Part shown: piece by piece, positions 1-64,000 of the stretch | Layout of the letters: each line of letters begins with the position of its first letter | How positions within the stretch are numbered: the stretch's first letter is position 1 | Assembly (NCBI RefSeq): GCF_014224355.1 | Contig: NZ_VNWP01000009.1 | Span: forward strand, 1-64,000 | Direction: 5' to 3' | DNA length: 64,000 bases | Source: Synechococcus sp. BSA11S | GTDB lineage: Bacteria; Cyanobacteriota; Cyanobacteriia; PCC-6307; Cyanobiaceae | Notes under the pieces: generated by a model | Databases searched by the model: none | What the model was told of the DNA's origin: nothing | The model's input: only the letters and a program-made list of their open reading frames with translations | Made by a program: the position numbers and the translations under genes

Positions 1-248
1 GTCAACGGAATGCTGTCGAAGGCAAAATCGGACAGGGGAAGCGGCGGTTTGGATTGGGCCTGATTCGTGAGAAGCTGGCCGTCACCCAAGGATCTGCCAT
101 TGCATTGGCTGTACTCGTGATGAACCTCGAGAAGCTGCTGGAGCTTCTTTTTGTCCTTATTGGCTTCTTGCTACAGCTGCTGATCGGCAATGAAGCCATC
201 CGAAGGGCCGAGGAGCGTCTCCCGAGCAATCAACCAGCTGCAGCCTGA
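1..248 (+). mobile_element. IS transposase, C-terminal fragment (IS5/IS1182-like DDE type), cut by the window edge
   Basis: The frame is open from the window edge to the TGA at 246-248. It reads as the end of a DDE transposase: an N-A-V-E-G-K-I-G-Q-G-K-R-R-F-G segment, containing the conserved glutamate of the catalytic triad, then a V-M-N-L-E-K-L-L segment seen at the C terminus of IS5/IS1182-type transposases. Only about 80 residues lie in the window, so completeness cannot be judged. The right end of the element probably falls between the stop codon and about position 340, because a different broken reading frame starts there. I could not define the terminal inverted repeat without the left end; the family call rests on motif memory. 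Confidence 0.75.
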
Positions 249-351
249 GGAACACTCAGAGGTGAGACAGGTTTCCCCACTTTGTTGGCCTGAAGGCTGG
301 TTTTTACTTTCTCAGGAGGCCCTAATCAGGACTGGATATGGCTGGTTTTGA

Positions 352-486
352 GCCGACTGCCTGACACATCTCAGCCGAAACGGTCATACGACAGCCAGCA
401 ATTGGGACTGGCGTGGCCGTGGCGGCATCTCAATCGGCGTGAACTATGGCTTTGGATACAACAGCTCTATCAGCGCGAGAAATTAA
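352..486 (+). pseudogene. 3' remnant of an interrupted gene, glycine-rich C terminus
   Basis: A frame open from 352 to the TAA at 484-486 encodes about 44 residues with no start codon of its own. Its end is patterned as W-D-W-R-G-R-G-G-I-S-I-G-V-N-Y-G-F-G-Y-N, alternating glycine, aromatic and polar residues as in beta-strand-rich secreted or outer-membrane proteins. An in-frame stop lies just upstream at 349-351, immediately beside the insertion-sequence remnant. The simplest reading is that the element inserted into, or deleted, the 5' part of this gene. Function is not recognised, and a chance open frame cannot be excluded. Confidence 0.4.
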
Positions 487-542
487 TACCAGGAACCATG
501 GTTTTCGTTTCCTTGTGGAAGATCTCTAGCGACGCGTCAGGC

Positions 543-1634
543 TCAGACGTTGAAGAGAAACTCCATCACGTCGCCTTCCTGAACCACATACTCCTTGCCC
601 TCGCTGCGCAGCCAGCCGCGGTTGCGGGCTTCCGGCAGGGAGCCGGCCTCCAGCAGCTGGGCATAGGCCACGGTCTGGGCGCGGATGAAGCCCCGCTCGA
701 AGTCGGTGTGGATCACCCCGGCGGCCTGGGGGGCGGTCATACCGGCGGTGATTGTCCAGGCGCGGGTTTCCTTCTCACCGGTGGTGAAGTAAGTGCGCAG
801 GCCCAGCAGGCCGTAGGTGGCGTGGATCAGGCTCTGAAGCCCGCCCTCGCTCACCCCGAGGCCCTCAAGGTAATCGGCACGCTCGGCCTCGCCCAGCTCG
901 ATCAGTTCCGCCTCCACCTGGGCCGAGATACGCACGGCGCCGGCGCCTTCCTTGCGGGCCAGTTCCTCCACGGCGCGGCTGAAGGCATTGCCCTCGGCCA
1001 GGTCGTCTTCCGAAACGTTGGTGGCATAGATGATCGGCTTGGCAGTGAGCAGCCCAAGGGGCTTGACCATCAGCTCCTCCTCCGTCCCCAGCGCCACGCT
1101 TCGGGCGGCACCGCCTTGCTCGAGCTCCGCCTGGATCCTCGCCAGAACCGCATCCTCGGCCTGGGCCTCCTTGCTGGTGCGGACCTGCTTCTTCAACCGC
1201 TCGCGACGCTTCTCGATCTGGCTTAGATCCGCCAGTCCCAGCTCCAGGTTGATCACCTCGGCATCTCGCACCGGATCCACCTCACCGGACACGTGGATCA
1301 CGTCGTCGTCCTCGAAGCAACGAACCACGTGCACGATCGCGTCCACCTCGCGGATGTTGGCCAGGAACTTGTTGCCCAGGCCCTCCCCCTGGCTGGCCCC
1401 CTTGACCAGGCCGGCAATGTCGACGAACTCCACCCGGGTGGGGATGATCTCCCTGGAGCTGGAGAGATCCGAGAGTTTCTGCAGACGCCCGTCGGGCACG
1501 GCCACCACGCCCACATTGGGCTCGATCGTGCAGAAGGGGAAGTTGGCAGCCTGGGCCTGGGCGTTGGCCACCAGGGCGTTGAAGAGGGTCGATTTGCCCA
1601 CATTGGGCAGACCCACGATTCCGGCTTTGAGCAT
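543..1634 (-). CDS. ychF: YchF/Obg-family ATPase
   Basis: The 363-residue product has the usual length of YchF, a cytosolic Obg-related P-loop NTPase that prefers ATP and associates with ribosomes. The G1 loop G-L-P-N-V-G-K-S-T lies at residues 8-16 and the G3 motif D-I-A-G-L-V-K-G-A near residue 72. The G4 motif is N-V-S-E rather than N-K-x-D, the known basis of ATP preference. The C-terminal 85 residues form the TGS domain. The gene is divergent from the efflux adaptor, with about 100 bases between. I see nothing abnormal in it. Confidence 0.97.
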
Positions 1635-1737
1635 GGCCGGAATCTAGACGGGACCCCCTCCAGGGCCTGAAGCCACAGTTGATGGCCCCACCAGGAAGAC
1701 TGGTCGCAGCGAACGGAGCACGGCCATCGCCACGCGC

Positions 1738-2934
1738 ATGCTCGAACAACCCCCCACCCCGAAGCCGGCCCAGGCTCCGCTGAACCCCAGCGTGACCATG
1801 GGTGCTCCGGGAGATGGCGGCCTCACGTCGCGCCGCCAGCGGCGGCGCCGACTCGCCGCAGGGGCCGTGGCCCTGCTGGTGATTGTTGGTGGAGGTCTCT
1901 TCTGGCAGCGGCAGCGGCAGGCCGCCAAGCGCAGCAACCTGGCCGATTTCACCGTGGTGGCCCAGCGGGGCACGCTCCCCGGGGTGGTCAGCGCCAGCGG
2001 CGAGCTGGAAGCGGGACGCAGCGTGAACGTCAGCCCGAAGCGGGGCGGAGTTCTCGAATCACTGTTCGTGAATGAAGGTGATCGGGTCCGCCAGGGCCAG
2101 CCCATCGCCCAGATGGACAGCGGTGACCTCCGAGAGCGGGAGCTGGAGCTGGAGGCCCAGGTGCGCCTGGCCGAGGCGGAGGAGCGTCGCGCCCGCTCGG
2201 ATTACGAACGCCGCGTGAAACTGTTTGAGGAAGGGGCGATCAGCGAGGACGACATCGTCTCCTTCCGCACCCGCGCGCTCACGGCCCGGGCCACCCTGGA
2301 TGTGGCCCGCAAGCGCTTCAACCAGCGAACGGTGGAGAGGGGTGAGCTCACAATCCGGGCCCCCTTCGACGGTCTGATCACCCAACGTTTCGCCGATCCC
2401 GGCGCCTTCGTGACTCCCACCACCTCAGCCTCGGCCAACGCCGGCGCCTCCAGCTCCTCCGTGGTGGAACTAGCCCAGGGGCTTGAAGTGGTGGCCAAGG
2501 TGCCCGAGAACGACATCGGCCGGATCAACATCGGACAGAGCGCCAGTGTGCGTGTGGATGCCTTCCCCGACCGTCGCTTCGCCGCACGGGTGATCCAGGT
2601 GGCGCCCCGGGCGGTCAAGAACAACAACGTCACCTCCTTCGAGGTGAAACTCGCCCTCACCGATCCCGACAATCTGCTGCGCATCGGCATGACCGCCGAC
2701 ATCGACTTTCAGACCGGCAGCCTGCCTCCCCAGACCCTGGTGCCCACGGTGGCGGTGGTCACCGAAGACGGACGGCCTGGGGTTCTGCTGGTGGGGAAGG
2801 ACAACCAGCCCCGCTTCCAGCCCGTCACCCTGGGCTCCAGCAGCGGTCGCAACACCCAGATCCTCACGGGCCTCGAGCAAGGCACCCGGGTGTTCATCGA
2901 CCTCCCCCCCTGGGCCAAGGAACCGCGCTCCTGA
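1738..2934 (+). CDS. Efflux periplasmic adaptor subunit (HlyD/MacA-like membrane fusion protein)
   Basis: The 398-residue protein has a short cytoplasmic N terminus rich in proline and arginine, one membrane anchor near residues 38-52 (A-G-A-V-A-L-L-V-I-V-G-G-G) and a periplasmic adaptor body. The lipoyl-like half with V-N-E-G-D-R-V-R-Q-G-Q is followed by an alpha-helical hairpin, a second lipoyl half (I-R-A-P-F-D-G-L-I) and beta-barrel domains. Such proteins bridge an inner-membrane pump, here probably an ABC transporter of MacB/DevC type, to an outer-membrane channel. No permease or ATPase gene adjoins it. An ATG at 1798 is an alternative start that would shorten the cytoplasmic tail. The substrate cannot be inferred. 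Confidence 0.88.
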   Translation: MLEQPPTPKPAQAPLNPSVTMGAPGDGGLTSRRQRRRRLAAGAVALLVIVGGGLFWQRQRQAAKRSNLADFTVVAQRGTLPGVVSASGELEAGRSVNVSPKRGGVLESLFVNEGDRVRQGQPIAQMDSGDLRERELELEAQVRLAEAEERRARSDYERRVKLFEEGAISEDDIVSFRTRALTARATLDVARKRFNQRTVERGELTIRAPFDGLITQRFADPGAFVTPTTSASANAGASSSSVVELAQGLEVVAKVPENDIGRINIGQSASVRVDAFPDRRFAARVIQVAPRAVKNNNVTSFEVKLALTDPDNLLRIGMTADIDFQTGSLPPQTLVPTVAVVTEDGRPGVLLVGKDNQPRFQPVTLGSSSGRNTQILTGLEQGTRVFIDLPPWAKEPRS

Positions 2935-2964
2935 AGGCTGGCTGGCGCCGGAGCCGGGAACGAC

Positions 2965-4077
2965 TCAACCCAGGAAGGCCCGAGTGGCCTCCAGGATCCG
3001 GCCGCTGGCGTGGCCGTCACCGAAGGGGTTATGGGCCTGGGCCATCGCCGCATAGGCCACCGGATCATCCAGCAGCAGGCTGGCTTCAGTCACGATCGCC
3101 TCGCTGTCGGTGCCGATCAGCCGGGCCGTTCCAGCGGTGACCGCCTCGGGCCGCTCCGTGGTGCGCCGCAGCACCAGCACCGGCTTCCCCAGGGCCGGGG
3201 CTTCTTCCTGCAGGCCACCGGAATCGGAGAGCAGCAGGGTGCAGCCCCGGATCGCACCCACCAGCCGGTCGTAATCGAGCGGCTCACAGAGCACAGCACG
3301 GGGATGGTCGCCCAGCAGTTCCTGCAGCGGCTCGCGCACGGTGGGGTTGCGGTGCAAGGGCAGCAGAAGGGCCGTATCGGGATGGCGATCCAGTAGCTGG
3401 CGGAACCCCTCTCCGATGCTGGTGAGGCGCTCTCCCCAGTTCTCACGGCGGTGGACGGTGGCCAGGATCACCCGCTGACGCTCCCAGTCGAGGCCTGGAA
3501 ACTGGGGCAAGGGGGCCGTGGCGGCCATCAGCAGCAGCGCATCGATCACGGTGTTTCCCGTGACCAGAATCTCCCCCACCACACCGGAAGCCTTCAGGTT
3601 CGCCTCGGAGACGCCGGTGGGGGCGAAGTGCAGCTGGGCCACCTGGGAAATCAGGCGGCGGTTGGCCTCCTCCGGGAAGGGGTCAAGCAGATTGTCCGTG
3701 CGCAACCCGGCCTCCACATGGCCCACGGGGATCTGCTCGTAAAAGGCGGCCAGAGCCGAGGCGAAGGCGGTGGTGGTGTCGCCCTGCACCAGCACCAGCG
3801 CCGGGCGGTGCTCCAGGAACTCTTCCCGCAATCCCTGCAGAGCCGCGCAGGTGACATGGGTGAGGGTCTGCTTCGGGGCCATCAGGGCCAGATCGCGATC
3901 GGGGGTGAGCCCGAAGAGATCCATCACCTGGGCCACCATCTCCCGGTGCTGACCGGTGAGCACCACCCGTGTGCGGAAGCCCGGATCGCGCTGAAACGCC
4001 AGAATCACCGGCGCCAGTTTGATCGCTTCGGGCCGGGTGCCCAGCACGATGCTCACGAGCGGTGCGGTGGCGTTCAA
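2965..4077 (-). CDS. wecB: UDP-N-acetylglucosamine 2-epimerase (non-hydrolysing)
   Basis: The 370-residue protein begins with the family signature V-S-I-V-L-G-T-R-P-E-A-I-K and carries V-E-A-G-L-R-T and the later D-S-G-G-L-Q-E-E motif that binds UDP in the GT-B fold. It interconverts UDP-GlcNAc and UDP-ManNAc, a precursor of surface polysaccharides. Length is typical and the motifs appear intact. It converges with the efflux adaptor gene and diverges from the pilT-like gene. No other polysaccharide genes adjoin it, so the glycan it feeds is unknown. Confidence 0.96.
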   Translation of the reverse strand: MNATAPLVSIVLGTRPEAIKLAPVILAFQRDPGFRTRVVLTGQHREMVAQVMDLFGLTPDRDLALMAPKQTLTHVTCAALQGLREEFLEHRPALVLVQGDTTTAFASALAAFYEQIPVGHVEAGLRTDNLLDPFPEEANRRLISQVAQLHFAPTGVSEANLKASGVVGEILVTGNTVIDALLLMAATAPLPQFPGLDWERQRVILATVHRRENWGERLTSIGEGFRQLLDRHPDTALLLPLHRNPTVREPLQELLGDHPRAVLCEPLDYDRLVGAIRGCTLLLSDSGGLQEEAPALGKPVLVLRRTTERPEAVTAGTARLIGTDSEAIVTEASLLLDDPVAYAAMAQAHNPFGDGHASGRILEATRAFLG

Positions 4078-4217
4078 GGAGCCGTGGCGGTGGCGGGGAT
4101 CCTAGGGAAGCGACCTGGGGGCCTCCACATGACAGGGCAGCTGTTTCGGGCAATGCTGAGCTCACTGGCCGCACCTCAGCCGTGAACCCGATCGAGAGCC
4201 CAGGTACTCCCCTGGCC

Positions 4218-5384
4218 ATGGCCGCCACCCGATCAAACCCAGTCCCTCCACCACCCCCACCGGCTCCCCCGGCACCTGCCCCCGCCGTTGCGGCTCCCCA
4301 AAGGCCTGACTTCGGCGATCTGCCGGCCAGCCTCGAGGAGATCGTGGCCATCGCTGAAGCCAGCGGCTACTCCGATGTGCACATCAGCGTGGGGGAATCA
4401 CCCCGGTACCGCCACCTGGGGGTGATGCTGCAGACGGGATGGCCGATCACCGACCAGGAGCAGTTCTGGCGCTGGCTGAGTGAAATCCTGCCGCCCACCC
4501 AGCTCGATCGCTTCCGCCACGACCTTGACATCGACGCAGCGCATGCCTTCCCCTTCGCGCGGATCCGCATCAACCTGCTGGAGAGCCTGCGGGGACCGGC
4601 CATGGTGCTGCGGCTGATCCCCCTGATGGCGCCGACCCTGGATCAGCTCTCGATGCCGGCAGTGCTGAAGGAGCTGGCCACCTACCCCAAGGGACTGGTG
4701 CTGATGACCGGTCCCACCGGCTGCGGCAAGAGCACCACCTTGGCGGCGATGATCGACTGGATCAACCGGACTGCGGCCAAACACGTCATCACGATCGAAG
4801 ACCCGGTCGAATTCGTGCACACCAGCAACACCTGCCTGATCCGCCAGCGCGAGGTGGGCCGTCACACCAAACAGTTCCACACCGCCCTGCGGGCGGCGCT
4901 CCGGGAAGATCCCGATGTGATCCTGATCGGCGAAATCCGTGACCGTGACACGCTCTCCACCGCCCTCGAAGCGGCCCAGACCGGTCACCTGGTTTTCGGC
5001 ACGCTTCACACCAACTCAGCCGTGCGCTCGGTGGATCGGGTGATGGGCCTGTTTCCGCCTGAAAGCAAGGAGCAGATGCGCCGGGAGCTGGCGGAATCCC
5101 TGCTGGCGGTGATCTCCCAGGGGCTGATCCGGACCCGGGATGGTGGACGCCTGGCCTACCACGATCTACTCGTGAACACCGAAGCCTGCCGCGACTACAT
5201 CCAGCGGGGCGACCTCGACGAAGTGGAGCAGATCATGGCGCGCAGCGCATTCGACGGGATGCAGACGATCAACCAATCGCTGGCTGCACTGGTGGAAGCG
5301 GGACAGGTGGAGCCCGAGGAAGCTCTCACCCACAGCCTGAAGCCGAACGAACTGGCCCAGACCCTGCGCGGACGCATCAGCTGA
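4218..5384 (+). CDS. pilT: PilT-like type IV pilus retraction ATPase
   Basis: From the ATG at 4218 the product is 388 residues. The first 30 residues are rich in proline and alanine. They are followed by the PilT N-terminal domain (S-D-V-H-I-S) and the secretion ATPase core: Walker A G-P-T-G-C-G-K-S-T near residue 165, Asp box I-T-I-E-D-P-V-E, Walker B I-L-I-G-E-I-R-D and the His box T-G-H-L-V-F-G-T-L-H-T-N. PilT hexamers power pilus retraction for twitching or DNA uptake. A GTG at 4182 is another possible start; an ATG at 4062 would overlap wecB and is less likely. No other pilus gene lies in the window. Confidence 0.9.
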   Translation: MAATRSNPVPPPPPPAPPAPAPAVAAPQRPDFGDLPASLEEIVAIAEASGYSDVHISVGESPRYRHLGVMLQTGWPITDQEQFWRWLSEILPPTQLDRFRHDLDIDAAHAFPFARIRINLLESLRGPAMVLRLIPLMAPTLDQLSMPAVLKELATYPKGLVLMTGPTGCGKSTTLAAMIDWINRTAAKHVITIEDPVEFVHTSNTCLIRQREVGRHTKQFHTALRAALREDPDVILIGEIRDRDTLSTALEAAQTGHLVFGTLHTNSAVRSVDRVMGLFPPESKEQMRRELAESLLAVISQGLIRTRDGGRLAYHDLLVNTEACRDYIQRGDLDEVEQIMARSAFDGMQTINQSLAALVEAGQVEPEEALTHSLKPNELAQTLRGRIS

Positions 5385-5399
5385 TGGATGGTCGGCTGC

Positions 5400-5582
5400 T
5401 CAGGAGCCGGCGACCAGTCGGATCAGCAGCAGACTGGCCAATCCCAGGGACAGGCCGAGCATGGCCAGACGTCCGTTCCAGATCTCGGCCTGGGGGGTGA
5501 AACCTCGGCGCCAGGCGTTGAGTTCCTGGGGGTCAACGTCGACGGGCTCGAGCCGGTTCTCGCTGATCTCAGCAGGGGCCAT
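5400..5582 (-). CDS. hli: High-light-inducible protein (Hli/Scp, single-helix chlorophyll-binding)
   Basis: From the ATG at 5582 the product is 60 residues. The chlorophyll-binding helix signature A-E-I-W-N-G-R-L-A-M-L-G, with the E-x-x-N-x-R core, precedes a hydrophobic stretch L-G-L-A-S-L-L-L-I-R. Hli proteins sit in thylakoid membranes near photosystem II assembly intermediates and bind chlorophyll and carotenoid during light stress. An ATG at 5636 would add 18 residues and overlap the end of tsaD; I preferred the shorter form because it matches usual Hli size. It converges with the pilT-like gene. Confidence 0.9.
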   Translation of the reverse strand: MAPAEISENRLEPVDVDPQELNAWRRGFTPQAEIWNGRLAMLGLSLGLASLLLIRLVAGS

Positions 5583-5632
5583 CTGTTCTCGTCCCAAGAC
5601 AGAGTTGAAACACTGTAAAGGCGTTAACAGCC

Positions 5633-6679
5633 TCACCGCGTTTCGTAAAGGCGAGAGGCCTCCTCAAGTGGAAGACGCGCCATCACCCCCAGATCGGTGC
5701 CACTGCGGGCCCCGCTGGCCAGCCGGGCGGCGGCAGCCACGCCGATCATGGCGGCGTTGTCGGTGCAGTAAGCCAGGGGAGCGACGCGCCACTGGAGGCC
5801 CAGGGCGCCGCAGCGCTCCTCCATTAACTGCCGCAGCCTGCGGTTCGCCGCCACACCACCCACCAGCACCACGGTTTCCAGCCCCTGATCCTGGGCGCAG
5901 CGGCAGCTGCGCTCAACCAGCACCTCCCCCACCACCCGCTCGAAACTGGCGGCGATGTCGGCCACGGGCAGGTCACGAGGGTCCTGCTCCAGGCGCTGGA
6001 CCAGGCGCAGCACCGCGGTCTTGAGGCCACTGAAGCTGAAGTCGTAGGGATGAAAGCCGCCCTGAGACCGGGAGACCCTGCCCTTGGGCAAGGAGAAGCG
6101 TCCGGGATCACCGGAAGCCGCCGCGGCCTGAATCGCGGGGCCGCCGGGATAGCCGAGCCCCAGCAGCCTCGCCACCTTGTCGAAGGCTTCACCGGCGGCG
6201 TCGTCGTGGCTGCGGCCGAGCCGCTGGTAGACCCCGACCTCCTCCACCCGCACCAGCTCGGTATGACCACCGCTCACCAGCAGCACCAGGCAGGGACCGG
6301 CCGGCAGAGGCTCCCCGAGCTGCACCGAGCAGAGGTGTCCCTCCAGGTGATGCACCCCCAGGAACGGCAGATCGTGCAGCCGGGCGAGGGTACGGCCGGT
6401 GATCGAACCCACCAGCAGAGCCCCCACCAGCCCCGGCGCGACCGTGGCGGCGATGCCATCGAGTTCGGCGTAACTCAGGGACGACTCCGCCATCACCCGC
6501 TCCACCAGCTGAGGCAGAGCCTCCACGTGGCGCCGGGAGGCGATTTCCGGCACCACTCCCCCCCAGCGGGCATGCTCCTCGACCTGGGAGGCCACGGCGC
6601 TGGCCAGCACCGTGCAATCGCGCACAATCGCAGCCGCTGACTCGTCACAACTTGTTTCGAGGGCCAGAACGCTGGGCAT
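5633..6679 (-). CDS. tsaD: tRNA N6-adenosine threonylcarbamoyltransferase
   Basis: The 348-residue protein starts [11 protein letters not shown], the hallmark of the TsaD/Kae1/Qri7 family, and carries the metal-binding H-H-L-E-G-H segment and L-V-S-G-G-H-T-E. TsaD transfers the threonylcarbamoyl group to A37 of tRNAs that read ANN codons, acting with TsaB and TsaE. Length and motifs are complete. The gene diverges from psaF and its end nearly touches the longest version of the hli frame. Confidence 0.97.
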
Positions 6680-6717
6680 CGGCTCCCGGGAAGTCCCCTA
6701 CTGTCCGCCAGTGACAT

Positions 6718-6739
6718 CCTGCCTTCCGGCAGGCCTTTT
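6718..6739 (+). promoter_or_regulatory. Hairpin with a T run in the psaF leader
   Basis: CCTGCC (6718-6723) and GGCAGG (6728-6733) form a six-base-pair stem around a TTCC loop. CC and then TTTT follow at 6734-6739. It lies 18 bases before the psaF start codon, inside the probable 5' leader. It could act as a weak terminator/attenuator or an mRNA-stability element. No transcription start is proven, so the role is inference. Confidence 0.4.
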
Positions 6740-6756
6740 CCCCGGAACCGGACACG

Positions 6757-7236
6757 ATGCGCCGTCTTTTCGCCGTTCTGATTTCCGCCTTGCTGCTGTT
6801 CGGGTTCGCCTCCGTGGCCAACGCCGACGTGGCCGGGCTCACCCCCTGCGCTGAGAGCCCACGCTTCCAGCAACGGGCCAGCGCCGCGGCAACGCCGCAG
6901 GCCCAGGCCCGCTTCGAGATGTACAGCCAGGCCGTTTGCGGCCCCGATGGTCTCCCCCACCTGATCGTGGACGGACGCTGGAGCCATGCGGGCGATTTCA
7001 TGATCCCCGGCATCGCTTTCCTCTACATCGCCGGCTGCATCGGCTGGGCTGGTCGTTCCTATCTGCAGGCCATCCGTGGCAGCAAGGACGCCACCATGCG
7101 TGAGATCCAGATCGATCTGCCCCTCGCCCTCAAGAGCACCCTGGCTGCCGCCACCTGGCCCTTGGCCGCCTTCGGCGAGTTCACCAGCGGCAAGCTGCTG
7201 GAGTCGGACAACAAAGTCACTGTCTCTCCGCGCTGA
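6757..7236 (+). CDS. psaF: Photosystem I reaction centre subunit III (PsaF)
   Basis: The 159-residue protein has a Sec signal peptide of about 23 residues ending A-N-A before the mature start D-V-A-G-L-T-P-C. The lumenal domain includes two cysteines (T-P-C and A-V-C) that are disulphide partners in PsaF. A transmembrane helix covers I-P-G-I-A-F-L-Y-I-A-G-C-I-G-W-A-G, and a C-terminal stretch contacts the membrane. PsaF lies at the lumenal plastocyanin/cytochrome c6 docking side of photosystem I and packs against PsaJ, encoded 60 bases downstream. The pair is very likely one transcript. Confidence 0.98.
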   Translation: MRRLFAVLISALLLFGFASVANADVAGLTPCAESPRFQQRASAAATPQAQARFEMYSQAVCGPDGLPHLIVDGRWSHAGDFMIPGIAFLYIAGCIGWAGRSYLQAIRGSKDATMREIQIDLPLALKSTLAAATWPLAAFGEFTSGKLLESDNKVTVSPR

Positions 7237-7296
7237 GCCGCTCCCTCCCCAGCCGCACCACCCCACCTTCTCAAGACCCCGACCGGGGATGCCTCC

Positions 7297-7413
7297 ATGA
7301 AGAAATTCCTGACCACCGCCCCGGTGTTCGCCGCCATCTGGTTCACGATCACCGCAGGGATCATGATCGAATTCAACCGCTTCTTCCCCGACCTGCTCTT
7401 TCATCCGCTCTGA
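7297..7413 (+). CDS. psaJ: Photosystem I reaction centre subunit IX (PsaJ)
   Basis: This small frame of 38 codons plus stop encodes [16 protein letters not shown], continues through a single hydrophobic helix and ends with [10 protein letters not shown]. That is the standard size and sequence pattern of PsaJ, a one-helix subunit that stabilises PsaF at the edge of photosystem I. It follows psaF by 60 bases, as in most cyanobacteria. A short CCCC-GACC-GGGG hairpin lies just before the start codon. The operon ends at the terminator downstream. Confidence 0.97.
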
Positions 7414-7441
7414 ATCAGGAGCACAACGAGCAACGAGCACT

Positions 7442-7498
7442 GCCAAGCCGGTTTCTCGGCTTGGCCGGAGCGATGAGCGGCCCGAGAGGGCCGTTTTT
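7442..7498 (+). terminator. Rho-independent terminator of psaFJ, preceded by a second hairpin
   Basis: GCCAAGCCG (7442-7450) pairs perfectly with CGGCTTGGC (7457-7465). A second stem, CGGCCC (7478-7483) with GGGCCG (7488-7493) and loop GAGA, is followed at once by five T residues (7494-7498). The second hairpin has the full layout of an intrinsic terminator and lies 65 bases after the psaJ stop. It is one of the few clear terminators in the window. Confidence 0.85.
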
Positions 7499-7529
7499 GT
7501 TGGCGAAAAGCCACCTGGATGGGTCTGAA

Positions 7530-8096
7530 TCAGCCGAGGTTGAGCAACGCCTCCAGGCTGGAGATCGCCTGCTCCAGATCGCCGTTCACCAGCACCGCAT
7601 CGAATTCCGTTTCAGCCTCGAGCTCCTGGTGGGCGCGAGCGAGCCGCCGCTGGATGGCCTCCTCCAGCTCGGTGCCGCGTCCCCGGATGCGCCGCTCCAG
7701 CTCCTCGAAGCTGGGGGGCTTGATGAAGACCTGAAACCCTGCCGGAAAACTGCGCCGCACCTGACGGGCCCCCTCCAGCTCGATCTCCAGCAACACCGGT
7801 TGTCCCTGGGCCAGATGCTCTTCCACCGGACCCCGCGGCGTGCCGTAGAGGTTGCCGGCGAACTCGGCCCACTCCAGGAAGCCACCGGCCTGAACCTGGG
7901 TCTCGAAGCGCTCGCGATCCAGAAACCGGTAGGTCACCCCATCGATCTCACCGGGCCTGGGCGTCCGGGTGGTCGCCGACACCGACAGCCAGAGGGAGGG
8001 ATGCCGCTGCAACAGCGCGTCCACCAGCGTGCCCTTGCCCACGCCGCTGGGACCGCTGATCACAGTGAGCCGTCCTGGCGTTGAAGGCGAACCCAT
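7530..8096 (-). CDS. gmk: Guanylate kinase
   Basis: Starting at the ATG at 8096, the product is 188 residues. It begins [14 protein letters not shown], the P-loop of guanylate kinase, and continues with the GMP-binding [11 protein letters not shown] and Y-R-F-L-D motifs and the lid region around Y-G-T-P. It phosphorylates GMP to GDP in the cytosol. Upstream in-frame starts would run into the divergent RqcH gene and give sequence unlike any kinase, so they were rejected. Confidence 0.96.
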
Positions 8097-8147
8097 GGGG
8101 AGCTTCGGCTGGCCAGCAGAGTAGAGGCCCCAACCGCACGCTCCGGC

Positions 8148-9962
8148 GTGGAGCGGCAGCCCATGGCGCCCCAGACCCAGCCAGCCGTCGCCATCCAGGC
8201 CATGGACCTCACCACCCTGCGGGCGGTGCTGGCGGAGTTGCGTCCCGAGCTGGTGCCGGCCCGCTTCGAGAAGGCCCAGCAGAGCGATCCCCACACCCTG
8301 CAACTGGGACTGCGGACCCTTCGGGGGCTGCGCTGGCTGGAGATCAGCTGGCTGGCGCAGGCTCCACGCCTGGTGGCCATCGATCCACCGCCGAAGCAGG
8401 GGGACGGCAGCACCCTGGCCCGCGTGTTGCAGCACGGCCTGGCGGGGCTGGCCCTGGTGGCGATCGAGCAGGAGGGCTTCGAGCGGGTGGTGGATCTTCA
8501 TTTCGCGCCCCGGCCAGGGGAGCCCAGTGGCCGCCGCCTGGTGGTGGAGCTGATGGGCCGCCACAGCAACGTGTTCCTGCTTGACGCCCAGGGACGGGTG
8601 GTGAGCCTGGCCCGCCAGGTGCGGGAGCAGCAGTCAAGGTTGCGGCCGATCACCAGTGGCTCCACCTATGTGCGCCCTCCGGCCCTGCAGTCGGATCCTC
8701 CAAGCCTTGAGGAGCCCAACGGGCGCTGGCAGCGGCGACTGCAGCTGGTGCCGGTATCCCTGCGCCAGGCCCTGCAGCAGACCTACCAGGGGATCAGTCC
8801 GGCCCTGGCACGGCAACTTGCCGGTGAGGAGCCCGAGGCGGCGGGGGCGCTGCTGGCCCAGCCGGTGTGCTCCCTCACTCAGGAGCAATGGGATCAGCTC
8901 TGGGGTCGCTGGCAGCGCTGGCTGCAGGACCTGGAGCAGGAGCGCTTCGGCTGGGGAGTGGATGACTCCAGCAGCAGCGCTGGCAGCTCAAGCCACTTCC
9001 GCTGCTGGGGAACGGCCAGCAGCGGCCCCGTGAACGCTCCCCTGGCGGCTTACTACCACCAGCGGCTGGGACAGGGGGAGCTGCAGCGGCGCCGCCAGAG
9101 CCTGCAGCTGAAGCTGCTCGCCGCCAGGGAGCGTGAAGAACGCCAGCTCCAGCAGCAGCAGACCCTGCTCGCTCAGGTGGAGAGCGGTGATGATCTGCGC
9201 CGGCGCGCCGATGCCCTGCTCTGCCTGGCTGCCCCCAGCCGTGACCAGGTGGCCGAGGCCCAGGCCCTCTACCGGCAAGCCCGGCGGCTGCGGCGCTCGG
9301 TGGCCTCGATCACTCCCCGGCTGGAGCTGCATCAGCGGCAGCTGGAGCGGATTGACGCCAGCCTGGCCTTCCTTTCCCTGCATGGCACTGAGATCGTCCC
9401 CGGCCGAAGCCACCAGGCCGGAGCACTCAAGGAGGCCCTGAGCCAGCTGGAGGCCCTCGAACAGGAAAGCGAGGAGCTGCTCACCAGGGGAGGCCGCGAT
9501 GGTCGCCCCTCCCCCCGGCGCGGTCCCCCCCCAAATTCCGCAGCAGGAACACCATCACCCCTGGAGCTGCTCACTCCCGGCGGCCTGCGGGTGCAGGTGG
9601 GCCGCAATCACCGCCAGAACGAGTGGATCAGCCTGCGCCAGGCCCGCCGCGGTGACCTCTGGTTCCATGCCCAGGAGTGCCCGGGCAGTCATGTGATGCT
9701 CAAGTCCTCGGTGGCTGCGGCGGCAGAGGAGGACCTTCAGCTGGCTGCTGATCTGGCTGCCCACTTCAGCCGTGCCCGTCACAATGGGCGGGTGCCGGTT
9801 CTGAAGGTGCCCTGCGATCAGCTGCAACGAATCGCCGGTGCCGCTGCAGGCACTGTGACCCACAGGGGAGGGGAGGTGGTCTGGGCTTCGCCGGAGCGGG
9901 CTGCCCACTGGCTCGCCGCGGCGGAATCCCTGCCTAAGGTCCCAGCGGAGCCAGGGCCATGA
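8148..9962 (+). CDS. rqcH: RqcH/NFACT-family ribosome quality-control protein
   Basis: The protein is up to 604 residues. The NFACT-N domain begins around [12 protein letters not shown] and includes [11 protein letters not shown] long Q/R/E-rich coiled-coil middle follows, then the C-terminal NFACT-R domain with [15 protein letters not shown]. Bacterial RqcH binds obstructed 50S subunits and recruits tRNA-Ala to add alanine tails to stalled chains; older annotation calls the family fibronectin-binding. ATGs at 8163 and 8202 are alternative starts. A proline/glycine/arginine-rich insertion precedes NFACT-R. It is coupled to tatC by a four-base overlap. Confidence 0.9.
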
Positions 9963-10774
9963 GCGAACCAACCCCATCCAAATCCGGCGGCGCTGCCACA
10001 GAAACCGCCCTGCCTGCGCCGGCTCCCATCCATGTCAGCCGCCCGGATGAGTTCCCCGGGGAGGTGGAGATGAGCCTGCTGGAACACCTGGAGGAGCTGA
10101 GGCGGCGTGTGCTGCGCAGCCTGCTGGCCCTGGTGGTCTCGGCGGTCCTCTGCCTGGTGCTGGTGCGGCCCCTGGTTCAGCTGTTGCAGGTGCCGGCCGC
10201 GGGCATGCGCTTCCTGCAGCTGGCCCCGGGTGAATTCCTGTTCGTCTCCATCAAGGTGGCCGGTTATGCCGGCCTCACCCTGGTGCTTCCCTACATCCTC
10301 TACGAGCTGCTCTGTTTCGTGCTGCCCGGCCTGACCCGTCGGGAGCGACGGCTGGTGGCGCCCGCGGTGGCGGCCTCAGCGGTGCTGTTCATGGCCGGTC
10401 TGGCCTTCGCCTGGTGGGCGCTCGTGCCCGCGGCCCTGCGCTTCCTGGTGAGCTACGGCGCCGATGTGGTCGAGCCGATCTGGTCGATCGAGCGCTACCT
10501 CGACTTCGTGCTGCTGTTGATGGTGGCCACCGGTCTGGCCTTTGAGCTGCCTGTGCTCCAACTGCTGCTCGGAGCTTTCGGGTTGGTGAGGTCCCGCACG
10601 ATGCTGGGGGCCTGGCGCTGGGTGGTGCTGGGCTCCGCCCTCGCTGGCGCCGTGCTCACCCCGTCCACCGACCCTGTCACGATGCTGCTGCTCACCGGTG
10701 CGATCACGGCGCTGTTTCTGATCGGGGTGGCACTGGTGGCGCTGGTGGAGCAGGTGCGAGCCCAACCCGCCTGA
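9959..10774 (+). CDS. tatC: Twin-arginine translocase subunit TatC
   Basis: The 271-residue membrane protein has an N-terminal extension of about 40 residues and the conserved cytoplasmic start M-S-L-L-E-H-L-E-E-L-R-R-R. Six transmembrane helices follow; F-V-L-P-G-L-T-R-R-E-R-R lies between helices two and three. TatC recognises twin-arginine signal peptides and exports folded proteins across the thylakoid or plasma membrane. Its ATG overlaps the previous stop codon (ATGA). TatA/B genes are not in the window. Confidence 0.97.
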   Translation: MSEPTPSKSGGAATETALPAPAPIHVSRPDEFPGEVEMSLLEHLEELRRRVLRSLLALVVSAVLCLVLVRPLVQLLQVPAAGMRFLQLAPGEFLFVSIKVAGYAGLTLVLPYILYELLCFVLPGLTRRERRLVAPAVAASAVLFMAGLAFAWWALVPAALRFLVSYGADVVEPIWSIERYLDFVLLLMVATGLAFELPVLQLLLGAFGLVRSRTMLGAWRWVVLGSALAGAVLTPSTDPVTMLLLTGAITALFLIGVALVALVEQVRAQPA

Positions 10775-10816
10775 TCCCTGGCACTGGCGGCCCTGGCCCC
10801 TCCGATGCCGCCGCCA

Positions 10817-11167
10817 TCAGAGCAGGAACTCGCTGCTGCGGCCATCAGCGGCGGGTTCCAGAGCCAGGCTCATCGCCTTGCCCAGCCTCGGACGGTCCCG
10901 AGTGGTGCTCAGCCACGCCCGCACCTGCTCCCCCACCCGGAGGTTGTTGAGCACCTCCACCAGCTCCCGCAGACGGGCTTCATAGGCATCGGCCTCGAGG
11001 GGGAAGGACTGCTGCTCGAGGTAGGCCCACATCACCTGCAGGTACAGGCGGCCCCGACGCTGGACCAGCTGCAGGTCATAGGAGGCCTGCCAGCGGGAGC
11101 GCAACAACGCGATCACTTCCTCGTACTGAAGTGGCGTGGACGCGAAGGGAGCGGCGGAATCGGTCAA
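10817..11167 (-). CDS. DUF3067 family protein
   Basis: The 116-residue product contains Y-E-E-V-I-A-L-L-R-S-R-W-Q-A-S-Y-D-L-Q-L and R-L-Y-L-Q-V-M-W-A-Y-L-E-Q-Q-S-F-P-L, the core of the cyanobacterial and plastid DUF3067 family. Function is unknown. It has no signal peptide or membrane helix, so it is probably soluble. The start chosen is the TTG at 11167, because the frame upstream turns into compositionally odd sequence overlapping petC; the start is uncertain. It is divergent from petC and convergent with tatC. Confidence 0.75.
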   Translation of the reverse strand: MTDSAAPFASTPLQYEEVIALLRSRWQASYDLQLVQRRGRLYLQVMWAYLEQQSFPLEADAYEARLRELVEVLNNLRVGEQVRAWLSTTRDRPRLGKAMSLALEPAADGRSSEFLL

Positions 11168-11292
11168 CAGGGATGACGGAGGGTGAGGGCGGGGTGACGG
11201 CGGGGGCAGCGCACCGATGGGAGTGACAACAGCATGTTGCGGCAACCGGGCAGACCCCTGGAATGGACCTCGGTGGCAGGAGGGGCAACGGT

Positions 11293-11298
11293 CATAAT
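11293..11298 (+). promoter_or_regulatory. Possible petC -10 element (CATAAT)
   Basis: CATAAT at 11293-11298 lies 38 bases before the petC ATG at 11336, a suitable distance for a short leader. I see no strong -35 hexamer 17-18 bases upstream, so this would be a weak or activator-dependent promoter. The assignment is inference only. Confidence 0.3.
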
Positions 11299-11335
11299 GA
11301 GCGGCACGTTGCTTCGGCACCAAGGAACGCCTCGT

Positions 11336-11872
11336 ATGACCCAGATCCCTGTGAGCGATGTGCCCGGAATGGGTCGTCGGCAGTTCATGAATCTGCTCAC
11401 CTTCGGCACGGTCACCGGGGTGGCACTGGGGGCTCTGTACCCGGTGGTCAACTACTTCATTCCCCCCAGGGCGGCCGGCAGCGGCGGCGGCACCGCCGCC
11501 AAGGATGAACTGGGCAACACCGTCACCGCCAGCGGCTGGCTCTCCACCCACAAGGAAGGCGACCGCAGTCTGGTGCAGGGTCTCAAGGGTGATCCCACCT
11601 ACCTGCTGGTGGAGGGTCCAGAGGCGATCGGCAGCTACGGCATCAACGCCATTTGCACCCACCTGGGCTGCGTCGTGCCCTGGAACAGCGGTGCCAACAA
11701 GTTCGTCTGCCCCTGCCACGGCAGCCAGTACGACGCCACCGGCAAGGTGGTTCGCGGTCCTGCACCCCTCTCCCTGGCCCTGGCGAACGTCACGGTCGAG
11801 AACGACACCGTGTTCCTGAGCCAGTGGAGCGACACCGACTTCCGCACCGGCGACAAGCCCTGGTGGGCCTGA
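11336..11872 (+). CDS. petC: Cytochrome b6f Rieske iron-sulfur protein
   Basis: From the ATG at 11336 the product is 178 residues. An N-terminal stretch with G-R-R-Q-F-M-N-L-L precedes the single membrane anchor and resembles the Tat-type leader of Rieske proteins. A glycine-rich hinge (G-S-G-G-G-T) follows. The [2Fe-2S] ligands are in C-T-H-L-G-C and C-P-C-H-G-S. It passes electrons from plastoquinol to cytochrome f at the lumenal side. petA follows 46 bases downstream, the usual petCA operon. An in-frame start at 11234 would add unconserved residues and was rejected. Confidence 0.97.
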
Positions 11873-11918
11873 TCCACCGCGTTCTCCCTCTCCTTCGTCG
11901 CCCGTTTGCCCACCCCCC

Positions 11919-12851
11919 ATGCGCCGCTCCCTCTCCCTGCTGCTGAGCTCCCTGCTCGTCACCGCTGCCCTGCTGCTGGCTCCCCAGGCCAGCTGGGCCT
12001 ATCCGTTCTGGGCCCAGCAGAACTACGCCAGTCCCCGTGAAGCCACGGGCAAGATCGTCTGCGCCAACTGCCACCTGGCCAAGAAGGCCACCCAGGTGGA
12101 GGTCCCTCAGGCCGTGATGCCCGACACCGTCTTCAAGGCGGTGGTCAAAATCCCCTACGACACCTCCCTGCAGCAGGTGGGTGCCGATGGCAGTCGCTCA
12201 GGGCTCAACGTCGGTGCAGTGGTGATGCTCCCTGACGGCTTCAAGATGGCCCCGCAGGAGCGAATGAGCGAAGAGCTGAAGGAGGAGACTGCGGGGGTTT
12301 ACTTCACCCAGTACAGCGACGACGATCCCAACATCCTGCTGGTGGGCCCCCTTCCCGGTGACCAGCACCAGGAGATCGTCTTCCCGATCCTTTCCCCTGA
12401 TCCCGGCAGCGACAGCTCGATTCACTTCGGCAAGTACTCGATCCACGTGGGCGGCAACCGTGGCCGCGGCCAGGTTTATCCCACCGGTGAGAAGAGCAAC
12501 AACGGCATCTTCAATGCTTCCGTGGACGGCACCGTCGCCGCCATCACCCCCGGAGAGAACGGAGGCTCGGTGGTGGAGATCAGCACGGCCGATGGCCAGA
12601 GCGTCAGCGAAACGGTTCCTGCTGGACCCATGCTCACCGTGGCGGTGGGCGACAGCGTCACCGCCGGCTCCGCCCTCTCCGATGACCCCAACGTGGGTGG
12701 ATTCGGTCAGCTGGACGCAGAAATCGTCCTTCAGAACCCCGTTCGCCTCTACGGCATGCTGGCCTTCTTCGCCGCTGTGGCCCTGGCCCAGATCATGCTG
12801 GTCCTGAAAAAGAAGCAGGTCGAGAAAGTCCAGGCTGCCGAAGGCATCTGA
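11919..12851 (+). CDS. petA: Apocytochrome f
   Basis: The 310-residue protein has a signal peptide ending A-S-W-A. The mature N terminus Y-P-F-W-A-Q-Q supplies the alpha-amino group of Tyr1 as an axial haem ligand. The haem c site C-A-N-C-H follows about 20 residues later. The large lumenal domain carries the lysine-containing patch, and one C-terminal membrane helix ends in K-K-K-Q-V-E-K. Cytochrome f takes electrons from the Rieske protein and reduces plastocyanin or cytochrome c6. It is the second gene of the petCA operon. Confidence 0.98.
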
Positions 12852-12878
12852 GCCTTGGCTGCCTTGCCGTTCGCCTGA

Positions 12879-13781
12879 GTGGATTCGTTGGTGTTTCTCT
12901 CCCCGGCCACGGCCCTGGCCGTGTTCACCTCACCGGGGCCCCTGATCTTTCAGCTCGGCCCCTTTTCCCTGCGCTGGTATGGCCTGCTGATTGCCCTGGC
13001 GGTGCTGATCGGTCTGCTGCTGGCCACCCGGCTCGGTCAGGCCCGGGGCATCGACCCCGTGCTGATCGCCGATCTGCTTCCCCTGCTGGTGCTGGCGGCC
13101 GTGCTGGGCGCCCGTCTCTACTACGTGCTCCTTGAATGGCGGCAATACCAGCTCAACTGGCTGGAGGCCCTGGCCATCTGGCGCGGCGGCATCGCCATCC
13201 ATGGGGCCCTGATCGGGGGCACTGTGGCGGTGATCGCCTATTGCCGCTGGCGCAAGCTGGCCTTCTGGAACCTTCTCGACGTGCTTGTCCCCTCCGTGGC
13301 CCTGGGGCAGGCGATCGGACGCTGGGGGAACTTCTTCAATTCCGAAGCCTTCGGTCTGCCCACCGATCTGCCCTGGAAGCTCTACATCCCCACCCTCAAC
13401 AGGCCTGCCCCTTTCCTCGATCAACAGTATTTCCACCCCACGTTTCTCTATGAATCCCTCTGGAATCTGGGGGTGGTGGCACTGCTGCTGATCCTGTTCC
13501 GAGCAGGAGCCAAGGGCAGGATCAAGCTGCCCGCCGGAGCTCTGAGCTGCGTGTATCTGGTGAGCTACAGCCTCGGCAGGCTATGGATCGAAGGGCTGCG
13601 CACCGACCCCCTCTGCCTGTTCTCCAGCCCACCCTTCTGCGAGGGGGGGCTGCGCATGGCCCAGCTGATGAGCCTGTTGCTGATCGTCCTCGGGAGCGTG
13701 GGTCTCTGGCTGATCTACGGCCAGCACCGTCCCCTGCCTGATCCAGGTGGAGCTCCCCCCCAGCCGCGGAACCCCTCTTGA
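12879..13781 (+). CDS. lgt: Prolipoprotein diacylglyceryl transferase
   Basis: The 300-residue multi-pass membrane protein carries the Lgt signatures [14 protein letters not shown] and [12 protein letters not shown], plus [11 protein letters not shown]. It transfers diacylglycerol from phosphatidylglycerol to the lipobox cysteine of prolipoproteins. The start taken is the GTG at 12879, 27 bases after petA. Its stop codon overlaps the next start by four bases. At least two candidate lipoproteins in this window would be substrates. Confidence 0.95.
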
Positions 13782-14623
13782 GCGGATCATCCAACCTGCC
13801 ACCGCCTCTGCCGGCTTCTTCAGGCAGAGAGCCCCCGGGGCCTGTGTTGATCGTGGGGGCAGGCCCCGGAGCCGTCGACCTGATGACCGTGCGCGCCACC
13901 CGCGCCGTTCAGACCGCCGATGTGCTGGTGTGGACCGATTCCCTGGTGTCCCCTCAGATCGCCGCCCTGGCGCCCTCCCACTGCGAAAGCATCCGCACCA
14001 GCACTCTCACCCTTGAAGAGGTGATGGCGCTGGTGGTGCAGCGAGCACGTGCCGGCCTGCGGGTGGTGCGCCTCCACGACGGTGATCCCTGCCTCTACGG
14101 AGCCCTGGCGGAGCAGATCTGCCGCCTGGCCGATGCTGAGCTGGCCGTGGAGGTGGTGCCGGGCCTGAGCGCCTACCAGGCCACGGCCGCAGCCCTGAAG
14201 GCCGAGCTCACCATCCCCGGACTCGTCCAGACGATCGTGCTCAGCCGGGCCGGTGGCCGCACCGGCGTGCCGGAGCGGGAATCGCTGGCGCAGCTGGCTT
14301 CCCTGCGGGCCTCGCTCTGTCTCTACCTCAGCGCCCGCCACGTGGAATCGGTCCAGCAGGAGCTGCTGGAGCACTACCCCGCCGACACGCCCGTGGCGAT
14401 CGGCTACCGCGTGAGCTGGCCGGATCAGTGGCTGCAGGTGGTGCCCCTGGAGCAGATGGCGGCCGTCAGCCGGGAGCGGCAGTTGATCCGCACCACGCTC
14501 TACGTGGTCAGCCCTGCCCTGGCGGCCCCAGAGCTGGCACGATCCAGGCTCTACTCCGCCAGCCATGACCACCTGTTCCGCCCTGCCAAGGCTGTGGCCA
14601 AGGCAGGCGGATCAGGGGGGTGA
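13778..14623 (+). CDS. cobM: Precorrin-4 / cobalt-precorrin-4 C11-methyltransferase
   Basis: The 281-residue protein is a tetrapyrrole methylase. [18 protein letters not shown] forms the SAM-binding loop, and [10 protein letters not shown] and [10 protein letters not shown] are the CobM/CbiF-type motifs. It methylates C11 of the corrin precursor in B12 synthesis. The TTG start at 13778 overlaps the lgt stop, so the two genes look coupled although unrelated in function. cobT lies far away at 39 kb. Confidence 0.93.
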
Positions 14624-14651
14624 ACCACGGTGTTTTAGGATCAGAAGGTGC

Positions 14652-14723
<72 letters not shown>

Positions 14724-14780
14724 TTCTCAGATTCAGACCTGTTCACTGCACCCATCTTCCCTGAGGGGGAGGGATCGCGC

Positions 14781-15200
14781 TCAGGCCAGCACAGGGCTGG
14801 TGATCAGCTCGGCGTGGAGGATGTCCATCACCTCAAGAATGCGGGCCGAATCGCTGGGATCGAGGTCCAGTTGAGCAGCAAGATCGGAGAGGATCTGTTG
14901 TTCCTGAGCCACCAATTCCCCATCGGAGCGCATGATTTCGGCGGCCACCGCAAAGGCGGTCCGTCGCTCGTGGGCATCCAGTTGAAGCGCTGCTCGGGCC
15001 ATCAGGATGGGGGCTCCATCACGACGCAGCTCAGCCAGCAGGCTGTCGAACAACTGAATCATGGCGGCATCCCCCATCTGGTTGAAGGGGACCCGATAGT
15101 CGAGGGAGTGGCGCAGGGCTCGCGAACCGGCACGCGTGAGAACCCCATCCCAGGAGACGGCGGCAAGGGCCACGGCCACAAAGGCGGTCGGTGAATCCAT
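14781..15200 (-). CDS. TerB-like (tellurite resistance B family) protein
   Basis: The 139-residue protein is mainly helical. A-A-E-I-M-R-S-D-G-E-L-V-A-Q-E-Q-Q-I-L matches the acidic, metal-associated helix-loop of the TerB fold. No signal peptide or membrane helix is evident. TerB-fold proteins occur in stress and membrane-linked signalling contexts, but the tellurite name says little about role here. No other ter genes are present. It lies downstream of ppx on the same strand with a gap of about 70 bases, so co-transcription is possible. Confidence 0.75.
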   Translation of the reverse strand: MDSPTAFVAVALAAVSWDGVLTRAGSRALRHSLDYRVPFNQMGDAAMIQLFDSLLAELRRDGAPILMARAALQLDAHERRTAFAVAAEIMRSDGELVAQEQQILSDLAAQLDLDPSDSARILEVMDILHAELITSPVLA

Positions 15201-15268
15201 GGTGCTGGAATCAGGAATGTACTGGCTCCGTCATGGCGGGGCGGGAGCAGCCGGCGCTGTGGTCCTCG

Positions 15269-16897
15269 CTACCGCCCATCGGATTCCACCACCAGACGCA
15301 CCCCCGTGGCCTCCGCCAGGGGTTCGGCACATCCCTGCAGGCTCCAGCGCTCGAGGCTGAGGTCCAGGGGCGAGGCAGGCTCGAGGACGATGCTCAGTTC
15401 ACTGGTGCTGCAGGCGATGCGCAGGCCGGCCACTGCCGGTGTGGGGCGGCGATCGAGAGCCGCAGCCAGCCGCAGGAGCATGGCCATCCCGCTGACGGTG
15501 CGTCTCTGCTCGCGGCCCGGCAGCAGCAACCAGGACTCATGGCGCTTCTTGGGAAGGCTGCGACGGTGGTAGCGGGCGATCGCCGCCACCATCAGCTGCT
15601 CCGTCTCGGAGTAGCCGAGCAGGTCGCCGTGGCGGATCAGATACCAGCTGTGCTTGTGGTAAGCGCCGATGTTGATGTGCTGACCACAGGCGTGCAGCAT
15701 CGCCGCGGCCCAGAGCAGTTGCCGTCCTTCGCCCTCGTCCTGGTGCAGCACTCCGCGGCAACGGTCGTAGAGGCTGAGGGCATGCTGCGCCACCCGCTCA
15801 GCCCGCTTCTGGTCAACGCCATAGCGCTGGGCCAGCTGCAGGACCGTGCGCCGGCGGATGCTGCTCTGGTAGGCGAAGCGATCGACGATCAGGTCGTGGC
15901 GCAGCATCCAGTCGACGATCAACCCTTCGCGCAGGGCCCGCTCGCTGATCACCATCTCCCCGGCCTGGAGCATCGCCATGGCCTGCTGCAGCACCAGGGC
16001 ACCCGGCACGATGATTTCGGCCCGGCGTTCATTGATCGCCGCCAGGGAGCGCCGTTGCTCCGGTGTCATCGTCGCCAGCCGGTTCACCTGCTGATCGATC
16101 TGATCCCGGCTCATCCTGAATCCCTGCAGGCGCAGGGGGGTGCGCTCCTGCCCAGAGGCCACCAGTGACGCCAGGGCCGTGGCCGTGCCGCTGGTCCCCA
16201 CCATCACCGGCACCTGGCCAGGCCTCAGATGGCGCTTGACCCGCTCCACAGCCGGCTCCAGGGATCCCTGGATGAAGGCCCTCAGGAACGTGAGCCTGGC
16301 CGGCGGCAAGGGGTCTTCCCGGATGAAGTCCCGTTGCAACCGCACGGCGCCGATGCGGGTGCTGGTGAGTTCACGGGCATCCCCGCCGTCGGCAAGGATC
16401 AGCTCAGTGGAGCCGCCGCCGATGTCGAGGATCAGGTGGGGGGTCTCGCCGAAGGCCATGCCTGAGAGCACCCCGAGGTAGATCAGACGCGCCTCTTCCT
16501 GGCCGCTGACCAGATCCACCTCCAGGCCCAGTTGTTCCTGGACCGCCTGCACGAACAAACGACCATTGGGCGCCTCCCGCACCGCGCTGGTGGCAGCGGT
16601 GAGGATCTGCTCCACCCCATGGCTCTCCGCCAGTTGGCGGCAATGGCGCAGGGCGATGAACGCCCGCTCGATCGCCTCCGGGGTCAGGTCGCCTGTCTCC
16701 GGGTCCCGCTCCCCGAGGCGGGTGGTCGACTTTTCCGCCAGCACCAGCTGAAAGCTGCGCAACTCCGGATTCACTGCAGCAATCAGCAGGTGAATGGAGT
16801 TGGTGCCGATGTCGATGGCCGCCACATGCCTGATCCCGACGCCGGGGACCTGGCGGACAGGAGCCACCTCCGTGGTGGCGAGGTCGGGAGGGGCCAT
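15269..16897 (-). CDS. ppx: Ppx/GppA-family exopolyphosphatase
   Basis: From the ATG at 16897 the product is 542 residues. The actin-like ASKHA core shows A-I-D-I-G-T-N-S-I-H-L-L and D-I-G-G-G-S-T-E-L. A C-terminal HD-like helical domain begins near R-A-E-R-V-A-Q-H-A and includes H-A-C-G-Q-H-I-N-I-G. The enzyme removes terminal phosphate from polyphosphate, or from pppGpp; the length with the C-terminal domain favours exopolyphosphatase. A longer frame to 17008 would overlap the divergent ubiA start and has unconserved sequence, so it was rejected. Confidence 0.92.
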   Translation of the reverse strand: MAPPDLATTEVAPVRQVPGVGIRHVAAIDIGTNSIHLLIAAVNPELRSFQLVLAEKSTTRLGERDPETGDLTPEAIERAFIALRHCRQLAESHGVEQILTAATSAVREAPNGRLFVQAVQEQLGLEVDLVSGQEEARLIYLGVLSGMAFGETPHLILDIGGGSTELILADGGDARELTSTRIGAVRLQRDFIREDPLPPARLTFLRAFIQGSLEPAVERVKRHLRPGQVPVMVGTSGTATALASLVASGQERTPLRLQGFRMSRDQIDQQVNRLATMTPEQRRSLAAINERRAEIIVPGALVLQQAMAMLQAGEMVISERALREGLIVDWMLRHDLIVDRFAYQSSIRRRTVLQLAQRYGVDQKRAERVAQHALSLYDRCRGVLHQDEGEGRQLLWAAAMLHACGQHINIGAYHKHSWYLIRHGDLLGYSETEQLMVAAIARYHRRSLPKKRHESWLLLPGREQRRTVSGMAMLLRLAAALDRRPTPAVAGLRIACSTSELSIVLEPASPLDLSLERWSLQGCAEPLAEATGVRLVVESDGR

Positions 16898-17007
16898 CGG
16901 GCGACCAGCCGTCACGGACCGCGCCACTTTGCCACCGAAGACCCCAACCGGCTGCCCCTGCCTCAGCCATGGCCTTGCCCTGAGCGGAAGGGCCGTAACC
17001 TGCGCCA

Positions 17008-17889
17008 ATGAACATCCGCGCCTCCCTGCGGGGCTGGTTCGAGCTGCTGCGCTGGCACAAGCCCAGCGGACGTCTGATCCTGCTGATCCCGGCCGGCTGG
17101 GCCCTCTGGCTCACCCCCCTGGCACCGCCAGAGCTCTCCCTGGTGGCCCTGATCGTGGCCGGTGGCCTGGCGGTGAGCGGCGCCGGTTGCGTGGCCAACG
17201 ACCTCTGGGACCGCCGCATCGATCCGCTGGTGGAGCGGACGCGGCGGCGCCCCCTGGCCAGTGGCCGGGTGGGGGTGGCCGAGGCGATGGTGCTGCTGCT
17301 GGCCTGCCTTCTGGTGGCCCTGGCTGTGGTGCTGCTGCTGCCGGCGGCCAGCCGTGGTCTCTGCCTGGCCCTGGCGACAGCCGCCCTGCCACCGGTGCTG
17401 ATCTACCCCTCCGCCAAACGCTGGTTCGCCTTTCCCCAGATGGTGCTCGCCCTCTGCTGGGGGTTCGCGGTGCTGATCCCCTGGGCGGCCGCCACGGCCA
17501 GCCTGGGAGGGGGCTGGCCCCTGCCGCTGACCTGGCTGGCCACGCTGCTGTGGACCTTCGGCTTCGACACCGTCTATGCCATGGCCGACCGGACCGATGA
17601 CGCTGCCCTGGGCATCCGCAGCAGCGCCCTCAGCCTGGGAGAGGCGGCGGCTGGCGTGGTGGGGCTTTGCTATGCGGCGGCCGCTCTGCTGCTGGCGGGC
17701 GCCGCCAGCGCGGCCGGGGTGCACTGGATCTTCTGGCCGCTCTGGACGCTGGCCGCCGCCGGGATGCTGCGGGAATCCCTGCGGCTGCGAGGGCAACCTC
17801 CCCGCTCCCGCTTCGGGGAGCATTTCAGCCGCCAGGTGCAGCTTGGCGCCCTTCTCCTGCTGGCCCTGGTGCTGGGACGCGGGACATGA
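17008..17889 (+). CDS. ubiA: UbiA-type 4-hydroxybenzoate polyprenyltransferase (plastoquinone pathway)
   Basis: The 293-residue integral membrane protein has both prenyl-diphosphate motifs of the UbiA family: N-D-L-W-D-R-R-I-D near residue 69 and D-T-V-Y-A-M-A-D-R-T-D-D near residue 187. R-W-H-K-P-S-G-R near the N terminus also fits. In cyanobacteria this enzyme attaches a solanesyl chain to 4-hydroxybenzoate, the first committed step to plastoquinone. Its stop overlaps the next start (ATGA). Confidence 0.93.
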   Translation: MNIRASLRGWFELLRWHKPSGRLILLIPAGWALWLTPLAPPELSLVALIVAGGLAVSGAGCVANDLWDRRIDPLVERTRRRPLASGRVGVAEAMVLLLACLLVALAVVLLLPAASRGLCLALATAALPPVLIYPSAKRWFAFPQMVLALCWGFAVLIPWAAATASLGGGWPLPLTWLATLLWTFGFDTVYAMADRTDDAALGIRSSALSLGEAAAGVVGLCYAAAALLLAGAASAAGVHWIFWPLWTLAAAGMLRESLRLRGQPPRSRFGEHFSRQVQLGALLLLALVLGRGT

Positions 17890-18797
17890 GCGACTGGTTG
17901 CCACCACCGCTGCGACCGGGAGACCGGGTGAGGCTGGTGGCCGCCAGCTCAGCCCTGGCGGAGCGTCAGCGTCTGGAGGCGGGCATGGCCATGCTTGAGG
18001 GGTGGGGGCTTGAGGTGGATCTTCCCTTCGCCCAGGAGCGGCGTTGGGGGTACCTGGCCGGCCGCGATCAGGAACGCCTGGCCGACCTGCTGCCCTCGGC
18101 GCAGGCAGCCACCGGTGACCCGCCCGCTCTGCTGGCCTGTGTTCGTGGTGGCTGGGGTGCAGCGCGGCTGCTGGAGGGGCCCCTGCCCCTCCCGGAGGGG
18201 TGGCTGCTGGGCTTCTCGGATGTGACCTCCCTGCTGCTGGCCCAGCAGGCCAGGGGCCTGCGTGGCGCGGTCCACGGCCCGATGGTCACCACTCTGGCGG
18301 CCGAGCCGCCCTGGAGCCAGGAGCGGCTGCGTCAATTGCTGTTCGGAGAGGTGCCGGGCCCGTTGCAGGGGACACCGTGGCAGGACGGGCAAGCCGAGGG
18401 GCCCCTGTTGGTGGCCAACCTCACCGTCGCCACCCATCTGCTGGGCACGGAGCACCTCCCAGACCTGGAGGGAGCGGTGCTGATCCTGGAAGACGTGGGC
18501 GAGGCCCCGTACCGGATCGAGCGCATGCTCACCCACTGGCGCCTCTGCGGCGCCCTGCATCAGCTGGCCGGGATCGGCTTCGGCAGCTTCCAGGATTGTG
18601 AGGAGCCCGACGGGGAGGGGGTCAGCGCCGGGGAGCGCTTCAGCCTGGAGCAGGTGCTGCGGGAGCGCACCGCCGATCTGGGCATCCCCGTGGTCGCCGG
18701 GCTGCCCGTGGGCCATGAGCCCGGCAACGCAGCCCTTCCCCTGGGGGTGCCCTGCCGCCTGGATGGCGGGAGCGCAGAGCTGAGTCTGCTGCTCTGA
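17886..18797 (+). CDS. LD-carboxypeptidase (peptidase family S66)
   Basis: The 303-residue product starts at 17886. L-R-P-G-D-R-V-R-L-V-A-A-S-S opens the family domain. The nucleophile serine is in G-F-S-D-V-T-S, and the catalytic Glu/His regions are V-G-E-A-P-Y-R-I-E-R-M-L and V-G-H-E-P-G-N-A-A-L-P-L-G. S66 enzymes cleave the terminal D-Ala from murein tetrapeptides during peptidoglycan recycling; some relatives act on microcin-like peptides. No signal peptide is seen, which fits a cytosolic recycling role. It is translationally coupled to ubiA. Confidence 0.92.
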   Translation: MSDWLPPPLRPGDRVRLVAASSALAERQRLEAGMAMLEGWGLEVDLPFAQERRWGYLAGRDQERLADLLPSAQAATGDPPALLACVRGGWGAARLLEGPLPLPEGWLLGFSDVTSLLLAQQARGLRGAVHGPMVTTLAAEPPWSQERLRQLLFGEVPGPLQGTPWQDGQAEGPLLVANLTVATHLLGTEHLPDLEGAVLILEDVGEAPYRIERMLTHWRLCGALHQLAGIGFGSFQDCEEPDGEGVSAGERFSLEQVLRERTADLGIPVVAGLPVGHEPGNAALPLGVPCRLDGGSAELSLLL

Positions 18798-18810
18798 ATC
18801 AGCCGGGGAA

Positions 18811-19527
18811 TCAGACGCTCGCGCCGCTGCGCTCGCCCAGCACCGCCTCGGCGATGGTGAGATCGAAGGGAGTGGTGAGTTTGATGTTCGAGGCCGCGGC
18901 CTCGATCACCCGCACCGGCCAGCCGAGTCGCTCGAACAGGGAGGCGTCGTCGGTCACACTCCAGCCTTCGGCTGCAGCTCTGGCATGGCCGCGGCGCAGC
19001 TGGTCCACGGGAAAACCCTGGGGCGTCTGTGCCGCCCAGAGGGCCTGACGATCGGGAGTGTCCACGATCAGGCCATCGGCGGCCACCCGTTTGATCGTGT
19101 CCGACACCGGCACCGCCGCGATCACCGCCTCACCCCGAGCGGCGGCGGCAGCGCAGCGGCTGATCAGATCCGGCTCCACGAGGCAACGGGCGCCGTCATG
19201 GATCAACACAGCCTCGGCTTCCGGCGGCAAGGCCCCCAGGCCCAGGCGTACTGAATCCTGCCGGGTCTCGCCCCCCTCGATCCAGCACACGGGCCGATCC
19301 GGCGCCGCTGCAGTCACAAGGGCCTCCACATCCACCTGGTCCCGGCTCTGGCCCACCAGGCCGATCCAGCTGATTTCCGCAGTGGCCAAGGCCGCCTCCA
19401 GGGTCCAGGCCAGCACGGGGCGCCCCGCCACGGGCAGGAGCAGCTTGTTGCGCTCCCCCCCCATCCGGCGGCCGCTGCCGGCAGCGGCGATCAGCAAATG
19501 CACAAGGGACTCCAGCGCTGCGGACAA
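18811..19527 (-). CDS. ispD: 2-C-methyl-D-erythritol 4-phosphate cytidylyltransferase
   Basis: The 238-residue protein carries the nucleotidyltransferase loop [10 protein letters not shown] near residue 14 with [16 protein letters not shown] and D-A-S-L-F-E are also typical of IspD. It couples CTP to methylerythritol phosphate in the MEP isoprenoid pathway, feeding carotenoids, phytol and quinones. A start 8 codons later is possible. It converges with the LD-carboxypeptidase gene and diverges from the GT9 gene. Confidence 0.95.
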
Positions 19528-19542
19528 ACCAGACCAGATTCA

Positions 19543-19548
19543 TACAAT
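19543..19548 (+). promoter_or_regulatory. Possible -10 element (TACAAT) for the GT9 gene
   Basis: TACAAT at 19543-19548 lies 33 bases before the ATG at 19582, in the short gap divergent from ispD. The region 17-18 bases upstream has no good match to TTGACA, so confidence is low. Confidence 0.3.
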
Positions 19549-19581
19549 CAGGCCGCCCGCCGCCTTCCAGCCGCCGCTCCG

Positions 19582-20430
19582 ATGCGTGTTCTTGTACTGA
19601 TTCCGGGCGGCATGGCAACCCAGCTCCAGGCCCTTCCGGCCGTGGCCGCCGTCGCCAGCCATCTCAACGCCCAGGTGCAGGTGGCCTGTCCCGCCGAGGT
19701 GTCCGCGGCCTGGAAGCTGCTGCCGGCGGTGGAGAAAGTGCTCTCCTACGGCTTCAATCAGGGGGTCAGCCTGGCCGACTGGGCCAACCTGCTCGGCGGT
19801 GTTCGTGAGCCCGATTTCCAGGTCTGCCTGAATCTGGGCAGCGGCTGGCCGATCGATCTGATGCTCTCCCTCGGCCACATCCCCACCCGGATCGCGACAG
19901 GGGGCTTCTCGGCCACCACCACGGTGAACCGCCAGCCCGGCTGGCCGAACCAGACCCTGGAGGCCTGGCTGCGGCCGATCGGCGTGCCTCTCGATGCCGC
20001 CGGGTTCCGCCTCGGCCTGCCCAAAACGGCCCTCGAGAAGGCCGTGGCCGCCGCACCGGCAGGGGATGGTCCCCTGCTGCTGCTGGCTCCGACCCCCCAG
20101 CCCACCCCAACGGAACCCGACTGGCCGGCTGCGCGCTGGCAGGAACTGCCGCAGGCGATCCGGGCCCGGGTGCCGTCGCTGCGGGTTGAGCAGGCCCGCA
20201 GCGACGGCAGCCCCCTCGAGCGGGCCGCCCAGGTGGCCGCCGCCGATGTGGTGCTCAGCCATGAGCCGGTCACCACCGAGCTGGCCCTGCTCTGCGGCAC
20301 GCCTCTGGTGGCCCTGGGTCGCAGCGGCGACAGCCTGCCCTCGAGGGCTGGGGTACAAGGGCTGGGTCAGGCAACCACGCTTCACGAGCTCGATGTTCCT
20401 GAGGTGTTGCAGGCCCTCGGCCTGGGCTGA
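19582..20430 (+). CDS. Glycosyltransferase family 9-like protein (ADP-heptosyltransferase fold)
   Basis: The 282-residue product begins M-R-V-L-V-L-I-P-G-G-M-A-T-Q-L-Q-A-L-P-A-V, close to the N-terminal pattern of GT9 heptosyltransferases. Later motifs L-L-L-L-A-P-T-P and V-V-L-S-H-E-P-V-T-T-E-L-A-L-L-C-G-T-P-L-V-A-L-G match the donor-binding half, although the usual GDSG has become SHEP. GT9 enzymes add sugars to lipopolysaccharide core. Acceptor and sugar cannot be predicted, and alpha-cyanobacterial LPS often lacks heptose. It is followed 29 bases later by the channel gene. Confidence 0.75.
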   Translation: MRVLVLIPGGMATQLQALPAVAAVASHLNAQVQVACPAEVSAAWKLLPAVEKVLSYGFNQGVSLADWANLLGGVREPDFQVCLNLGSGWPIDLMLSLGHIPTRIATGGFSATTTVNRQPGWPNQTLEAWLRPIGVPLDAAGFRLGLPKTALEKAVAAAPAGDGPLLLLAPTPQPTPTEPDWPAARWQELPQAIRARVPSLRVEQARSDGSPLERAAQVAAADVVLSHEPVTTELALLCGTPLVALGRSGDSLPSRAGVQGLGQATTLHELDVPEVLQALGLG

Positions 20431-20459
20431 GCGTCCTTTCTCGAACCCCGGCGCCATCG

Positions 20460-21590
20460 ATGCCTCCACCCACCAGGCGTCGACGCCCCAGACCTCCCAC
20501 AACCCGGATCCGGCAACCCTGGCGATCCCCTCTGATCGCCCTGGTCGCCCTGGTGAATCTCTCGGCGGCGGGATACCGCTTCACCGAGGGCTGGGACTGG
20601 GGTGACTGCTACTGGATGGTGCTGGTGATCCTCACCACCCTGGGCTGGAGCGACGGCACCTCCGAACCACTCTCGGGTGCCGGTCGGGTGGTCACCACAC
20701 TCTCGATCGCCGGGGGGTTGGTGGTGGTCCAGATGACCATTCAGGGCCTGCTTGGGCTCACCGAATCCGGCTACTTCCGCCGGATGCGCGAACTCCGATT
20801 CCGCCGCTGGCTTCTGACCATGCATGACCATGTGATTCTTTGCGGCTATGGCCGCATCGGCCGCGAGATCGCCGATCAGATCACCGCCGAGGGCGTGCCG
20901 CTGCTGGTGGTGGAGATGGATCAGGGCCGCAAGGGGGCCGCGGAGGAACGGGGCCTTCCCGTGCTTCAGGCCGATGCCACCCTTGATGAAACCCTGATGG
21001 AAGCCGGCATTCACAACTGCCGCAGCCTGGTGGCCGCCCTGCCCAGCAACGCCGCCAATCTCTATGTGGTGCTCAGTGCCCGGGGCATCGCCCCCCGTTG
21101 CCGGCTGATTGCCAGATCCGACAGCGATGAGGCCGCCCGCAAACTGCGGCTGGCCGGTGCCGATCAGGTGGTGAGCCCCTATGTGGCCGGAGGCCGCAGC
21201 ATGGCCGCCACCGCTCTGCGCCCGCTGGCCGTGCAGTTCATGGACCTGCTGGCGGGATCGGATTGCGAGGTGGAGGAGTTTCAGATCAGCAGCAACGGCC
21301 AGCTGCTTGGGGATCTCAATGGCCGCACCCTGGCCGAGCTGGAACTGCGCCGCCGCACCGGTGCCCTGGTGCTGGCCGTGCGCATGCCCGTCCCGAAGGC
21401 GACCAACCCCTCGATCTACCGCGGGATCACCAGCGCTCCCCTACCCCCGCAACTGATCACCAACCCCAATGGCGATGTGAGGCTGATGCCAGGCCAGTTG
21501 CTGGTGGTGATGGGCAGCAAGGAGGAACTGCAACGCTTCGCGGAGCTGCTGGGCGCTGCCGTGGAGGGGATGGAGCTGATGACCAACTGA
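20460..21590 (+). CDS. Ion-channel family protein with RCK (TrkA-N/TrkA-C) domains
   Basis: The 376-residue protein has an arginine/proline-rich N terminus and a first helix at about 24-38. A pore-like region spans 48-65 and a second helix 80-100. Then come a Rossmann RCK domain starting V-I-L-C-G-Y-G-R-I-G-R-E and a C-terminal TrkA-C domain. The layout matches two-helix bacterial potassium channels gated by cytoplasmic ligand. The filter position reads T-T-L-G-W-S-D instead of the canonical T-V-G-Y-G-D, so potassium selectivity is uncertain. Confidence 0.82.
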   Translation: MPPPTRRRRPRPPTTRIRQPWRSPLIALVALVNLSAAGYRFTEGWDWGDCYWMVLVILTTLGWSDGTSEPLSGAGRVVTTLSIAGGLVVVQMTIQGLLGLTESGYFRRMRELRFRRWLLTMHDHVILCGYGRIGREIADQITAEGVPLLVVEMDQGRKGAAEERGLPVLQADATLDETLMEAGIHNCRSLVAALPSNAANLYVVLSARGIAPRCRLIARSDSDEAARKLRLAGADQVVSPYVAGGRSMAATALRPLAVQFMDLLAGSDCEVEEFQISSNGQLLGDLNGRTLAELELRRRTGALVLAVRMPVPKATNPSIYRGITSAPLPPQLITNPNGDVRLMPGQLLVVMGSKEELQRFAELLGAAVEGMELMTN

Positions 21591-22397
<807 letters not shown>

Positions 22398-22404
22398 GGC
22401 CCGA

Positions 22405-22653
22405 TCAGGACTGGATCGGTTGCCCCAGCTCCTCGCGCAGGCGCCGGATCCGTTGCAGCAGCCTCAACCGCCGGCTGCGGGCCGTGATCGTGAGGAAGAG
22501 CCTCAGGGGCACATAGATCAGCGCCATGGCCAGCCCGAGTCCGGCAATGACCAGAAACACCATCAGGCTGGCACCCGAGACCGTGTCGATCGCCGGATCG
22601 GTGAGCGCATCGGCCACCGACGCCGAGAGGCTGGCGCGCAGGTTGTCCTCCAT
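22405..22653 (-). CDS. Small membrane protein of unknown function
   Basis: The frame encodes 82 residues. A soluble N terminus of about 25 residues is followed by one strong membrane segment ([21 protein letters not shown]). The tail is highly basic and leucine/arginine-rich ([18 protein letters not shown]), predicted to be an amphipathic cytoplasmic helix. It lies on the opposite strand between fabG and groL. I do not recognise a family. The coherent topology favours a real gene. Confidence 0.6.
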
Positions 22654-22763
22654 CCCCGGACCTTATCGGCAGATGGCCCCGGGCGCAGGTGCCCTGGGGG
22701 GACCGATTCGGCTTTCCCCACCGTCCTGGCCATGACTGCGCCCCAGCCGCTGTGGGACGCTGA

Positions 22764-24497
<1,734 letters not shown>

Positions 24498-24506
24498 GAA
24501 GGGCCT

Positions 24507-24531
24507 GCGGGCCGCTCCATCAGCGGCCCGC
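24507..24531. terminator. Strong hairpin between convergent groL and nanE
   Basis: GCGGGCCGCT (24507-24516) and AGCGGCCCGC (24522-24531) form a perfect ten-base-pair stem with loop CCATC. It begins 10 bases after the groL stop and spans the nanE stop codon. No T run follows on either strand, so it may act as a factor-assisted bidirectional terminator or an exonuclease barrier. Confidence 0.6.
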
Positions 24532-25227
24532 GGCCATCCGGTTCACATAGGAGGCCACCTGCAGATCCACCCCCGTGATCGCGGTACCGACAACCACCGC
24601 GTCGGCTCCCGCGGCCAGTGCTCGGGCCGCCTGACCCGCTGAAGCGATTCCTCCCTCACAGATCAGGGAGGTTTCTTCCGGCAGCCGCTGGCGAAGCTGC
24701 GGCAGGATATCCCAGGCCGGAGGCCGTAGCTCAGCGGTGGCTTCGGTGTAACCGAACAGGGTGGTGCCGACCCACCGGCAGCCGAGAGAGGCTGCTTGAA
24801 GTCCATTGTCGACACTGTCGACATCAGCCATCAGCGGGGCACCGAGATCCAGCTGGGCACGGCCGATGAGTCCGGCGAGATCTTCTCCGCCCGGGCGGAC
24901 CCTGGAGGTGGCATCCATGGCCACGATGTCAGCACCTGCGGCCCACACCGCTCTGAGCTCTTCCCATCCGGGGGTGATGTAGACAGAACTGTCGGCGTGG
25001 ACCCGCTTCCAGAGGCCCACGATCAGGGCCTCTGGGCAGCGCCGCCGCACCGCACCGATGTGCTCGGGACTCTCCAGCCGAACCCCGATGGCACCATTGG
25101 CCAGGCTGGCCTCCGCCATGGCGGCGATCACGGAAGGATCACGCAGCGGGGATCCCTGGGGCGCCTGGACCGACACGATCAGGTGACCCTCCAAGGCCAC
25201 ACGGTCGAGGCGTGGATTGGAACGCAC
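24520..25227 (-). CDS. nanE: Putative N-acetylmannosamine-6-phosphate 2-epimerase (NanE family)
   Basis: The product from the GTG at 25227 is 235 residues. NanE motifs are clear: L-I-V-S-V-Q-A-P-Q-G-S-P-L, A-I-G-V-R-L-E-S, I-T-P-G-W-E-E-L, A-M-D-A-T-S-R-V-R-P and W-V-G-T-T-L-F-G-Y-T in a TIM barrel. The family interconverts ManNAc-6-phosphate and GlcNAc-6-phosphate. No nanA, nanK or sialic-acid transporter is nearby, so the substrate in this organism is open. It lies 4 bases after the preceding gene on the same strand. Longer frames with other starts overlap that gene and were rejected. Confidence 0.88.
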   Translation of the reverse strand: MRSNPRLDRVALEGHLIVSVQAPQGSPLRDPSVIAAMAEASLANGAIGVRLESPEHIGAVRRRCPEALIVGLWKRVHADSSVYITPGWEELRAVWAAGADIVAMDATSRVRPGGEDLAGLIGRAQLDLGAPLMADVDSVDNGLQAASLGCRWVGTTLFGYTEATAELRPPAWDILPQLRQRLPEETSLICEGGIASAGQAARALAAGADAVVVGTAITGVDLQVASYVNRMAAGR

Positions 25228-25231
25228 CGGT

Positions 25232-26491
25232 TCAGGACGCCTGGCGATGGTCGTCGCCCTCGAGGCTGTCGGGCAGCCAGGAGCGCAGGGAGTCGAGGGC
25301 TGGATGGCTGGGAGCCGGCGCGGGGGGGGCTCCAGCCGCTCGCCGGTTCGCCGACGGACTGCCCTGACCATCAGGGCTGCCCGTTTCGCCCCGCCGACGT
25401 CGCTGCTGGGCCGCTCGGGCGGGCTGCAGAGGTTGCTGCAGCGCAAAGGGCGGCGGAGCGATCGAGCTTGAGCTGCCAGAGGCAGGCGACTGGACCGGGA
25501 AAGGAGCCACCTGAGGCGGAGACTGCAGGACCGGGGTGGACACAGGATCCTGGGCCCGGCCGAGGGGAGAGTCCGCTGCTGGAGGCACTGCAGGCTCCGG
25601 AGCTTCGAAGCTGTCCTCCTCGTGTTCGTCGTAGCTGAAGCTGCTGGCCACCTCCTCGACGCAATCCTTGACCAGACTGCGCAGACGGGAGAAGGGATTG
25701 CGCTTGGATCCGATGGCTTTGACGGGAGCCTCCTCAGCAGGAGCGACCGCTTCAGGCAGGGCCGCGGTCTGATCTCCAGATCCCTCGACCGGGGAGAAAG
25801 CCTCCAGTTCAAGCTGCTTCGGAGGGGACATCACCGGGGGAACAACCGGCGGAGCCAGGGGCGTTTCGGCCAACTCCGACTGCATCGCAAAGATGGCCTG
25901 AACATTGAAACTGGGCAGGGGCTCCAGGTCTGAAATGGGCCCGAAGGCCTCTGCCAGCGGCGGAAGTGACTCGGTGGCCTCAGGCAGAGACTCCGTCACA
26001 GGGGTGATGGGCTCTTGGGGCGCTGAGGACACCTCTGCTTCAACGGCGGGCTCAGAGGCGGCGATGAGTTCAGCATTCTCCTGCTGCTGGAGATCGCCAG
26101 GAACCAGCCACTCGGCGGGGAGAGGAACGGCATCCTGCTGGGTCGGCAACTCGAGCACGGGCTCGGGCGCCGGGAGTGGATCGGAGGCTGGAACAGCGGC
26201 CGTGGGGGGCGGCGGGGGTGCCGAGCTGACCACCGGGAAGGAGAAGGACCGCTGCAATTGCTCTCGCCACCAGAGGCGTGCGGTTTCATCAAGAGCCTGG
26301 TCCCCGATCTGCCTCTCCAGAGCTTCCACCCCATGGCGGTGGGCCCAGCGCAGGGATTGGGCCACCAACAGGGGCCCGTCCCTGCGCTCCAGGGCCTGGT
26401 GCAGGTCCTGGAGCGACAACCGGGAACTGCCTACGGGCATGGCATCGACGAAAGCAGGGAGTGGTTGGGTGGTGGACACGGGGTGACTCAA
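25232..26491 (-). CDS. Unknown protein with a structured N-terminal region and a Pro/Ala/Glu-rich body
   Basis: The 419-residue product has a folded-looking N-terminal region (about 1-85), with L-S-L-Q-D-L-H-Q-A-L-E-R-R and W-A-H-R-H-G-V-E-A-L-E-R-Q-I. A long low-complexity acidic and proline-rich stretch follows. A short basic/helical motif lies at about 260-290 (S-K-R-N-P-F-S-R-L-R-S-L-V-K-D-C-V-E-E-V). The C terminus is proline- and arginine-rich. There is no signal peptide or membrane helix. It overlaps the ABC permease gene by four bases. I do not recognise a family. Confidence 0.75.
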   Translation of the reverse strand: MSHPVSTTQPLPAFVDAMPVGSSRLSLQDLHQALERRDGPLLVAQSLRWAHRHGVEALERQIGDQALDETARLWWREQLQRSFSFPVVSSAPPPPPTAAVPASDPLPAPEPVLELPTQQDAVPLPAEWLVPGDLQQQENAELIAASEPAVEAEVSSAPQEPITPVTESLPEATESLPPLAEAFGPISDLEPLPSFNVQAIFAMQSELAETPLAPPVVPPVMSPPKQLELEAFSPVEGSGDQTAALPEAVAPAEEAPVKAIGSKRNPFSRLRSLVKDCVEEVASSFSYDEHEEDSFEAPEPAVPPAADSPLGRAQDPVSTPVLQSPPQVAPFPVQSPASGSSSSIAPPPFALQQPLQPARAAQQRRRRGETGSPDGQGSPSANRRAAGAPPAPAPSHPALDSLRSWLPDSLEGDDHRQAS

Positions 26492-27360
26492 CTGAGTTTG
26501 CGATCCAAAACAGGCCGGATCAGGAGAAAGAGGCCGAGGGCGAGGGCGGCGAGTACCCCCAGACAGGTCAGAGCGGTGAGATCTCCGTAGGGAGCTTCCA
26601 GCACGACGGCCTGAAGGGAAAAGCTGCCGGCGTAGGCGGCGCGGATGGGTTCTATGGCGAAGGTAAGAGGATTCAGGGCCGCAAGCCAGCCCAGCCAGGA
26701 GGGCATGAAGGAAATCGGTGCCAGGGCGGTGCTGGCAAACAGCAGGGGCAGGTTGGCCACGAAGATCACCGCGATCAGCTCGATGTGCCCAGGCAGGGCG
26801 AAGGCCAGCCCCAGGCTGAGGGCGGTCACGGCGAACACCAGCAGCAGCAGGGTCACCAGCACCAGCAGCAGTCCTGCGCCTCCAGGCCAGCCGTAACCCA
26901 GCAGCGCCGCGGTGGCCATGATCGCCAGGCTCTGGATCAGGCTGAGGCTGGTGATGTAGAGCACCGAAGCCAGCACGATGGAGCTGCGGGAGCGCAGGGG
27001 GGCCACCAGCAGCCGGTTGAGGAAGCCGAATTCACGGTCGAACATCACCGGCAGGCCAGCATTGAGAGCAGCGCTGAACGCGGTGAACACGATCACCCCC
27101 GCCCCCAGGAAGCGTCCGTAGCTCATGCCGTCGGGCAGCAGGCCCTCCGGAGCCTTGGCGAAGAGTGCCCCGAACAGCACCAGCCAGATCAGTGGCTGCA
27201 GCACGCCCGCCACCAGGGTGGACGGACGACGGGCCAACTGGAGGAACAGGCGGCGGGTGAGCGCCAGGGTCTCCTGGCTGAGGTCGGCGAAAGCAGAACG
27301 CTGGGCTGGCCCCTGGTCGGGCGTTGCGGCAGAGAGTGTCAGGGGCGAGGCGCTGGTCAT
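26488..27360 (-). CDS. ABC-2 type transporter permease
   Basis: The 290-residue protein has a cytoplasmic N terminus of about 50 residues and six hydrophobic segments. ABC-2 features include P-L-I-W-L-V-L-F-G, F-D-R-E-F-G-F-L-N-R-L-L-V-A-P and N-P-L-T-F-A-I-E-P-I-R near the C terminus. With the DrrA-type ATPase encoded 59 bases upstream it would form an exporter for a drug, lipid or polysaccharide. The position in a run after ctaA and ctaB suggests co-transcription with haem A genes, but the substrate is unknown. Confidence 0.92.
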   Translation of the reverse strand: MTSASPLTLSAATPDQGPAQRSAFADLSQETLALTRRLFLQLARRPSTLVAGVLQPLIWLVLFGALFAKAPEGLLPDGMSYGRFLGAGVIVFTAFSAALNAGLPVMFDREFGFLNRLLVAPLRSRSSIVLASVLYITSLSLIQSLAIMATAALLGYGWPGGAGLLLVLVTLLLLVFAVTALSLGLAFALPGHIELIAVIFVANLPLLFASTALAPISFMPSWLGWLAALNPLTFAIEPIRAAYAGSFSLQAVVLEAPYGDLTALTCLGVLAALALGLFLLIRPVLDRKLS

Positions 27361-27419
27361 GGCCGGGGACAGGAGGAGCGGAAGAGCAGGAGATCGATCG
27401 GAGAGGAGCGACAGGAGGC

Positions 27420-28478
27420 TCAGCGCATGGCCTGCTTGCGCTCGGCCTTGGGATCACGGATGCCCGCCACCTCCAGTTCGGCATCTCTCAACGTACGGCC
27501 TGTGGCCTGGAGATAGACGTCATCAAGGCTGGGGCGGCTCTGGGAGAGGGAGAACACCGGCAGCTGGGCTTCACTGAGCTGACGGCGCAACTGCTCGATC
27601 ACCGCCTCTCCATCGACCACCAGGTTGAGGGAATGGCCCTGGGCACGGTTCACCACCACCTGGCGCACCCCCGGGCAGGCCTGCAAGACCTGCTGGACCC
27701 GCTCCGACTCCGGCGCATCACTGAATTCGCGCACCCGCAGGGTGACGCGGTCGCCGCCGAGGGCGCGCTTGAGATCCTCAGGGTTGCCCTCGGCGATCAC
27801 CCGGCCCCCATCGATGATGGCCAGCCGGTCGGCGAGGGCATCGATCTCCTCGAGGTAATGGCTGCTGAGCAGCACCGTGGTGCCGGAGTCGCGCAGTTGG
27901 CGCAGCACCTGCCAGATCACAGCCCGGCTTTCGATGTCAAGCCCCACGGTGGGTTCATCCAGCACCAGGACCGAAGGCTGATGCAGCAGGCCGCTGGCCA
28001 GATCAAGACGACGGCGCATGCCACCGGAGTAGGTGCCGCAACGGCGGTCGATCCAGTCGTCCATCCCCAAGAGCTGGATCAGGTCGTCGATCCGCTGGCG
28101 CAGGTGGAGGGCACCCAGGTGGTACAGGGCTCCCTGAAGACGCAACATCTCCCGGCCGGTGAGGATCTTGTCGATGGCCACCTCCTGGGCCACATAGCCC
28201 AGGTGCTCCCGCACCTGGCGGGGGTGCTGGAGGGCATCGAGGCCAGCCACCCGGACGGACCCGGCATCCGGGGCCAGCAGGGTGCAGAGAATGCGCAGGG
28301 CGGTGGTCTTGCCGGCCCCGTTTGGTCCCAGCAGGCCATAGAGACTGCCTGCCGGGACATGCAGGCTGAAGCCGTCAAGGGCCGTGACCGGCCCGAACGA
28401 CTTGCTGAGCTGATCCAGCTGGATCATCCCTTCTGGCAGCGCTTCTGACACTTCGGCCCGGCCGATGGAAGCTTGCAA
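27420..28478 (-). CDS. ABC transporter ATP-binding protein (DrrA/CcmA type)
   Basis: The protein is 352 residues from the TTG at 28478, or 335 from the ATG at 28427, where the conserved domain begins. Walker A is G-P-N-G-A-G-K-T-T, the signature is Y-S-G-G-M-R-R-R-L and Walker B is V-L-V-L-D-E-P-T-V-G-L-D. A C-terminal extension of about 100 residues is typical of DrrA-like exporters. It begins one base after the ctaB stop and partners with the ABC-2 permease gene just downstream. Confidence 0.93.
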   Translation of the reverse strand: MQASIGRAEVSEALPEGMIQLDQLSKSFGPVTALDGFSLHVPAGSLYGLLGPNGAGKTTALRILCTLLAPDAGSVRVAGLDALQHPRQVREHLGYVAQEVAIDKILTGREMLRLQGALYHLGALHLRQRIDDLIQLLGMDDWIDRRCGTYSGGMRRRLDLASGLLHQPSVLVLDEPTVGLDIESRAVIWQVLRQLRDSGTTVLLSSHYLEEIDALADRLAIIDGGRVIAEGNPEDLKRALGGDRVTLRVREFSDAPESERVQQVLQACPGVRQVVVNRAQGHSLNLVVDGEAVIEQLRRQLSEAQLPVFSLSQSRPSLDDVYLQATGRTLRDAELEVAGIRDPKAERKQAMR

Positions 28479-28479
28479 T

Positions 28480-29478
28480 CTAGAAAGCTGACGAAGGGAG
28501 CTTGAGCGTCGCCAGCAATTCGCTGGCCTGAAAGCTGAAGGTCTCGGCCCCGGGCAGGCGGGCCATCAGCAGCAGCAGACAGATGCCGAAGAGATAGAGG
28601 ATGGACCAGCGGAACAGACCCCTGGCCGGGGCCACCTCATCGGGATTGAGTCCGAGGGTGTGGGCCATCTGCAGCAACCGGCCATTGAAGGGGATCACCA
28701 GCAGTCCATAGAGCCATCCACCGCTGGGGAGCGCCAGCACGCCCAGCAGGCTCACCAGCACGGTGGCACGCGCGTAGTGGCCGATTGCCGCGGCGGTCAC
28801 TTCGGTGCCTTTCACCACCGGCAGCATCGGGATGCCGACGGAACGGTAATCCTCCTTGAGCAGCAGGGCGAGGGCCCAGAAGTGGGCGGGGGTCCAGAGC
28901 ATCACCAGACCGAACAGCCACCAGCCACCAAGGCCCACATGCCCGGTGGCCGCGGCGGCGCCCACCAGGGGCGGAATCGCACCGGCCACGCCACCGATGA
29001 CGATGTTCTGCGTGGTGCGTGGCTTGAGCAGGGCGGTGTACAGCAGCACGTAGCTGCACAGGCCCAGCAGGGAGAGCCCCGCAGCGAGGCAGTTCACCCC
29101 GCTCACCAGCAGCAGGGCGGCGGCACAGGTGAGCGATACGGCGACGGTGAAGGCCGTCCCCGCCGAAAGACGGCCGGAGGGGAGTGCACGGCCACTGGTG
29201 CGCACCATGCGCCCATCGAGCTCCTGCTCCCAGAGGCAGTTGAGCACCCCGGCAGCCGCTGAGGCCAGGGCACCGCCGCCGAGGGTGCAGGCCAGGCGAG
29301 GTGCTGTCATCGGCCAGCCTTCGGAGAGAGCCATGCCCCCCAGGGTGGTGGCCAGGAGCAGGGGAATCAGTCGGGGCTTGGCGATCTCGAGCCAGGGGGG
29401 GAGCCGCACCTTGGAGCGCGAAGGAACCACCTGGTCGCGACTGCTGAGCTGAGGGCTGAGGCTGGTGGCACTAACCAT
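28480..29478 (-). CDS. ctaB: Protohaem IX farnesyltransferase (haem O synthase)
   Basis: The 332-residue membrane protein belongs to the UbiA superfamily. The main motif reads [18 protein letters not shown], with glutamate where the first aspartate of N-x-x-x-D usually stands. The second motif region includes [11 protein letters not shown]. It farnesylates protohaem to haem O for the aa3 oxidase encoded divergently. It overlaps ctaA by 8 bases and is almost contiguous with the ABC ATPase gene. Confidence 0.94.
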
Positions 29479-30445
29479 GGCAGGACTCGAGGCAGGAGGG
29501 CTGGGGCTGGACGGTGTCGATCGGAGCGGGAGCAGGACGAGGTCGGTTGCGCATGGCCAGGGCGCTGAGCACAGCCACCAGCAGGGCCGCGGTGAGCTGG
29601 TGAGACACGGTGACGAGAGGAACCTCCAGAGCGAGGCGCAGGGTGAGCACCCCGAGAACGATCTGCAGGATCACCAAGAGAAGAGCGGCGAGGGCGTAAG
29701 AGCCCTGCAGCACCCGTTGCTCACGCACCAGCAGATGGGCGGCCGCCACAACAAGAACGGTGATGGCCACCGGGGTGGCCATCTGACGGTGAAGAGCCAG
29801 CCAGCCGCAGGCCACCCCTGCCGTCAGGCAGCTGCCTGAAGCCCACTGGGTGGCCATCAGGGCGCCACTGACCGCCTGGACGAAGACCCCCACACCAGCG
29901 GCGGCGGCGGCCAGCCACCAGCCCTGCTGTCGCAGCCAGGCCAGTCTTGAAACATGAGGTTGAGCCAGGGTCGGTGAGCGGAGGGTCCGTGACTGCAGGT
30001 CCTGAGGGGCCAGTCCCTGGTGGATGGCGCTCACCAGGGCCACCAGCAGCAGAGCGGTGGACAGGTGGGCGGTGACCACATCGAAGCGGAGCAACTGGGT
30101 GACGGTGAGGGCACCCAGACCGCCCTGCACAGCCACCAGACCAAGGGCTGCAGCGCTGGCCCCGATCAGCCAGGGGGGACGCAGGGCTGCAGGCCGCCTG
30201 AGAACCACCACCTGCAGGGCCACCAGAGCCAGGCCGACGAGAAAGGCATCCAGCCGGTGAAACCACTCCAGAAACACCTGAAGGTTCATCTGGCGGCCAG
30301 GCAGCAGGGTGCCGTAGCAGAGGGGCCAGTCGGGACAGGCCAGTCCTGCTTCCATGACCCGGGTCGCGCCACCGATGCCCACAAGGGCGATGAGAGCGAC
30401 CACCAGATGAGACGTCAGCAGTGAGGTGAGGCGTCCGGATTGCAT
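29471..30445 (-). CDS. ctaA: Haem A synthase (COX15/CtaA family)
   Basis: From the ATG at 30445 the product is 324 residues with eight membrane helices in two four-helix halves. Conserved histidines lie in [22 protein letters not shown] and [24 protein letters not shown] is the typical first-loop signature with the conserved glutamate. It oxidises haem O to haem A. Longer frames to 30601 run into the intergenic region and lack family sequence. Confidence 0.95.
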
Positions 30446-30645
30446 GGGCGACAAATTAGCGATCACAGTTGGTGTCGCCGCCATGTTGTGGGGAAGCACG
30501 CACGTGTGCGAGCGGGAGAACGCCGAAATGAGCCCCCTCCATGTCCTGAGTTCCGCACAGGATTTCGGAACACCCGTAAGGCCCGGCGCGGCCGCGAGCA
30601 CTCAGCCGGTGATCCCCATAAGGTGGAGAGAGCTTTGACCCAGTC
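30446..30645. promoter_or_regulatory. Divergent ctaA/ctaC control region with several inverted repeats
   Basis: This 200-base gap holds GGCGACA (30447-30453) with TGTCGCC (30473-30479). It also has CGCAC-GT-GTGCG (30499-30510), TCCTG (30544-30548) with CAGGA (30557-30561), and GTTCCG (30550-30555) with CGGAAC (30566-30571). I see no open reading frame with a family signature here. The repeats are visible directly; regulator binding is inference. The first repeat covers the expected ctaA leader. Confidence 0.45.
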
Positions 30646-31551
30646 GTGCCGATCCCATCTGCCGTCCTCACCCTCGTCGTGGGGATGGCCCTTGTGCTCA
30701 GCGGGCTATGGATTGGCCAGAACGTCAATGTTCTGCCAGCCGCAGCCAGCTTGAATGCCCCGATCTACGACCAACTCTTCAAGGTTCTCTTCAGCATCGG
30801 CACGATCCTCTTCATCGGGATTTTCGGCCTGCTGCTGTTCAGTCTGATCCGTTTTCGCCGGCGCGATGGCGAGACCGGCGACGGGGTGGCAGTGGAGGGC
30901 AATCTTCAGCTGGAGATCTTCTGGACCGCCATACCGGCCGTGGTGGTGCTGTTTGTGGGCATCTACAGCTACGACATTTATGACCGCATGGGTGGGATGG
31001 TTCCCCTCAGCGATCCCCACGCCATGCACGGTGGGATGGTTGCAAGCTCAGACAGCGGCACCGCTGAAGGCGACAGCGCCGTGATCCAGGCTTCCGTGCT
31101 TGGAACGCCCTCTCCAACATCCGAGCGGATCTGGGGAGGAATCGGTTCTCCCATGGCCGGAGGAGCGACAGCCTTACCTGTGGAGGTCACCGCTCTTCAG
31201 TTTGCCTTCCTGTTCCACTACCCACAGGGCGACATCACCAGTGGCGAACTGCACGTGCAGAAAGGACAACCTGTGGAGTTGCGCATGGAGGCACGAGATG
31301 TGATCCATGCCTTCTGGGTTCCAGAGTTTCGCCTCAAGCAGGACGTGATTCCCGGACAACCCACCGTGCTGACCTTCACACCGATCAAAGCTGGCAGCTA
31401 CCCAATCATCTGCGCCGAGCTCTGCGGTCCTTACCACGGGGGCATGCGCTCCACAGTCGTGGTGCACGAACCCGATGAATTTTCTGCCTGGTTCGAGAAG
31501 AACACCACCACCACCGTCGCCAGCGCCCTGAGCAGCTCCTCCACCGGTTGA
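30646..31551 (+). CDS. ctaC: Cytochrome c oxidase subunit II
   Basis: The 301-residue protein starts at the GTG at 30646. An N-terminal helix (5-25) and two further hydrophobic segments (48-67, 93-109) precede the cupredoxin domain. The CuA ligands are H221 and C-A-E-L-C-G-P-Y-H-G-G-M (C256, E258, C260, H264, M267). No cytochrome c domain is attached. Residues about 114-176 form an extra loop with a His/Met/Gly patch before the cupredoxin fold. It is the first gene of ctaCDE. Confidence 0.96.
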   Translation: MPIPSAVLTLVVGMALVLSGLWIGQNVNVLPAAASLNAPIYDQLFKVLFSIGTILFIGIFGLLLFSLIRFRRRDGETGDGVAVEGNLQLEIFWTAIPAVVVLFVGIYSYDIYDRMGGMVPLSDPHAMHGGMVASSDSGTAEGDSAVIQASVLGTPSPTSERIWGGIGSPMAGGATALPVEVTALQFAFLFHYPQGDITSGELHVQKGQPVELRMEARDVIHAFWVPEFRLKQDVIPGQPTVLTFTPIKAGSYPIICAELCGPYHGGMRSTVVVHEPDEFSAWFEKNTTTTVASALSSSSTG

Positions 31552-31600
31552 GCAAGCGCCCCTCGCCTCGTCTTGTCCCGCGGTTCATCGTCCCTCCTCC

Positions 31601-33271
31601 ATGACCATCGCCCTGACACCCCAGACCAGCTCGCCCCCACCCGGGCTCCAGCCAGAAGGTTGGCTGCGTTATCTCAGCTTCAGCCTCGATCACAAGGTGA
31701 TTGGCCTGCAATACATGGTGGCCGGCTTCTTTTTCTATCTGGTCGGGGGAGCACTTGCCGGGATGATCCGCGCCGAACTTGTTAGCCCGATCTCTGATTT
31801 CATCAGCCGGGAAACCTACAACGAGGTGCTCACCCTCCACGGCACGGTGATGATTTTCCTTTGGATCGTGCCTGTTGTGAACGGTGCCTTCGGGAACTAC
31901 CTGATTCCTTTTTATGTCGGCGCTCGCGACATGGCTTTCCCGCGGCTGAATGCCGTGGCCTTCTGGCTGATACCTCCAGCAGGATTCCTGCTGATCGCCA
32001 GTTACTTCATCGCAGGGGCGGCCCAATCAGGCTGGACCGCCTATCCGCCCCTCAGCCTGACCACGCCCGCGGCCGGACAGGTGGTCTGGATTCTGAGCGT
32101 GCTGCTGCTGGGGGGCAGCTCCATCTTCGGAGGCATCAACTTCATCGCAACGATTCTGAAGATGCGCCGGCCTGGCCTGAAGATGATGCAGTTGCCGATG
32201 TACTGCTGGGCGATGCTCGGCACCAGCATCCTGGTGGTGCTCTCCACCCCGGTGCTGGCAGGCACCCTGGTTCTGCTCAGCTTTGACATCATTGCGCACA
32301 CCGGATTCTTCAACCCTTCCCTGGGTGGCAACGCGGTGGTGTATCAGCACCTGTTCTGGTTCTACTCCCACCCAGCGGTCTACATCATGGTGCTGCCGGC
32401 TTTCGGGCTGGTGAGTGAGATCCTGCCGGTGCATGCTCGCAAGCCCCTCTTCGGTTACACCACCATGGTGTATTCGATTCTGGGCATCGTGTTCCTGGGT
32501 CTGATCGTGTGGGCGCACCACATGTTCACCAGCGCCACACCCCCCTGGATGCGTCTGTTCTTCACCATCGCCACGGCCTTCATCGCCGTGCCCACAGGCA
32601 TCAAGTTCTTCAACTGGTTGGCAACCCTCTGGGGTGGGAAAATCGCCCTGAACAGCGCCATGCTCTTTTCCTGCGCCTTCATCGTTCACTTCGTTTTCGG
32701 TGGCATCACAGGGGTGGCGCTGGCCCAGGTTCCCTTCGACATCCACGTGCACGACACTTATTTCGTCGTGGGGCACTTTCACTACGTCGTTTATGGGGGC
32801 ACGGTGTTTGTGATCTTCGGCTCGATCTATCACTGGTTCCCCAAATTCACAGGCAGAATGCTCAATGAGGACCTCGGGCGTTTCCACTTCCTGATCACCT
32901 TCATCGGCTTCAACCTCTGCTTTGCTCCCCAGCACTGGCTGGGCCTCAATGGCATGCCCCGCCGGGTCGCCGAATACGATCCCCAGTTCACCCTGGTCAA
33001 CCAGATCAGCAGTGTAGGAGCCCTGCTGATGGCGCTGAGCACTCTTCCATTCCTGATCAATGTGCTCTGGAGTGCTTTTTCCGGCCGCGTGGCCGGCGAC
33101 AACCCCTGGAAGGCCCTCACACCGGAATGGCTCACCAGTTCACCCCCGCCGGTGGAGAACTGGAAGGGGGAGGCCCCCCTGGTGCAGCACCCCTACGGCT
33201 ACGGGATTCCTCCGGGTCAGATCGACCTCGGGGCGGCCACCGGTCGCGAGCTCTGGTCCAGCGGTCAATGA
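31601..33271 (+). CDS. ctaD: Cytochrome c oxidase subunit I
   Basis: The 556-residue, twelve-helix protein holds haem a, haem a3 and CuB. L-H-G-T-V-M-I-F-L contains a low-spin haem histidine. H-P-A-V-Y-I-M-V-L-P carries the cross-linked His/Tyr pair, W-A-H-H-M the CuB histidines, and G-H-F-H-Y-V-V the two haem ligands of the penultimate region. It reduces oxygen to water in thylakoid or plasma membrane. ctaC lies 49 bases upstream and ctaE 101 bases downstream. Confidence 0.98.
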   Translation: MTIALTPQTSSPPPGLQPEGWLRYLSFSLDHKVIGLQYMVAGFFFYLVGGALAGMIRAELVSPISDFISRETYNEVLTLHGTVMIFLWIVPVVNGAFGNYLIPFYVGARDMAFPRLNAVAFWLIPPAGFLLIASYFIAGAAQSGWTAYPPLSLTTPAAGQVVWILSVLLLGGSSIFGGINFIATILKMRRPGLKMMQLPMYCWAMLGTSILVVLSTPVLAGTLVLLSFDIIAHTGFFNPSLGGNAVVYQHLFWFYSHPAVYIMVLPAFGLVSEILPVHARKPLFGYTTMVYSILGIVFLGLIVWAHHMFTSATPPWMRLFFTIATAFIAVPTGIKFFNWLATLWGGKIALNSAMLFSCAFIVHFVFGGITGVALAQVPFDIHVHDTYFVVGHFHYVVYGGTVFVIFGSIYHWFPKFTGRMLNEDLGRFHFLITFIGFNLCFAPQHWLGLNGMPRRVAEYDPQFTLVNQISSVGALLMALSTLPFLINVLWSAFSGRVAGDNPWKALTPEWLTSSPPPVENWKGEAPLVQHPYGYGIPPGQIDLGAATGRELWSSGQ

Positions 33272-33274
33272 CCA

Positions 33275-33293
33275 GGCCAACGGCAGGTTGGCC
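33275..33293 (+). repeat. Intercistronic hairpin between ctaD and ctaE
   Basis: GGCCAAC (33275-33281) and GTTGGCC (33287-33293) form a perfect seven-base-pair stem with loop GGCAG, three bases after the ctaD stop codon. No T run follows. It may stabilise the upstream message or reduce read-through into ctaE. Confidence 0.55.
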
Positions 33294-33372
33294 CGATGAC
33301 ACAACGCTCAGCCCCGGCCGCCACCTGCTCCACCACCGTCTCTGATTTCCTCCGCCATCGCCAGGAGTCGCC

Positions 33373-34020
33373 ATGACAGCCTTCTCCCCCAGCTCGGATC
33401 CATCCCCACCCTCCGACGTCCTTGCCCCCCCGCTCCCCCAGGGATCAGAGCCCCTGGTCCACGATGCGGGCCAGGAGGCCCATCCCGACCACCGCATGTT
33501 CGGCCTGGCCACTTTTCTGGTGGCCGATGGCATGACGTTTGCGGGCTTCTTCGCCGCCTACCTCACCTTCCGGGCGGTGAACCCCCTGCCGGCCGATGCG
33601 ATCTATGAGCTGGAACTGATCCTGCCCACGATCAACACGGTGCTGCTGGTGCTGAGCAGCTTCACCTTTCATCGCGCCGCCAAGGAGCTTCGCCACGACC
33701 AGCTCGGCCCATGTCGGCTCTGGTTGCTGATCACCGCAGGGCTTGGCCTGGCTTTCCTCGCCGGCCAAATGGTTGAGTATTTCTCTCTGCCCTTCGGCCT
33801 GACCGACAACCTCTACGCCAGCACCTTCTACGCTCTGACCGGATTCCATGGGCTGCACGTTTCTCTGGGCGCCCTGATGATCCTGATCGTCTGGTGGCAG
33901 GCACGCACACCAGGGCGCTTCACGGCCGACCACCACTTCGGGGTGGAAGCCGCTGAGCTCTACTGGCACTTCGTCGACGGAATCTGGTTGGTTCTCTACG
34001 GCATTCTCTACCTGCTCTGA
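33373..34020 (+). CDS. ctaE: Cytochrome c oxidase subunit III
   Basis: The 215-residue protein has a hydrophilic N-terminal tail of about 40 residues. Five membrane helices of the short bacterial subunit III type follow. F-H-G-L-H-V-S-L-G-A-L-M and the C-terminal E-L-Y-W-H-F-V-D-G-I-W-L-V-L-Y are the family signatures. It supports proton uptake and stability of the oxidase. It completes the ctaCDE set. Confidence 0.96.
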   Translation: MTAFSPSSDPSPPSDVLAPPLPQGSEPLVHDAGQEAHPDHRMFGLATFLVADGMTFAGFFAAYLTFRAVNPLPADAIYELELILPTINTVLLVLSSFTFHRAAKELRHDQLGPCRLWLLITAGLGLAFLAGQMVEYFSLPFGLTDNLYASTFYALTGFHGLHVSLGALMILIVWWQARTPGRFTADHHFGVEAAELYWHFVDGIWLVLYGILYLL

Positions 34021-34027
34021 GAGACCC

Positions 34028-34057
34028 TTGCCGAAACTGCATCGTCCTGGCCACAAT
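34028..34057 (+). promoter_or_regulatory. Possible promoter of the cyAbrB gene
   Basis: TTGCCG (34028-34033) and CACAAT (34052-34057) are separated by 18 bases and lie 55 bases before the ATG at 34112. The hexamers are near the standard -35 and -10 sequences. This would give the regulator its own promoter just after ctaE. No transcript data are available. Confidence 0.35.
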
Positions 34058-34111
34058 CGGGGACAGGAGACCGATGCGTGGTCAACCCTTCCGTCGATCA
34101 CATCCGCAACC

Positions 34112-34549
34112 ATGTCGAATGCCGCGCCGTCAGTCGGCAGAACCATGCTCCAGGGCAAGGAGTTGCTGGACAAGGCCCGTTCCCTGAGCAACTGCTCGGA
34201 AGATGACATTGCCCGGGGATGCGGCTACGTGAGCCCTGGAGGGCGGCTGCTCAAGAAAAGCTTCTACAAGGCCCTGGTGGAAGCCAAGGGGTACCGGCTG
34301 GGGGGAGCCGCGGCCAGCTCCGGTGCCGGTAAAGGCCGACAGGCGGAGTTCCGCACTCGCGTGCATGGCAACGGCAACCTGCTGGTCGGTCATGCCTACA
34401 CCCGTCGCATGGGGCTGGAGCCCGGCCAGGAGTTCCACATTCAGATCCACCACGAAACGGGCTCAATCTGGCTTCTGCCCGTCGAGGGCGATCAGGACAG
34501 CGACCCCGCTGGCACTGGCGGCAGCATCGGCAGTCCTGACGAGGCCTAG
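34112..34549 (+). CDS. cyAbrB-type transcriptional regulator
   Basis: The 145-residue product has the cyanobacterial AbrB layout. An N-terminal region (L-Q-G-K-E-L-L-D-K-A, then C-S-E-D-D-I-A-R-G-C-G-Y) leads to a C-terminal swapped-hairpin AbrB domain (H-A-Y-T-R-R-M-G-L-E-P-G-Q-E-F). Such proteins bind DNA and control carbon, nitrogen and redox genes; each cyanobacterium usually has two. It lies 91 bases after ctaE, so read-through from the oxidase operon is possible. The start at 34112 avoids an upstream extension with no family sequence. Confidence 0.9.
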   Translation: MSNAAPSVGRTMLQGKELLDKARSLSNCSEDDIARGCGYVSPGGRLLKKSFYKALVEAKGYRLGGAAASSGAGKGRQAEFRTRVHGNGNLLVGHAYTRRMGLEPGQEFHIQIHHETGSIWLLPVEGDQDSDPAGTGGSIGSPDEA

Positions 34550-34607
34550 GCCTGCCCAGAGCTGGCGTCTGAGGGCCGAGCCCCAGCAGACTGAACGGGC
34601 CCGGGAC

Positions 34608-35204
34608 TCAGTTCTCCTCGGCGTGGAAGCCGGCACCGAAGGCCAGCAGATCGACTCCGCTGAACAGGAAACTCACCCCCACAAGAATCCCCAGCACCGA
34701 GAGCTGACCACCCAGTTTCATCGACAGGATCAGGCCTCCCAGCACCAGCGTGACCAGGCCGTTGAGCAGGCCCCAGACCCAGCCCGGCGCACCCCGGTGG
34801 CTGATCGCCACCAGCATCGCCACCAGCCCTTCCACCAGAAAAACAACCCCCACGGCGAGCGAGAGGGCCGCCACCTGGTCGGCCGCCTGCAGCGGCCCAC
34901 CCCGGAACTGGGCGATCATCCAGCCGCCGGTCACCAGAAACAGCGTCGAGACCACCAGGCGCCAGAAGGTGTGGCGGCGGCTGAGCTGACGGGAGCGGAT
35001 CAGGTTGTCGATCCAGCCCACCAGCCCCCCCACGAGGAACGCGAGGGCCACCACCGCGGTGATCCAGAAGGAGGCCACCACAGGGAACACCAGCGCGAGC
35101 ACCCCCAGCACCAGCATCAACACCCCCTCGGCGATGGTGAAGGTGCGCAGGGCGGCCACCTGCTGCCGCTCAAGCGGACGCAGGGGCGGGAATGGTGAGG
35201 TCAT
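34608..35204 (-). CDS. DUF308 (HdeD-like) membrane protein
   Basis: The 198-residue product from the ATG at 35204 has six hydrophobic helices in three pairs, the DUF308 pattern. These include E-G-V-L-M-L-V-L-G-V-L-A-L, G-W-I-D-N-L-I-R-S-R and L-V-E-G-L-V-A-M-L. HdeD relatives are linked to acid resistance in enteric bacteria, but no function is established in cyanobacteria. It converges with the cyAbrB gene. A longer frame to 35318 adds a basic, unconserved leader and was rejected. Confidence 0.85.
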   Translation of the reverse strand: MTSPFPPLRPLERQQVAALRTFTIAEGVLMLVLGVLALVFPVVASFWITAVVALAFLVGGLVGWIDNLIRSRQLSRRHTFWRLVVSTLFLVTGGWMIAQFRGGPLQAADQVAALSLAVGVVFLVEGLVAMLVAISHRGAPGWVWGLLNGLVTLVLGGLILSMKLGGQLSVLGILVGVSFLFSGVDLLAFGAGFHAEEN

Positions 35205-35304
35205 GGCGGCCCTGTGAGCGGAGACAACGGTCAGGCTACGGCGCATCTTCAGGCTGACCAGTTCCAGAAATCGCCAGAGCCGAGCCCGTTCCTGGCTCGA
35301 CCCC

Positions 35305-35955
35305 TCAGCCCCAGCCATGCTCGGTCAGCCAGGCCTGATCCAGCGGCTGCTCAGAAGCCCGGGGGGGCGCGTCCCGGCGCAGCAACCGCTCGGTGTATTT
35401 CGCCAGCAGATCAGCTTCCAGGTTGACCCGGTCGCCCACCCGTCGCTCGAGCAAGGTGGTGCTCTGCCAGGTGTGGGGGATCACGGCGATCCAGAAGTGC
35501 TCCCCGGCCGCGCTGCTGCCCGCCACCGTGAGGCTGATGCCGTCGACCGCCACGCTGGCCTTGTCGCACACATAGCGGCCATAGGCGGCGTCCTGCCAGG
35601 CCAGCTCCAGCCGCCAGGATCCGGCTTCCCGCGTCACCGCCAGCACCTCACCGAGCCCATCGACATGGCCGCTGACCAGGTGCCCCCCCAGGCGGTCCGA
35701 GAGCCGCAGGGCCGGCTCCAGATTCACGGCCGCACCGGCCTCCGCCTTGGCGGCCAGGGTGCTGCGCCGCAACGTCTCCTCGCTGACATCGGCGCGAAAG
35801 GCATCCGTCATCAGCCCACTGACCGTGAGACAGACCCCATCCACCGCCACGCTGTCGCCGAGGGCCAGGGGATCCAGGCCGCTCAGCCCGCTGATCGTCA
35901 CGCCATGAGCATGGCGCCGCAGGCGACCCACCGCCTGAACCAGACCGGTAAACAT
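35305..35955 (-). CDS. ribE: Riboflavin synthase, alpha subunit
   Basis: From the ATG at 35955 the product is 216 residues and opens M-F-T-G-L-V-Q-A-V-G-R-L, the invariant start of the family. Two lumazine-binding barrels are visible. The first contains G-D-S-V-A-V-D-G-V-C-L-T-V and the second D-K-A-S-V-A-V-D-G-I-S-L-T-V; between them lies G-H-L-V-S-G-H-V-D-G. It dismutates two lumazines to riboflavin. It is divergent from the bifunctional nuclease gene. Confidence 0.96.
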   Translation of the reverse strand: MFTGLVQAVGRLRRHAHGVTISGLSGLDPLALGDSVAVDGVCLTVSGLMTDAFRADVSEETLRRSTLAAKAEAGAAVNLEPALRLSDRLGGHLVSGHVDGLGEVLAVTREAGSWRLELAWQDAAYGRYVCDKASVAVDGISLTVAGSSAAGEHFWIAVIPHTWQSTTLLERRVGDRVNLEADLLAKYTERLLRRDAPPRASEQPLDQAWLTEHGWG

Positions 35956-36010
35956 GGGGGAGGGCGGCGTTGCTGGCCATAATCGGATAAAGGGCCAGCG
36001 CTGCAGGACC

Positions 36011-36619
36011 ATGGTGGAGATGCGCGTCGCCGGGATCGCCCTGGATGCGGCCAACCGCAGCCCGATCGTGCTGCTGAGGGATCCCTCCGGCCGACGGCAG
36101 GTGCCGATCTGGATCGACCAGGCCCAGGCCCAGAACATCTTGGCGGGCCTGGGGGGAACAACACCCCCGCGGCCACTCAGCCACGACCTGATGGCCGGGC
36201 TGATGGCCGTGGGCGGCGTCAGTCTGGAGCGGGTGATCATTCACACGATCGAGGACGCCACGTTCCGGGCCGTGCTCAAGCTGAGTGATTCCGAGGGCGA
36301 GACCAGTGAGCTCGACTGCCGCCCCAGCGATGCGATCGCCCTGGCCCTGCGCACCGGCAGCGGGATCTGGATGCTGGAGGAGGTGGTGGCCGACGCCTCG
36401 ATCCCGGTGGATTCCGAGGCCGATGCCGAGGAGAAGGCCGATTTCCGGCGCTTCATCGACCAGGTGAGCCCCGCTGAGCTGATCCGCAACCTGAGACGTG
36501 CCCAGCGCCAGGACAATCCTGAGGGCGGTGAAGACGACTCCGGCCCCGGTCCGGCAGATTCCGGTCCCGCCACGGGGCCGATGGATGAACCGCCGGCCCC
36601 ATCCTCCAGCAACTCCTGA
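36011..36619 (+). CDS. Bifunctional nuclease (DUF151) family protein
   Basis: The 202-residue product has a DUF151/BFN core of about 150 residues: M-V-E-M-R-V-A-G-I-A-L-D, V-P-I-W-I-D-Q-A-Q-A and D-C-R-P-S-D-A-I-A-L-A-L-R. A C-terminal acidic, proline-rich tail follows. BFN proteins in plants and bacteria have reported RNase/DNase activity, but the cyanobacterial role is not established. The gene is followed within 10 bases by the aldo/keto reductase gene, suggesting one transcript. Confidence 0.9.
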   Translation: MVEMRVAGIALDAANRSPIVLLRDPSGRRQVPIWIDQAQAQNILAGLGGTTPPRPLSHDLMAGLMAVGGVSLERVIIHTIEDATFRAVLKLSDSEGETSELDCRPSDAIALALRTGSGIWMLEEVVADASIPVDSEADAEEKADFRRFIDQVSPAELIRNLRRAQRQDNPEGGEDDSGPGPADSGPATGPMDEPPAPSSSNS

Positions 36620-36626
36620 AAGCGGC

Positions 36627-37763
36627 GTGAGATCATCCCGGCGCCCATTCGGCACCGGCCCGGCCGTCTCCCTGTTCACCCTCGGCACGATGCGGGCCCT
36701 CGGCAGCCCCGACCAGATGCTGGAGGTGCTGGAAGCCGCGATCGACGCTGGCATCAACCACCTCGAGACAGCCCCGTCCTACGGGCCGGCCGAGGCCTAC
36801 CTGGGCCAGGCCATGAGCAGGATCAGCGGGAGCCGCCCAGGTGCACGCGGCGATCTTGTCCTCACCAGCAAGATCCTGCCTGGGGGATCCCTGCAGAGCG
36901 GCCAGGAGCAGCTGCGCGCCAGCCTGGAGCGACTGGGGGTGTCCCGCCTCGACAACCTGGCCGTCCATGGCCTCAACCGTCCTGAGCACCTGGAGTGGGC
37001 CCTTCGGGGCGAAGGTGCCCGCCTGCTGGAGTGGGCCCTGGCAAAGGGGCTGGTGGGTCAGCTGGGCTTCAGCAGCCACGGTTCAAGGCCCCTGATCACG
37101 CAGACCCTGGCCAGCGGGCGGTTCAGCTTCTGCAGCCTGCATCTGCACCTGTTCGATCCGGAGCGGCTGCCGCTGGCGCAGCTGGCTCTCGCCGGGGGCC
37201 TGGGCGTTCTGGCCATCTCCCCAGCCGACAAGGGCGGGCGCCTCTACGACCCATCCCCCGAGCTGATCGCCGACTGCGCGCCCCTGGAGCCCCTGCGCCT
37301 GGCCTACCGCTTCCTGCTGGCCCAGGGCATCAGCACCCTGACCCTCGGGGCCGAGCGCAGGAAAGATCTGGAGCTGGCCGAGGAGCTCAGGGCCAGCGAC
37401 AGCCCCCTGGATGCGCAGGAACTGAGTGCCCTCAGCCACCTGGAGGCCAACGGCCGCGCCCGCCTCGGCCCTGAGCGCTGCGGCCAATGCCGGGCCTGCC
37501 TGCCCTGCCCGAGCGGGGTGCCGATCCCGGAGCTTCTGCGCCTGCGCAATCTGGCCCTGGGCCACGGCATGGAGGTCTTTGCCGCCGAGCGCTACAACCT
37601 GATCGGCCGGGCCGGGCACTGGTGGGAAGCCCTTGATGCCAGCGCCTGCCGCGGCTGCGCTGCCTGCCTGCCCCGCTGTCCCCACGGGTTGGAGATCCCC
37701 GCCCTGCTGGACGACACCCACCAGCGCCTGGCGGCCGCGCCCCGCCGCCGGCTCTGGGGTTAG
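36627..37763 (+). CDS. Aldo/keto reductase with C-terminal 4Fe-4S motifs
   Basis: From the GTG at 36627 the product is 378 residues. A TIM-barrel aldo/keto reductase domain has H-L-E-T-A-P-S-Y-G-P-A-E and L-T-S-K-I, so glutamate replaces the usual catalytic aspartate. A C-terminal domain carries C-G-Q-C-R-A-C-L-P-C-P and, about 60 residues on, C-R-G-C-A-A-C-L-P-R-C-P. The family is likely a redox enzyme linking NAD(P)H to iron-sulfur electron transfer. Substrate is unknown. Its end overlaps the convergent binding-protein gene by four bases. Confidence 0.88.
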   Translation: MRSSRRPFGTGPAVSLFTLGTMRALGSPDQMLEVLEAAIDAGINHLETAPSYGPAEAYLGQAMSRISGSRPGARGDLVLTSKILPGGSLQSGQEQLRASLERLGVSRLDNLAVHGLNRPEHLEWALRGEGARLLEWALAKGLVGQLGFSSHGSRPLITQTLASGRFSFCSLHLHLFDPERLPLAQLALAGGLGVLAISPADKGGRLYDPSPELIADCAPLEPLRLAYRFLLAQGISTLTLGAERRKDLELAEELRASDSPLDAQELSALSHLEANGRARLGPERCGQCRACLPCPSGVPIPELLRLRNLALGHGMEVFAAERYNLIGRAGHWWEALDASACRGCAACLPRCPHGLEIPALLDDTHQRLAAAPRRRLWG

Positions 37764-38827
37764 GACCCACTGCGGTCCCAGAGTGACTGAAGCCAATCAC
37801 GCTGCTCTGGCTGCAGTGGCGGCAGGGAGGTGCAGCGTGCAAGAACCGCCGGCTCTGGATACAGCAGGGAGGCCACAGCGGACGGCCAGCGGGCCAGCGC
37901 TGCGGCCAGGAGCTCCCGGCGCAGCGGCGGCACCCAGCCCGCCGCCAGCAGACGGTTGAGCAGGGGGGCTTCCCTGGCCTGCAGCAGCCAACGGAGCGGC
38001 GGCACCTCCCGGGTCCGGGCCGGACGCAACAGCAGGTTCCACCAGAGGGCAGAGCCGCTGGCAGGGAGCAGGGCCGTCAGGCGAGTGTCACTGCGCAACA
38101 GCGGCAGGACCCGTTGGCTGGGCAACACGGCGGACTCCACTGTGCCGGAGAGCAGGAGATTCAGGCCATCACGATCATCGAGGGCAGCCGCCTGAGCGCG
38201 CAGCCCCACGAGCTGATCGCCCAGGCGGGGATCCCTGAGGCTGGCGGGATCACCGGGGGGAAGCCCCAGCTGACGCAGGGCCAGATCGATCACCAGCCGT
38301 GGGGAGGCGGGCAGCACCAGCTGGCCGCGCAGGCTGGGGTCCATCAGCAGCATCCAGCCCTCTGCCGAGCGGGACACCAGATCGCGGCGGTTGCGCAACA
38401 CCAGCATCCAGGTGCCGAAGGCCCAGGGGTAAGCCAGGGGCAGGGCCGGTTCAGGCCGAAACAGGCGGGTGAGCAGCTGGGCCTCGGGCGCCAGCCCCTC
38501 CCAGAGTTCAGAGGCGGCAGGGGTTCCAGGCGGAACGAACGACTGCCAGTCCATGGCCTCCGCCGACCCCAGCCAACCATCCCCCAGCTGCATCAGGGCC
38601 GCACCCCGCGCGGAGAGCACCGCCTCTGGGCCCTCCAAGGGCTGGGCCCGCCAGGGATCGGGCAGGCGCTTCGCCCAGGCGGAGGGGAACTCGCCGCGGC
38701 CATAGACCAGCTGCACGGTGGAGCCGCGGCCGCAGCCCCCCAGTAGCCCCATCCCCCCCAGGGCGGAGAGCTGCAGGAGCCTGCGGCGGCTCAGGGAGAG
38801 GCTGAGCTGGTGGGGATCGGCCTGCAT
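37760..38827 (-). CDS. Extracellular solute-binding lipoprotein, PotD-like
   Basis: The 355-residue protein opens with S-R-R-R-L-L-Q-L-S-A-L-G-G-M-G-L-L-G-G-C-G-R. That combines a twin-arginine-like stretch with a lipobox cysteine. The rest resembles type 2 periplasmic binding proteins of the spermidine/putrescine class (W-Q-S-F-V-P-P-G, A-Y-P-W-A-F-G-T-W-M-L). No permease or ATPase of this class adjoins it. Ligand is unknown. It lies 20 bases downstream of cobT on the same strand. Confidence 0.75.
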   Translation of the reverse strand: MQADPHQLSLSLSRRRLLQLSALGGMGLLGGCGRGSTVQLVYGRGEFPSAWAKRLPDPWRAQPLEGPEAVLSARGAALMQLGDGWLGSAEAMDWQSFVPPGTPAASELWEGLAPEAQLLTRLFRPEPALPLAYPWAFGTWMLVLRNRRDLVSRSAEGWMLLMDPSLRGQLVLPASPRLVIDLALRQLGLPPGDPASLRDPRLGDQLVGLRAQAAALDDRDGLNLLLSGTVESAVLPSQRVLPLLRSDTRLTALLPASGSALWWNLLLRPARTREVPPLRWLLQAREAPLLNRLLAAGWVPPLRRELLAAALARWPSAVASLLYPEPAVLARCTSLPPLQPEQRDWLQSLWDRSGS

Positions 38828-38847
38828 CGCTGGACCCTAGGAGGTGA

Positions 38848-39990
38848 TCAGGTGCCGTCCTGCAGCCGCTCCATGGCGCGATCACAGGCGGTGGCCAGGG
38901 TGCCGCAGGAGCGGCCGGTCAACTCCCAGAGCAGGGCCAGACCGCCGGCCCCCACGCCTTCCTTGACATACCCCCGCTCGTAGTCCCGCAGGGCGGGGTT
39001 GCGGCAGTCGCCGAAGCGCAGGGAGCTGGCGAAGGCGATCGGGATGACCCCCCAGCGCTCTCCGAGGCGCTCGAGCAACAGTGCGAGGTTGCTGCCGGGC
39101 TCCTGGGCCACCCAGGCGGTGGTGCCGAGAGCTGCGTGCTCCGCAAGGCAGGGGCGCTGGTGGGGCGGGGCCAGGGCCAGGGCCAGGGCCAGCACCGCCG
39201 CCATCTGGCTGCCACCGGCCAGCAGCACCGGTACCCGCCGGCCAGCGGTCCCCAGCAGCACCCCCGCCGCCAGGGCCTGCATGGGATCGCCCACGGCGGC
39301 CAGCACCGCCAGAGGATCGACCACCCCCGCCAGCCCCAGTCCCGCCTGAGCCAGCCCACGGCCGGTGAGCTCGCTCTTGAGAGCATGAACCGGCTGGCGC
39401 AGGCTGCCGCTCACCAGTCCCGCCACCTCCACCCCCAGGCCGGTGAGCACCGCCTGGGCTGTGCTGGTGCCTCCGGGCACGCATTCGGCGATCAGCACCG
39501 GGGCCGGCTCGCCCGTGGTGGTGTGATGCCGGGCCGCCCCCCAGCGCTCGCCCCAGCGCAGGCCGAGACGCACCAACCGCTCCACCCGTTGCCGCGGCAT
39601 GGCGGCCCCGCTGCTGAGGCAACGGGCTGGGGTGCCTCCCAGGCGCAGATGGGGCACCGCGGGGGCCAAGGGACAACCCAGGTCCGTCACCAGCGGCACC
39701 AGGGCCAGCTCCCGGCAGACCACATGGGAGATCAGGGCCGGGCTGACCCCGGCAGGGAGGGGGGGCAGGGCATGGGGCCGTGTCCCCCCAGGACCGAGCA
39801 GCAGCAGTTCAGCGTCGGCAGCCGCCGTACGCCGACGCACCTCAGGGGTGGCTCCTGCGGCGGAGATGCCCGGCACCGCGGCGGTGTCGGTGCCGGCGAG
39901 CAACAGCAGAACCTGAGTGGCTGACCACTCGCGGGCCAGGCGCTCGCACCAGCGGCGGGCCTGACCTGGGTCACCGCAGAGGGTGATCAA
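38848..39990 (-). CDS. cobT: Nicotinate-nucleotide-dimethylbenzimidazole phosphoribosyltransferase-like protein (CobT, cyanobacterial type)
   Basis: The 380-residue product has the long glycine/alanine-rich pattern of the cyanobacterial and archaeal CobT-like family. V-L-I-A-E-C-V-P-G-G-T-S-T-A-Q-A-V-L-T-G-L-G, V-L-L-A-G-G-S-Q-M-A-A-V-L and A-S-S-L-R-F-G-D-C are family features. It would activate the lower-ligand base for cobamide assembly; many alpha-cyanobacteria make adenine-type pseudocobalamin, so the base may be adenine. It is followed by the binding-protein gene and preceded by the DUF2232 gene. Confidence 0.85.
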   Translation of the reverse strand: MITLCGDPGQARRWCERLAREWSATQVLLLLAGTDTAAVPGISAAGATPEVRRRTAAADAELLLLGPGGTRPHALPPLPAGVSPALISHVVCRELALVPLVTDLGCPLAPAVPHLRLGGTPARCLSSGAAMPRQRVERLVRLGLRWGERWGAARHHTTTGEPAPVLIAECVPGGTSTAQAVLTGLGVEVAGLVSGSLRQPVHALKSELTGRGLAQAGLGLAGVVDPLAVLAAVGDPMQALAAGVLLGTAGRRVPVLLAGGSQMAAVLALALALAPPHQRPCLAEHAALGTTAWVAQEPGSNLALLLERLGERWGVIPIAFASSLRFGDCRNPALRDYERGYVKEGVGAGGLALLWELTGRSCGTLATACDRAMERLQDGT

Positions 39991-39996
39991 GGGAGA

Positions 39997-40656
39997 TCAG
40001 AGGGGATCAAGCGCCACCAGGGAGCGCAACTGGGGGGGCGGCTCGCCGATCGGAGCCTGCAGCCGCGGAAAGATCCAGTAAGCCACCGCATGCAGGGCCA
40101 GCACGTAGACCAGGTTCTGGACCAGCACAAGGCCCAGGGCCATCAGCTGGACCTGGAGCAGGTCAGGCCCGACCCCCAGGTTGAGGAGGGAACTGAGGCG
40201 CTCGAGCACGCCGGAGGCAGCAGCGGTGATCAACACCCAGAGGTTCTCCCCCACCAACAAGGAGAGCACCGCCACCCGCACCAGAAAGCCACCACTGCCG
40301 ATCAGCAGGCCCACGCCCCAGGTGAGCCACCAGCTGCGGCGCGCCGCCCATCCCCAGCCCAGCCACAGAGCCAGCAGTCCATAGGGGAACAACACCAGGG
40401 GACCTCGGATCGGTCCCATCAACGCCACCAGCAGCAGAGAGGCCACCACCGCCCCCTCCCAACCGGGCCGCCAACCCTGCCGCACCTGCAGCAGGGCCAG
40501 GGGCAGAGGCAGGGCCAGGCGAAACAGAGCTCCCCCCACGGGCAGGTAATAGAGCCCCGCCCAGAGGAGGGCCGTGGCGGAGGCCAGGTAGGCGGTTTCC
40601 ACCAGCTGGCGGGCCTGACGGCGGCTGAGGCTGGTGGGAGGAGACGACGGAGGCAT
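39997..40656 (-). CDS. DUF2232 family membrane protein
   Basis: The 219-residue protein has a polar N terminus with R-R-Q-A-R-Q-L-V-E-T-A-Y-L-A. Several hydrophobic helices follow, including A-L-L-W-A-G-L-Y-Y-L-P-V-G-G, G-P-L-V-L-F-P-Y-G-L-L-A-L and a final pair near V-L-V-Q-N-L-V-Y-V-L. DUF2232 proteins are predicted transport or biogenesis membrane proteins related to substrate-binding components of ECF-like systems, with no proven role. It ends 7 bases before cobT begins on the same strand, a hint of a cobalamin-related function, but only by context. Confidence 0.82.
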   Translation of the reverse strand: MPPSSPPTSLSRRQARQLVETAYLASATALLWAGLYYLPVGGALFRLALPLPLALLQVRQGWRPGWEGAVVASLLLVALMGPIRGPLVLFPYGLLALWLGWGWAARRSWWLTWGVGLLIGSGGFLVRVAVLSLLVGENLWVLITAAASGVLERLSSLLNLGVGPDLLQVQLMALGLVLVQNLVYVLALHAVAYWIFPRLQAPIGEPPPQLRSLVALDPL

Positions 40657-40667
40657 CGCAGCGGGGC

Positions 40668-41219
40668 TCAGCGGGGGGCCGGGGCAGGGCTGGAAGCCGG
40701 AGCGGCGGGTGTGCCGGAAGCAGCAGCGGCAGAGGGAGTGCTTCCGGATGGCATGCGCTCGATCGTCTCCACTTCGAAACTCACTCCGGCGGACCGCAGG
40801 GCTTCGGTGACCACCTCGGCTGGAGCGGAGGGATCAGCGGTGGGCAGTTTGATGGTGATCCGGTAGGAGGCAGAGCCGACAGGTGCCTTGGCGGGCTTGA
40901 CGGATTTGGCAGGGTTGGCGGCCGTGCTGGCCTCAGTCTTGGCCGGTGGGGCAGAGGGCGAAGCGGAAGAGGAAGCGGAGGGGGAGGTCGCCCCGGGCTT
41001 CGCTGCCGGAGTCCCGGAGGATGCTGCCCCTGGAGAAGCCGTGGACGGGGTGCCTGCTGCGGAAGCACCTGGGGTGGTGGTGGTGCTCGGCGTGGCCGGT
41101 GCACTGAAGCTGCCGGAGAGGCGCTCACCCAGGGGTGTGCCGCTGCAGGCGGCCAGGGAAACGGCCAGAGAGGTGGCCAAACCCGCCAGGCTAAGGCCAC
41201 GGGCCAGGGGGCGGATCAT
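40668..41219 (-). CDS. Low-complexity lipoprotein of unknown function
   Basis: The 183-residue product begins with a lipoprotein signal, L-A-T-S-L-A-V-S-L-A-A-C-S-G. A Ser/Thr/Pro/Ala-rich spacer of about 90 residues is followed by a short folded-looking segment (S-Y-R-I-T-I-K-L-P-T-A-D-P-S-A-P-A-E-V-V). The C terminus is another Ala/Pro-rich tail. Its ATG overlaps the last base of the topA stop codon. Lgt at 12.9 kb would be the first modifying enzyme. No family is recognised; the layout suggests a surface-tethered small domain on a flexible linker. Confidence 0.7.
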   Translation of the reverse strand: MIRPLARGLSLAGLATSLAVSLAACSGTPLGERLSGSFSAPATPSTTTTPGASAAGTPSTASPGAASSGTPAAKPGATSPSASSSASPSAPPAKTEASTAANPAKSVKPAKAPVGSASYRITIKLPTADPSAPAEVVTEALRSAGVSFEVETIERMPSGSTPSAAAASGTPAAPASSPAPAPR

Positions 41220-43963
41220 CAGCCCTGGCCAGCCTGGATGATCCTGACCGCGCTGGCCCTGGGACGTCCGGTCTTGGTGGTGGAGGGGATCTTGGGCTTG
41301 CCGGCGCCCTCGACCTTGGGCTTGGCTTTGGGCTTGGCCTTTGCCTTGGCCTTGGTCGTGGTCGCGCTGGCCTTGGTGGTGCCGGTCTTGGCTGTCTTGC
41401 CCTTGCCCTTGCCGCTGGCGGCCTTGGCGGCCAGCAACTCCTGAGCCTGCTCCAGGGTGATGGCCTCCGCACCGGTCCCTTCGGGCAGGGAGGCGTTGAC
41501 CTTGCCCTGTTTCACATAGAGGCCGTAAGGACCATCGAACACCCCGATGGACTCGCTTTCCCCATCCGGGATGCCCAGATCCCGAAGCGCCGTGCGCCCT
41601 CCCCGCCCGCGCTTGGGCATGGCCAGCAGCTCAAGGGCCCGGGTGAGGCCCACCAGCAGCACATCATCCTCAGCCTTGAGTGAACGGTAATCCTTCTCAC
41701 CCTTGCCCTTGTCGTGCACCACATAGGGGCCGAAGCGGCCAAGGCCGGCCTGCACCTTGCCGCCATCGGGATGCTCACCCAGCAGCCTCGGCAGCCGCAG
41801 GAGCCCCAGAGCGTCCTCGAGGCTGAGCTCATCCGGCTTGACGCCTTTGGGCAGGGATGCCCGCTTCGGTTTGGGAGTCTCATCGCTCACCTGGCCCCGC
41901 TGCAGGTAAGGCCCGTACTGGCCGAACAGCAGATAGATGGCATCGCCGGTTTCGGGGTCGACGCCGATGGATTCAGGGCCTTCGCTCTTCTGGCGCAGGA
42001 TCAGCTCGGCCTGTTCGCCGTCGAGCTCGGCGGGGGTGATCTCCTGGGGCAGGGTGGCCTTGATCAACTCCTCGTTGCCGTCGTCCCCCACCCGCTTGGC
42101 CTCCAGGTAGGCACCGAAGCGACCAATCCGGACCACGCAGGGGAGGCCCTCCAGCTCGATCGTGCGCGAGGCAGTGGGGTCGATGTCGTCCTCCCGCTGC
42201 TGCACCTGGGTTTCCAGGCCCTTCTCCCCCTTGTAGAACTGGGTGAGGTAGGGAAGCCACTGCAGCTTGCCGGTGGAGATCTCATCCAGGCTCGACTCCA
42301 TCCGAGCGGTGAAGCTCGTGTCCACCAGGTCGGGGAAATGGCCCTCCAGCAGGGCAGTCACGGCGAAGGCCGTGAAGCTGGGGGTGAGGGCGTTGCCGGC
42401 GAGGGTGGCGTAACCCCTGTCGACGATCGTGCCGATGATGCTGGCGTAGGTGGACGGGCGGCCGATCCCTTCCTTCTCCAGCATCTTCACCAGGGCGGCC
42501 TCGCTGTAGCGAGCGGGTGGCTGGGTCTGGTGGCCGAGGGCTTCCACCCCGGCGCAGCTGGGCCGGTCATCGACCGCCAGAGAGGGCAGGAGCACCTCCT
42601 GTCCTTCGAGGGCGGCATCGGGATCATCGCTGCCCTCGACATAGGCCCGGAAGAACCCGGGGAAATCGATTCGCTTGCCGCTGGCACGGAAGGTGGCCTG
42701 CGCCACCTGCAGCTCCACGCTCAGCATCGTCAGCCGTGCATCGGCCATCTGCGAGGCCACGGTGCGCTTCCAGATCAGCTCGTAGAGAGCCAGATCCTTG
42801 CCATCAAGGCCGGTGTCCTTCGGGGTGCGAAAGGCCTCGCCTGAGGGGCGAATCGCTTCGTGGGCTTCCTGGGCGTTGCGCGATTTGGTGCTGAATTGCC
42901 GCGGTGCGGGGCTGAGATAGTCGGGTCCGTATTTCTCCTTGACGCAGGAGCGGGCGGCGTTGATCGCCTGATCGGAGAGATGCACCGAGTCGGTGCGCAT
43001 GTAGGTGATGAAGCCGCGCTCGTAGAGGCCCTGCGCGGTGCGCATGGTGTCGCGGGCGGACAGGCGCAGCTTGCGATTGGCCTCCTGCTGCAGGGTGCTG
43101 GTGGTGAAGGGCGGCACCGGCCGGCGGGTGGTGGGCTTGGCCTCCACCTCGGCCACCCGCCAGGGTTGGCTGAGCACCGTTTCGCGCAGGCTGCGAGCTT
43201 CGGATTCCTCCAGCAGGCGCACCTTGCTTCCGGCCTTGAGCGCCCCGGTGGTCTCGTCGAAATCAGAGCCGCCCGCGATTTTCTCGCCACCGACATGGGT
43301 GAGCCTGGCCTCAAAGACACTGCTGTCGTGCTCCAGACGGGCCTTGAGATCCCAGTAGGAGCCACTGCGGAAGGCCCGGCGGGCCCGCTCCCGCTGCACC
43401 AGCAGCCGCACCGCCACCGACTGAACCCGGCCGGCTGAAAGCCCCCAGGCCACCTTCTTCCAGAGCAGAGGCGAAAGGGTGTACCCCACCAGCCGATCCA
43501 GGATGCGGCGGGTTTCCTGGGCATGGACCAGCTCCATGTCCAGATCACGGGTCTGGTCGAGGGCTCGGCCGATGGCGTCCTTGGTGATCTCGTGGAACAC
43601 CATCCGCTTGACCGGCACCTTGGGGTTGAGCAGCTGCTGCAGGTGCCAGCTGATGCTCTCCCCCTCCCGGTCCTCGTCGGTGGCCAGCAGCAGCTGATCA
43701 GCTCCCTTGAGGGCCTCCTTCAGCTCCTTGACAATCTTTTTCTTGTCCTTGGGAACCACATAGAGCGGTTCGAACTGCTCGGCCGTGTTGACGCCGAGAT
43801 TGGCCCACTTCTCCCCTTTGTGGGCGGCAGGAATCTCGCTGGCGTTGTTGGGCAGGTCACGCACATGGCCCATCGACGCCTCGACACGGAAATCCTTCGG
43901 CAGGTAGCCGCGGATGGTGCGGGCCTTGGTGGGGCTCTCGACGATGACCAGCGTGTGCGCCAC
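41219..43963 (-). CDS. topA: DNA topoisomerase I with lysine/alanine-rich tail
   Basis: From the GTG at 43963 the product is 914 residues. TOPRIM is at the N terminus ([18 protein letters not shown]). The catalytic tyrosine lies in F-I-T-Y-M-R-T-D-S, and I-G-R-P-S-T-Y-A closes the cleavage core. The C-terminal third has repeated topo C-terminal modules ([31 protein letters not shown]) in place of zinc fingers. A final tail of about 60 residues is rich in Lys/Ala/Thr/Pro. It relaxes negative supercoils. Confidence 0.96.
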
Positions 43964-44003
43964 AGGCAGGCGTAAAACCGGTTCCCTCTTTATCGCACCG
44001 AGG

Positions 44004-44025
44004 GGCCATGCTGCCAAACATGGCC
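44004..44025. promoter_or_regulatory. Inverted repeat between divergent topA and ndhB
   Basis: GGCCATG (44004-44010) and CATGGCC (44019-44025) form a perfect seven-base inverted repeat with an eight-base spacer, in the 108-base gap separating the two genes. A TACAGT at 44039-44044 is a possible ndhB -10 element. The repeat could be an operator or a leader hairpin for ndhB. Confidence 0.4.
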
Positions 44026-44071
44026 TGGCAACGCGGCTACAGTCCGCAGCATCACGCCCTGCCGTAGACCA

Positions 44072-45640
44072 GTGATGACGGTGTTTTGCACCCTTGCCGG
44101 TGGAGGAGCGCCGGCGATCACGGCCCTGCAGCTCAACGCCGGCGCCATCGCCCCTGAAAGCGCCGTGCTGGTGGCTCTGCTGGCCTGCCTGCTGGTGGAT
44201 CTGGCCGGGGAGGAGGCGGCGAGCCGCTGGGTGCCACCGATCTGTTACGGCGGCCTGGGCACCGCCCTGGTGCTGCTGGCCCTGCAGTGGAACGCCCCTC
44301 TGGAGCCCTCCTTCCTCGGCTCCTTCCTGGCCGACAACCTGGCCATCGCCTTCCGCGGCGTCGTGGCCGCCTCCACCCTGCTCTCGCTGCTGATCAGCTG
44401 GCGCTATGTGGAGCGCAGCGGCACGCCCGTGGGCGAATACGCCGCCATCCTGCTGGCGGCAACCCTCGGAGCGATGTTCCTCTGCGGTGCAACCGATCTG
44501 GTGAGCATCTTCATCTCACTGGAAACCCTCTCCGTCTCCAGCTACCTGCTTTCCGGCTACATGAAGCGGGATGCCCGCTCGGGTGAGGCGGCGCTCAAAT
44601 ACCTGCTGGTGGGTTCGGCGGCGGCGGCGGTGTTCCTCTACGGCGCCTCCCTCCTCTACGGCCTCACCGGCGGTGAAACCAGCCTTGAGGCGGTGGGGGT
44701 GGCCCTGCAGACCAGCGCCACCCCCGTCACGGCCCTGGCCCTGGTGTTCGTGCTGGCCACGGTGGCCTTCAAGATCGCGGCGGTGCCTTTCCACCAGTGG
44801 ACGCCGGATGTCTACGAGGGCTCCCCGACGCCGGTGGTGGCCTTCCTCTCGGTGGGTTCCAAGGCGGCGGGTTTCGCCCTGGCCCTGCGCCTGCTGGTGG
44901 GTTGTTTCGAGAGTTTCGATGCCCAGTGGAAAGTGCTCTTCACCGTGCTGGCGGTGCTGAGCATGACCCTGGGCAATGTGGTGGCCCTGGCCCAGACCTC
45001 AATGAAGCGGATGCTGGCCTACAGCTCCATCGGCCAGGCGGGCTTCGTGATGATCGGTCTGGTCTGCGGCACCGAGGACGGCTACGCGGCGATGGTGCTT
45101 TACATGGCCGCCTACCTGTTCATGAACCTGGGAGCCTTCGCCTGCATCATTCTCTTCTCGCTGCGCACAGGAAGCGACCGGATCTCCGACTACGCCGGTC
45201 TGTACCAGAAAGATCCCCTGATCACCCTTGGCCTCAGCCTCTGCCTGCTCTCCCTGGGTGGTATCCCCCCCATGCTGGGATTCTTCGGCAAGATCTACCT
45301 CTTCTTCGCAGGCTGGGCCGATCAGCAATACCTGCTGGTGGTGGTCGGTCTGATCACCTCGGTGGTCTCCATCTATTACTACATCTCAGTGATCAAGATG
45401 ATGGTGGTCAAAGAACCTCAGGAGGCTTCCGACGTGGTCAAGGCCTACCCCGAGATCAGCTGGAGCCTGACGGGAATGCAACCCCTGCGGGCCGCCCTGG
45501 TGGGTTGCGTGCTTGTCACCGCCATCGGAGGCATCCTCTCGAATCCGCTGTTCACCTGGGCCAATTCCGCCGTGGCGGGCACACCGATGCTTCAGCACGC
45601 CATCGCAGCCAGTGAGTCCGCCGTGGCCGCCCTGGGATGA
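44072..45640 (+). CDS. ndhB: NAD(P)H-quinone oxidoreductase subunit 2 (NdhB)
   Basis: The 522-residue multi-helix protein is the NuoN-type antiporter-like subunit. [32 protein letters not shown] and [15 protein letters not shown] are hallmark segments with the proton-path lysines. NdhB is part of the membrane arm of the NDH-1 complexes that serve respiration, cyclic electron flow and CO2 uptake. Either GTG 44072 or ATG 44075 may start it. Its stop overlaps the ABC ATPase start. Confidence 0.97.
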
Positions 45641-46362
45641 GCAACCTGAGCGCGCTCCAGGAGACGCCCAACCGTCCGTCAGAGGCCTACCCAGGTCCGG
45701 TGGCCCGCCTCGATCACATCAGCAAGATCTACGGCGCCGGCGACACGGAGGTGCGCGCCCTCGACGACCTCTGCCTCACCGTGCAGCCGGGTGACTACCT
45801 GGCGGTGATGGGCACCTCGGGCTCCGGCAAGAGCACGGCGATGAACATCCTTGGCTGCCTGGATCGTCCCACCTCCGGCAGCTACCTGCTCCGAGGAATC
45901 CCTGTGGAACACCTCGACGATGATGCCCTGGCGGACCTGCGCAACCGCAGCCTCGGCTTCGTGTTCCAGCAGTTCCACCTGCTGCCGCACCTGAGCGCCC
46001 TCGACAACGTGATCCTGCCGATGGTCTATGCGGGGGTACCAGCGAAGGAACGCCGGGAGCGGGCCGCCGCGGCCCTGGGGAGGGTCGGCCTAGCCAAGCG
46101 CCTGCGCAACAAACCCAACGAACTCTCTGGAGGCCAGCAACAACGGGTTGCCGTGGCCAGGGCGATCATCAACCAGCCAGCACTGCTGCTGGCCGATGAG
46201 CCCACCGGAGCCCTCGATTCCCATACCACCCAGGAGGTGCTGGAGATCTTCGACGACCTCCATCGTCAGGGGATGACGGTGGTGCTGGTGACCCACGAAG
46301 ACGACGTGGCCGCACGGGCCGAGCGGGTCGTTCACTTCCGCGACGGCCACATCGCCGACTGA
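45637..46362 (+). CDS. ABC transporter ATP-binding protein (MacB/LolD/DevA type)
   Basis: The 241-residue ATPase has Walker [10 protein letters not shown], the Q loop F-V-F-Q-Q-F-H-L-L, the signature [14 protein letters not shown] and Walker [14 protein letters not shown]. This subclass pairs with FtsX-like permeases and a membrane fusion protein in MacAB or DevBCA exporters. No permease lies beside it. An adaptor is encoded at 1738-2934, but linkage is only a guess. Its ATG overlaps the ndhB stop by four bases. Confidence 0.93.
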
Positions 46363-46375
46363 GGCAGCCCAGGAT

Positions 46376-47554
46376 TCAGCCGGCAGCCGGGGCCGCGGGC
46401 CGCTCCAGGCTCTGCAACAGCTGGCCCATCAGCAGGGCAATGGCATCAGGGCCACCCAGCGCCGTTCCGCCGGGATCGAGCATGCCGGGGTCGATCGCCA
46501 CCCAGCCGCCGCTGTCGGGCAGGCGCAGCTCGAAATGGAGGTGCGGGCCCGTGCTCAGGCCCGTGCTGCCCACGCGTCCGACCACGGTCCCCTGCTTCAC
46601 CAGTTCACCCTCTTTGACATAGAGCTCCGAAAGATGGCCGTAGAGGGTGCGACGCAGGGGATTCCTATGCTCGATCTCCACCGCCAGCCCATAGCCCCCC
46701 GCCACGCCGCTGCTCACCACCCGCCCGGAAAGCGCTGCCACCACGGGGGTGCCCTCCGGAGCGGCCAGGTCCTTGCCGGCATGCATCAGCCAGCTGCCCA
46801 GAACAGGATGGAGCCGCCAACCGAAGCTGCTGGTGGTGACGGCAGAGCCGATCAGGGGAAAAAGCAGGCGGCGGTTGCCATTGCCGGCCAGGGGCGCCGG
46901 CCTGGGGGTCACTCTGAAGACATCACTGAGACGGAAGCTGCCGCCGGCGCCGGAGAGCAGGGCCGACACGGGCACGGTGATCGGAGGAAGGGGCAGGCCA
47001 TTGCTGCCGAGGCGGCCCATGCCCGCCATCAGTGCGCCGGAGGGCTGGCCGTTGTCGAGACGCTCCGCAGCCAGAGGATTGCGGCCGCGCCAGCGTACGG
47101 ACACACCGGTGCGGCACTCCTGCTCAGAGAGGGCTCCACTGCTGCAGGCCTGCCGGTGGGCAGGCAGTTCGCCGGGTTGCAGAGCACCTGCGGATTCAAC
47201 CCGGTTGCGCTCCGCGGGGGTGACGACCCCCTGACGCACCAGATCATCGAGGGACTGGTCGAAGCGACGGGGACGGGCCTGGGGCACCTGATCGAAACTT
47301 GGCTTCAGTGGCGCGGGGGTGTCATTCGCCAGGCGGGGTGAAGCCAGGGCGCGAGGAGGCGGCGACTGGGGTGGCGCGGCCGGTACGGCAGGAGCCTGGG
47401 CGGCGGCGGGGCCCGGGCGGGGCGCGGCAGGCACAGGCGGTTCAGCAGGGACCCCCAGCTCGGACGGGGGCTGCAGCTGGGCCAGGCCCAGGGGCGTTGA
47501 TGCCATCACCAGGGAGCCCAGCAACAGGCGGGTGTGCCAGGAGTAGCGACGCAA
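46376..47554 (-). CDS. Secreted M23-family metallopeptidase
   Basis: The product from the TTG at 47554 is 392 residues. A signal peptide (T-R-L-L-L-G-S-L-V-M-A-S-T-P-L-G-L-A) is followed by a proline/alanine-rich linker of about 60 residues and a small domain with two cysteines. The C-terminal LytM/M23 domain has zinc ligands H-A-G-K-D and H-L-H-F. M23 enzymes cut peptidoglycan cross-bridges during growth or division. An ATG start near residue 17 would remove much of the signal peptide. Frames extending further upstream overlap birA and are not coding. Confidence 0.88.
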   Translation of the reverse strand: MRRYSWHTRLLLGSLVMASTPLGLAQLQPPSELGVPAEPPVPAAPRPGPAAAQAPAVPAAPPQSPPPRALASPRLANDTPAPLKPSFDQVPQARPRRFDQSLDDLVRQGVVTPAERNRVESAGALQPGELPAHRQACSSGALSEQECRTGVSVRWRGRNPLAAERLDNGQPSGALMAGMGRLGSNGLPLPPITVPVSALLSGAGGSFRLSDVFRVTPRPAPLAGNGNRRLLFPLIGSAVTTSSFGWRLHPVLGSWLMHAGKDLAAPEGTPVVAALSGRVVSSGVAGGYGLAVEIEHRNPLRRTLYGHLSELYVKEGELVKQGTVVGRVGSTGLSTGPHLHFELRLPDSGGWVAIDPGMLDPGGTALGGPDAIALLMGQLLQSLERPAAPAAG

Positions 47555-47637
47555 ACCGAGAACCGTGCGAAACAGATGAAGCTTAGAAAAGCCTGGCGGT
47601 GGGCAGCCACGGAACTGTCTGGCGCTCCAGCGGCCGG

Positions 47638-48399
47638 TCAGAAGCTGCGCCAGAGCAGGGTCCGCTCGCCCGGTCGGCTCAGCAGCAGGCCGCCGTCCAC
47701 GCTCAAGCCCTCCACATGCCAGCGCGCCTGGCGGTGCACCACCCCGTCGGCGGGCACGAGCAAGCGGTGCTCCGCCATGGCGCGCACCAAGTCGGGACTG
47801 GTGCTCCGGAACACGGCCCATTCCAACGCGGCCAGCACCCGGGCCGTCAGGGCAGGCACCCCGCTGGCCAGGGTGCGACGCCCCAGGACCTCGCGCAGGC
47901 TGATGGCCCCGAGCGGCACCCGGTTGCGGCCATTGAGGCCGATGCCCACCCTGGCCAGGCGAATCGTGGTTCCGCGCAGGCTGAGTCGCGGCAGCAGGCC
48001 CGCCAGCTTGCGACCGTCCACCAGCAGGTCGTTGGGCCACTTGAGTTGAACGCTCAGTCCGAGCGCTTCGAGCTGCAGGGCCAGGCCCACCGCCGCCGCC
48101 AGTCCCAGTGCAGCAGCGTTGGCAGAATCCGGCGGCCAGGGCAGCGCCGCGCTGATCCAGACGCCACCCGGCGGGGAGACCCAGGGCCTGCCCCTCTGGC
48201 CATGGCCGAAGCGCTGGCGACCGGCCAGCACCGCCAGAGGTGGCCGCTCGCCCACTGCCAACCGCTGCTCGAGCCGTTGTTCGGTGCTGCCGCAACAGGG
48301 CAGCCAGATCAACCGCCAGGGCAGCGCCGGTGGCCGTGAGGGCTGGGGAGCTTCCCGGGAGCTCAGCTGCAGCCGGGCCGCCTGAATCCGGCCGATCAT
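47638..48399 (-). CDS. birA: Biotin-[acetyl-CoA-carboxylase] ligase, catalytic domain only
   Basis: The 253-residue ligase lacks the N-terminal DNA-binding domain of enteric BirA. The adenylate loop at 65-71 reads G-H-G-Q-R-G-R where the usual form is G-R-G-R-x-G-R. K-W-P-N-D-L-L-V and G-R-K-L-A-G-L-L carry the binding and catalytic lysines. It attaches biotin to the acetyl-CoA carboxylase carrier protein. The two substitutions affect residues that hold biotinyl-AMP in E. coli. It precedes the M23 gene on the same strand with a gap of about 80 bases. Confidence 0.9.
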   Translation of the reverse strand: MIGRIQAARLQLSSREAPQPSRPPALPWRLIWLPCCGSTEQRLEQRLAVGERPPLAVLAGRQRFGHGQRGRPWVSPPGGVWISAALPWPPDSANAAALGLAAAVGLALQLEALGLSVQLKWPNDLLVDGRKLAGLLPRLSLRGTTIRLARVGIGLNGRNRVPLGAISLREVLGRRTLASGVPALTARVLAALEWAVFRSTSPDLVRAMAEHRLLVPADGVVHRQARWHVEGLSVDGGLLLSRPGERTLLWRSF

Positions 48400-48420
48400 G
48401 CCCCCTTCAACGGTTGGTGC

Positions 48421-49635
48421 TCAGTCAGCATCGATGGAGTGCAGCCAGGTGCCGACCCTGCCGGCGCCCGCCTCCAGCTGCTCCACCGGGTGCACCAGCG
48501 CCAACCGCATCCAGCCCTCCCCGCTGGGGCCGAAGCCGTTGCCGGGGGTCAGGGCCACGCCGGTGCCCTCGAGCAGGGCTGCGCAGAACGACTCTGAATC
48601 CAGCCCCCGGGCCCGGGCCGGCTCAGGCAGGCTCAGCCAGAGGTAGAGCGCCATCGAGGGCCGCTGCACCGCCCACCCCTGGGCCTCGAGGGCCGCGGCC
48701 ATCCGGTCGCGGCGGACCCGGTACACCTCCCGCAGCTGCGCCGGCCACTGGGGGGCCTGCTCCAGGGAAGCGATCGCCCCGGCCTGCAGCGCCAGCGACT
48801 GGTTGAAATCCACCACCCCCTTGAGCTGACGCAGGGCGGTGATCAGGGGCTCGGCGCCGATGGCGAAAGCCAGGCGAAAGCCACCGAGGCACCAGCTCTT
48901 CGAGAAGGAGAAGAACTCGATGCCGCAGCTGCGCCAGTGGGAATTGCGCAGCAACGCCGGGGCCTCACCTTCAAGGGCAAGGTCCACGTAGGGGTTGTCG
49001 TGCGCCAGCACGAAGCCATGGCGCTGGGCCCGCTCGACGGCCTGATCCAACCACTCCTGCTCCCCCACGGTGGCGGTGGGGTTGTGGGGAAAGCCCAGCA
49101 CCATCAGTCGCAGCTGATCCCAGGTGGCCAGGGGGATCGTCTCGAAGCGGGGCCGCCAGCCCTGATCGGCGTGCAGGGGCAGCAACGTGGTCTGGGCCGA
49201 GGCCAGGTGAAGCCCACCCCGGTGGGAGGGGTAGTAGGGATCCAGCAGCAGTGCCGACTCGCCGGGGTTGAGGACCGCCAGGGGCAGGTGGGCCGTTCCC
49301 TCCTGGGAGCCCACCAGCAGCAGCACCTCACGTTCGGGATCCACGGCCACGCCGAAGCGACGCTGAGCCCAGGCCGCCACCGCCTCGCGGAACGGCAGGG
49401 TGGCGCCATGGAGGCAGTACGAGGCGCTGCTCGGCCGGCTCAGGGCCGCGGCCATGGCCTCAAGCGCCACGGGCGGTGGAGCCAGATCGGTGGAGCCGAG
49501 AGAAAGATCGAGCAGCGGGGCCAGCCCCCGGGCCAGTTCCGGGTTCAGCAGACCCTGGGCGTAGGCGATCTTGCGGCGGTCGTTGCGAGCGAAGACCCCC
49601 TGCCCAAGCCGGGCGACCCGCTCAGAGATGGGCAT
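48421..49635 (-). CDS. Class I/II PLP-dependent aminotransferase
   Basis: The product from the ATG at 49635 is 404 residues. Fold type I motifs include the Y-P-S-H segment, P-H-N-P-T-A-T-V and the PLP lysine in F-S-F-S-K-S-W-C-L-G-G-F-R. The overall pattern resembles DapL or succinyl-DAP/alanine transaminase-like enzymes, but assignment to one substrate is not possible by eye. Its start overlaps the trxA end by 14 bases, so these genes are probably co-transcribed. Confidence 0.85.
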   Translation of the reverse strand: MPISERVARLGQGVFARNDRRKIAYAQGLLNPELARGLAPLLDLSLGSTDLAPPPVALEAMAAALSRPSSASYCLHGATLPFREAVAAWAQRRFGVAVDPEREVLLLVGSQEGTAHLPLAVLNPGESALLLDPYYPSHRGGLHLASAQTTLLPLHADQGWRPRFETIPLATWDQLRLMVLGFPHNPTATVGEQEWLDQAVERAQRHGFVLAHDNPYVDLALEGEAPALLRNSHWRSCGIEFFSFSKSWCLGGFRLAFAIGAEPLITALRQLKGVVDFNQSLALQAGAIASLEQAPQWPAQLREVYRVRRDRMAAALEAQGWAVQRPSMALYLWLSLPEPARARGLDSESFCAALLEGTGVALTPGNGFGPSGEGWMRLALVHPVEQLEAGAGRVGTWLHSIDAD

Positions 49636-49942
49636 CCAGGAAGGCCTTGAGCTGGGGTTTGGCCATGGCGCCTTCATGGCGAGCCAGTTCCTTGCCGTCC
49701 CGGAAGAGAATCAGGGTGGGTAGACCCTGGATCTTCTGGCTGTCGCGAACGACGGGATTGGGATCGGCCTCGAGCTTGCCCACCGCCAGACGCACGCCGT
49801 ACTCGGCGGCGGCCCAGTCCATCAGGGGAGCCATCAGACGGCAGGGGCCGCACCAGGAGGCCCACACGTCGACCAGAACCGCGCCGGAGGCAGAAAGCAC
49901 GTCGGCCTCGAAGTTGGCATCGGTGAAAACGGCAACGGCCAC
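49622..49942 (-). CDS. trxA: Thioredoxin
   Basis: The 106-residue protein has the thioredoxin fold with active site W-C-G-P-C-R near residue 31 and the conserved cis-proline segment G-L-P-T-L-I-L-F. Size and motif match a classical m-type-like thioredoxin that reduces disulphides of target enzymes. The active-site second proline is present, so it should be redox active. It lies upstream of, and overlaps, the aminotransferase gene. Confidence 0.95.
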   Translation of the reverse strand: MAVAVFTDANFEADVLSASGAVLVDVWASWCGPCRLMAPLMDWAAAEYGVRLAVGKLEADPNPVVRDSQKIQGLPTLILFRDGKELARHEGAMAKPQLKAFLDAHL

Positions 49943-50014
49943 GGACCCGGATCAGCTGCAGGAATTGTATGGAGGTGAGCAGCGAGCACCGGGGGGAGAA
50001 TCCGCCCCCAGGGC

Positions 50015-50791
50015 TCAGAGCTTGTCGATCGAGCGCTTGAGCTCCTCGAGTTCCGCGTCCACCTGGGCCGCCTGGACAGGCTCCAGCTTGGGCGTTTCCG
50101 CGTTGACCGGAAGAAGCTGTTCGGAGGCGGCACCCCCCTCCAGGCGGTTGCGGAGCGCGGCGAGTTCATCATCCACATCGCTGCCTCCCTCAAGAGCAGC
50201 GAACTGGCTCTCGAGATCGGCGCCAGCCAGTTCGGCTGCAGCCTGGCTGCGGGCCTCGAGAGCCTGGACCTTCTCCTCCATCTGCTCGAAGGCCGCCATC
50301 GAGGAGTTGGTGCCGAGGTTGCCGACGGCGCTCTGGAGCTGCTCCTGGGCCTGGGCCGCCTGGGCGCGGGCCTTGAGCATGTCTTTTTTGGTCTTGGCTT
50401 CGGCGATCTTGCCCTCGAGCGCCGTGAGGCTGCGCTTGAGGGTGTCAACCTGGCCGACCTGACTGCTGAGCTGGTTGTTGAGAGCGGTGGCCGTCTCCTG
50501 GTAGGTCTTGCGGCGGCTGAGGGCCTCGCGGGCGAGATCTTCCTCACCTTTCTTCAGGGCCAGCTCGGCCCGCTCATACCAGGTCCTGCTCTGGGATTCG
50601 GCCTGGTCGGCCTGATTCTGGATCCGCTTCTGGCTGGCGATGGCGGTGGCCACGGCCTGGCGAAGCTTCACCAGGTCGGACTGCATGTCCGCCACGGACT
50701 GATCGAGAATCTTGGCGGGATCCTCGGCCTTGCTGACCAGATCGTTGAGATTGGCCCGCAGCAGGCGGCTGAGCCGGTCGAAGAAGCCCAT
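50015..50791 (-). CDS. vipp1: Vipp1/IM30 (PspA family, ESCRT-III-like)
   Basis: Starting at the ATG at 50791, the product is 258 residues. It opens with the amphipathic helix M-G-F-F-D-R-L-S-R-L-L-R-A-N-L-N-D-L, then forms long coiled coils with A-E-D-P-A-K-I-L-D-Q-S. A linker rich in E/P/A and the short C-terminal helix of Vipp1 follow (V-D-A-E-L-E-E-L-K-R-S-I-D-K-L). That extra helix separates Vipp1 from PspA. It forms rods and rings on thylakoid membranes for maintenance and biogenesis. Confidence 0.95.
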   Translation of the reverse strand: MGFFDRLSRLLRANLNDLVSKAEDPAKILDQSVADMQSDLVKLRQAVATAIASQKRIQNQADQAESQSRTWYERAELALKKGEEDLAREALSRRKTYQETATALNNQLSSQVGQVDTLKRSLTALEGKIAEAKTKKDMLKARAQAAQAQEQLQSAVGNLGTNSSMAAFEQMEEKVQALEARSQAAAELAGADLESQFAALEGGSDVDDELAALRNRLEGGAASEQLLPVNAETPKLEPVQAAQVDAELEELKRSIDKL

Positions 50792-50831
50792 GGGTCGAGG
50801 CGGGAGCAATTCGGAGGGTAGCCGCTGTGGA

Positions 50832-50845
50832 CCGTGGGACCACGG
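50832..50845. promoter_or_regulatory. Palindrome between divergent vipp1 and the DciA-like gene
   Basis: CCGTGG-GA-CCACGG at 50832-50845 is a perfect six-base inverted repeat with a two-base centre, 41 bases upstream of the vipp1 ATG and 37 bases before the DciA-like start. It could be a regulator site; chance cannot be excluded. Confidence 0.35.
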
Positions 50846-50882
50846 ACGGTTGCCCGCACCCCTGGCTGCCTAACCTCGTTGG

Positions 50883-51416
50883 ATGGGCAGGGCTCCACGG
50901 GATCAGGTGCGCCTGATCGGCAACGTTCAGGTGCTGAGGCCAGCGCCGCCGGCGCCGATCGTCCCCGTGGCGTCCTGCCTGGAGGAGCTGCAGCACGAGT
51001 GGCAGCGGGCGGGCAGCCTGGCGGCCCTCTGGCAGGCCTGGCCTCGGATTGCCGGAAACCAGCTTGCCCCCCACTGCCGCCCTCTCAGCCTCCATGGCGG
51101 CGTGCTCACCGTGGGCGCCCAGCATCCCCAGTGGTTGCAAGCCCTGCGATACAACCGCCACCAACTGCTCGGAGCCCTGAGGGGATCCGGGTTTCCGGTC
51201 CGTGATCTGCGCTTCCGCCAGCATCAGGCCAGCACAACCGGGCTGCCGGGCAGTGAAGACACCGCCAGAGTCTGGGCCAGCCATCCCAGTCGCGTGGACG
51301 TGCATGGGCTGGGGGTCTGTCCGGCCTGCCACAGCCCCGCCCCAGCTGGCGAACTGGCTCGCTGGGGACATTGCGGCCTCTGTCGCCGCAACCCCGGTGA
51401 CGCTGGAATTCAGTAG
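50883..51416 (+). CDS. DciA-like (DUF721) protein with C-terminal zinc ribbon
   Basis: The 177-residue product has a DUF721/DciA core at about 30-115 (L-W-Q-A-W-P-R-I-A-G-N-Q-L-A; G-V-L-T-V-G-A-Q-H-P-Q-W-L-Q-A-L). A linker and a C-terminal C146-P-A-C149 ... C164-G-L-C167 zinc-ribbon-like module follow. DciA is the ancestral loader of the DnaB helicase in bacteria lacking DnaC/DnaI. The extra Cys4 module is not part of the basic fold. The last seven bases overlap the convergent GT39 gene. Confidence 0.85.
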   Translation: MGRAPRDQVRLIGNVQVLRPAPPAPIVPVASCLEELQHEWQRAGSLAALWQAWPRIAGNQLAPHCRPLSLHGGVLTVGAQHPQWLQALRYNRHQLLGALRGSGFPVRDLRFRQHQASTTGLPGSEDTARVWASHPSRVDVHGLGVCPACHSPAPAGELARWGHCGLCRRNPGDAGIQ

Positions 51417-53251
51417 CGCTCAGGCACCGGACGCTGCCAGATCGGCGCCAGTCCCCGGGCCCGCAGCTCAGCCGCCCGCCGCTCCAGCCTGGTCCGATCG
51501 AGCCGCCAGAGCCGATAGAGACCGGAGCGGCCCAGCTCGATGGGGGCCAGGCCCTGCCAATGGGCCCGCCGGGCCGTGCCCTCGTCGATCACCACGAGCA
51601 CCGTGGGCTGAACCTCCGCAGAGCTGGGGCTGAATCCCTGGCGGTGTTCCCGCTTCAGTCGATCGGCCAGGTTCACCAGTGCCGTCGGGGAAATGCCCTC
51701 GTAGAGCACCACCTGGCGCGTGTAGTAATGCAGGGAGGGCTTGAGGATGCCCACCATCGCCAGGGGTTCGGAGCCCCGCCGCTGGAGCCGCACCTGCTCG
51801 GCCACCGTCCGGACAGGCAGGCCCCGAACCCCGTCACCGAGGCTCCACATCGGCAGGACCGCCACCAGCTGGAACAGCACGATGGCCAGCTGGGCGGGGA
51901 CCAGCCCCCAGGGCCGGGGCTTCCAGCAGAGCCAGAAGCCGGCCAGGGTGGCCAGGCCGAAACAGAGCGCCGCCCGCAGCACCAGGCCGCTGGCCAGCAA
52001 CTCCGCCGGCAGGGTGGGCATCTCCGGATCGTTGATCAGGGGAATCCATCGGGGAGAGAGCGCCAGCACCAGGGTGAGCAGCCCCATCAGTGCCACCGAG
52101 GCCCCCAGCGCCCAGCGGCTGGCCCGCCCGCCTTCGGCGGCGGCCAGGGTGATCAACAGGCCTGCGGCAGGCGTAGCGGGCAGCCAGTAACTGGGCAGTT
52201 TCGTGGCGGCCAGCGTGAAAAAGATCAGCACCGCCAGCAGCCAGCAGGCGGCATAGCTGGCCAGGGAGCCCGCCCCCGGGAGCCGGGAGGCCCCTGGCGC
52301 GTCGGGCTCGCTCCAGCATCGGCGCCAGCGACCCGGGGTCCTCAGCAATCCCAGCAGCAACAGGGGGGTGAACGGAAGGCTGGCCACCAGCAGCACCGGC
52401 ACGAAGTACCACCAGGGCTGCAGGTGCTGGTTCACCACCGAGGTGAAGCGCTGCAGGTTGTGGTACCCGAAGAAACTGTTCCAGAACGCCTCGCCCTCCA
52501 CCGCCAGCGCCGCCACGTACCAGGGCAGAGCCACCAGGGCGGTGAGCGCAAGCCCCGGGAACGGCCGCAGGCGCCGCCAGAGCGCCCCGAGGCGACGCTG
52601 GCTCAGGCCGAACAGCAGCAGGGTCAGACCCGCCAGAGCCAGGGCCACCGGTCCCTTGGCCAGGACCCCCAGACCGAGCACGATCCAACCCGCCCAGACC
52701 GGGCGGCGGGGTTCCGCCCAGCACTGCCAGAACAGCAGCAGGGCCACAGCCAGGCAGCCTGTGAGCAGGGCATCGCTCACCGCGATCCGTCCCCAGAGCA
52801 GGATCAGAGGTGAGAGGGCAAAGGCCAGGGCCGCCCCCAGGGCGGTGCAGGCCGAGCGCAGCCCGTTGCCGGTCTGGGGCCAGCGCAGCAGGGTGTGCCC
52901 AAGGCTGAGCATCACCGCGATCATCGCCAGGGCCGACGGCAGGCGGGCGGCCCAGGTCCCCAGCGGATTCCATTGATCCTGGAGCGGAATCCCGTAGCCC
53001 AGCCCCATCAGCCAGTAGATCAGCGGCGGCTTGTCGTAGCGGGGAAGCCCGTTGACATGGGGAATCAGCCACTGACCGCTTTCGGCCATGGCACGGGCGG
53101 AGGCGGCGAAGAGCGGAGGCGTTTCATCCACCAGCCCTGTGGCGCCGAGCTGCCAGAGGAACAGGGCGATGCCCAGCACCAGGATGAGACCCAGCACGAA
53201 CCAGTGGCCAGGGGCAGGTCGGCCCCCATCCGGGGAACGGGAAGGGGACAC
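51410..53251 (-). CDS. Glycosyltransferase family 39 (ArnT/PMT-like) membrane protein
   Basis: The 613-residue protein begins with one helix and a conserved first periplasmic loop (D-E-T-P-P-L-F-A-A-S-A-R-A-M). H-V-N-G-L-P-R-Y-D-K-P-P-L-I-Y-W-L-M and about twelve helices follow, with a soluble C-terminal domain. GT39/ArnT enzymes transfer sugars from polyprenyl phosphate to lipids or proteins at the outer face of the membrane. Acceptor is unknown. It lies downstream of the GT4 gene, with a 25-base gap. Confidence 0.9.
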   Translation of the reverse strand: MSPSRSPDGGRPAPGHWFVLGLILVLGIALFLWQLGATGLVDETPPLFAASARAMAESGQWLIPHVNGLPRYDKPPLIYWLMGLGYGIPLQDQWNPLGTWAARLPSALAMIAVMLSLGHTLLRWPQTGNGLRSACTALGAALAFALSPLILLWGRIAVSDALLTGCLAVALLLFWQCWAEPRRPVWAGWIVLGLGVLAKGPVALALAGLTLLLFGLSQRRLGALWRRLRPFPGLALTALVALPWYVAALAVEGEAFWNSFFGYHNLQRFTSVVNQHLQPWWYFVPVLLVASLPFTPLLLLGLLRTPGRWRRCWSEPDAPGASRLPGAGSLASYAACWLLAVLIFFTLAATKLPSYWLPATPAAGLLITLAAAEGGRASRWALGASVALMGLLTLVLALSPRWIPLINDPEMPTLPAELLASGLVLRAALCFGLATLAGFWLCWKPRPWGLVPAQLAIVLFQLVAVLPMWSLGDGVRGLPVRTVAEQVRLQRRGSEPLAMVGILKPSLHYYTRQVVLYEGISPTALVNLADRLKREHRQGFSPSSAEVQPTVLVVIDEGTARRAHWQGLAPIELGRSGLYRLWRLDRTRLERRAAELRARGLAPIWQRPVPERY

Positions 53252-53276
53252 GGATGGCGCGTGAGTGGCTGCGAAC

Positions 53277-54368
53277 TTAGGCCGGGCGCAGACCTTCCCG
53301 GAGCCAGTCCTCGATCCGGCGGGCGAAGGCCTCCCGGGAGGCGTGGCGCTCCACCCAGCGGCGGCAGGCGGAGCGGTCCAGCCCGGCGGCGCCCCGGGCC
53401 GCCGATGTCAGCGCGGCCACGTCGTCGGGGGGGACCAGCAGCCCGGTGACCCCCGGCACGATCAACTCGCCGGGGCCACCCCGGGCGTAGGCGACCACCG
53501 GCACACCGCAGGCCATGGCCTCGACCACCACATTGCCGTAGGCCTCGTTCCACTTGGGCGTGTTCAGCAACAGCCGACAGCCGCCGAGCTCCCGCTGCAG
53601 CGCAGCAGTGGGCAGGAAGCCACGCCAATCGAGCGTTCCGGGGGGTACCGAGGCCTCCACGGCGGCGGCATAGGCCGGGTCCTCACGCACTCCCCAGACC
53701 AGCAACCGCTCTCCCAGGTTGGCGGCCACCGCAGCTGCATCCTCCAGCCCCTTCTCCGGCGCAATCCGGCCCGCCCAGCCCAGCAGGGGCTGGGGATCGG
53801 AGCGCTCGCGGAAGCTGTAGGCCTCCAGGTCGAAGCCATTGCCCACCACCAGCGGCGGGGTGGGCAGATCGAAATCGCAGGCCTGGGCCCTGGTGTGGAA
53901 AGCCAGCCGGCGTTGATCCTCTCGGGCGACCGCCTTGATCACCTCATCCATCACCGTGGCGACCGACCCCATGCTCACCAGGTGAAAGAGCGGGGTGCCC
54001 AGCAGGGGCGTGAGCCAGAACGGCAGCCAGTCGTAGGCCAGGTTCAGCACCGCATCGAACTCCCCCTGATGGGCCTGGACCTGGCGCCAGAAGGCGGGCA
54101 ACAGCCCGGCAGCTGGAATCTGGACGGGGGCATCACGCCGCTGGTGCTGCCAGCTGGGCTGATCGACTCCGGCAACTGTCCAGAGCCGGGCAGCCCGGCA
54201 GGCGCTGGAGAGCCGCGATCCTTCGGCCGCGAGCACCGTGAGCTGGTGTCCGCGGCCGATCAGGCCGGCCACCAGGCTCTCGAGGGTGCGCTCGACGCCG
54301 CCCCCGCCGCCTGAGCCGAGCGCCCCCACCGGTGTGCTCACCACCAGCAGGCGCCAGGGGGCCGTCAT
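53277..54368 (-). CDS. Glycosyltransferase family 4-like protein
   Basis: From the ATG at 54368 the product is 363 residues with a GT-B fold. The N-terminal glycine-rich G-G-G-G-G-V-E-R-T-L-E-S, W-A-G-R-I-A-P-E-K-G-L and E-A-Y-G-N-V-V-V-E-A-M-A-C-G-V-P-V are typical donor-site motifs. It probably adds a sugar in surface glycan or glycolipid synthesis. Its start overlaps the EamA transporter stop (ATGA), and GT39 follows, so the three may form one operon for glycan assembly or export. Confidence 0.9.
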   Translation of the reverse strand: MTAPWRLLVVSTPVGALGSGGGGGVERTLESLVAGLIGRGHQLTVLAAEGSRLSSACRAARLWTVAGVDQPSWQHQRRDAPVQIPAAGLLPAFWRQVQAHQGEFDAVLNLAYDWLPFWLTPLLGTPLFHLVSMGSVATVMDEVIKAVAREDQRRLAFHTRAQACDFDLPTPPLVVGNGFDLEAYSFRERSDPQPLLGWAGRIAPEKGLEDAAAVAANLGERLLVWGVREDPAYAAAVEASVPPGTLDWRGFLPTAALQRELGGCRLLLNTPKWNEAYGNVVVEAMACGVPVVAYARGGPGELIVPGVTGLLVPPDDVAALTSAARGAAGLDRSACRRWVERHASREAFARRIEDWLREGLRPA

Positions 54369-55327
54369 GGCTGCAACCCCGGATCGGGCACGACCTGGCG
54401 CCAGAATCGCTGGCGCTGGTTGATCAGCAGCACCGAGCCCAGCGCCAGCACCGAGCCGAACCACTGCAGCGGCCGCAGGCGTTCATCCAGCAGAAGCAGG
54501 CCGCAGAGCAGAGCGAACACGGGCGTGAGGAAGGTGAGTGCCGTGAACCCGGTCAGATCGCCGCGGCTGGCGAACCAGAAGAACAGTCCGTAGGCCAGGG
54601 CACTCCCCAGCAGACTGGCGTAGGCCATCAACCCCCACTGGAGGGCACTCCAGGTGGGCCAGAAGGGAGTCGCGGCGGCATCGAGGCTTGTGATCCCCAG
54701 GGAACCCAGAAGCAGGGGCACCCCGCCGATCAGCATGTGCCAGCCGGTGACGGCCACCGGATCGCTGCCGCGGCTGGCGTAGCGGCAGAGCACGGTGCCG
54801 AAGGCCATGGCCACCGCCGCCCCCAGCATCCAGGTTTCGCCATGGCTCCAGGGATGCAGCCCAAGAGCCTCCGGTCCATCCAGCCACCAGTGGCGCAGCA
54901 GTGGCGCCGGCAGCCCCAGACAGGCGATGCCGGCCAGGCCCAGCAGCAGGCCCGACCAGCCCACCGGATTGATGGCTTCGCCGAAGAGGCCGCGGGCCAG
55001 CAGGGCCACCAGCAGGGGCTGGGAATCAATCAGGACCGAGCCCAGCCCGGCCCCGGTGCTCTCCAGACCACGGGCCAGAAGGCCCTGGAACAGGGTGCCG
55101 TCCACCAGGGCGAAGGCCAGCAACCAGGGCCGGTCGGAGGCGGCCACCCCCAGGGAACGCTTCTGCAGTCGCGCCACAGCCAGAACAGCCAGGCCAGCGG
55201 GCAGCAGCCTCATCCAGGCGATCGTGAGCGGACCGGCGCTCTCGAGCAGGGGCTTCATCGCCGCCATCGCCGTGCCCCAGAGGGCAAAGGGCAACAGCAT
55301 CAACAGCCAGCGCAGCGGGGGTGTCAT
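54365..55327 (-). CDS. EamA/DMT-family transporter
   Basis: The 320-residue protein has ten hydrophobic helices in two EamA repeats. The first opens with P-F-A-L-W-G-T-A-M-A-A-M-K and the second carries W-M-L-G-A-A-V-A-M-A-F-G-T-V-L-C-R. Family members export amino acids, nucleotide sugars or other metabolites. It is first in the run EamA-GT4-GT39 and divergent from sppA, with about 50 bases between. Substrate is unknown. Confidence 0.92.
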   Translation of the reverse strand: MTPPLRWLLMLLPFALWGTAMAAMKPLLESAGPLTIAWMRLLPAGLAVLAVARLQKRSLGVAASDRPWLLAFALVDGTLFQGLLARGLESTGAGLGSVLIDSQPLLVALLARGLFGEAINPVGWSGLLLGLAGIACLGLPAPLLRHWWLDGPEALGLHPWSHGETWMLGAAVAMAFGTVLCRYASRGSDPVAVTGWHMLIGGVPLLLGSLGITSLDAAATPFWPTWSALQWGLMAYASLLGSALAYGLFFWFASRGDLTGFTALTFLTPVFALLCGLLLLDERLRPLQWFGSVLALGSVLLINQRQRFWRQVVPDPGLQP

Positions 55328-55380
55328 CGAAGCGGCCGACGGTGACCTTTTTAAGATCCAGCCATTCCGATCTGCATCGC

Positions 55381-56193
55381 ATGCCCTGGCCCTGGCGCCG
55401 CAAGTCCCGCAAGAGCATGGCGAGGATCGTGATCGAGGGGGCGATCGCTGGCCCGACCCGGGAGCGGGTGGTCAAGGCCCTCCGGCAAGTGGAGGAGAGG
55501 GAATTCCCGGCTTTGCTGCTGCGTATCGACAGCCCCGGCGGCACCGTCGGCGACAGCCAGGAGATCCATGCGGCCATCGGCCGCCTGCGCAGCAAAGGGT
55601 GCCGCGTGGTGGCCAGCTTCGGCAACATCTCCGCGTCCGGAGGGGTGTACGTGGGGGTGGCCGCGGAGAAGATCGTGGCCAACCCGGGCACGATCACCGG
55701 CTCAATCGGCGTGATCCTGCGCGGCAACAACATCTCGAAGCTGCTGGAGCGCATCGGCATCAGCTTCGAGACCGTCAAGAGCGGCCTCTACAAGGACATC
55801 CTCTCGCCGGACCGGGCCCTCACGGCCGATGAGCGGCTGCTGCTGCAGGGGTTGATCGACTCCAGCTACGGGCAGTTCGTCGCAGCGGTGGCCAGTGGCC
55901 GTGGGCTGAGCGAAAGCGAGGTGCGTGGCTTCGCCGACGGGCGGGTGTTCAGCGGCGCCCAGGCCATGGAGCTGGGTCTGATCGACGAACTCGGTGATGA
56001 GGAACACGCCCGCCGACTGGTGGCGCAGCTCGCCGGCCTGGATGAGGAGAAAACCCAGCCCGTGCTGTTCGGCAAGCCCCAGAGACGGCTGGCGGGCCTG
56101 ATTCCTGGCCGCAACCTGCTGGGGGGGCTGCAGCAGGCCCTCAGCCTGGAGCTGGCCTGGTGCGGCCAACCGCTCTGGCTCTGGCGGCCATGA
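55381..56193 (+). CDS. sppA: Signal peptide peptidase SppA (S49 family)
   Basis: The 270-residue product is the short SppA form. R-I-D-S-P-G-G-T-V-G, the nucleophile serine in I-S-A-S-G-G-V-Y-V and the general-base lysine in K-S-G-L-Y-K-D-I are present. It cleaves leftover signal peptides in the membrane. The strongly basic N terminus (R-R-K-S-R-K-S) and lack of a clear membrane helix are slightly unusual. Its stop overlaps the aroH start. Confidence 0.92.
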   Translation: MPWPWRRKSRKSMARIVIEGAIAGPTRERVVKALRQVEEREFPALLLRIDSPGGTVGDSQEIHAAIGRLRSKGCRVVASFGNISASGGVYVGVAAEKIVANPGTITGSIGVILRGNNISKLLERIGISFETVKSGLYKDILSPDRALTADERLLLQGLIDSSYGQFVAAVASGRGLSESEVRGFADGRVFSGAQAMELGLIDELGDEEHARRLVAQLAGLDEEKTQPVLFGKPQRRLAGLIPGRNLLGGLQQALSLELAWCGQPLWLWRP

Positions 56194-56570
56194 CGGAGGC
56201 CCTGGAGTTACGGGCGCTGCGGGGCGCCACCACCGCGATGGCCAACACCACCGCAGCCATCGAGGAGGCTGTGAGCGAACTGCTGGCCAGTCTGATCGCC
56301 GGCAATGGCCTGAGCGGGAGCCAGATGCTGTCCGTGACCTTTTCGGTGACCGCCGATCTCGACGCCGGCTTTCCAGCCGCGGTCGCCCGCCGGCAGCCGG
56401 GCTGGGACGGGGTCGCCCTGCTCGACTGTCAGCAGATGGCCGTGGCCGGCGATCTGCCCCGCTGCATCCGCCTGCTGGCCCACGCCTGGATGGAGCCCGG
56501 ACGTCCCCCGCTGCACCCGTACCTGAGGGAGGCGGCGCGGCTGCGGCCAGACAGATCCGGTCACAACTGA
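56190..56570 (+). CDS. aroH: Chorismate mutase, AroH class
   Basis: From the ATG at 56190 the product is 126 residues. The AroH trimer motifs are seen: A-L-R-G-A-T-T-A, V-T-F-S-V-T-A-D-L-D-A-G-F-P-A and C-I-R-L-L-A-H. It converts chorismate to prephenate, leading to phenylalanine and tyrosine. The overlap with the sppA stop (ATGA) suggests coupled translation. Confidence 0.94.
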   Translation: MTEALELRALRGATTAMANTTAAIEEAVSELLASLIAGNGLSGSQMLSVTFSVTADLDAGFPAAVARRQPGWDGVALLDCQQMAVAGDLPRCIRLLAHAWMEPGRPPLHPYLREAARLRPDRSGHN

Positions 56571-56674
56571 CAGCTGCGCCGCTGCACCCCCGAGGGACAT
56601 GCCCCGATGGCGCGGGCCGACAATCCTGAGAACACCGGGCCCGCTTCGCGCTTCCCGCCCCTTCCCTTTCCTTC

Positions 56675-57307
56675 ATGACCCGACCGAATCTGCAACAACG
56701 GCTGCGCCGACTGAGGAGCACCTGGCCGAGCCGCGCCGGCCTGCTGATGGCTGCCGCGGGCATGGGTCTTGGAGCGGCGCTGGCCGGTGCGGGAGCCTGG
56801 ATCGCTCCCACCTCTGTCCTGGCTCAGGGCACCCCCAGTCTGCTGGAGTTCCGCTGGGACAACAACAAGGACTATCGCCGGCTCTACTACTTCGTCACCG
56901 ACACGTCCCGCCTGAAGCGGTCGGAGTATTACCTGATCCTGAGGCCAAAGGATCGCAAGACGGCCATGCTCAAACTCACCATTTCCGTACCCGATAACTT
57001 CGACTCAAAAATCGACCCCGATAAAGTCAAGCTCTGTGTGATGCAGGAAGGTGGGATGCTCTCGCGCACCCGTTGCAAGGAAACGATTCCTGCCGTCATC
57101 GAAGTGAATGGCAACGGCAAATCGATCGAGATCTTCCCCGAACGTCCGGTCCCAGTTGATGGCACCATCGGCGTCTACATGTCGCTGTTCAATCCCTTCA
57201 ACATCGGCATGTACCAGTTCAACGCCCTCGCCCAGGCCCCTGGTGATGTGCCCTTCGGTGGCTACCTGGGCAGCTGGCTGATCCAGATCGACCCGGGGAT
57301 CGACTGA
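56675..57307 (+). CDS. Secreted DUF2808-family protein
   Basis: The 210-residue product has an N-terminal signal or anchor (L-L-M-A-A-A-G-M-G-L-G-A-A-L-A-G-A-G-A-W) with an A-L-A-x-like cleavage region. The mature domain contains P-D-N-F-D-S-K-I and V-D-G-T-I-G-V-Y-M-S-L-F-N-P, the DUF2808 pattern. The family is mainly cyanobacterial, extracytoplasmic and uncharacterised. It lies just upstream of rpmH with a gap of about 50 bases. Codon use here is less GC-extreme than in neighbours. Confidence 0.85.
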   Translation: MTRPNLQQRLRRLRSTWPSRAGLLMAAAGMGLGAALAGAGAWIAPTSVLAQGTPSLLEFRWDNNKDYRRLYYFVTDTSRLKRSEYYLILRPKDRKTAMLKLTISVPDNFDSKIDPDKVKLCVMQEGGMLSRTRCKETIPAVIEVNGNGKSIEIFPERPVPVDGTIGVYMSLFNPFNIGMYQFNALAQAPGDVPFGGYLGSWLIQIDPGID

Positions 57308-57359
57308 CCCTGGCTGTTAAGTTGATCGATCGACAACAGGCCAGCCGCCGAGACGCACC

Positions 57360-57497
57360 ATGACCAAGCGCACCCTGGAAGGAACAAGCCGTAAGCGCAA
57401 GCGGGTGTCGGGCTTCCGCGTCCGGATGCGGTCGCACACCGGCCGCCGCGTGATCCGCACCCGCCGCCGCCGCGGTCGGGCTCGCCTGGCCGTCTGA
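57360..57497 (+). CDS. rpmH: 50S ribosomal protein L34
   Basis: This 45-residue, highly basic frame begins [15 protein letters not shown] and contains [14 protein letters not shown], the L34 signature. It lies immediately before rnpA, the near-universal bacterial order, and has a strong arginine bias. Confidence 0.98.
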
Positions 57498-57521
57498 GGC
57501 TGAAGCGACGGGGATCGCCCC

Positions 57522-57911
57522 ATGGCCCTGCCCAGGGAACAGCGCCTGCGGGGCGAGAAGGCTTTCGATCACCTCTACCGAAAAGGCCGCCGCATTCACG
57601 GCACCTACCTGGTCCTGCGCTCCGTGGTCGGCGAGCCTTCCCTGCTGCGTCCTCCACTGGGGGATGATCAACTGCAGGGTTGCCGTTGTGCCGTGGTGGT
57701 GAGCACCAAGGTGAGCAAGCGGGCGGTGCGGCGCAACCGGCTGAGGCGCTTGGTGCACGGCTGGCTGTGCCAGCGCTGCGCCCACTGGCCCAGCAGCCCC
57801 AATGGCCTCTGGCTGCTGATCAGCCTCAAGCCCGGCTGCCTCGACGCCAGTCCCGAGGCCTTGCTGGGAGAATGTTCGGAGCTGTTCCACAAGGCAGGAC
57901 TGAGTCCATGA
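57522..57911 (+). CDS. rnpA: Ribonuclease P protein component
   Basis: The 129-residue basic protein has the RnpA fold: L-R-G-E-K-A-F-D-H-L-Y-R-K-G-R-R, then V-S-K-R-A-V-R-R-N-R-L-R-R, the RNR motif that binds the leader or RNA subunit. It assists the catalytic RNA in maturing tRNA 5' ends. A somewhat longer central loop is present. Its stop overlaps the PH-domain gene (ATGA). Confidence 0.96.
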   Translation: MALPREQRLRGEKAFDHLYRKGRRIHGTYLVLRSVVGEPSLLRPPLGDDQLQGCRCAVVVSTKVSKRAVRRNRLRRLVHGWLCQRCAHWPSSPNGLWLLISLKPGCLDASPEALLGECSELFHKAGLSP

Positions 57912-58336
57912 CCGTTGAGGTGACTGAGACCACGTTCTACGAAGGCGGCCCGGCCCGCGGAGATCTGCTCCTCAACCTGCTGTTCGGTCTCACCCTGATC
58001 GGCATCCCCTTCGCTGTCGGCGCCATCGTGCGGGCCCTGTGGCTGCGCTTCCGCATCACCAGTCGGCGGATCTCGGTCAGCGGTGGCTGGCTGGGACGGG
58101 ATCGGACCCAGGTGGTCTACAGCCAGGTGCGTGAAGTGCGCTCGGTGCCACGGGGCTTCGGCGCCTGGGGCGACATGGTCCTGGTGCTCAACGACGGCTC
58201 CAAGCTTGAGATGCGCTCACTGCCTCGCTTCCGCGAAACCGAGGCCTACATCCTCGAGCGGATGGCCGTCAGGGGCGGTGCCAAAACAGCCGCTGACAAC
58301 AAGGGATTCGCTGACCCGCAGGCGGCCAGTGCCTGA
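57908..58336 (+). CDS. PH-domain membrane protein (bPH2/DUF304-like)
   Basis: The 142-residue product has an N-terminal hydrophobic segment (L-L-L-N-L-L-F-G-L-T-L-I-G-I-P-F-A-V-G-A) and a bacterial PH-like domain with F-R-I-T-S-R-R-I-S-V and Y-S-Q-V-R-E-V-R-S-V-P. The position between rnpA and yidC is widely conserved in cyanobacteria and suggests a role near membrane protein biogenesis, though none is proven. Upstream in-frame starts lie inside rnpA and were rejected. Confidence 0.88.
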   Translation: MTVEVTETTFYEGGPARGDLLLNLLFGLTLIGIPFAVGAIVRALWLRFRITSRRISVSGGWLGRDRTQVVYSQVREVRSVPRGFGAWGDMVLVLNDGSKLEMRSLPRFRETEAYILERMAVRGGAKTAADNKGFADPQAASA

Positions 58337-58413
58337 CCCCCTCCTCCAGATCGCCCGCCCAGCGCATTCCGAGCGGATTCCACCGCATGGCGGACGCGCC
58401 AACCAGTTGCTCG

Positions 58414-58426
58414 GGCACACTGTGCC
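58414..58426. promoter_or_regulatory. Palindrome upstream of yidC
   Basis: GGCACA-C-TGTGCC at 58414-58426 is a perfect inverted repeat with a one-base centre, ending 30 bases before the yidC GTG. It is suited to a dimeric regulator rather than an RNA hairpin. Function is unproven. Confidence 0.35.
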
Positions 58427-58456
58427 AACCCCTCACCCTTCCGCCGCCTCCCCGCT

Positions 58457-59593
58457 GTGATCGGTTACATCTCCGACAACCTGCTGCTTCCAATCCTCGA
58501 CTTTTTCTATGGGCTGGTGCCGAGTTACGGGCTGGCGATCATCGCCCTCACCGTGGTGATCCGGCTGGCCCTGTTCCCCCTGAGCGCAGGATCCATCCGC
58601 AGCGCCCGTCGCATGCGCATCGCCCAGCCCGTGATGCAGAAGCGCCAGGCGGAAATCAAGAGCCGCTACGCCAGCAACCCCCAGAAGCAACAGGAGGAGC
58701 TGGGCAAGCTGATGAAGGAATTCGGCAGCCCCCTCTCCGGTTGTCTCCCTCTGCTGGTGCAGATGCCGATCCTCTTCGCCCTGTTCGCCACCCTGCGCGG
58801 CTCACCCTTCGCCGATGTGCCCTACACCCTCAATCTGAAGGTGTTGCCGGCCGACCAGATCGCCGCGGTGGAGATCAAACCCTTCAACAGCGCCAGCCAT
58901 TCGATCTTCATCACCGAGACCAGCCACGTGCCGGTGATCGCCAGCCTCGAGGCCGGCACCAAGCTGGGGATCGGAGACAAAGTCCAGGTCAACCTGCACA
59001 CCAAGGACGGGCAGCCCTTCGCCAACGCGCTCGAGGGTGTCGAGGACGGAGCCAAGTTTGTTCCGGCCTGGAGTGTGAGCAAGGGTGAAGGGGTGGTGCG
59101 CGTCAGCGAGTCAGGGCTGATCGAGGCCCTGGCCCCTGGTGACGCCACCGTGGAGGCCACCGTGCCTGGCCTGGCCGCCCGCAGCGGGTTCCTGTTCATC
59201 AAGGCTCTGGGCCAGGTGGGCTTCTACACCGATGGGGCCGTCAACTGGGACATCGCCATCCTGGTGGGAGCCTTCGGCGCCAGCCTGTTCATCTCCCAGA
59301 TTCTCTCGGGAGCTGGCATGCCGCCGAACCCGCAGCAGTCGACGGCCAACAAGATCACCCCGGTGATGATCACCGGCATGTTCCTGTTCTTCCCCCTGCC
59401 TGCAGGTGTGCTGCTCTACATGGTGGTGGCCAACATCTTCCAGGCCCTGCAGACGTTCCTGCTCAGCCGGGAAGCTCTGCCTGAAAACCTCCAGGACATC
59501 CTCGATCAGCAGCTCACCCAGCAGACCGTTGCAGTGGCCGCAAGCAGTGGTGGTGGGGAGCGCCTCCCCTTCGAGCCCAAGGCCAAGAAGTGA
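58457..59593 (+). CDS. yidC: Membrane protein insertase YidC/Oxa1 with an extra lumenal domain
   Basis: The 378-residue protein starts at the GTG at 58457. Helices lie at about 10-42 and 95-113; the latter follows [10 protein letters not shown]. After a large insertion come helices near 264-285 and two more around [13 protein letters not shown]. Residues about 155-248 look like an Ig-like BIG2 module ([19 protein letters not shown]). YidC inserts and folds membrane proteins, including photosystem subunits. The stop overlaps the DUF177 start. Confidence 0.93.
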
Positions 59594-60135
59594 TGAGGCG
59601 GCGTCCCTCGCCGTTGCCTGAACCATCCCGGCTGCGGCCTGTGCCGCTTCAGGAACTCCGCGCGCAGCAGGCCCCCCGGCTGTGGAGCGTCGATCAGCGG
59701 CTCGAGGATCTCGAGAGCCTCACTCCGGTGCGGGGCTGGCTGAGCGCCCGCCATGCCGACCCCGTGCTGGAGGTGGAGGGGGAGGCCGAAACCGTTGTCA
59801 CCCTCTGCTGCGACCGCTGCCTGAGCAACTACAACCACGCTCTCCGCTTCAGCGGGGAGGAGCGGCTCTGGCTGGGCGAGGCCGATCAGCTGGGGGATGA
59901 CGCCGCCAGTGACGAACTGATCGAGAGCCTGGACCCCCGCGGAACTTTCGATCCAGCCCGCTGGCTGTTCGAGCAACTCAGCCTGCAGTTGCCCCTGCAG
60001 AACCGCTGTGGCCCCGATTGCCCCGGTCCGGCCATGCCGCCAGATCCCACTGAGCCTGAGGGCTCAGCCTCCAGCGGGCCCAGCGCGGCGGAGGCCATCG
60101 ATCCTCGCTGGTCGGCCCTGCGCCAATGGCGATGA
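59593..60135 (+). CDS. DUF177 (YceD-like) protein
   Basis: The product is 180 residues from the ATG at 59593; a GTG at 59590 is also possible. The DUF177 cysteine motif is clear: V-T-L-C-C-D-R-C-L-S-N-Y. Later come L-F-E-Q-L-S-L-Q-L-P-L and C-G-P-D-C-P-G, giving four cysteines that may bind zinc. In plastids and bacteria the family is linked to 23S rRNA accumulation and is often encoded near rpmF, not yidC. It overlaps ycf46 by 10 bases. Confidence 0.88.
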   Translation: MRRRPSPLPEPSRLRPVPLQELRAQQAPRLWSVDQRLEDLESLTPVRGWLSARHADPVLEVEGEAETVVTLCCDRCLSNYNHALRFSGEERLWLGEADQLGDDAASDELIESLDPRGTFDPARWLFEQLSLQLPLQNRCGPDCPGPAMPPDPTEPEGSASSGPSAAEAIDPRWSALRQWR

Positions 60136-61613
60136 GTGAGTCGTGGGCTGACCAGCTTGATCTGCTGATCCGGGCCCGGGCACCGATCCTCTGGATCCGC
60201 AGCCCCGAAGAGGAACGCATCGCCGCACTGCTGCAACGCGCCGCCCAGCGCCTTGGCCAGCGCACACTCCTGCGTTGGGATTTCGTCGAGGGGCTCCAGG
60301 GTCTTCCGAACCGCGAGGGCGAGGCCAGCCGCAATCCGATGGGAGCGCTGGAGGCGATCGAGAGCCTGCCCCCGGATCAGGCGGCGATCCTGCTGCTGCT
60401 CGATTTCCACCGCTACTGCGACGACCCCGGCATCGGCCGCCGGCTGCGCAACCTGGCCGCCAGCCTGCGCCAGAAACCCCGCACGCTGGTGATCACCGCT
60501 CCGGAGTGGCAGGTGCCTCGGGAACTGGAGGAGTGCCTGACCATCCTCGACCTTCCCCTCCCCAATGCCGGTGAGATCCGCTCCCTGCTCGAGAGCATCG
60601 GCCAGGCCTGCGGCCACCCCCTCAGCTCCGATGTGCTCGAGCAGCTCACCCACTGCTGCAGTGGCCTCAGCGAACAGCGCATCCGCCAGGTGGCAGCGCG
60701 CGCCCTGGCCAGGCGCGGCCAGCTGGGGGAACCGGACCTGGCGGAGGTACTGGAGGAGAAACGCCAGGCCATCGCCCGCAGTGAACTGCTGGAGTACTGC
60801 CCCACCGAAGCCAGCCCCGCTGACATCGGCGGCCTGGAGGCGCTCAAGCAGTGGCTGGAGCAGCGGCGGCAGGCCTTCAGCGACGAAGCCGCTGCCTATG
60901 GCCTGCCCTTGCCCCGGGGGGTGCTGCTGGTGGGCCCCCAGGGCACAGGAAAATCACTGACGGCCAAGGCCATTGCCCACAGCTGGGCCATGCCCCTCCT
61001 GCGCCTGGATGTGGGGCGGCTGTTCGCGGGGCTGGTGGGCGCCAGCGAAGCCCGCACCCGCGACATGATCCGCAGAGCCGAGGCCATGGCCCCCTGCGTG
61101 CTCTGGATTGACGAGATCGACAAGGGCTTCGGTGGCGACAGCCGCAGCGACGGAGGCACCAGCCAGCGGGTGCTCGCCAGCCTGCTCACCTGGATGGCGG
61201 AGAAGCGCTCGGCCGTGTTCGTGGTGGCCACCGCCAACGGGGTGGAGAGCCTGCCGCCTGAGCTGGTGCGCAAGGGGCGCTTCGATGAGATCTTTCTGCT
61301 CGATCTGCCCGATGCCTCCGAACGACGCACCATTCTCGATCTGCAGTTGCGCCGCCGCCGCCCCGATCACAGGATTCCCCTGGATGTGCTGGTGGATCGC
61401 ACCGCGGGCTTCTCCGGCGCCGAACTGGAGCAGACCGTGGTGGAGGCCATGCACCTGGCCTTTGCGAGGCATCGCGAGTTCGGCGAGGCTGACCTGATAG
61501 CGGCCGCCAGTGACCTCGTCCCCCTCTCGCGCACGGCCCGCGAGCAGCTGGAGGCCCTGAAGCAGTGGGCCAGCAGCGGCCGGGCCCGTCCCGCCTCTCG
61601 CCCGCTGCGCTGA
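60126..61613 (+). CDS. ycf46: AAA ATPase Ycf46
   Basis: The 495-residue protein has an N-terminal degenerate P-loop-like domain ([12 protein letters not shown]) and a C-terminal AAA module. Walker A is G-P-Q-G-T-G-K-S, Walker [12 protein letters not shown] and the second region of homology [10 protein letters not shown]. Ycf46 is conserved in cyanobacteria and some plastids, and has been tied to CO2/photosynthesis regulation, but its biochemical role is open. It is the last gene of the rpmH run. Confidence 0.93.
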
Positions 61614-61620
61614 GGGGCGC

Positions 61621-62727
61621 TCAGAGAATCGCCTCGCCTGCAGCCTTGTGGGCCGCAAGGCAGCGGCGGGCGATCAGCCCTTCCTCATCCGCCGGCACCC
61701 GCACCAGCTCGAAGGTCCCGAGCCAGCCCAGGGAGACCTCCAGATCCAGGCGCAGAGCTTCATCGTGCTCGCCGATGCCGCCGGTCAGGGCGATCACATC
61801 CACACCCCCGAGATTCGCCGCCATCGCTCCGATGCCCTCCAGCAGGCTGTGGCGGAACACGGCGATGGCCAGGCGCGCGCCGTCATGACCGGCCGCTGCC
61901 GCCTGGCGCAGCTGGCGCATGTCGGCACTGAGGCCTGAGAGCCCCAGCAGACCGCTCTCCCCCTGCAGCCCTGCCTCCACCTGCTCGGGCGTCAGACCCT
62001 CCCGCAGCAGATGCAGGAGGAGCCCCGGGTCGATCGAGCCGCTGCGCGTGGCCATCACCAGGCCCTCCAGTGGCGTGTAGCCCATGGTGGTGGCCACACT
62101 GCGGCCGCCTTTGATCGCACAGAGGGAGCAGCCGGCACCGAGATGGCAGCTGATCAGGCGCAACGGTCCGGTCGGCTTGCCCGGGGCAGCCGCCCAGCGA
62201 CGGCTGATGGTTTCACTCACATGCTCGTGGTTGAGACCATGGAAACCGAAGCGGCGCAGTCCCCTGGCCCTCCAGGCCAGGGGCAGGGCATAGGTCCTGG
62301 CCTCCGGCGGCAGGGTGCGGTGAAACCCTGTGTCGAAACAGGCCCACTGAGGGAGCTGGGGCCGCCAGTGACTCAGCCAGCGCATCAGGGTCAGGGCCGG
62401 ACCGTTGTGCAGCGGCGCCAGGCTGATCAGATCCTCGAGGGTGTCGAGCACCGCGGGAGTCAAGGGTGTGGGAGTGGTGAAGTGTTCGCCGCCATGGACA
62501 ACCCGGTGGGCCGCCAGCAGCGGATCCCCATCCCACGCGCGCCAGGCGGCGGGCAACCAGGAGTCGAGCACCGGCTCCATGGCTCCGGAGGACGGCTGCC
62601 AGCTGCGCTGTTCCCTCCACAGGCAGCGGCCATCAGCAGCAAACAGCCCCGCCTTGAGGGTGGAACTGCCCGCATTCAGCACCAGCACCGACCCTGCAGT
62701 GGACACGGGGGAAGCCAGAGGGTCCAT
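61621..62727 (-). CDS. ackA: Acetate kinase
   Basis: From the ATG at 62727 the product is 368 residues; 62760 is another possible start but overlaps xfp. V-L-V-L-N-A-G-S-S-T-L-K-A-G and F-D-T-G-F-H-R-T-L are the family motifs, followed by F-G-F-H-G-L-N-H-E-H-V and I-S-C-H-L-G-A-G-C-S. It makes acetate and ATP from acetyl phosphate. It begins two bases after the xfp stop, so the pair is surely one operon. It is slightly shorter than the usual 395-400 residues. Confidence 0.92.
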   Translation of the reverse strand: MDPLASPVSTAGSVLVLNAGSSTLKAGLFAADGRCLWREQRSWQPSSGAMEPVLDSWLPAAWRAWDGDPLLAAHRVVHGGEHFTTPTPLTPAVLDTLEDLISLAPLHNGPALTLMRWLSHWRPQLPQWACFDTGFHRTLPPEARTYALPLAWRARGLRRFGFHGLNHEHVSETISRRWAAAPGKPTGPLRLISCHLGAGCSLCAIKGGRSVATTMGYTPLEGLVMATRSGSIDPGLLLHLLREGLTPEQVEAGLQGESGLLGLSGLSADMRQLRQAAAAGHDGARLAIAVFRHSLLEGIGAMAANLGGVDVIALTGGIGEHDEALRLDLEVSLGWLGTFELVRVPADEEGLIARRCLAAHKAAGEAIL

Positions 62728-62729
62728 TC

Positions 62730-64000
62730 CTAGAGCGGGCTGGGCAACGACCAGCGCCACTCGGTCACATCAGGGGAATCCATCCCGTGGGTGTGGGCGT
62801 AGTTGCGGTGGACGAGGATCGCCTCCTTCATTCGCTCCTTGACGTGGGCGGCGCGGGAGCCGAGGCCTGGCACCCGGTCGATCACATCGATCACCAGGTT
62901 GAAGCGATCGATCTGGTTGTTCATCGCCAGCTCCAGCGGTGTGTTGATGTTGCCTTTCTCCTTGTAGCCGCGCACGTGGATGTTGTGGTGGTTGGTGCGG
63001 CGGTAGGTGAGCCGGTGAATCAGCCAGGGATAGCCGTGGAAATTGAAGATCACAGGCTTGTCGGTGGTGAACAGGCTGTCGAAATCCCGATCCGAGAGAC
63101 CATGGGGATGCTCGCTCGGCTGGGTCAGAGCAAACAGCTTGACCACATTGAGCACACGGATTTTGAGCTGGGGAATCTCCCTCCGCAGGATCTCCACCGC
63201 CGCCAGAACTTCCTTGGTGGGGATATCACCGGCACAGGCCATCACCACATCAGGGTCATCTGCCTCGGTGCCGCAGTCGTCGTTGCTGGCCCAGTCCCAG
63301 AGGCCGATGCCCTTGGCCACATGGCTGCGGGCCTCCTCGAGGGTGAGGTACTGGAGATGCTTCTGCTTGTCGGAAACGATGATGTTGCATACATTCGTTT
63401 CCACCATGGCCTCCTCAGCCACCGCCAGCAGGCAGTTGGCGTCGGCCGGCAGGTAGACCCTCACCACCTCACCGCTCTTGTTGCCGGCGAGGTCGATGAA
63501 GCCGGGGTCCTGGTGGGTGAAGCCGTTGTGATCCTGCCGCCAGACGGTGGAGGAGATCAGGCAGTTCCAGGGCGCGATCGGCGCGCGCCAGGTGGCATGC
63601 AGGTTGCAGGATTCCAACCACTTGGCGTGCTGGTTGAACATCGAGGCGATCACGTGGGCGAAGGCCTCGTAGGTGTGGAAGAAGCCGTAGCGACCGGTAA
63701 GCAGATAACCCTCCATCATTCCCACCAGGGTGTGCTCGGAGAGCATCTCCACCACCCGGCCTTCGCGGGCCAGTTCGCTGCCATTGAGGTCTTCAGGGAG
63801 GAACTCCTCCATCCAGACCTTCTTGCTGACCTCATAGATGGCCTGCAGCCGGTTGGAGGCGGTTTCATCGGGGCCGAACACCCGCAGGGAGTCGGGATTG
63901 CGCACGATGGTGTCGCGCAGCAGAGCGCCCAGGGGTGCGGTGTTCTCGTGCTCACTCTGGCCTGGCCGCTCGACATGAACGGCATGGGCCTCGATCGGCG
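62730..64000 (-). CDS. xfp: Phosphoketolase, C-terminal part (runs off the window)
   Basis: The frame stays open from the right window edge to the stop at 62730-62732, giving about 422 residues of the C-terminal part. R-V-F-G-P-D-E-T-A-S-N-R-L, H-T-Y-E-A-F-A-H-V-I-A-S-M, W-R-Q-D-H-N-G-F-T-H-Q-D-P-G and H-V-R-G-Y-K-E-K-G-N-I-N-T-P are diagnostic. Phosphoketolase splits xylulose-5-P or fructose-6-P to acetyl phosphate plus an aldose phosphate, using TPP. Its N-terminal TPP domain lies beyond 64000. Confidence 0.95.
   Translation of the reverse strand, partial: PIEAHAVHVERPGQSEHENTAPLGALLRDTIVRNPDSLRVFGPDETASNRLQAIYEVSKKVWMEEFLPEDLNGSELAREGRVVEMLSEHTLVGMMEGYLLTGRYGFFHTYEAFAHVIASMFNQHAKWLESCNLHATWRAPIAPWNCLISSTVWRQDHNGFTHQDPGFIDLAGNKSGEVVRVYLPADANCLLAVAEEAMVETNVCNIIVSDKQKHLQYLTLEEARSHVAKGIGLWDWASNDDCGTEADDPDVVMACAGDIPTKEVLAAVEILRREIPQLKIRVLNVVKLFALTQPSEHPHGLSDRDFDSLFTTDKPVIFNFHGYPWLIHRLTYRRTNHHNIHVRGYKEKGNINTPLELAMNNQIDRFNLVIDVIDRVPGLGSRAAHVKERMKEAILVHRNYAHTHGMDSPDVTEWRWSLPSPL

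Follow-up and report, generated by a model that had tools for sequence, protein, structure and literature searches.

A glutamine at the Arg118 position of a Synechococcus biotin protein ligase and its distribution among cyanobacteria

Arg118 of the Escherichia coli biotin protein ligase BirA is the residue that was altered to make the labelling enzymes BioID and TurboID. In the genome of Synechococcus sp. BSA11S a ligase gene is found within the window (the whole stretch of 64,000 nucleotides analysed here) whose product has no arginine at this position, nor at the position of Arg116 in the same loop. This raises the question whether the gene encodes an unusual ligase that lets its adenylate intermediate escape, as a preliminary description of the locus had considered, or an ordinary ligase of its lineage. 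The analysis reported here points to the latter: the gene is an ordinary ligase for its lineage, and probably a specific one.

Identity of the ligase and its loop

The open reading frame begins with ATG, is open throughout and encodes a protein that scored 107 bits with the NCBIfam profile TIGR00121 (birA_ligase; cut-off 83.1) and 51.8 bits with PF03099 (cut-off 21). A structure model predicted from 68 aligned ligases reached a mean pLDDT of 94.6, and its best fold match was the Pyrococcus horikoshii biotin protein ligase (BPL) 2ejg (Z 26.6, rmsd 2.1 over 222 residues), with further matches to the BPL of Mycobacterium tuberculosis (Z 24.9) and to E. coli BirA (2ewn, Z 24.1). Among the 50 solved BPL entries listed, Z ranged from 21.3 to 26.6, and Foldseek likewise ranked the P. 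horikoshii ligase first. On these profile scores, its active-site residues and a fold that includes the C-terminal part, the protein is a stand-alone biotin protein ligase. In the predicted model about 28 residues, with one helix at 2-15, precede the first strand, which leaves no space for an E. coli-type DNA-binding domain and therefore places the protein in group I. A bifunctional ligase/repressor of group II was rejected, as an N-terminal helix-turn-helix appeared neither in the model nor in a Pfam search of the protein, which matched no DNA-binding family. The closest named relatives (75-78% identity) are those of Synechococcus sp. J7-Johnson, WH 5701 and RedBA-s, and of a Cyanobium metagenome-assembled genome (MAG).

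The translation of the reading frame confirms the loop sequence G65-H-G-Q-R-G-R71 given in the preliminary description, and its assignment of His and Gln to the positions of Arg116 and Arg118 is borne out by multiple and pairwise alignments to the annotated birA of E. coli K-12 MG1655 (our locus L262), which served as numbering reference. In these, G65-H66-G67-Q68-R69-G70-R71-P72-W73 is aligned to G115-R116-G117-R118-R119-G120-R121-K122-W123 of E. coli, so that both arginines of the GRGRXG signature are missing (His66, Gln68). The two arginines are not treated here as defining the family, as the first is absent from the solved P. horikoshii BPL and the second from nearly all cyanobacterial ligases (178/180, see below).

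The rest of the active site is preserved. The equivalents of E. coli Ser89, Thr90, Gln112, Gly115, Gly117, Trp123, Lys172-Asp176, Lys183, Gly186, Gly204, Gly206 and Asn208 are all present in the alignment and, the loop glycines and the tryptophan aside, we take them to be ligand or catalytic positions. The Lys183 column is lysine in 192/192 rows of the oxygenic class, in 31/31 rows of other classes of the phylum and in 58/59 rows of other phyla, the last row being unaligned. Two other differences from E. coli, Lys122 to Pro and Arg235 to Val, fall in variable columns and were given no weight. The loop start GHGQ was found in all nine genomes of the genus, none of which carries a stop inside the match (9/9); this recurrence excludes a sequencing accident. 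The features discussed are collected in Table 1.

Table 1. Positions of the ligase gene, its loop and active-site features, and its neighbours in the window (EcBirA, E. coli BirA)
Feature	Position	Strand	Basis
Biotin--[acetyl-CoA-carboxylase] ligase, group I, 253 aa	47638..48399	-	TIGR00121, PF03099, predicted fold
Biotin-binding loop G65-H-G-Q-R-G-R71 (EcBirA 115-121)	48187..48207	-	translation (codons GGC CAT GGC CAG AGG GGC AGG, 48207-48187), alignments
His66 (EcBirA Arg116 column), variable column	48202..48204	-	alignment, n=180
Gln68 (EcBirA Arg118 column), nearly fixed in class	48196..48198	-	Q in 178/180
K120-W-P-N-D124 (EcBirA KWPND 172-176), intact	48028..48042	-	alignments
Lys131 (EcBirA Lys183), intact	48007..48009	-	alignment
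G152-x-G-x-N156 (EcBirA Gly204, Gly206, Asn208), intact	47932..47946	-	alignment
Short NRVPLGAI, against a longer adenylate-binding loop in E. coli; resembles P. horikoshii NKVPNGAT	47902..47925	-	alignments
Aminotransferase, flanks ligase	48421-49677	-	
M23-type peptidase, flanks ligase	46376-47635	-	

The ligase is the only TIGR00121 match in its genome (profile search, E 0.001), and a redundant second ligase was rejected for this reason. A second PF03099 match (C34, L002) is unmatched by the BPL profile and may be a lipoate-type ligase. With the biotinyl/lipoyl profile PF00364 four matches were obtained in the genome: one in an AccB-like reading frame of 163 aa that carries the biotin motif EAMKL, one of lipoyl type (SDKA) and two partial, which leaves one recognisable substrate. 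The reading frame adjoining the AccB-like one looks, by eye, like elongation factor P. Relatives of the two neighbours of the ligase gene were seen in 73 (aminotransferase) and 72 (M23 peptidase) of 149 loci (L003-L151), a set with roughly 1.5-2 kb of flanking sequence in which some genomes occur twice and many loci come from distant bacteria.

Glutamine and histidine among cyanobacterial ligases

How common the two substitutions are, a point that the preliminary description had left to an alignment of cyanobacterial ligases, differs between them: within the class Gln is near-universal and His belongs to a minority. Matches were found in 9/9, 108/121, 100/101 and 285/291 genomes of overlapping sets. 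From these searches 188 loci of the same class as the window protein were read, some picked for the best scores and others to cover different families, and after removal of eight repeats of the same protein 180 distinct proteins remained, from which the copy of the window gene (L001) and the E. coli locus are excluded. Four genomes (G118, G239, G256, G375; 91 to 100% complete) were without a match to either the window protein or TIGR00121, which may reflect an assembly gap, a broken frame or a highly divergent ligase.

Among the 180 proteins the Arg118 column is occupied by Gln in 178, by Ser in one (L153) and by Arg in one (L301). Gln was also read in 21/21 further cyanobacterial loci, which were counted apart as a biased sample because their scan had used the loop itself as one search word; pooled with them, Gln is present in 190/192 distinct sequences. 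In 31 loci of other classes of the phylum (L225-L227, L229-L236, L238-L257), taken as non-oxygenic on the basis of kinship codes, the column holds 21 Arg, 9 Gln and 1 Ser, and in 59 loci of other phyla, obtained in one scan, 57 Arg, 1 Ser and one unaligned row whose sequence reads Arg. Gln is thus the usual state of the class.

The Arg116 column is far more varied, with 88 Arg, 30 His, 19 Gln, 18 Lys, 10 Val, 5 Ile, 5 Phe, 3 Thr and 2 Met (n=180). All 30 His sit in the window protein's own family of 105 sequences, and the 75 sequences outside this family have 64 Arg, 9 Lys and 2 Gln. The pairing of His with Gln was also seen in 3/31 loci of the other classes. Column 118 belongs to a set of 14 columns with at least 98.5% identity, in which Gln68 is joined by Ser38, Gln62, Gly67, Trp73, Gly78, Lys120, Asn123, Asp124, Lys131, Gly134, Gly152, Gly154 and Asn156. 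A FastTree tree of 269 sequences, built with the loop columns removed and subject to long-branch and composition warnings, requires 2 changes among the 180 in the Arg118 column, compared to 53 in the Arg116 column and 57 in the Arg119 column; L109, which was misaligned in the multiple alignment (its actual loop is GRGRRGR), was omitted from it. Judged from the alignment, Gln68 is kept like an active-site residue, and His66 appears as a tolerated substitution in a loosely constrained column. The other classes of the phylum need 3 changes in the Arg118 column on the same tree and, given their split between Arg, Gln and Ser, Gln may predate the oxygenic cyanobacteria or may have multiple origins.

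A few sequences depart from this picture. In five of the six genomes examined of one cyanobacterial family (f13) Ser occurs naturally at the position of Arg118 (GRGS; L153, L307, L308, L309, L310) and the sixth (L311) has Gln, with L307-L311 lying outside the 180. Ser at the same position was also observed in two further ligases, one from Gemmatimonadales (L090) and one from another class of the phylum to which the window protein belongs (L240). L301, with the loop GRGRRGT, is the only one of the 105 members of the window protein's family with Arg at 118. A literature search found no description of Gln at the Arg118 position in cyanobacteria.

Loss of Arg118 and explanations for the loop

What the loss of Arg118 does has been studied in several ligases. 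In E. coli the preliminary description's account holds: R118G makes the Kd for biotin about 100-fold higher and the dissociation of biotinyl-5'-AMP about 400-fold faster, and the Arg-to-Gly form is promiscuous (PMC9293651). In Aquifex aeolicus R40G is abortive and promiscuous, and L41P alone is abortive in a truncated enzyme (PMC9253107). Builders of labelling tools, who describe the GRGRXG motif as conserved, changed it to GRGGXG in several prokaryotic ligases, the majority of which turned promiscuous, and the P. horikoshii Gly variant labelled most strongly among the new ligases tested (PMC11061317). By contrast, R69A of M. tuberculosis BPL, the equivalent of an Arg118 substitution, is reported to be neither self-biotinylating nor promiscuous, and its affinity for biotin, a result that the authors cite as data not shown, to be near wild type (PMC3048393). 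According to the titles of the entries, P. horikoshii R48A has been crystallised with biotinyl-5'-AMP (2dxu) and with the carrier protein (2ejg). E. coli R118 is also listed among the residues important for homodimerisation (PMC2821413). The contrast between the Gly forms and M. tuberculosis R69A implies that the outcome of removing this arginine varies with the ligase and with the residue put in its place. In the literature consulted, no assay of a GxGQ enzyme or of Gln at the Arg118 position was found.

Observations in living cells are available for two other cyanobacteria than the one studied here. In wild-type Synechocystis PCC 6803 the biotinylated pattern is described as similar before and after biotin was added, whereas that of a TurboID strain was significantly enhanced (PMC12014562). 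Control signals in the same species were hardly detectable on blot and obvious after streptavidin enrichment, and were ascribed by the authors to endogenous peroxidase and endogenous biotinylated proteins (PMC9764255). For Synechococcus PCC 7002 the background level of biotinylation is described as very low, in a control for which no extra biotin is mentioned (PMC7880944). The ligase loop was read here in a further species, Synechocystis salina (L086); it is GRGQ, with Arg116 kept.

On balance we consider the window protein to be functional and specific, a group I ligase whose GxGQ loop is typical of its class (probability roughly 0.8). The preliminary description had instead raised the possibility of an unusual, naturally leaky variant which, lacking both Arg116 and Arg118, would release biotinyl-5'-AMP and label nearby proteins as BioID does. 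The two arginines are indeed missing together, Gln68 agrees with the BioID-type definition of a replaced Arg118, the A. aeolicus R40G and L41P forms are abortive, and the strongly labelling Gly variant belongs to the P. horikoshii enzyme, whose fold is the nearest among solved structures and which likewise carries His at 116. A leaky enzyme is nevertheless quite unlikely: Gln is nearly fixed in the class, M. tuberculosis R69A is reported not to be promiscuous, and biotinylation in the two cyanobacteria is described as very low or as unaltered by biotin. The occurrence of Gln across the class also means that the window protein is neither damaged nor exceptional. Still harder to accept is that selection on the gene has relaxed, leaving a ligase that is redundant or degenerating and whose loop is in decay. 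Variation in the Arg116 column would agree with such decay, but the gene is the sole TIGR00121 match of its genome, its catalytic positions are intact, the match is free of stops in all nine genomes of the genus and column 118 is nearly invariant.

A third explanation shares its outcome with the preferred one, in that the ligase would be specific, but has this specificity maintained in another way; the two are not exclusive. Cyanobacterial ligases may retain the adenylate weakly and without harm, transfer to one carrier outrunning release. The single biotinyl-type domain recognised in the genome is consistent with this, as is the M. tuberculosis BPL, described as more stringent than E. coli BirA (PMC3048393), but the unchanged wild-type pattern of Synechocystis does not require weak retention (PMC12014562). 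We regard this explanation as possible, though doubtful.

Under the preferred reading, that of a working and specific ligase, the enzyme would make biotinyl-5'-AMP from biotin and ATP and would then biotinylate the lysine of the only AccB-type carrier recognised in the genome. The intermediate would be held by the loop glycines, the tryptophan covering the AMP and the active-site lysine and aspartate, with Gln68 standing in for E. coli Arg118. The loop glycines and the tryptophan have been described as covering biotin and AMP (PMC2821413). From the conservation pattern and the comparisons above we infer that the window enzyme is active and specific, and that Gln suffices for retention. The further suggestion in the preliminary description, that the variant may compensate elsewhere in the protein, fits these observations better than leakiness does; a search of the alignment by mutual information with column 118, however, identified no compensating residue. 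The highest-ranking positions were the stretch after GxGxN (N159, V161, P162) and Leu213, in a ranking uncorrected for descent, and since P. horikoshii has the NxVPxGA stretch together with Arg, this stretch is not specific to Gln.

Relation to known ligases and significance

Among the characterised enzymes, P. horikoshii BPL (1wnl, 2dxu, 2ejg) is the most informative comparison: it is a group I ligase with a fold similarity of Z ~26, the short NxVPxGA stretch and, in the wild type, His at the Arg116 position (GHGRLNR), but it retains Arg (R48) at the position of Gln68. M. tuberculosis BPL (4op0, 3rux) is likewise a stand-alone group I ligase (Z ~25), although its loop is GRGRHGR, and E. coli BirA (1bia, 2ewn) shares the catalytic and C-terminal domains and the catalytic residues. 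BioID, BioID2 and TurboID resemble the window protein in having no arginine at 118; unlike it, they are engineered, promiscuous enzymes, with Gly or Ser instead of Gln.

The point of interest is therefore the Gln found across the class at the BioID position, together with the Ser of family f13, while the window gene itself is ordinary. We tentatively suggest that oxygenic cyanobacteria may carry out biotinylation without the arginine credited with locking the adenylate, either by means of a near-invariant Gln in a rebuilt loop or through weak retention combined with fast transfer to one carrier, with Ser occurring naturally in one lineage. The natural Ser of that family is the same substitution as in TurboID. 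The class-wide Gln and the one Ser family offer a ready-made panel of enzymes in which to study the control of biotinyl-AMP retention, and these natural Gln and Ser ligases are possible new starting points for labelling tools.
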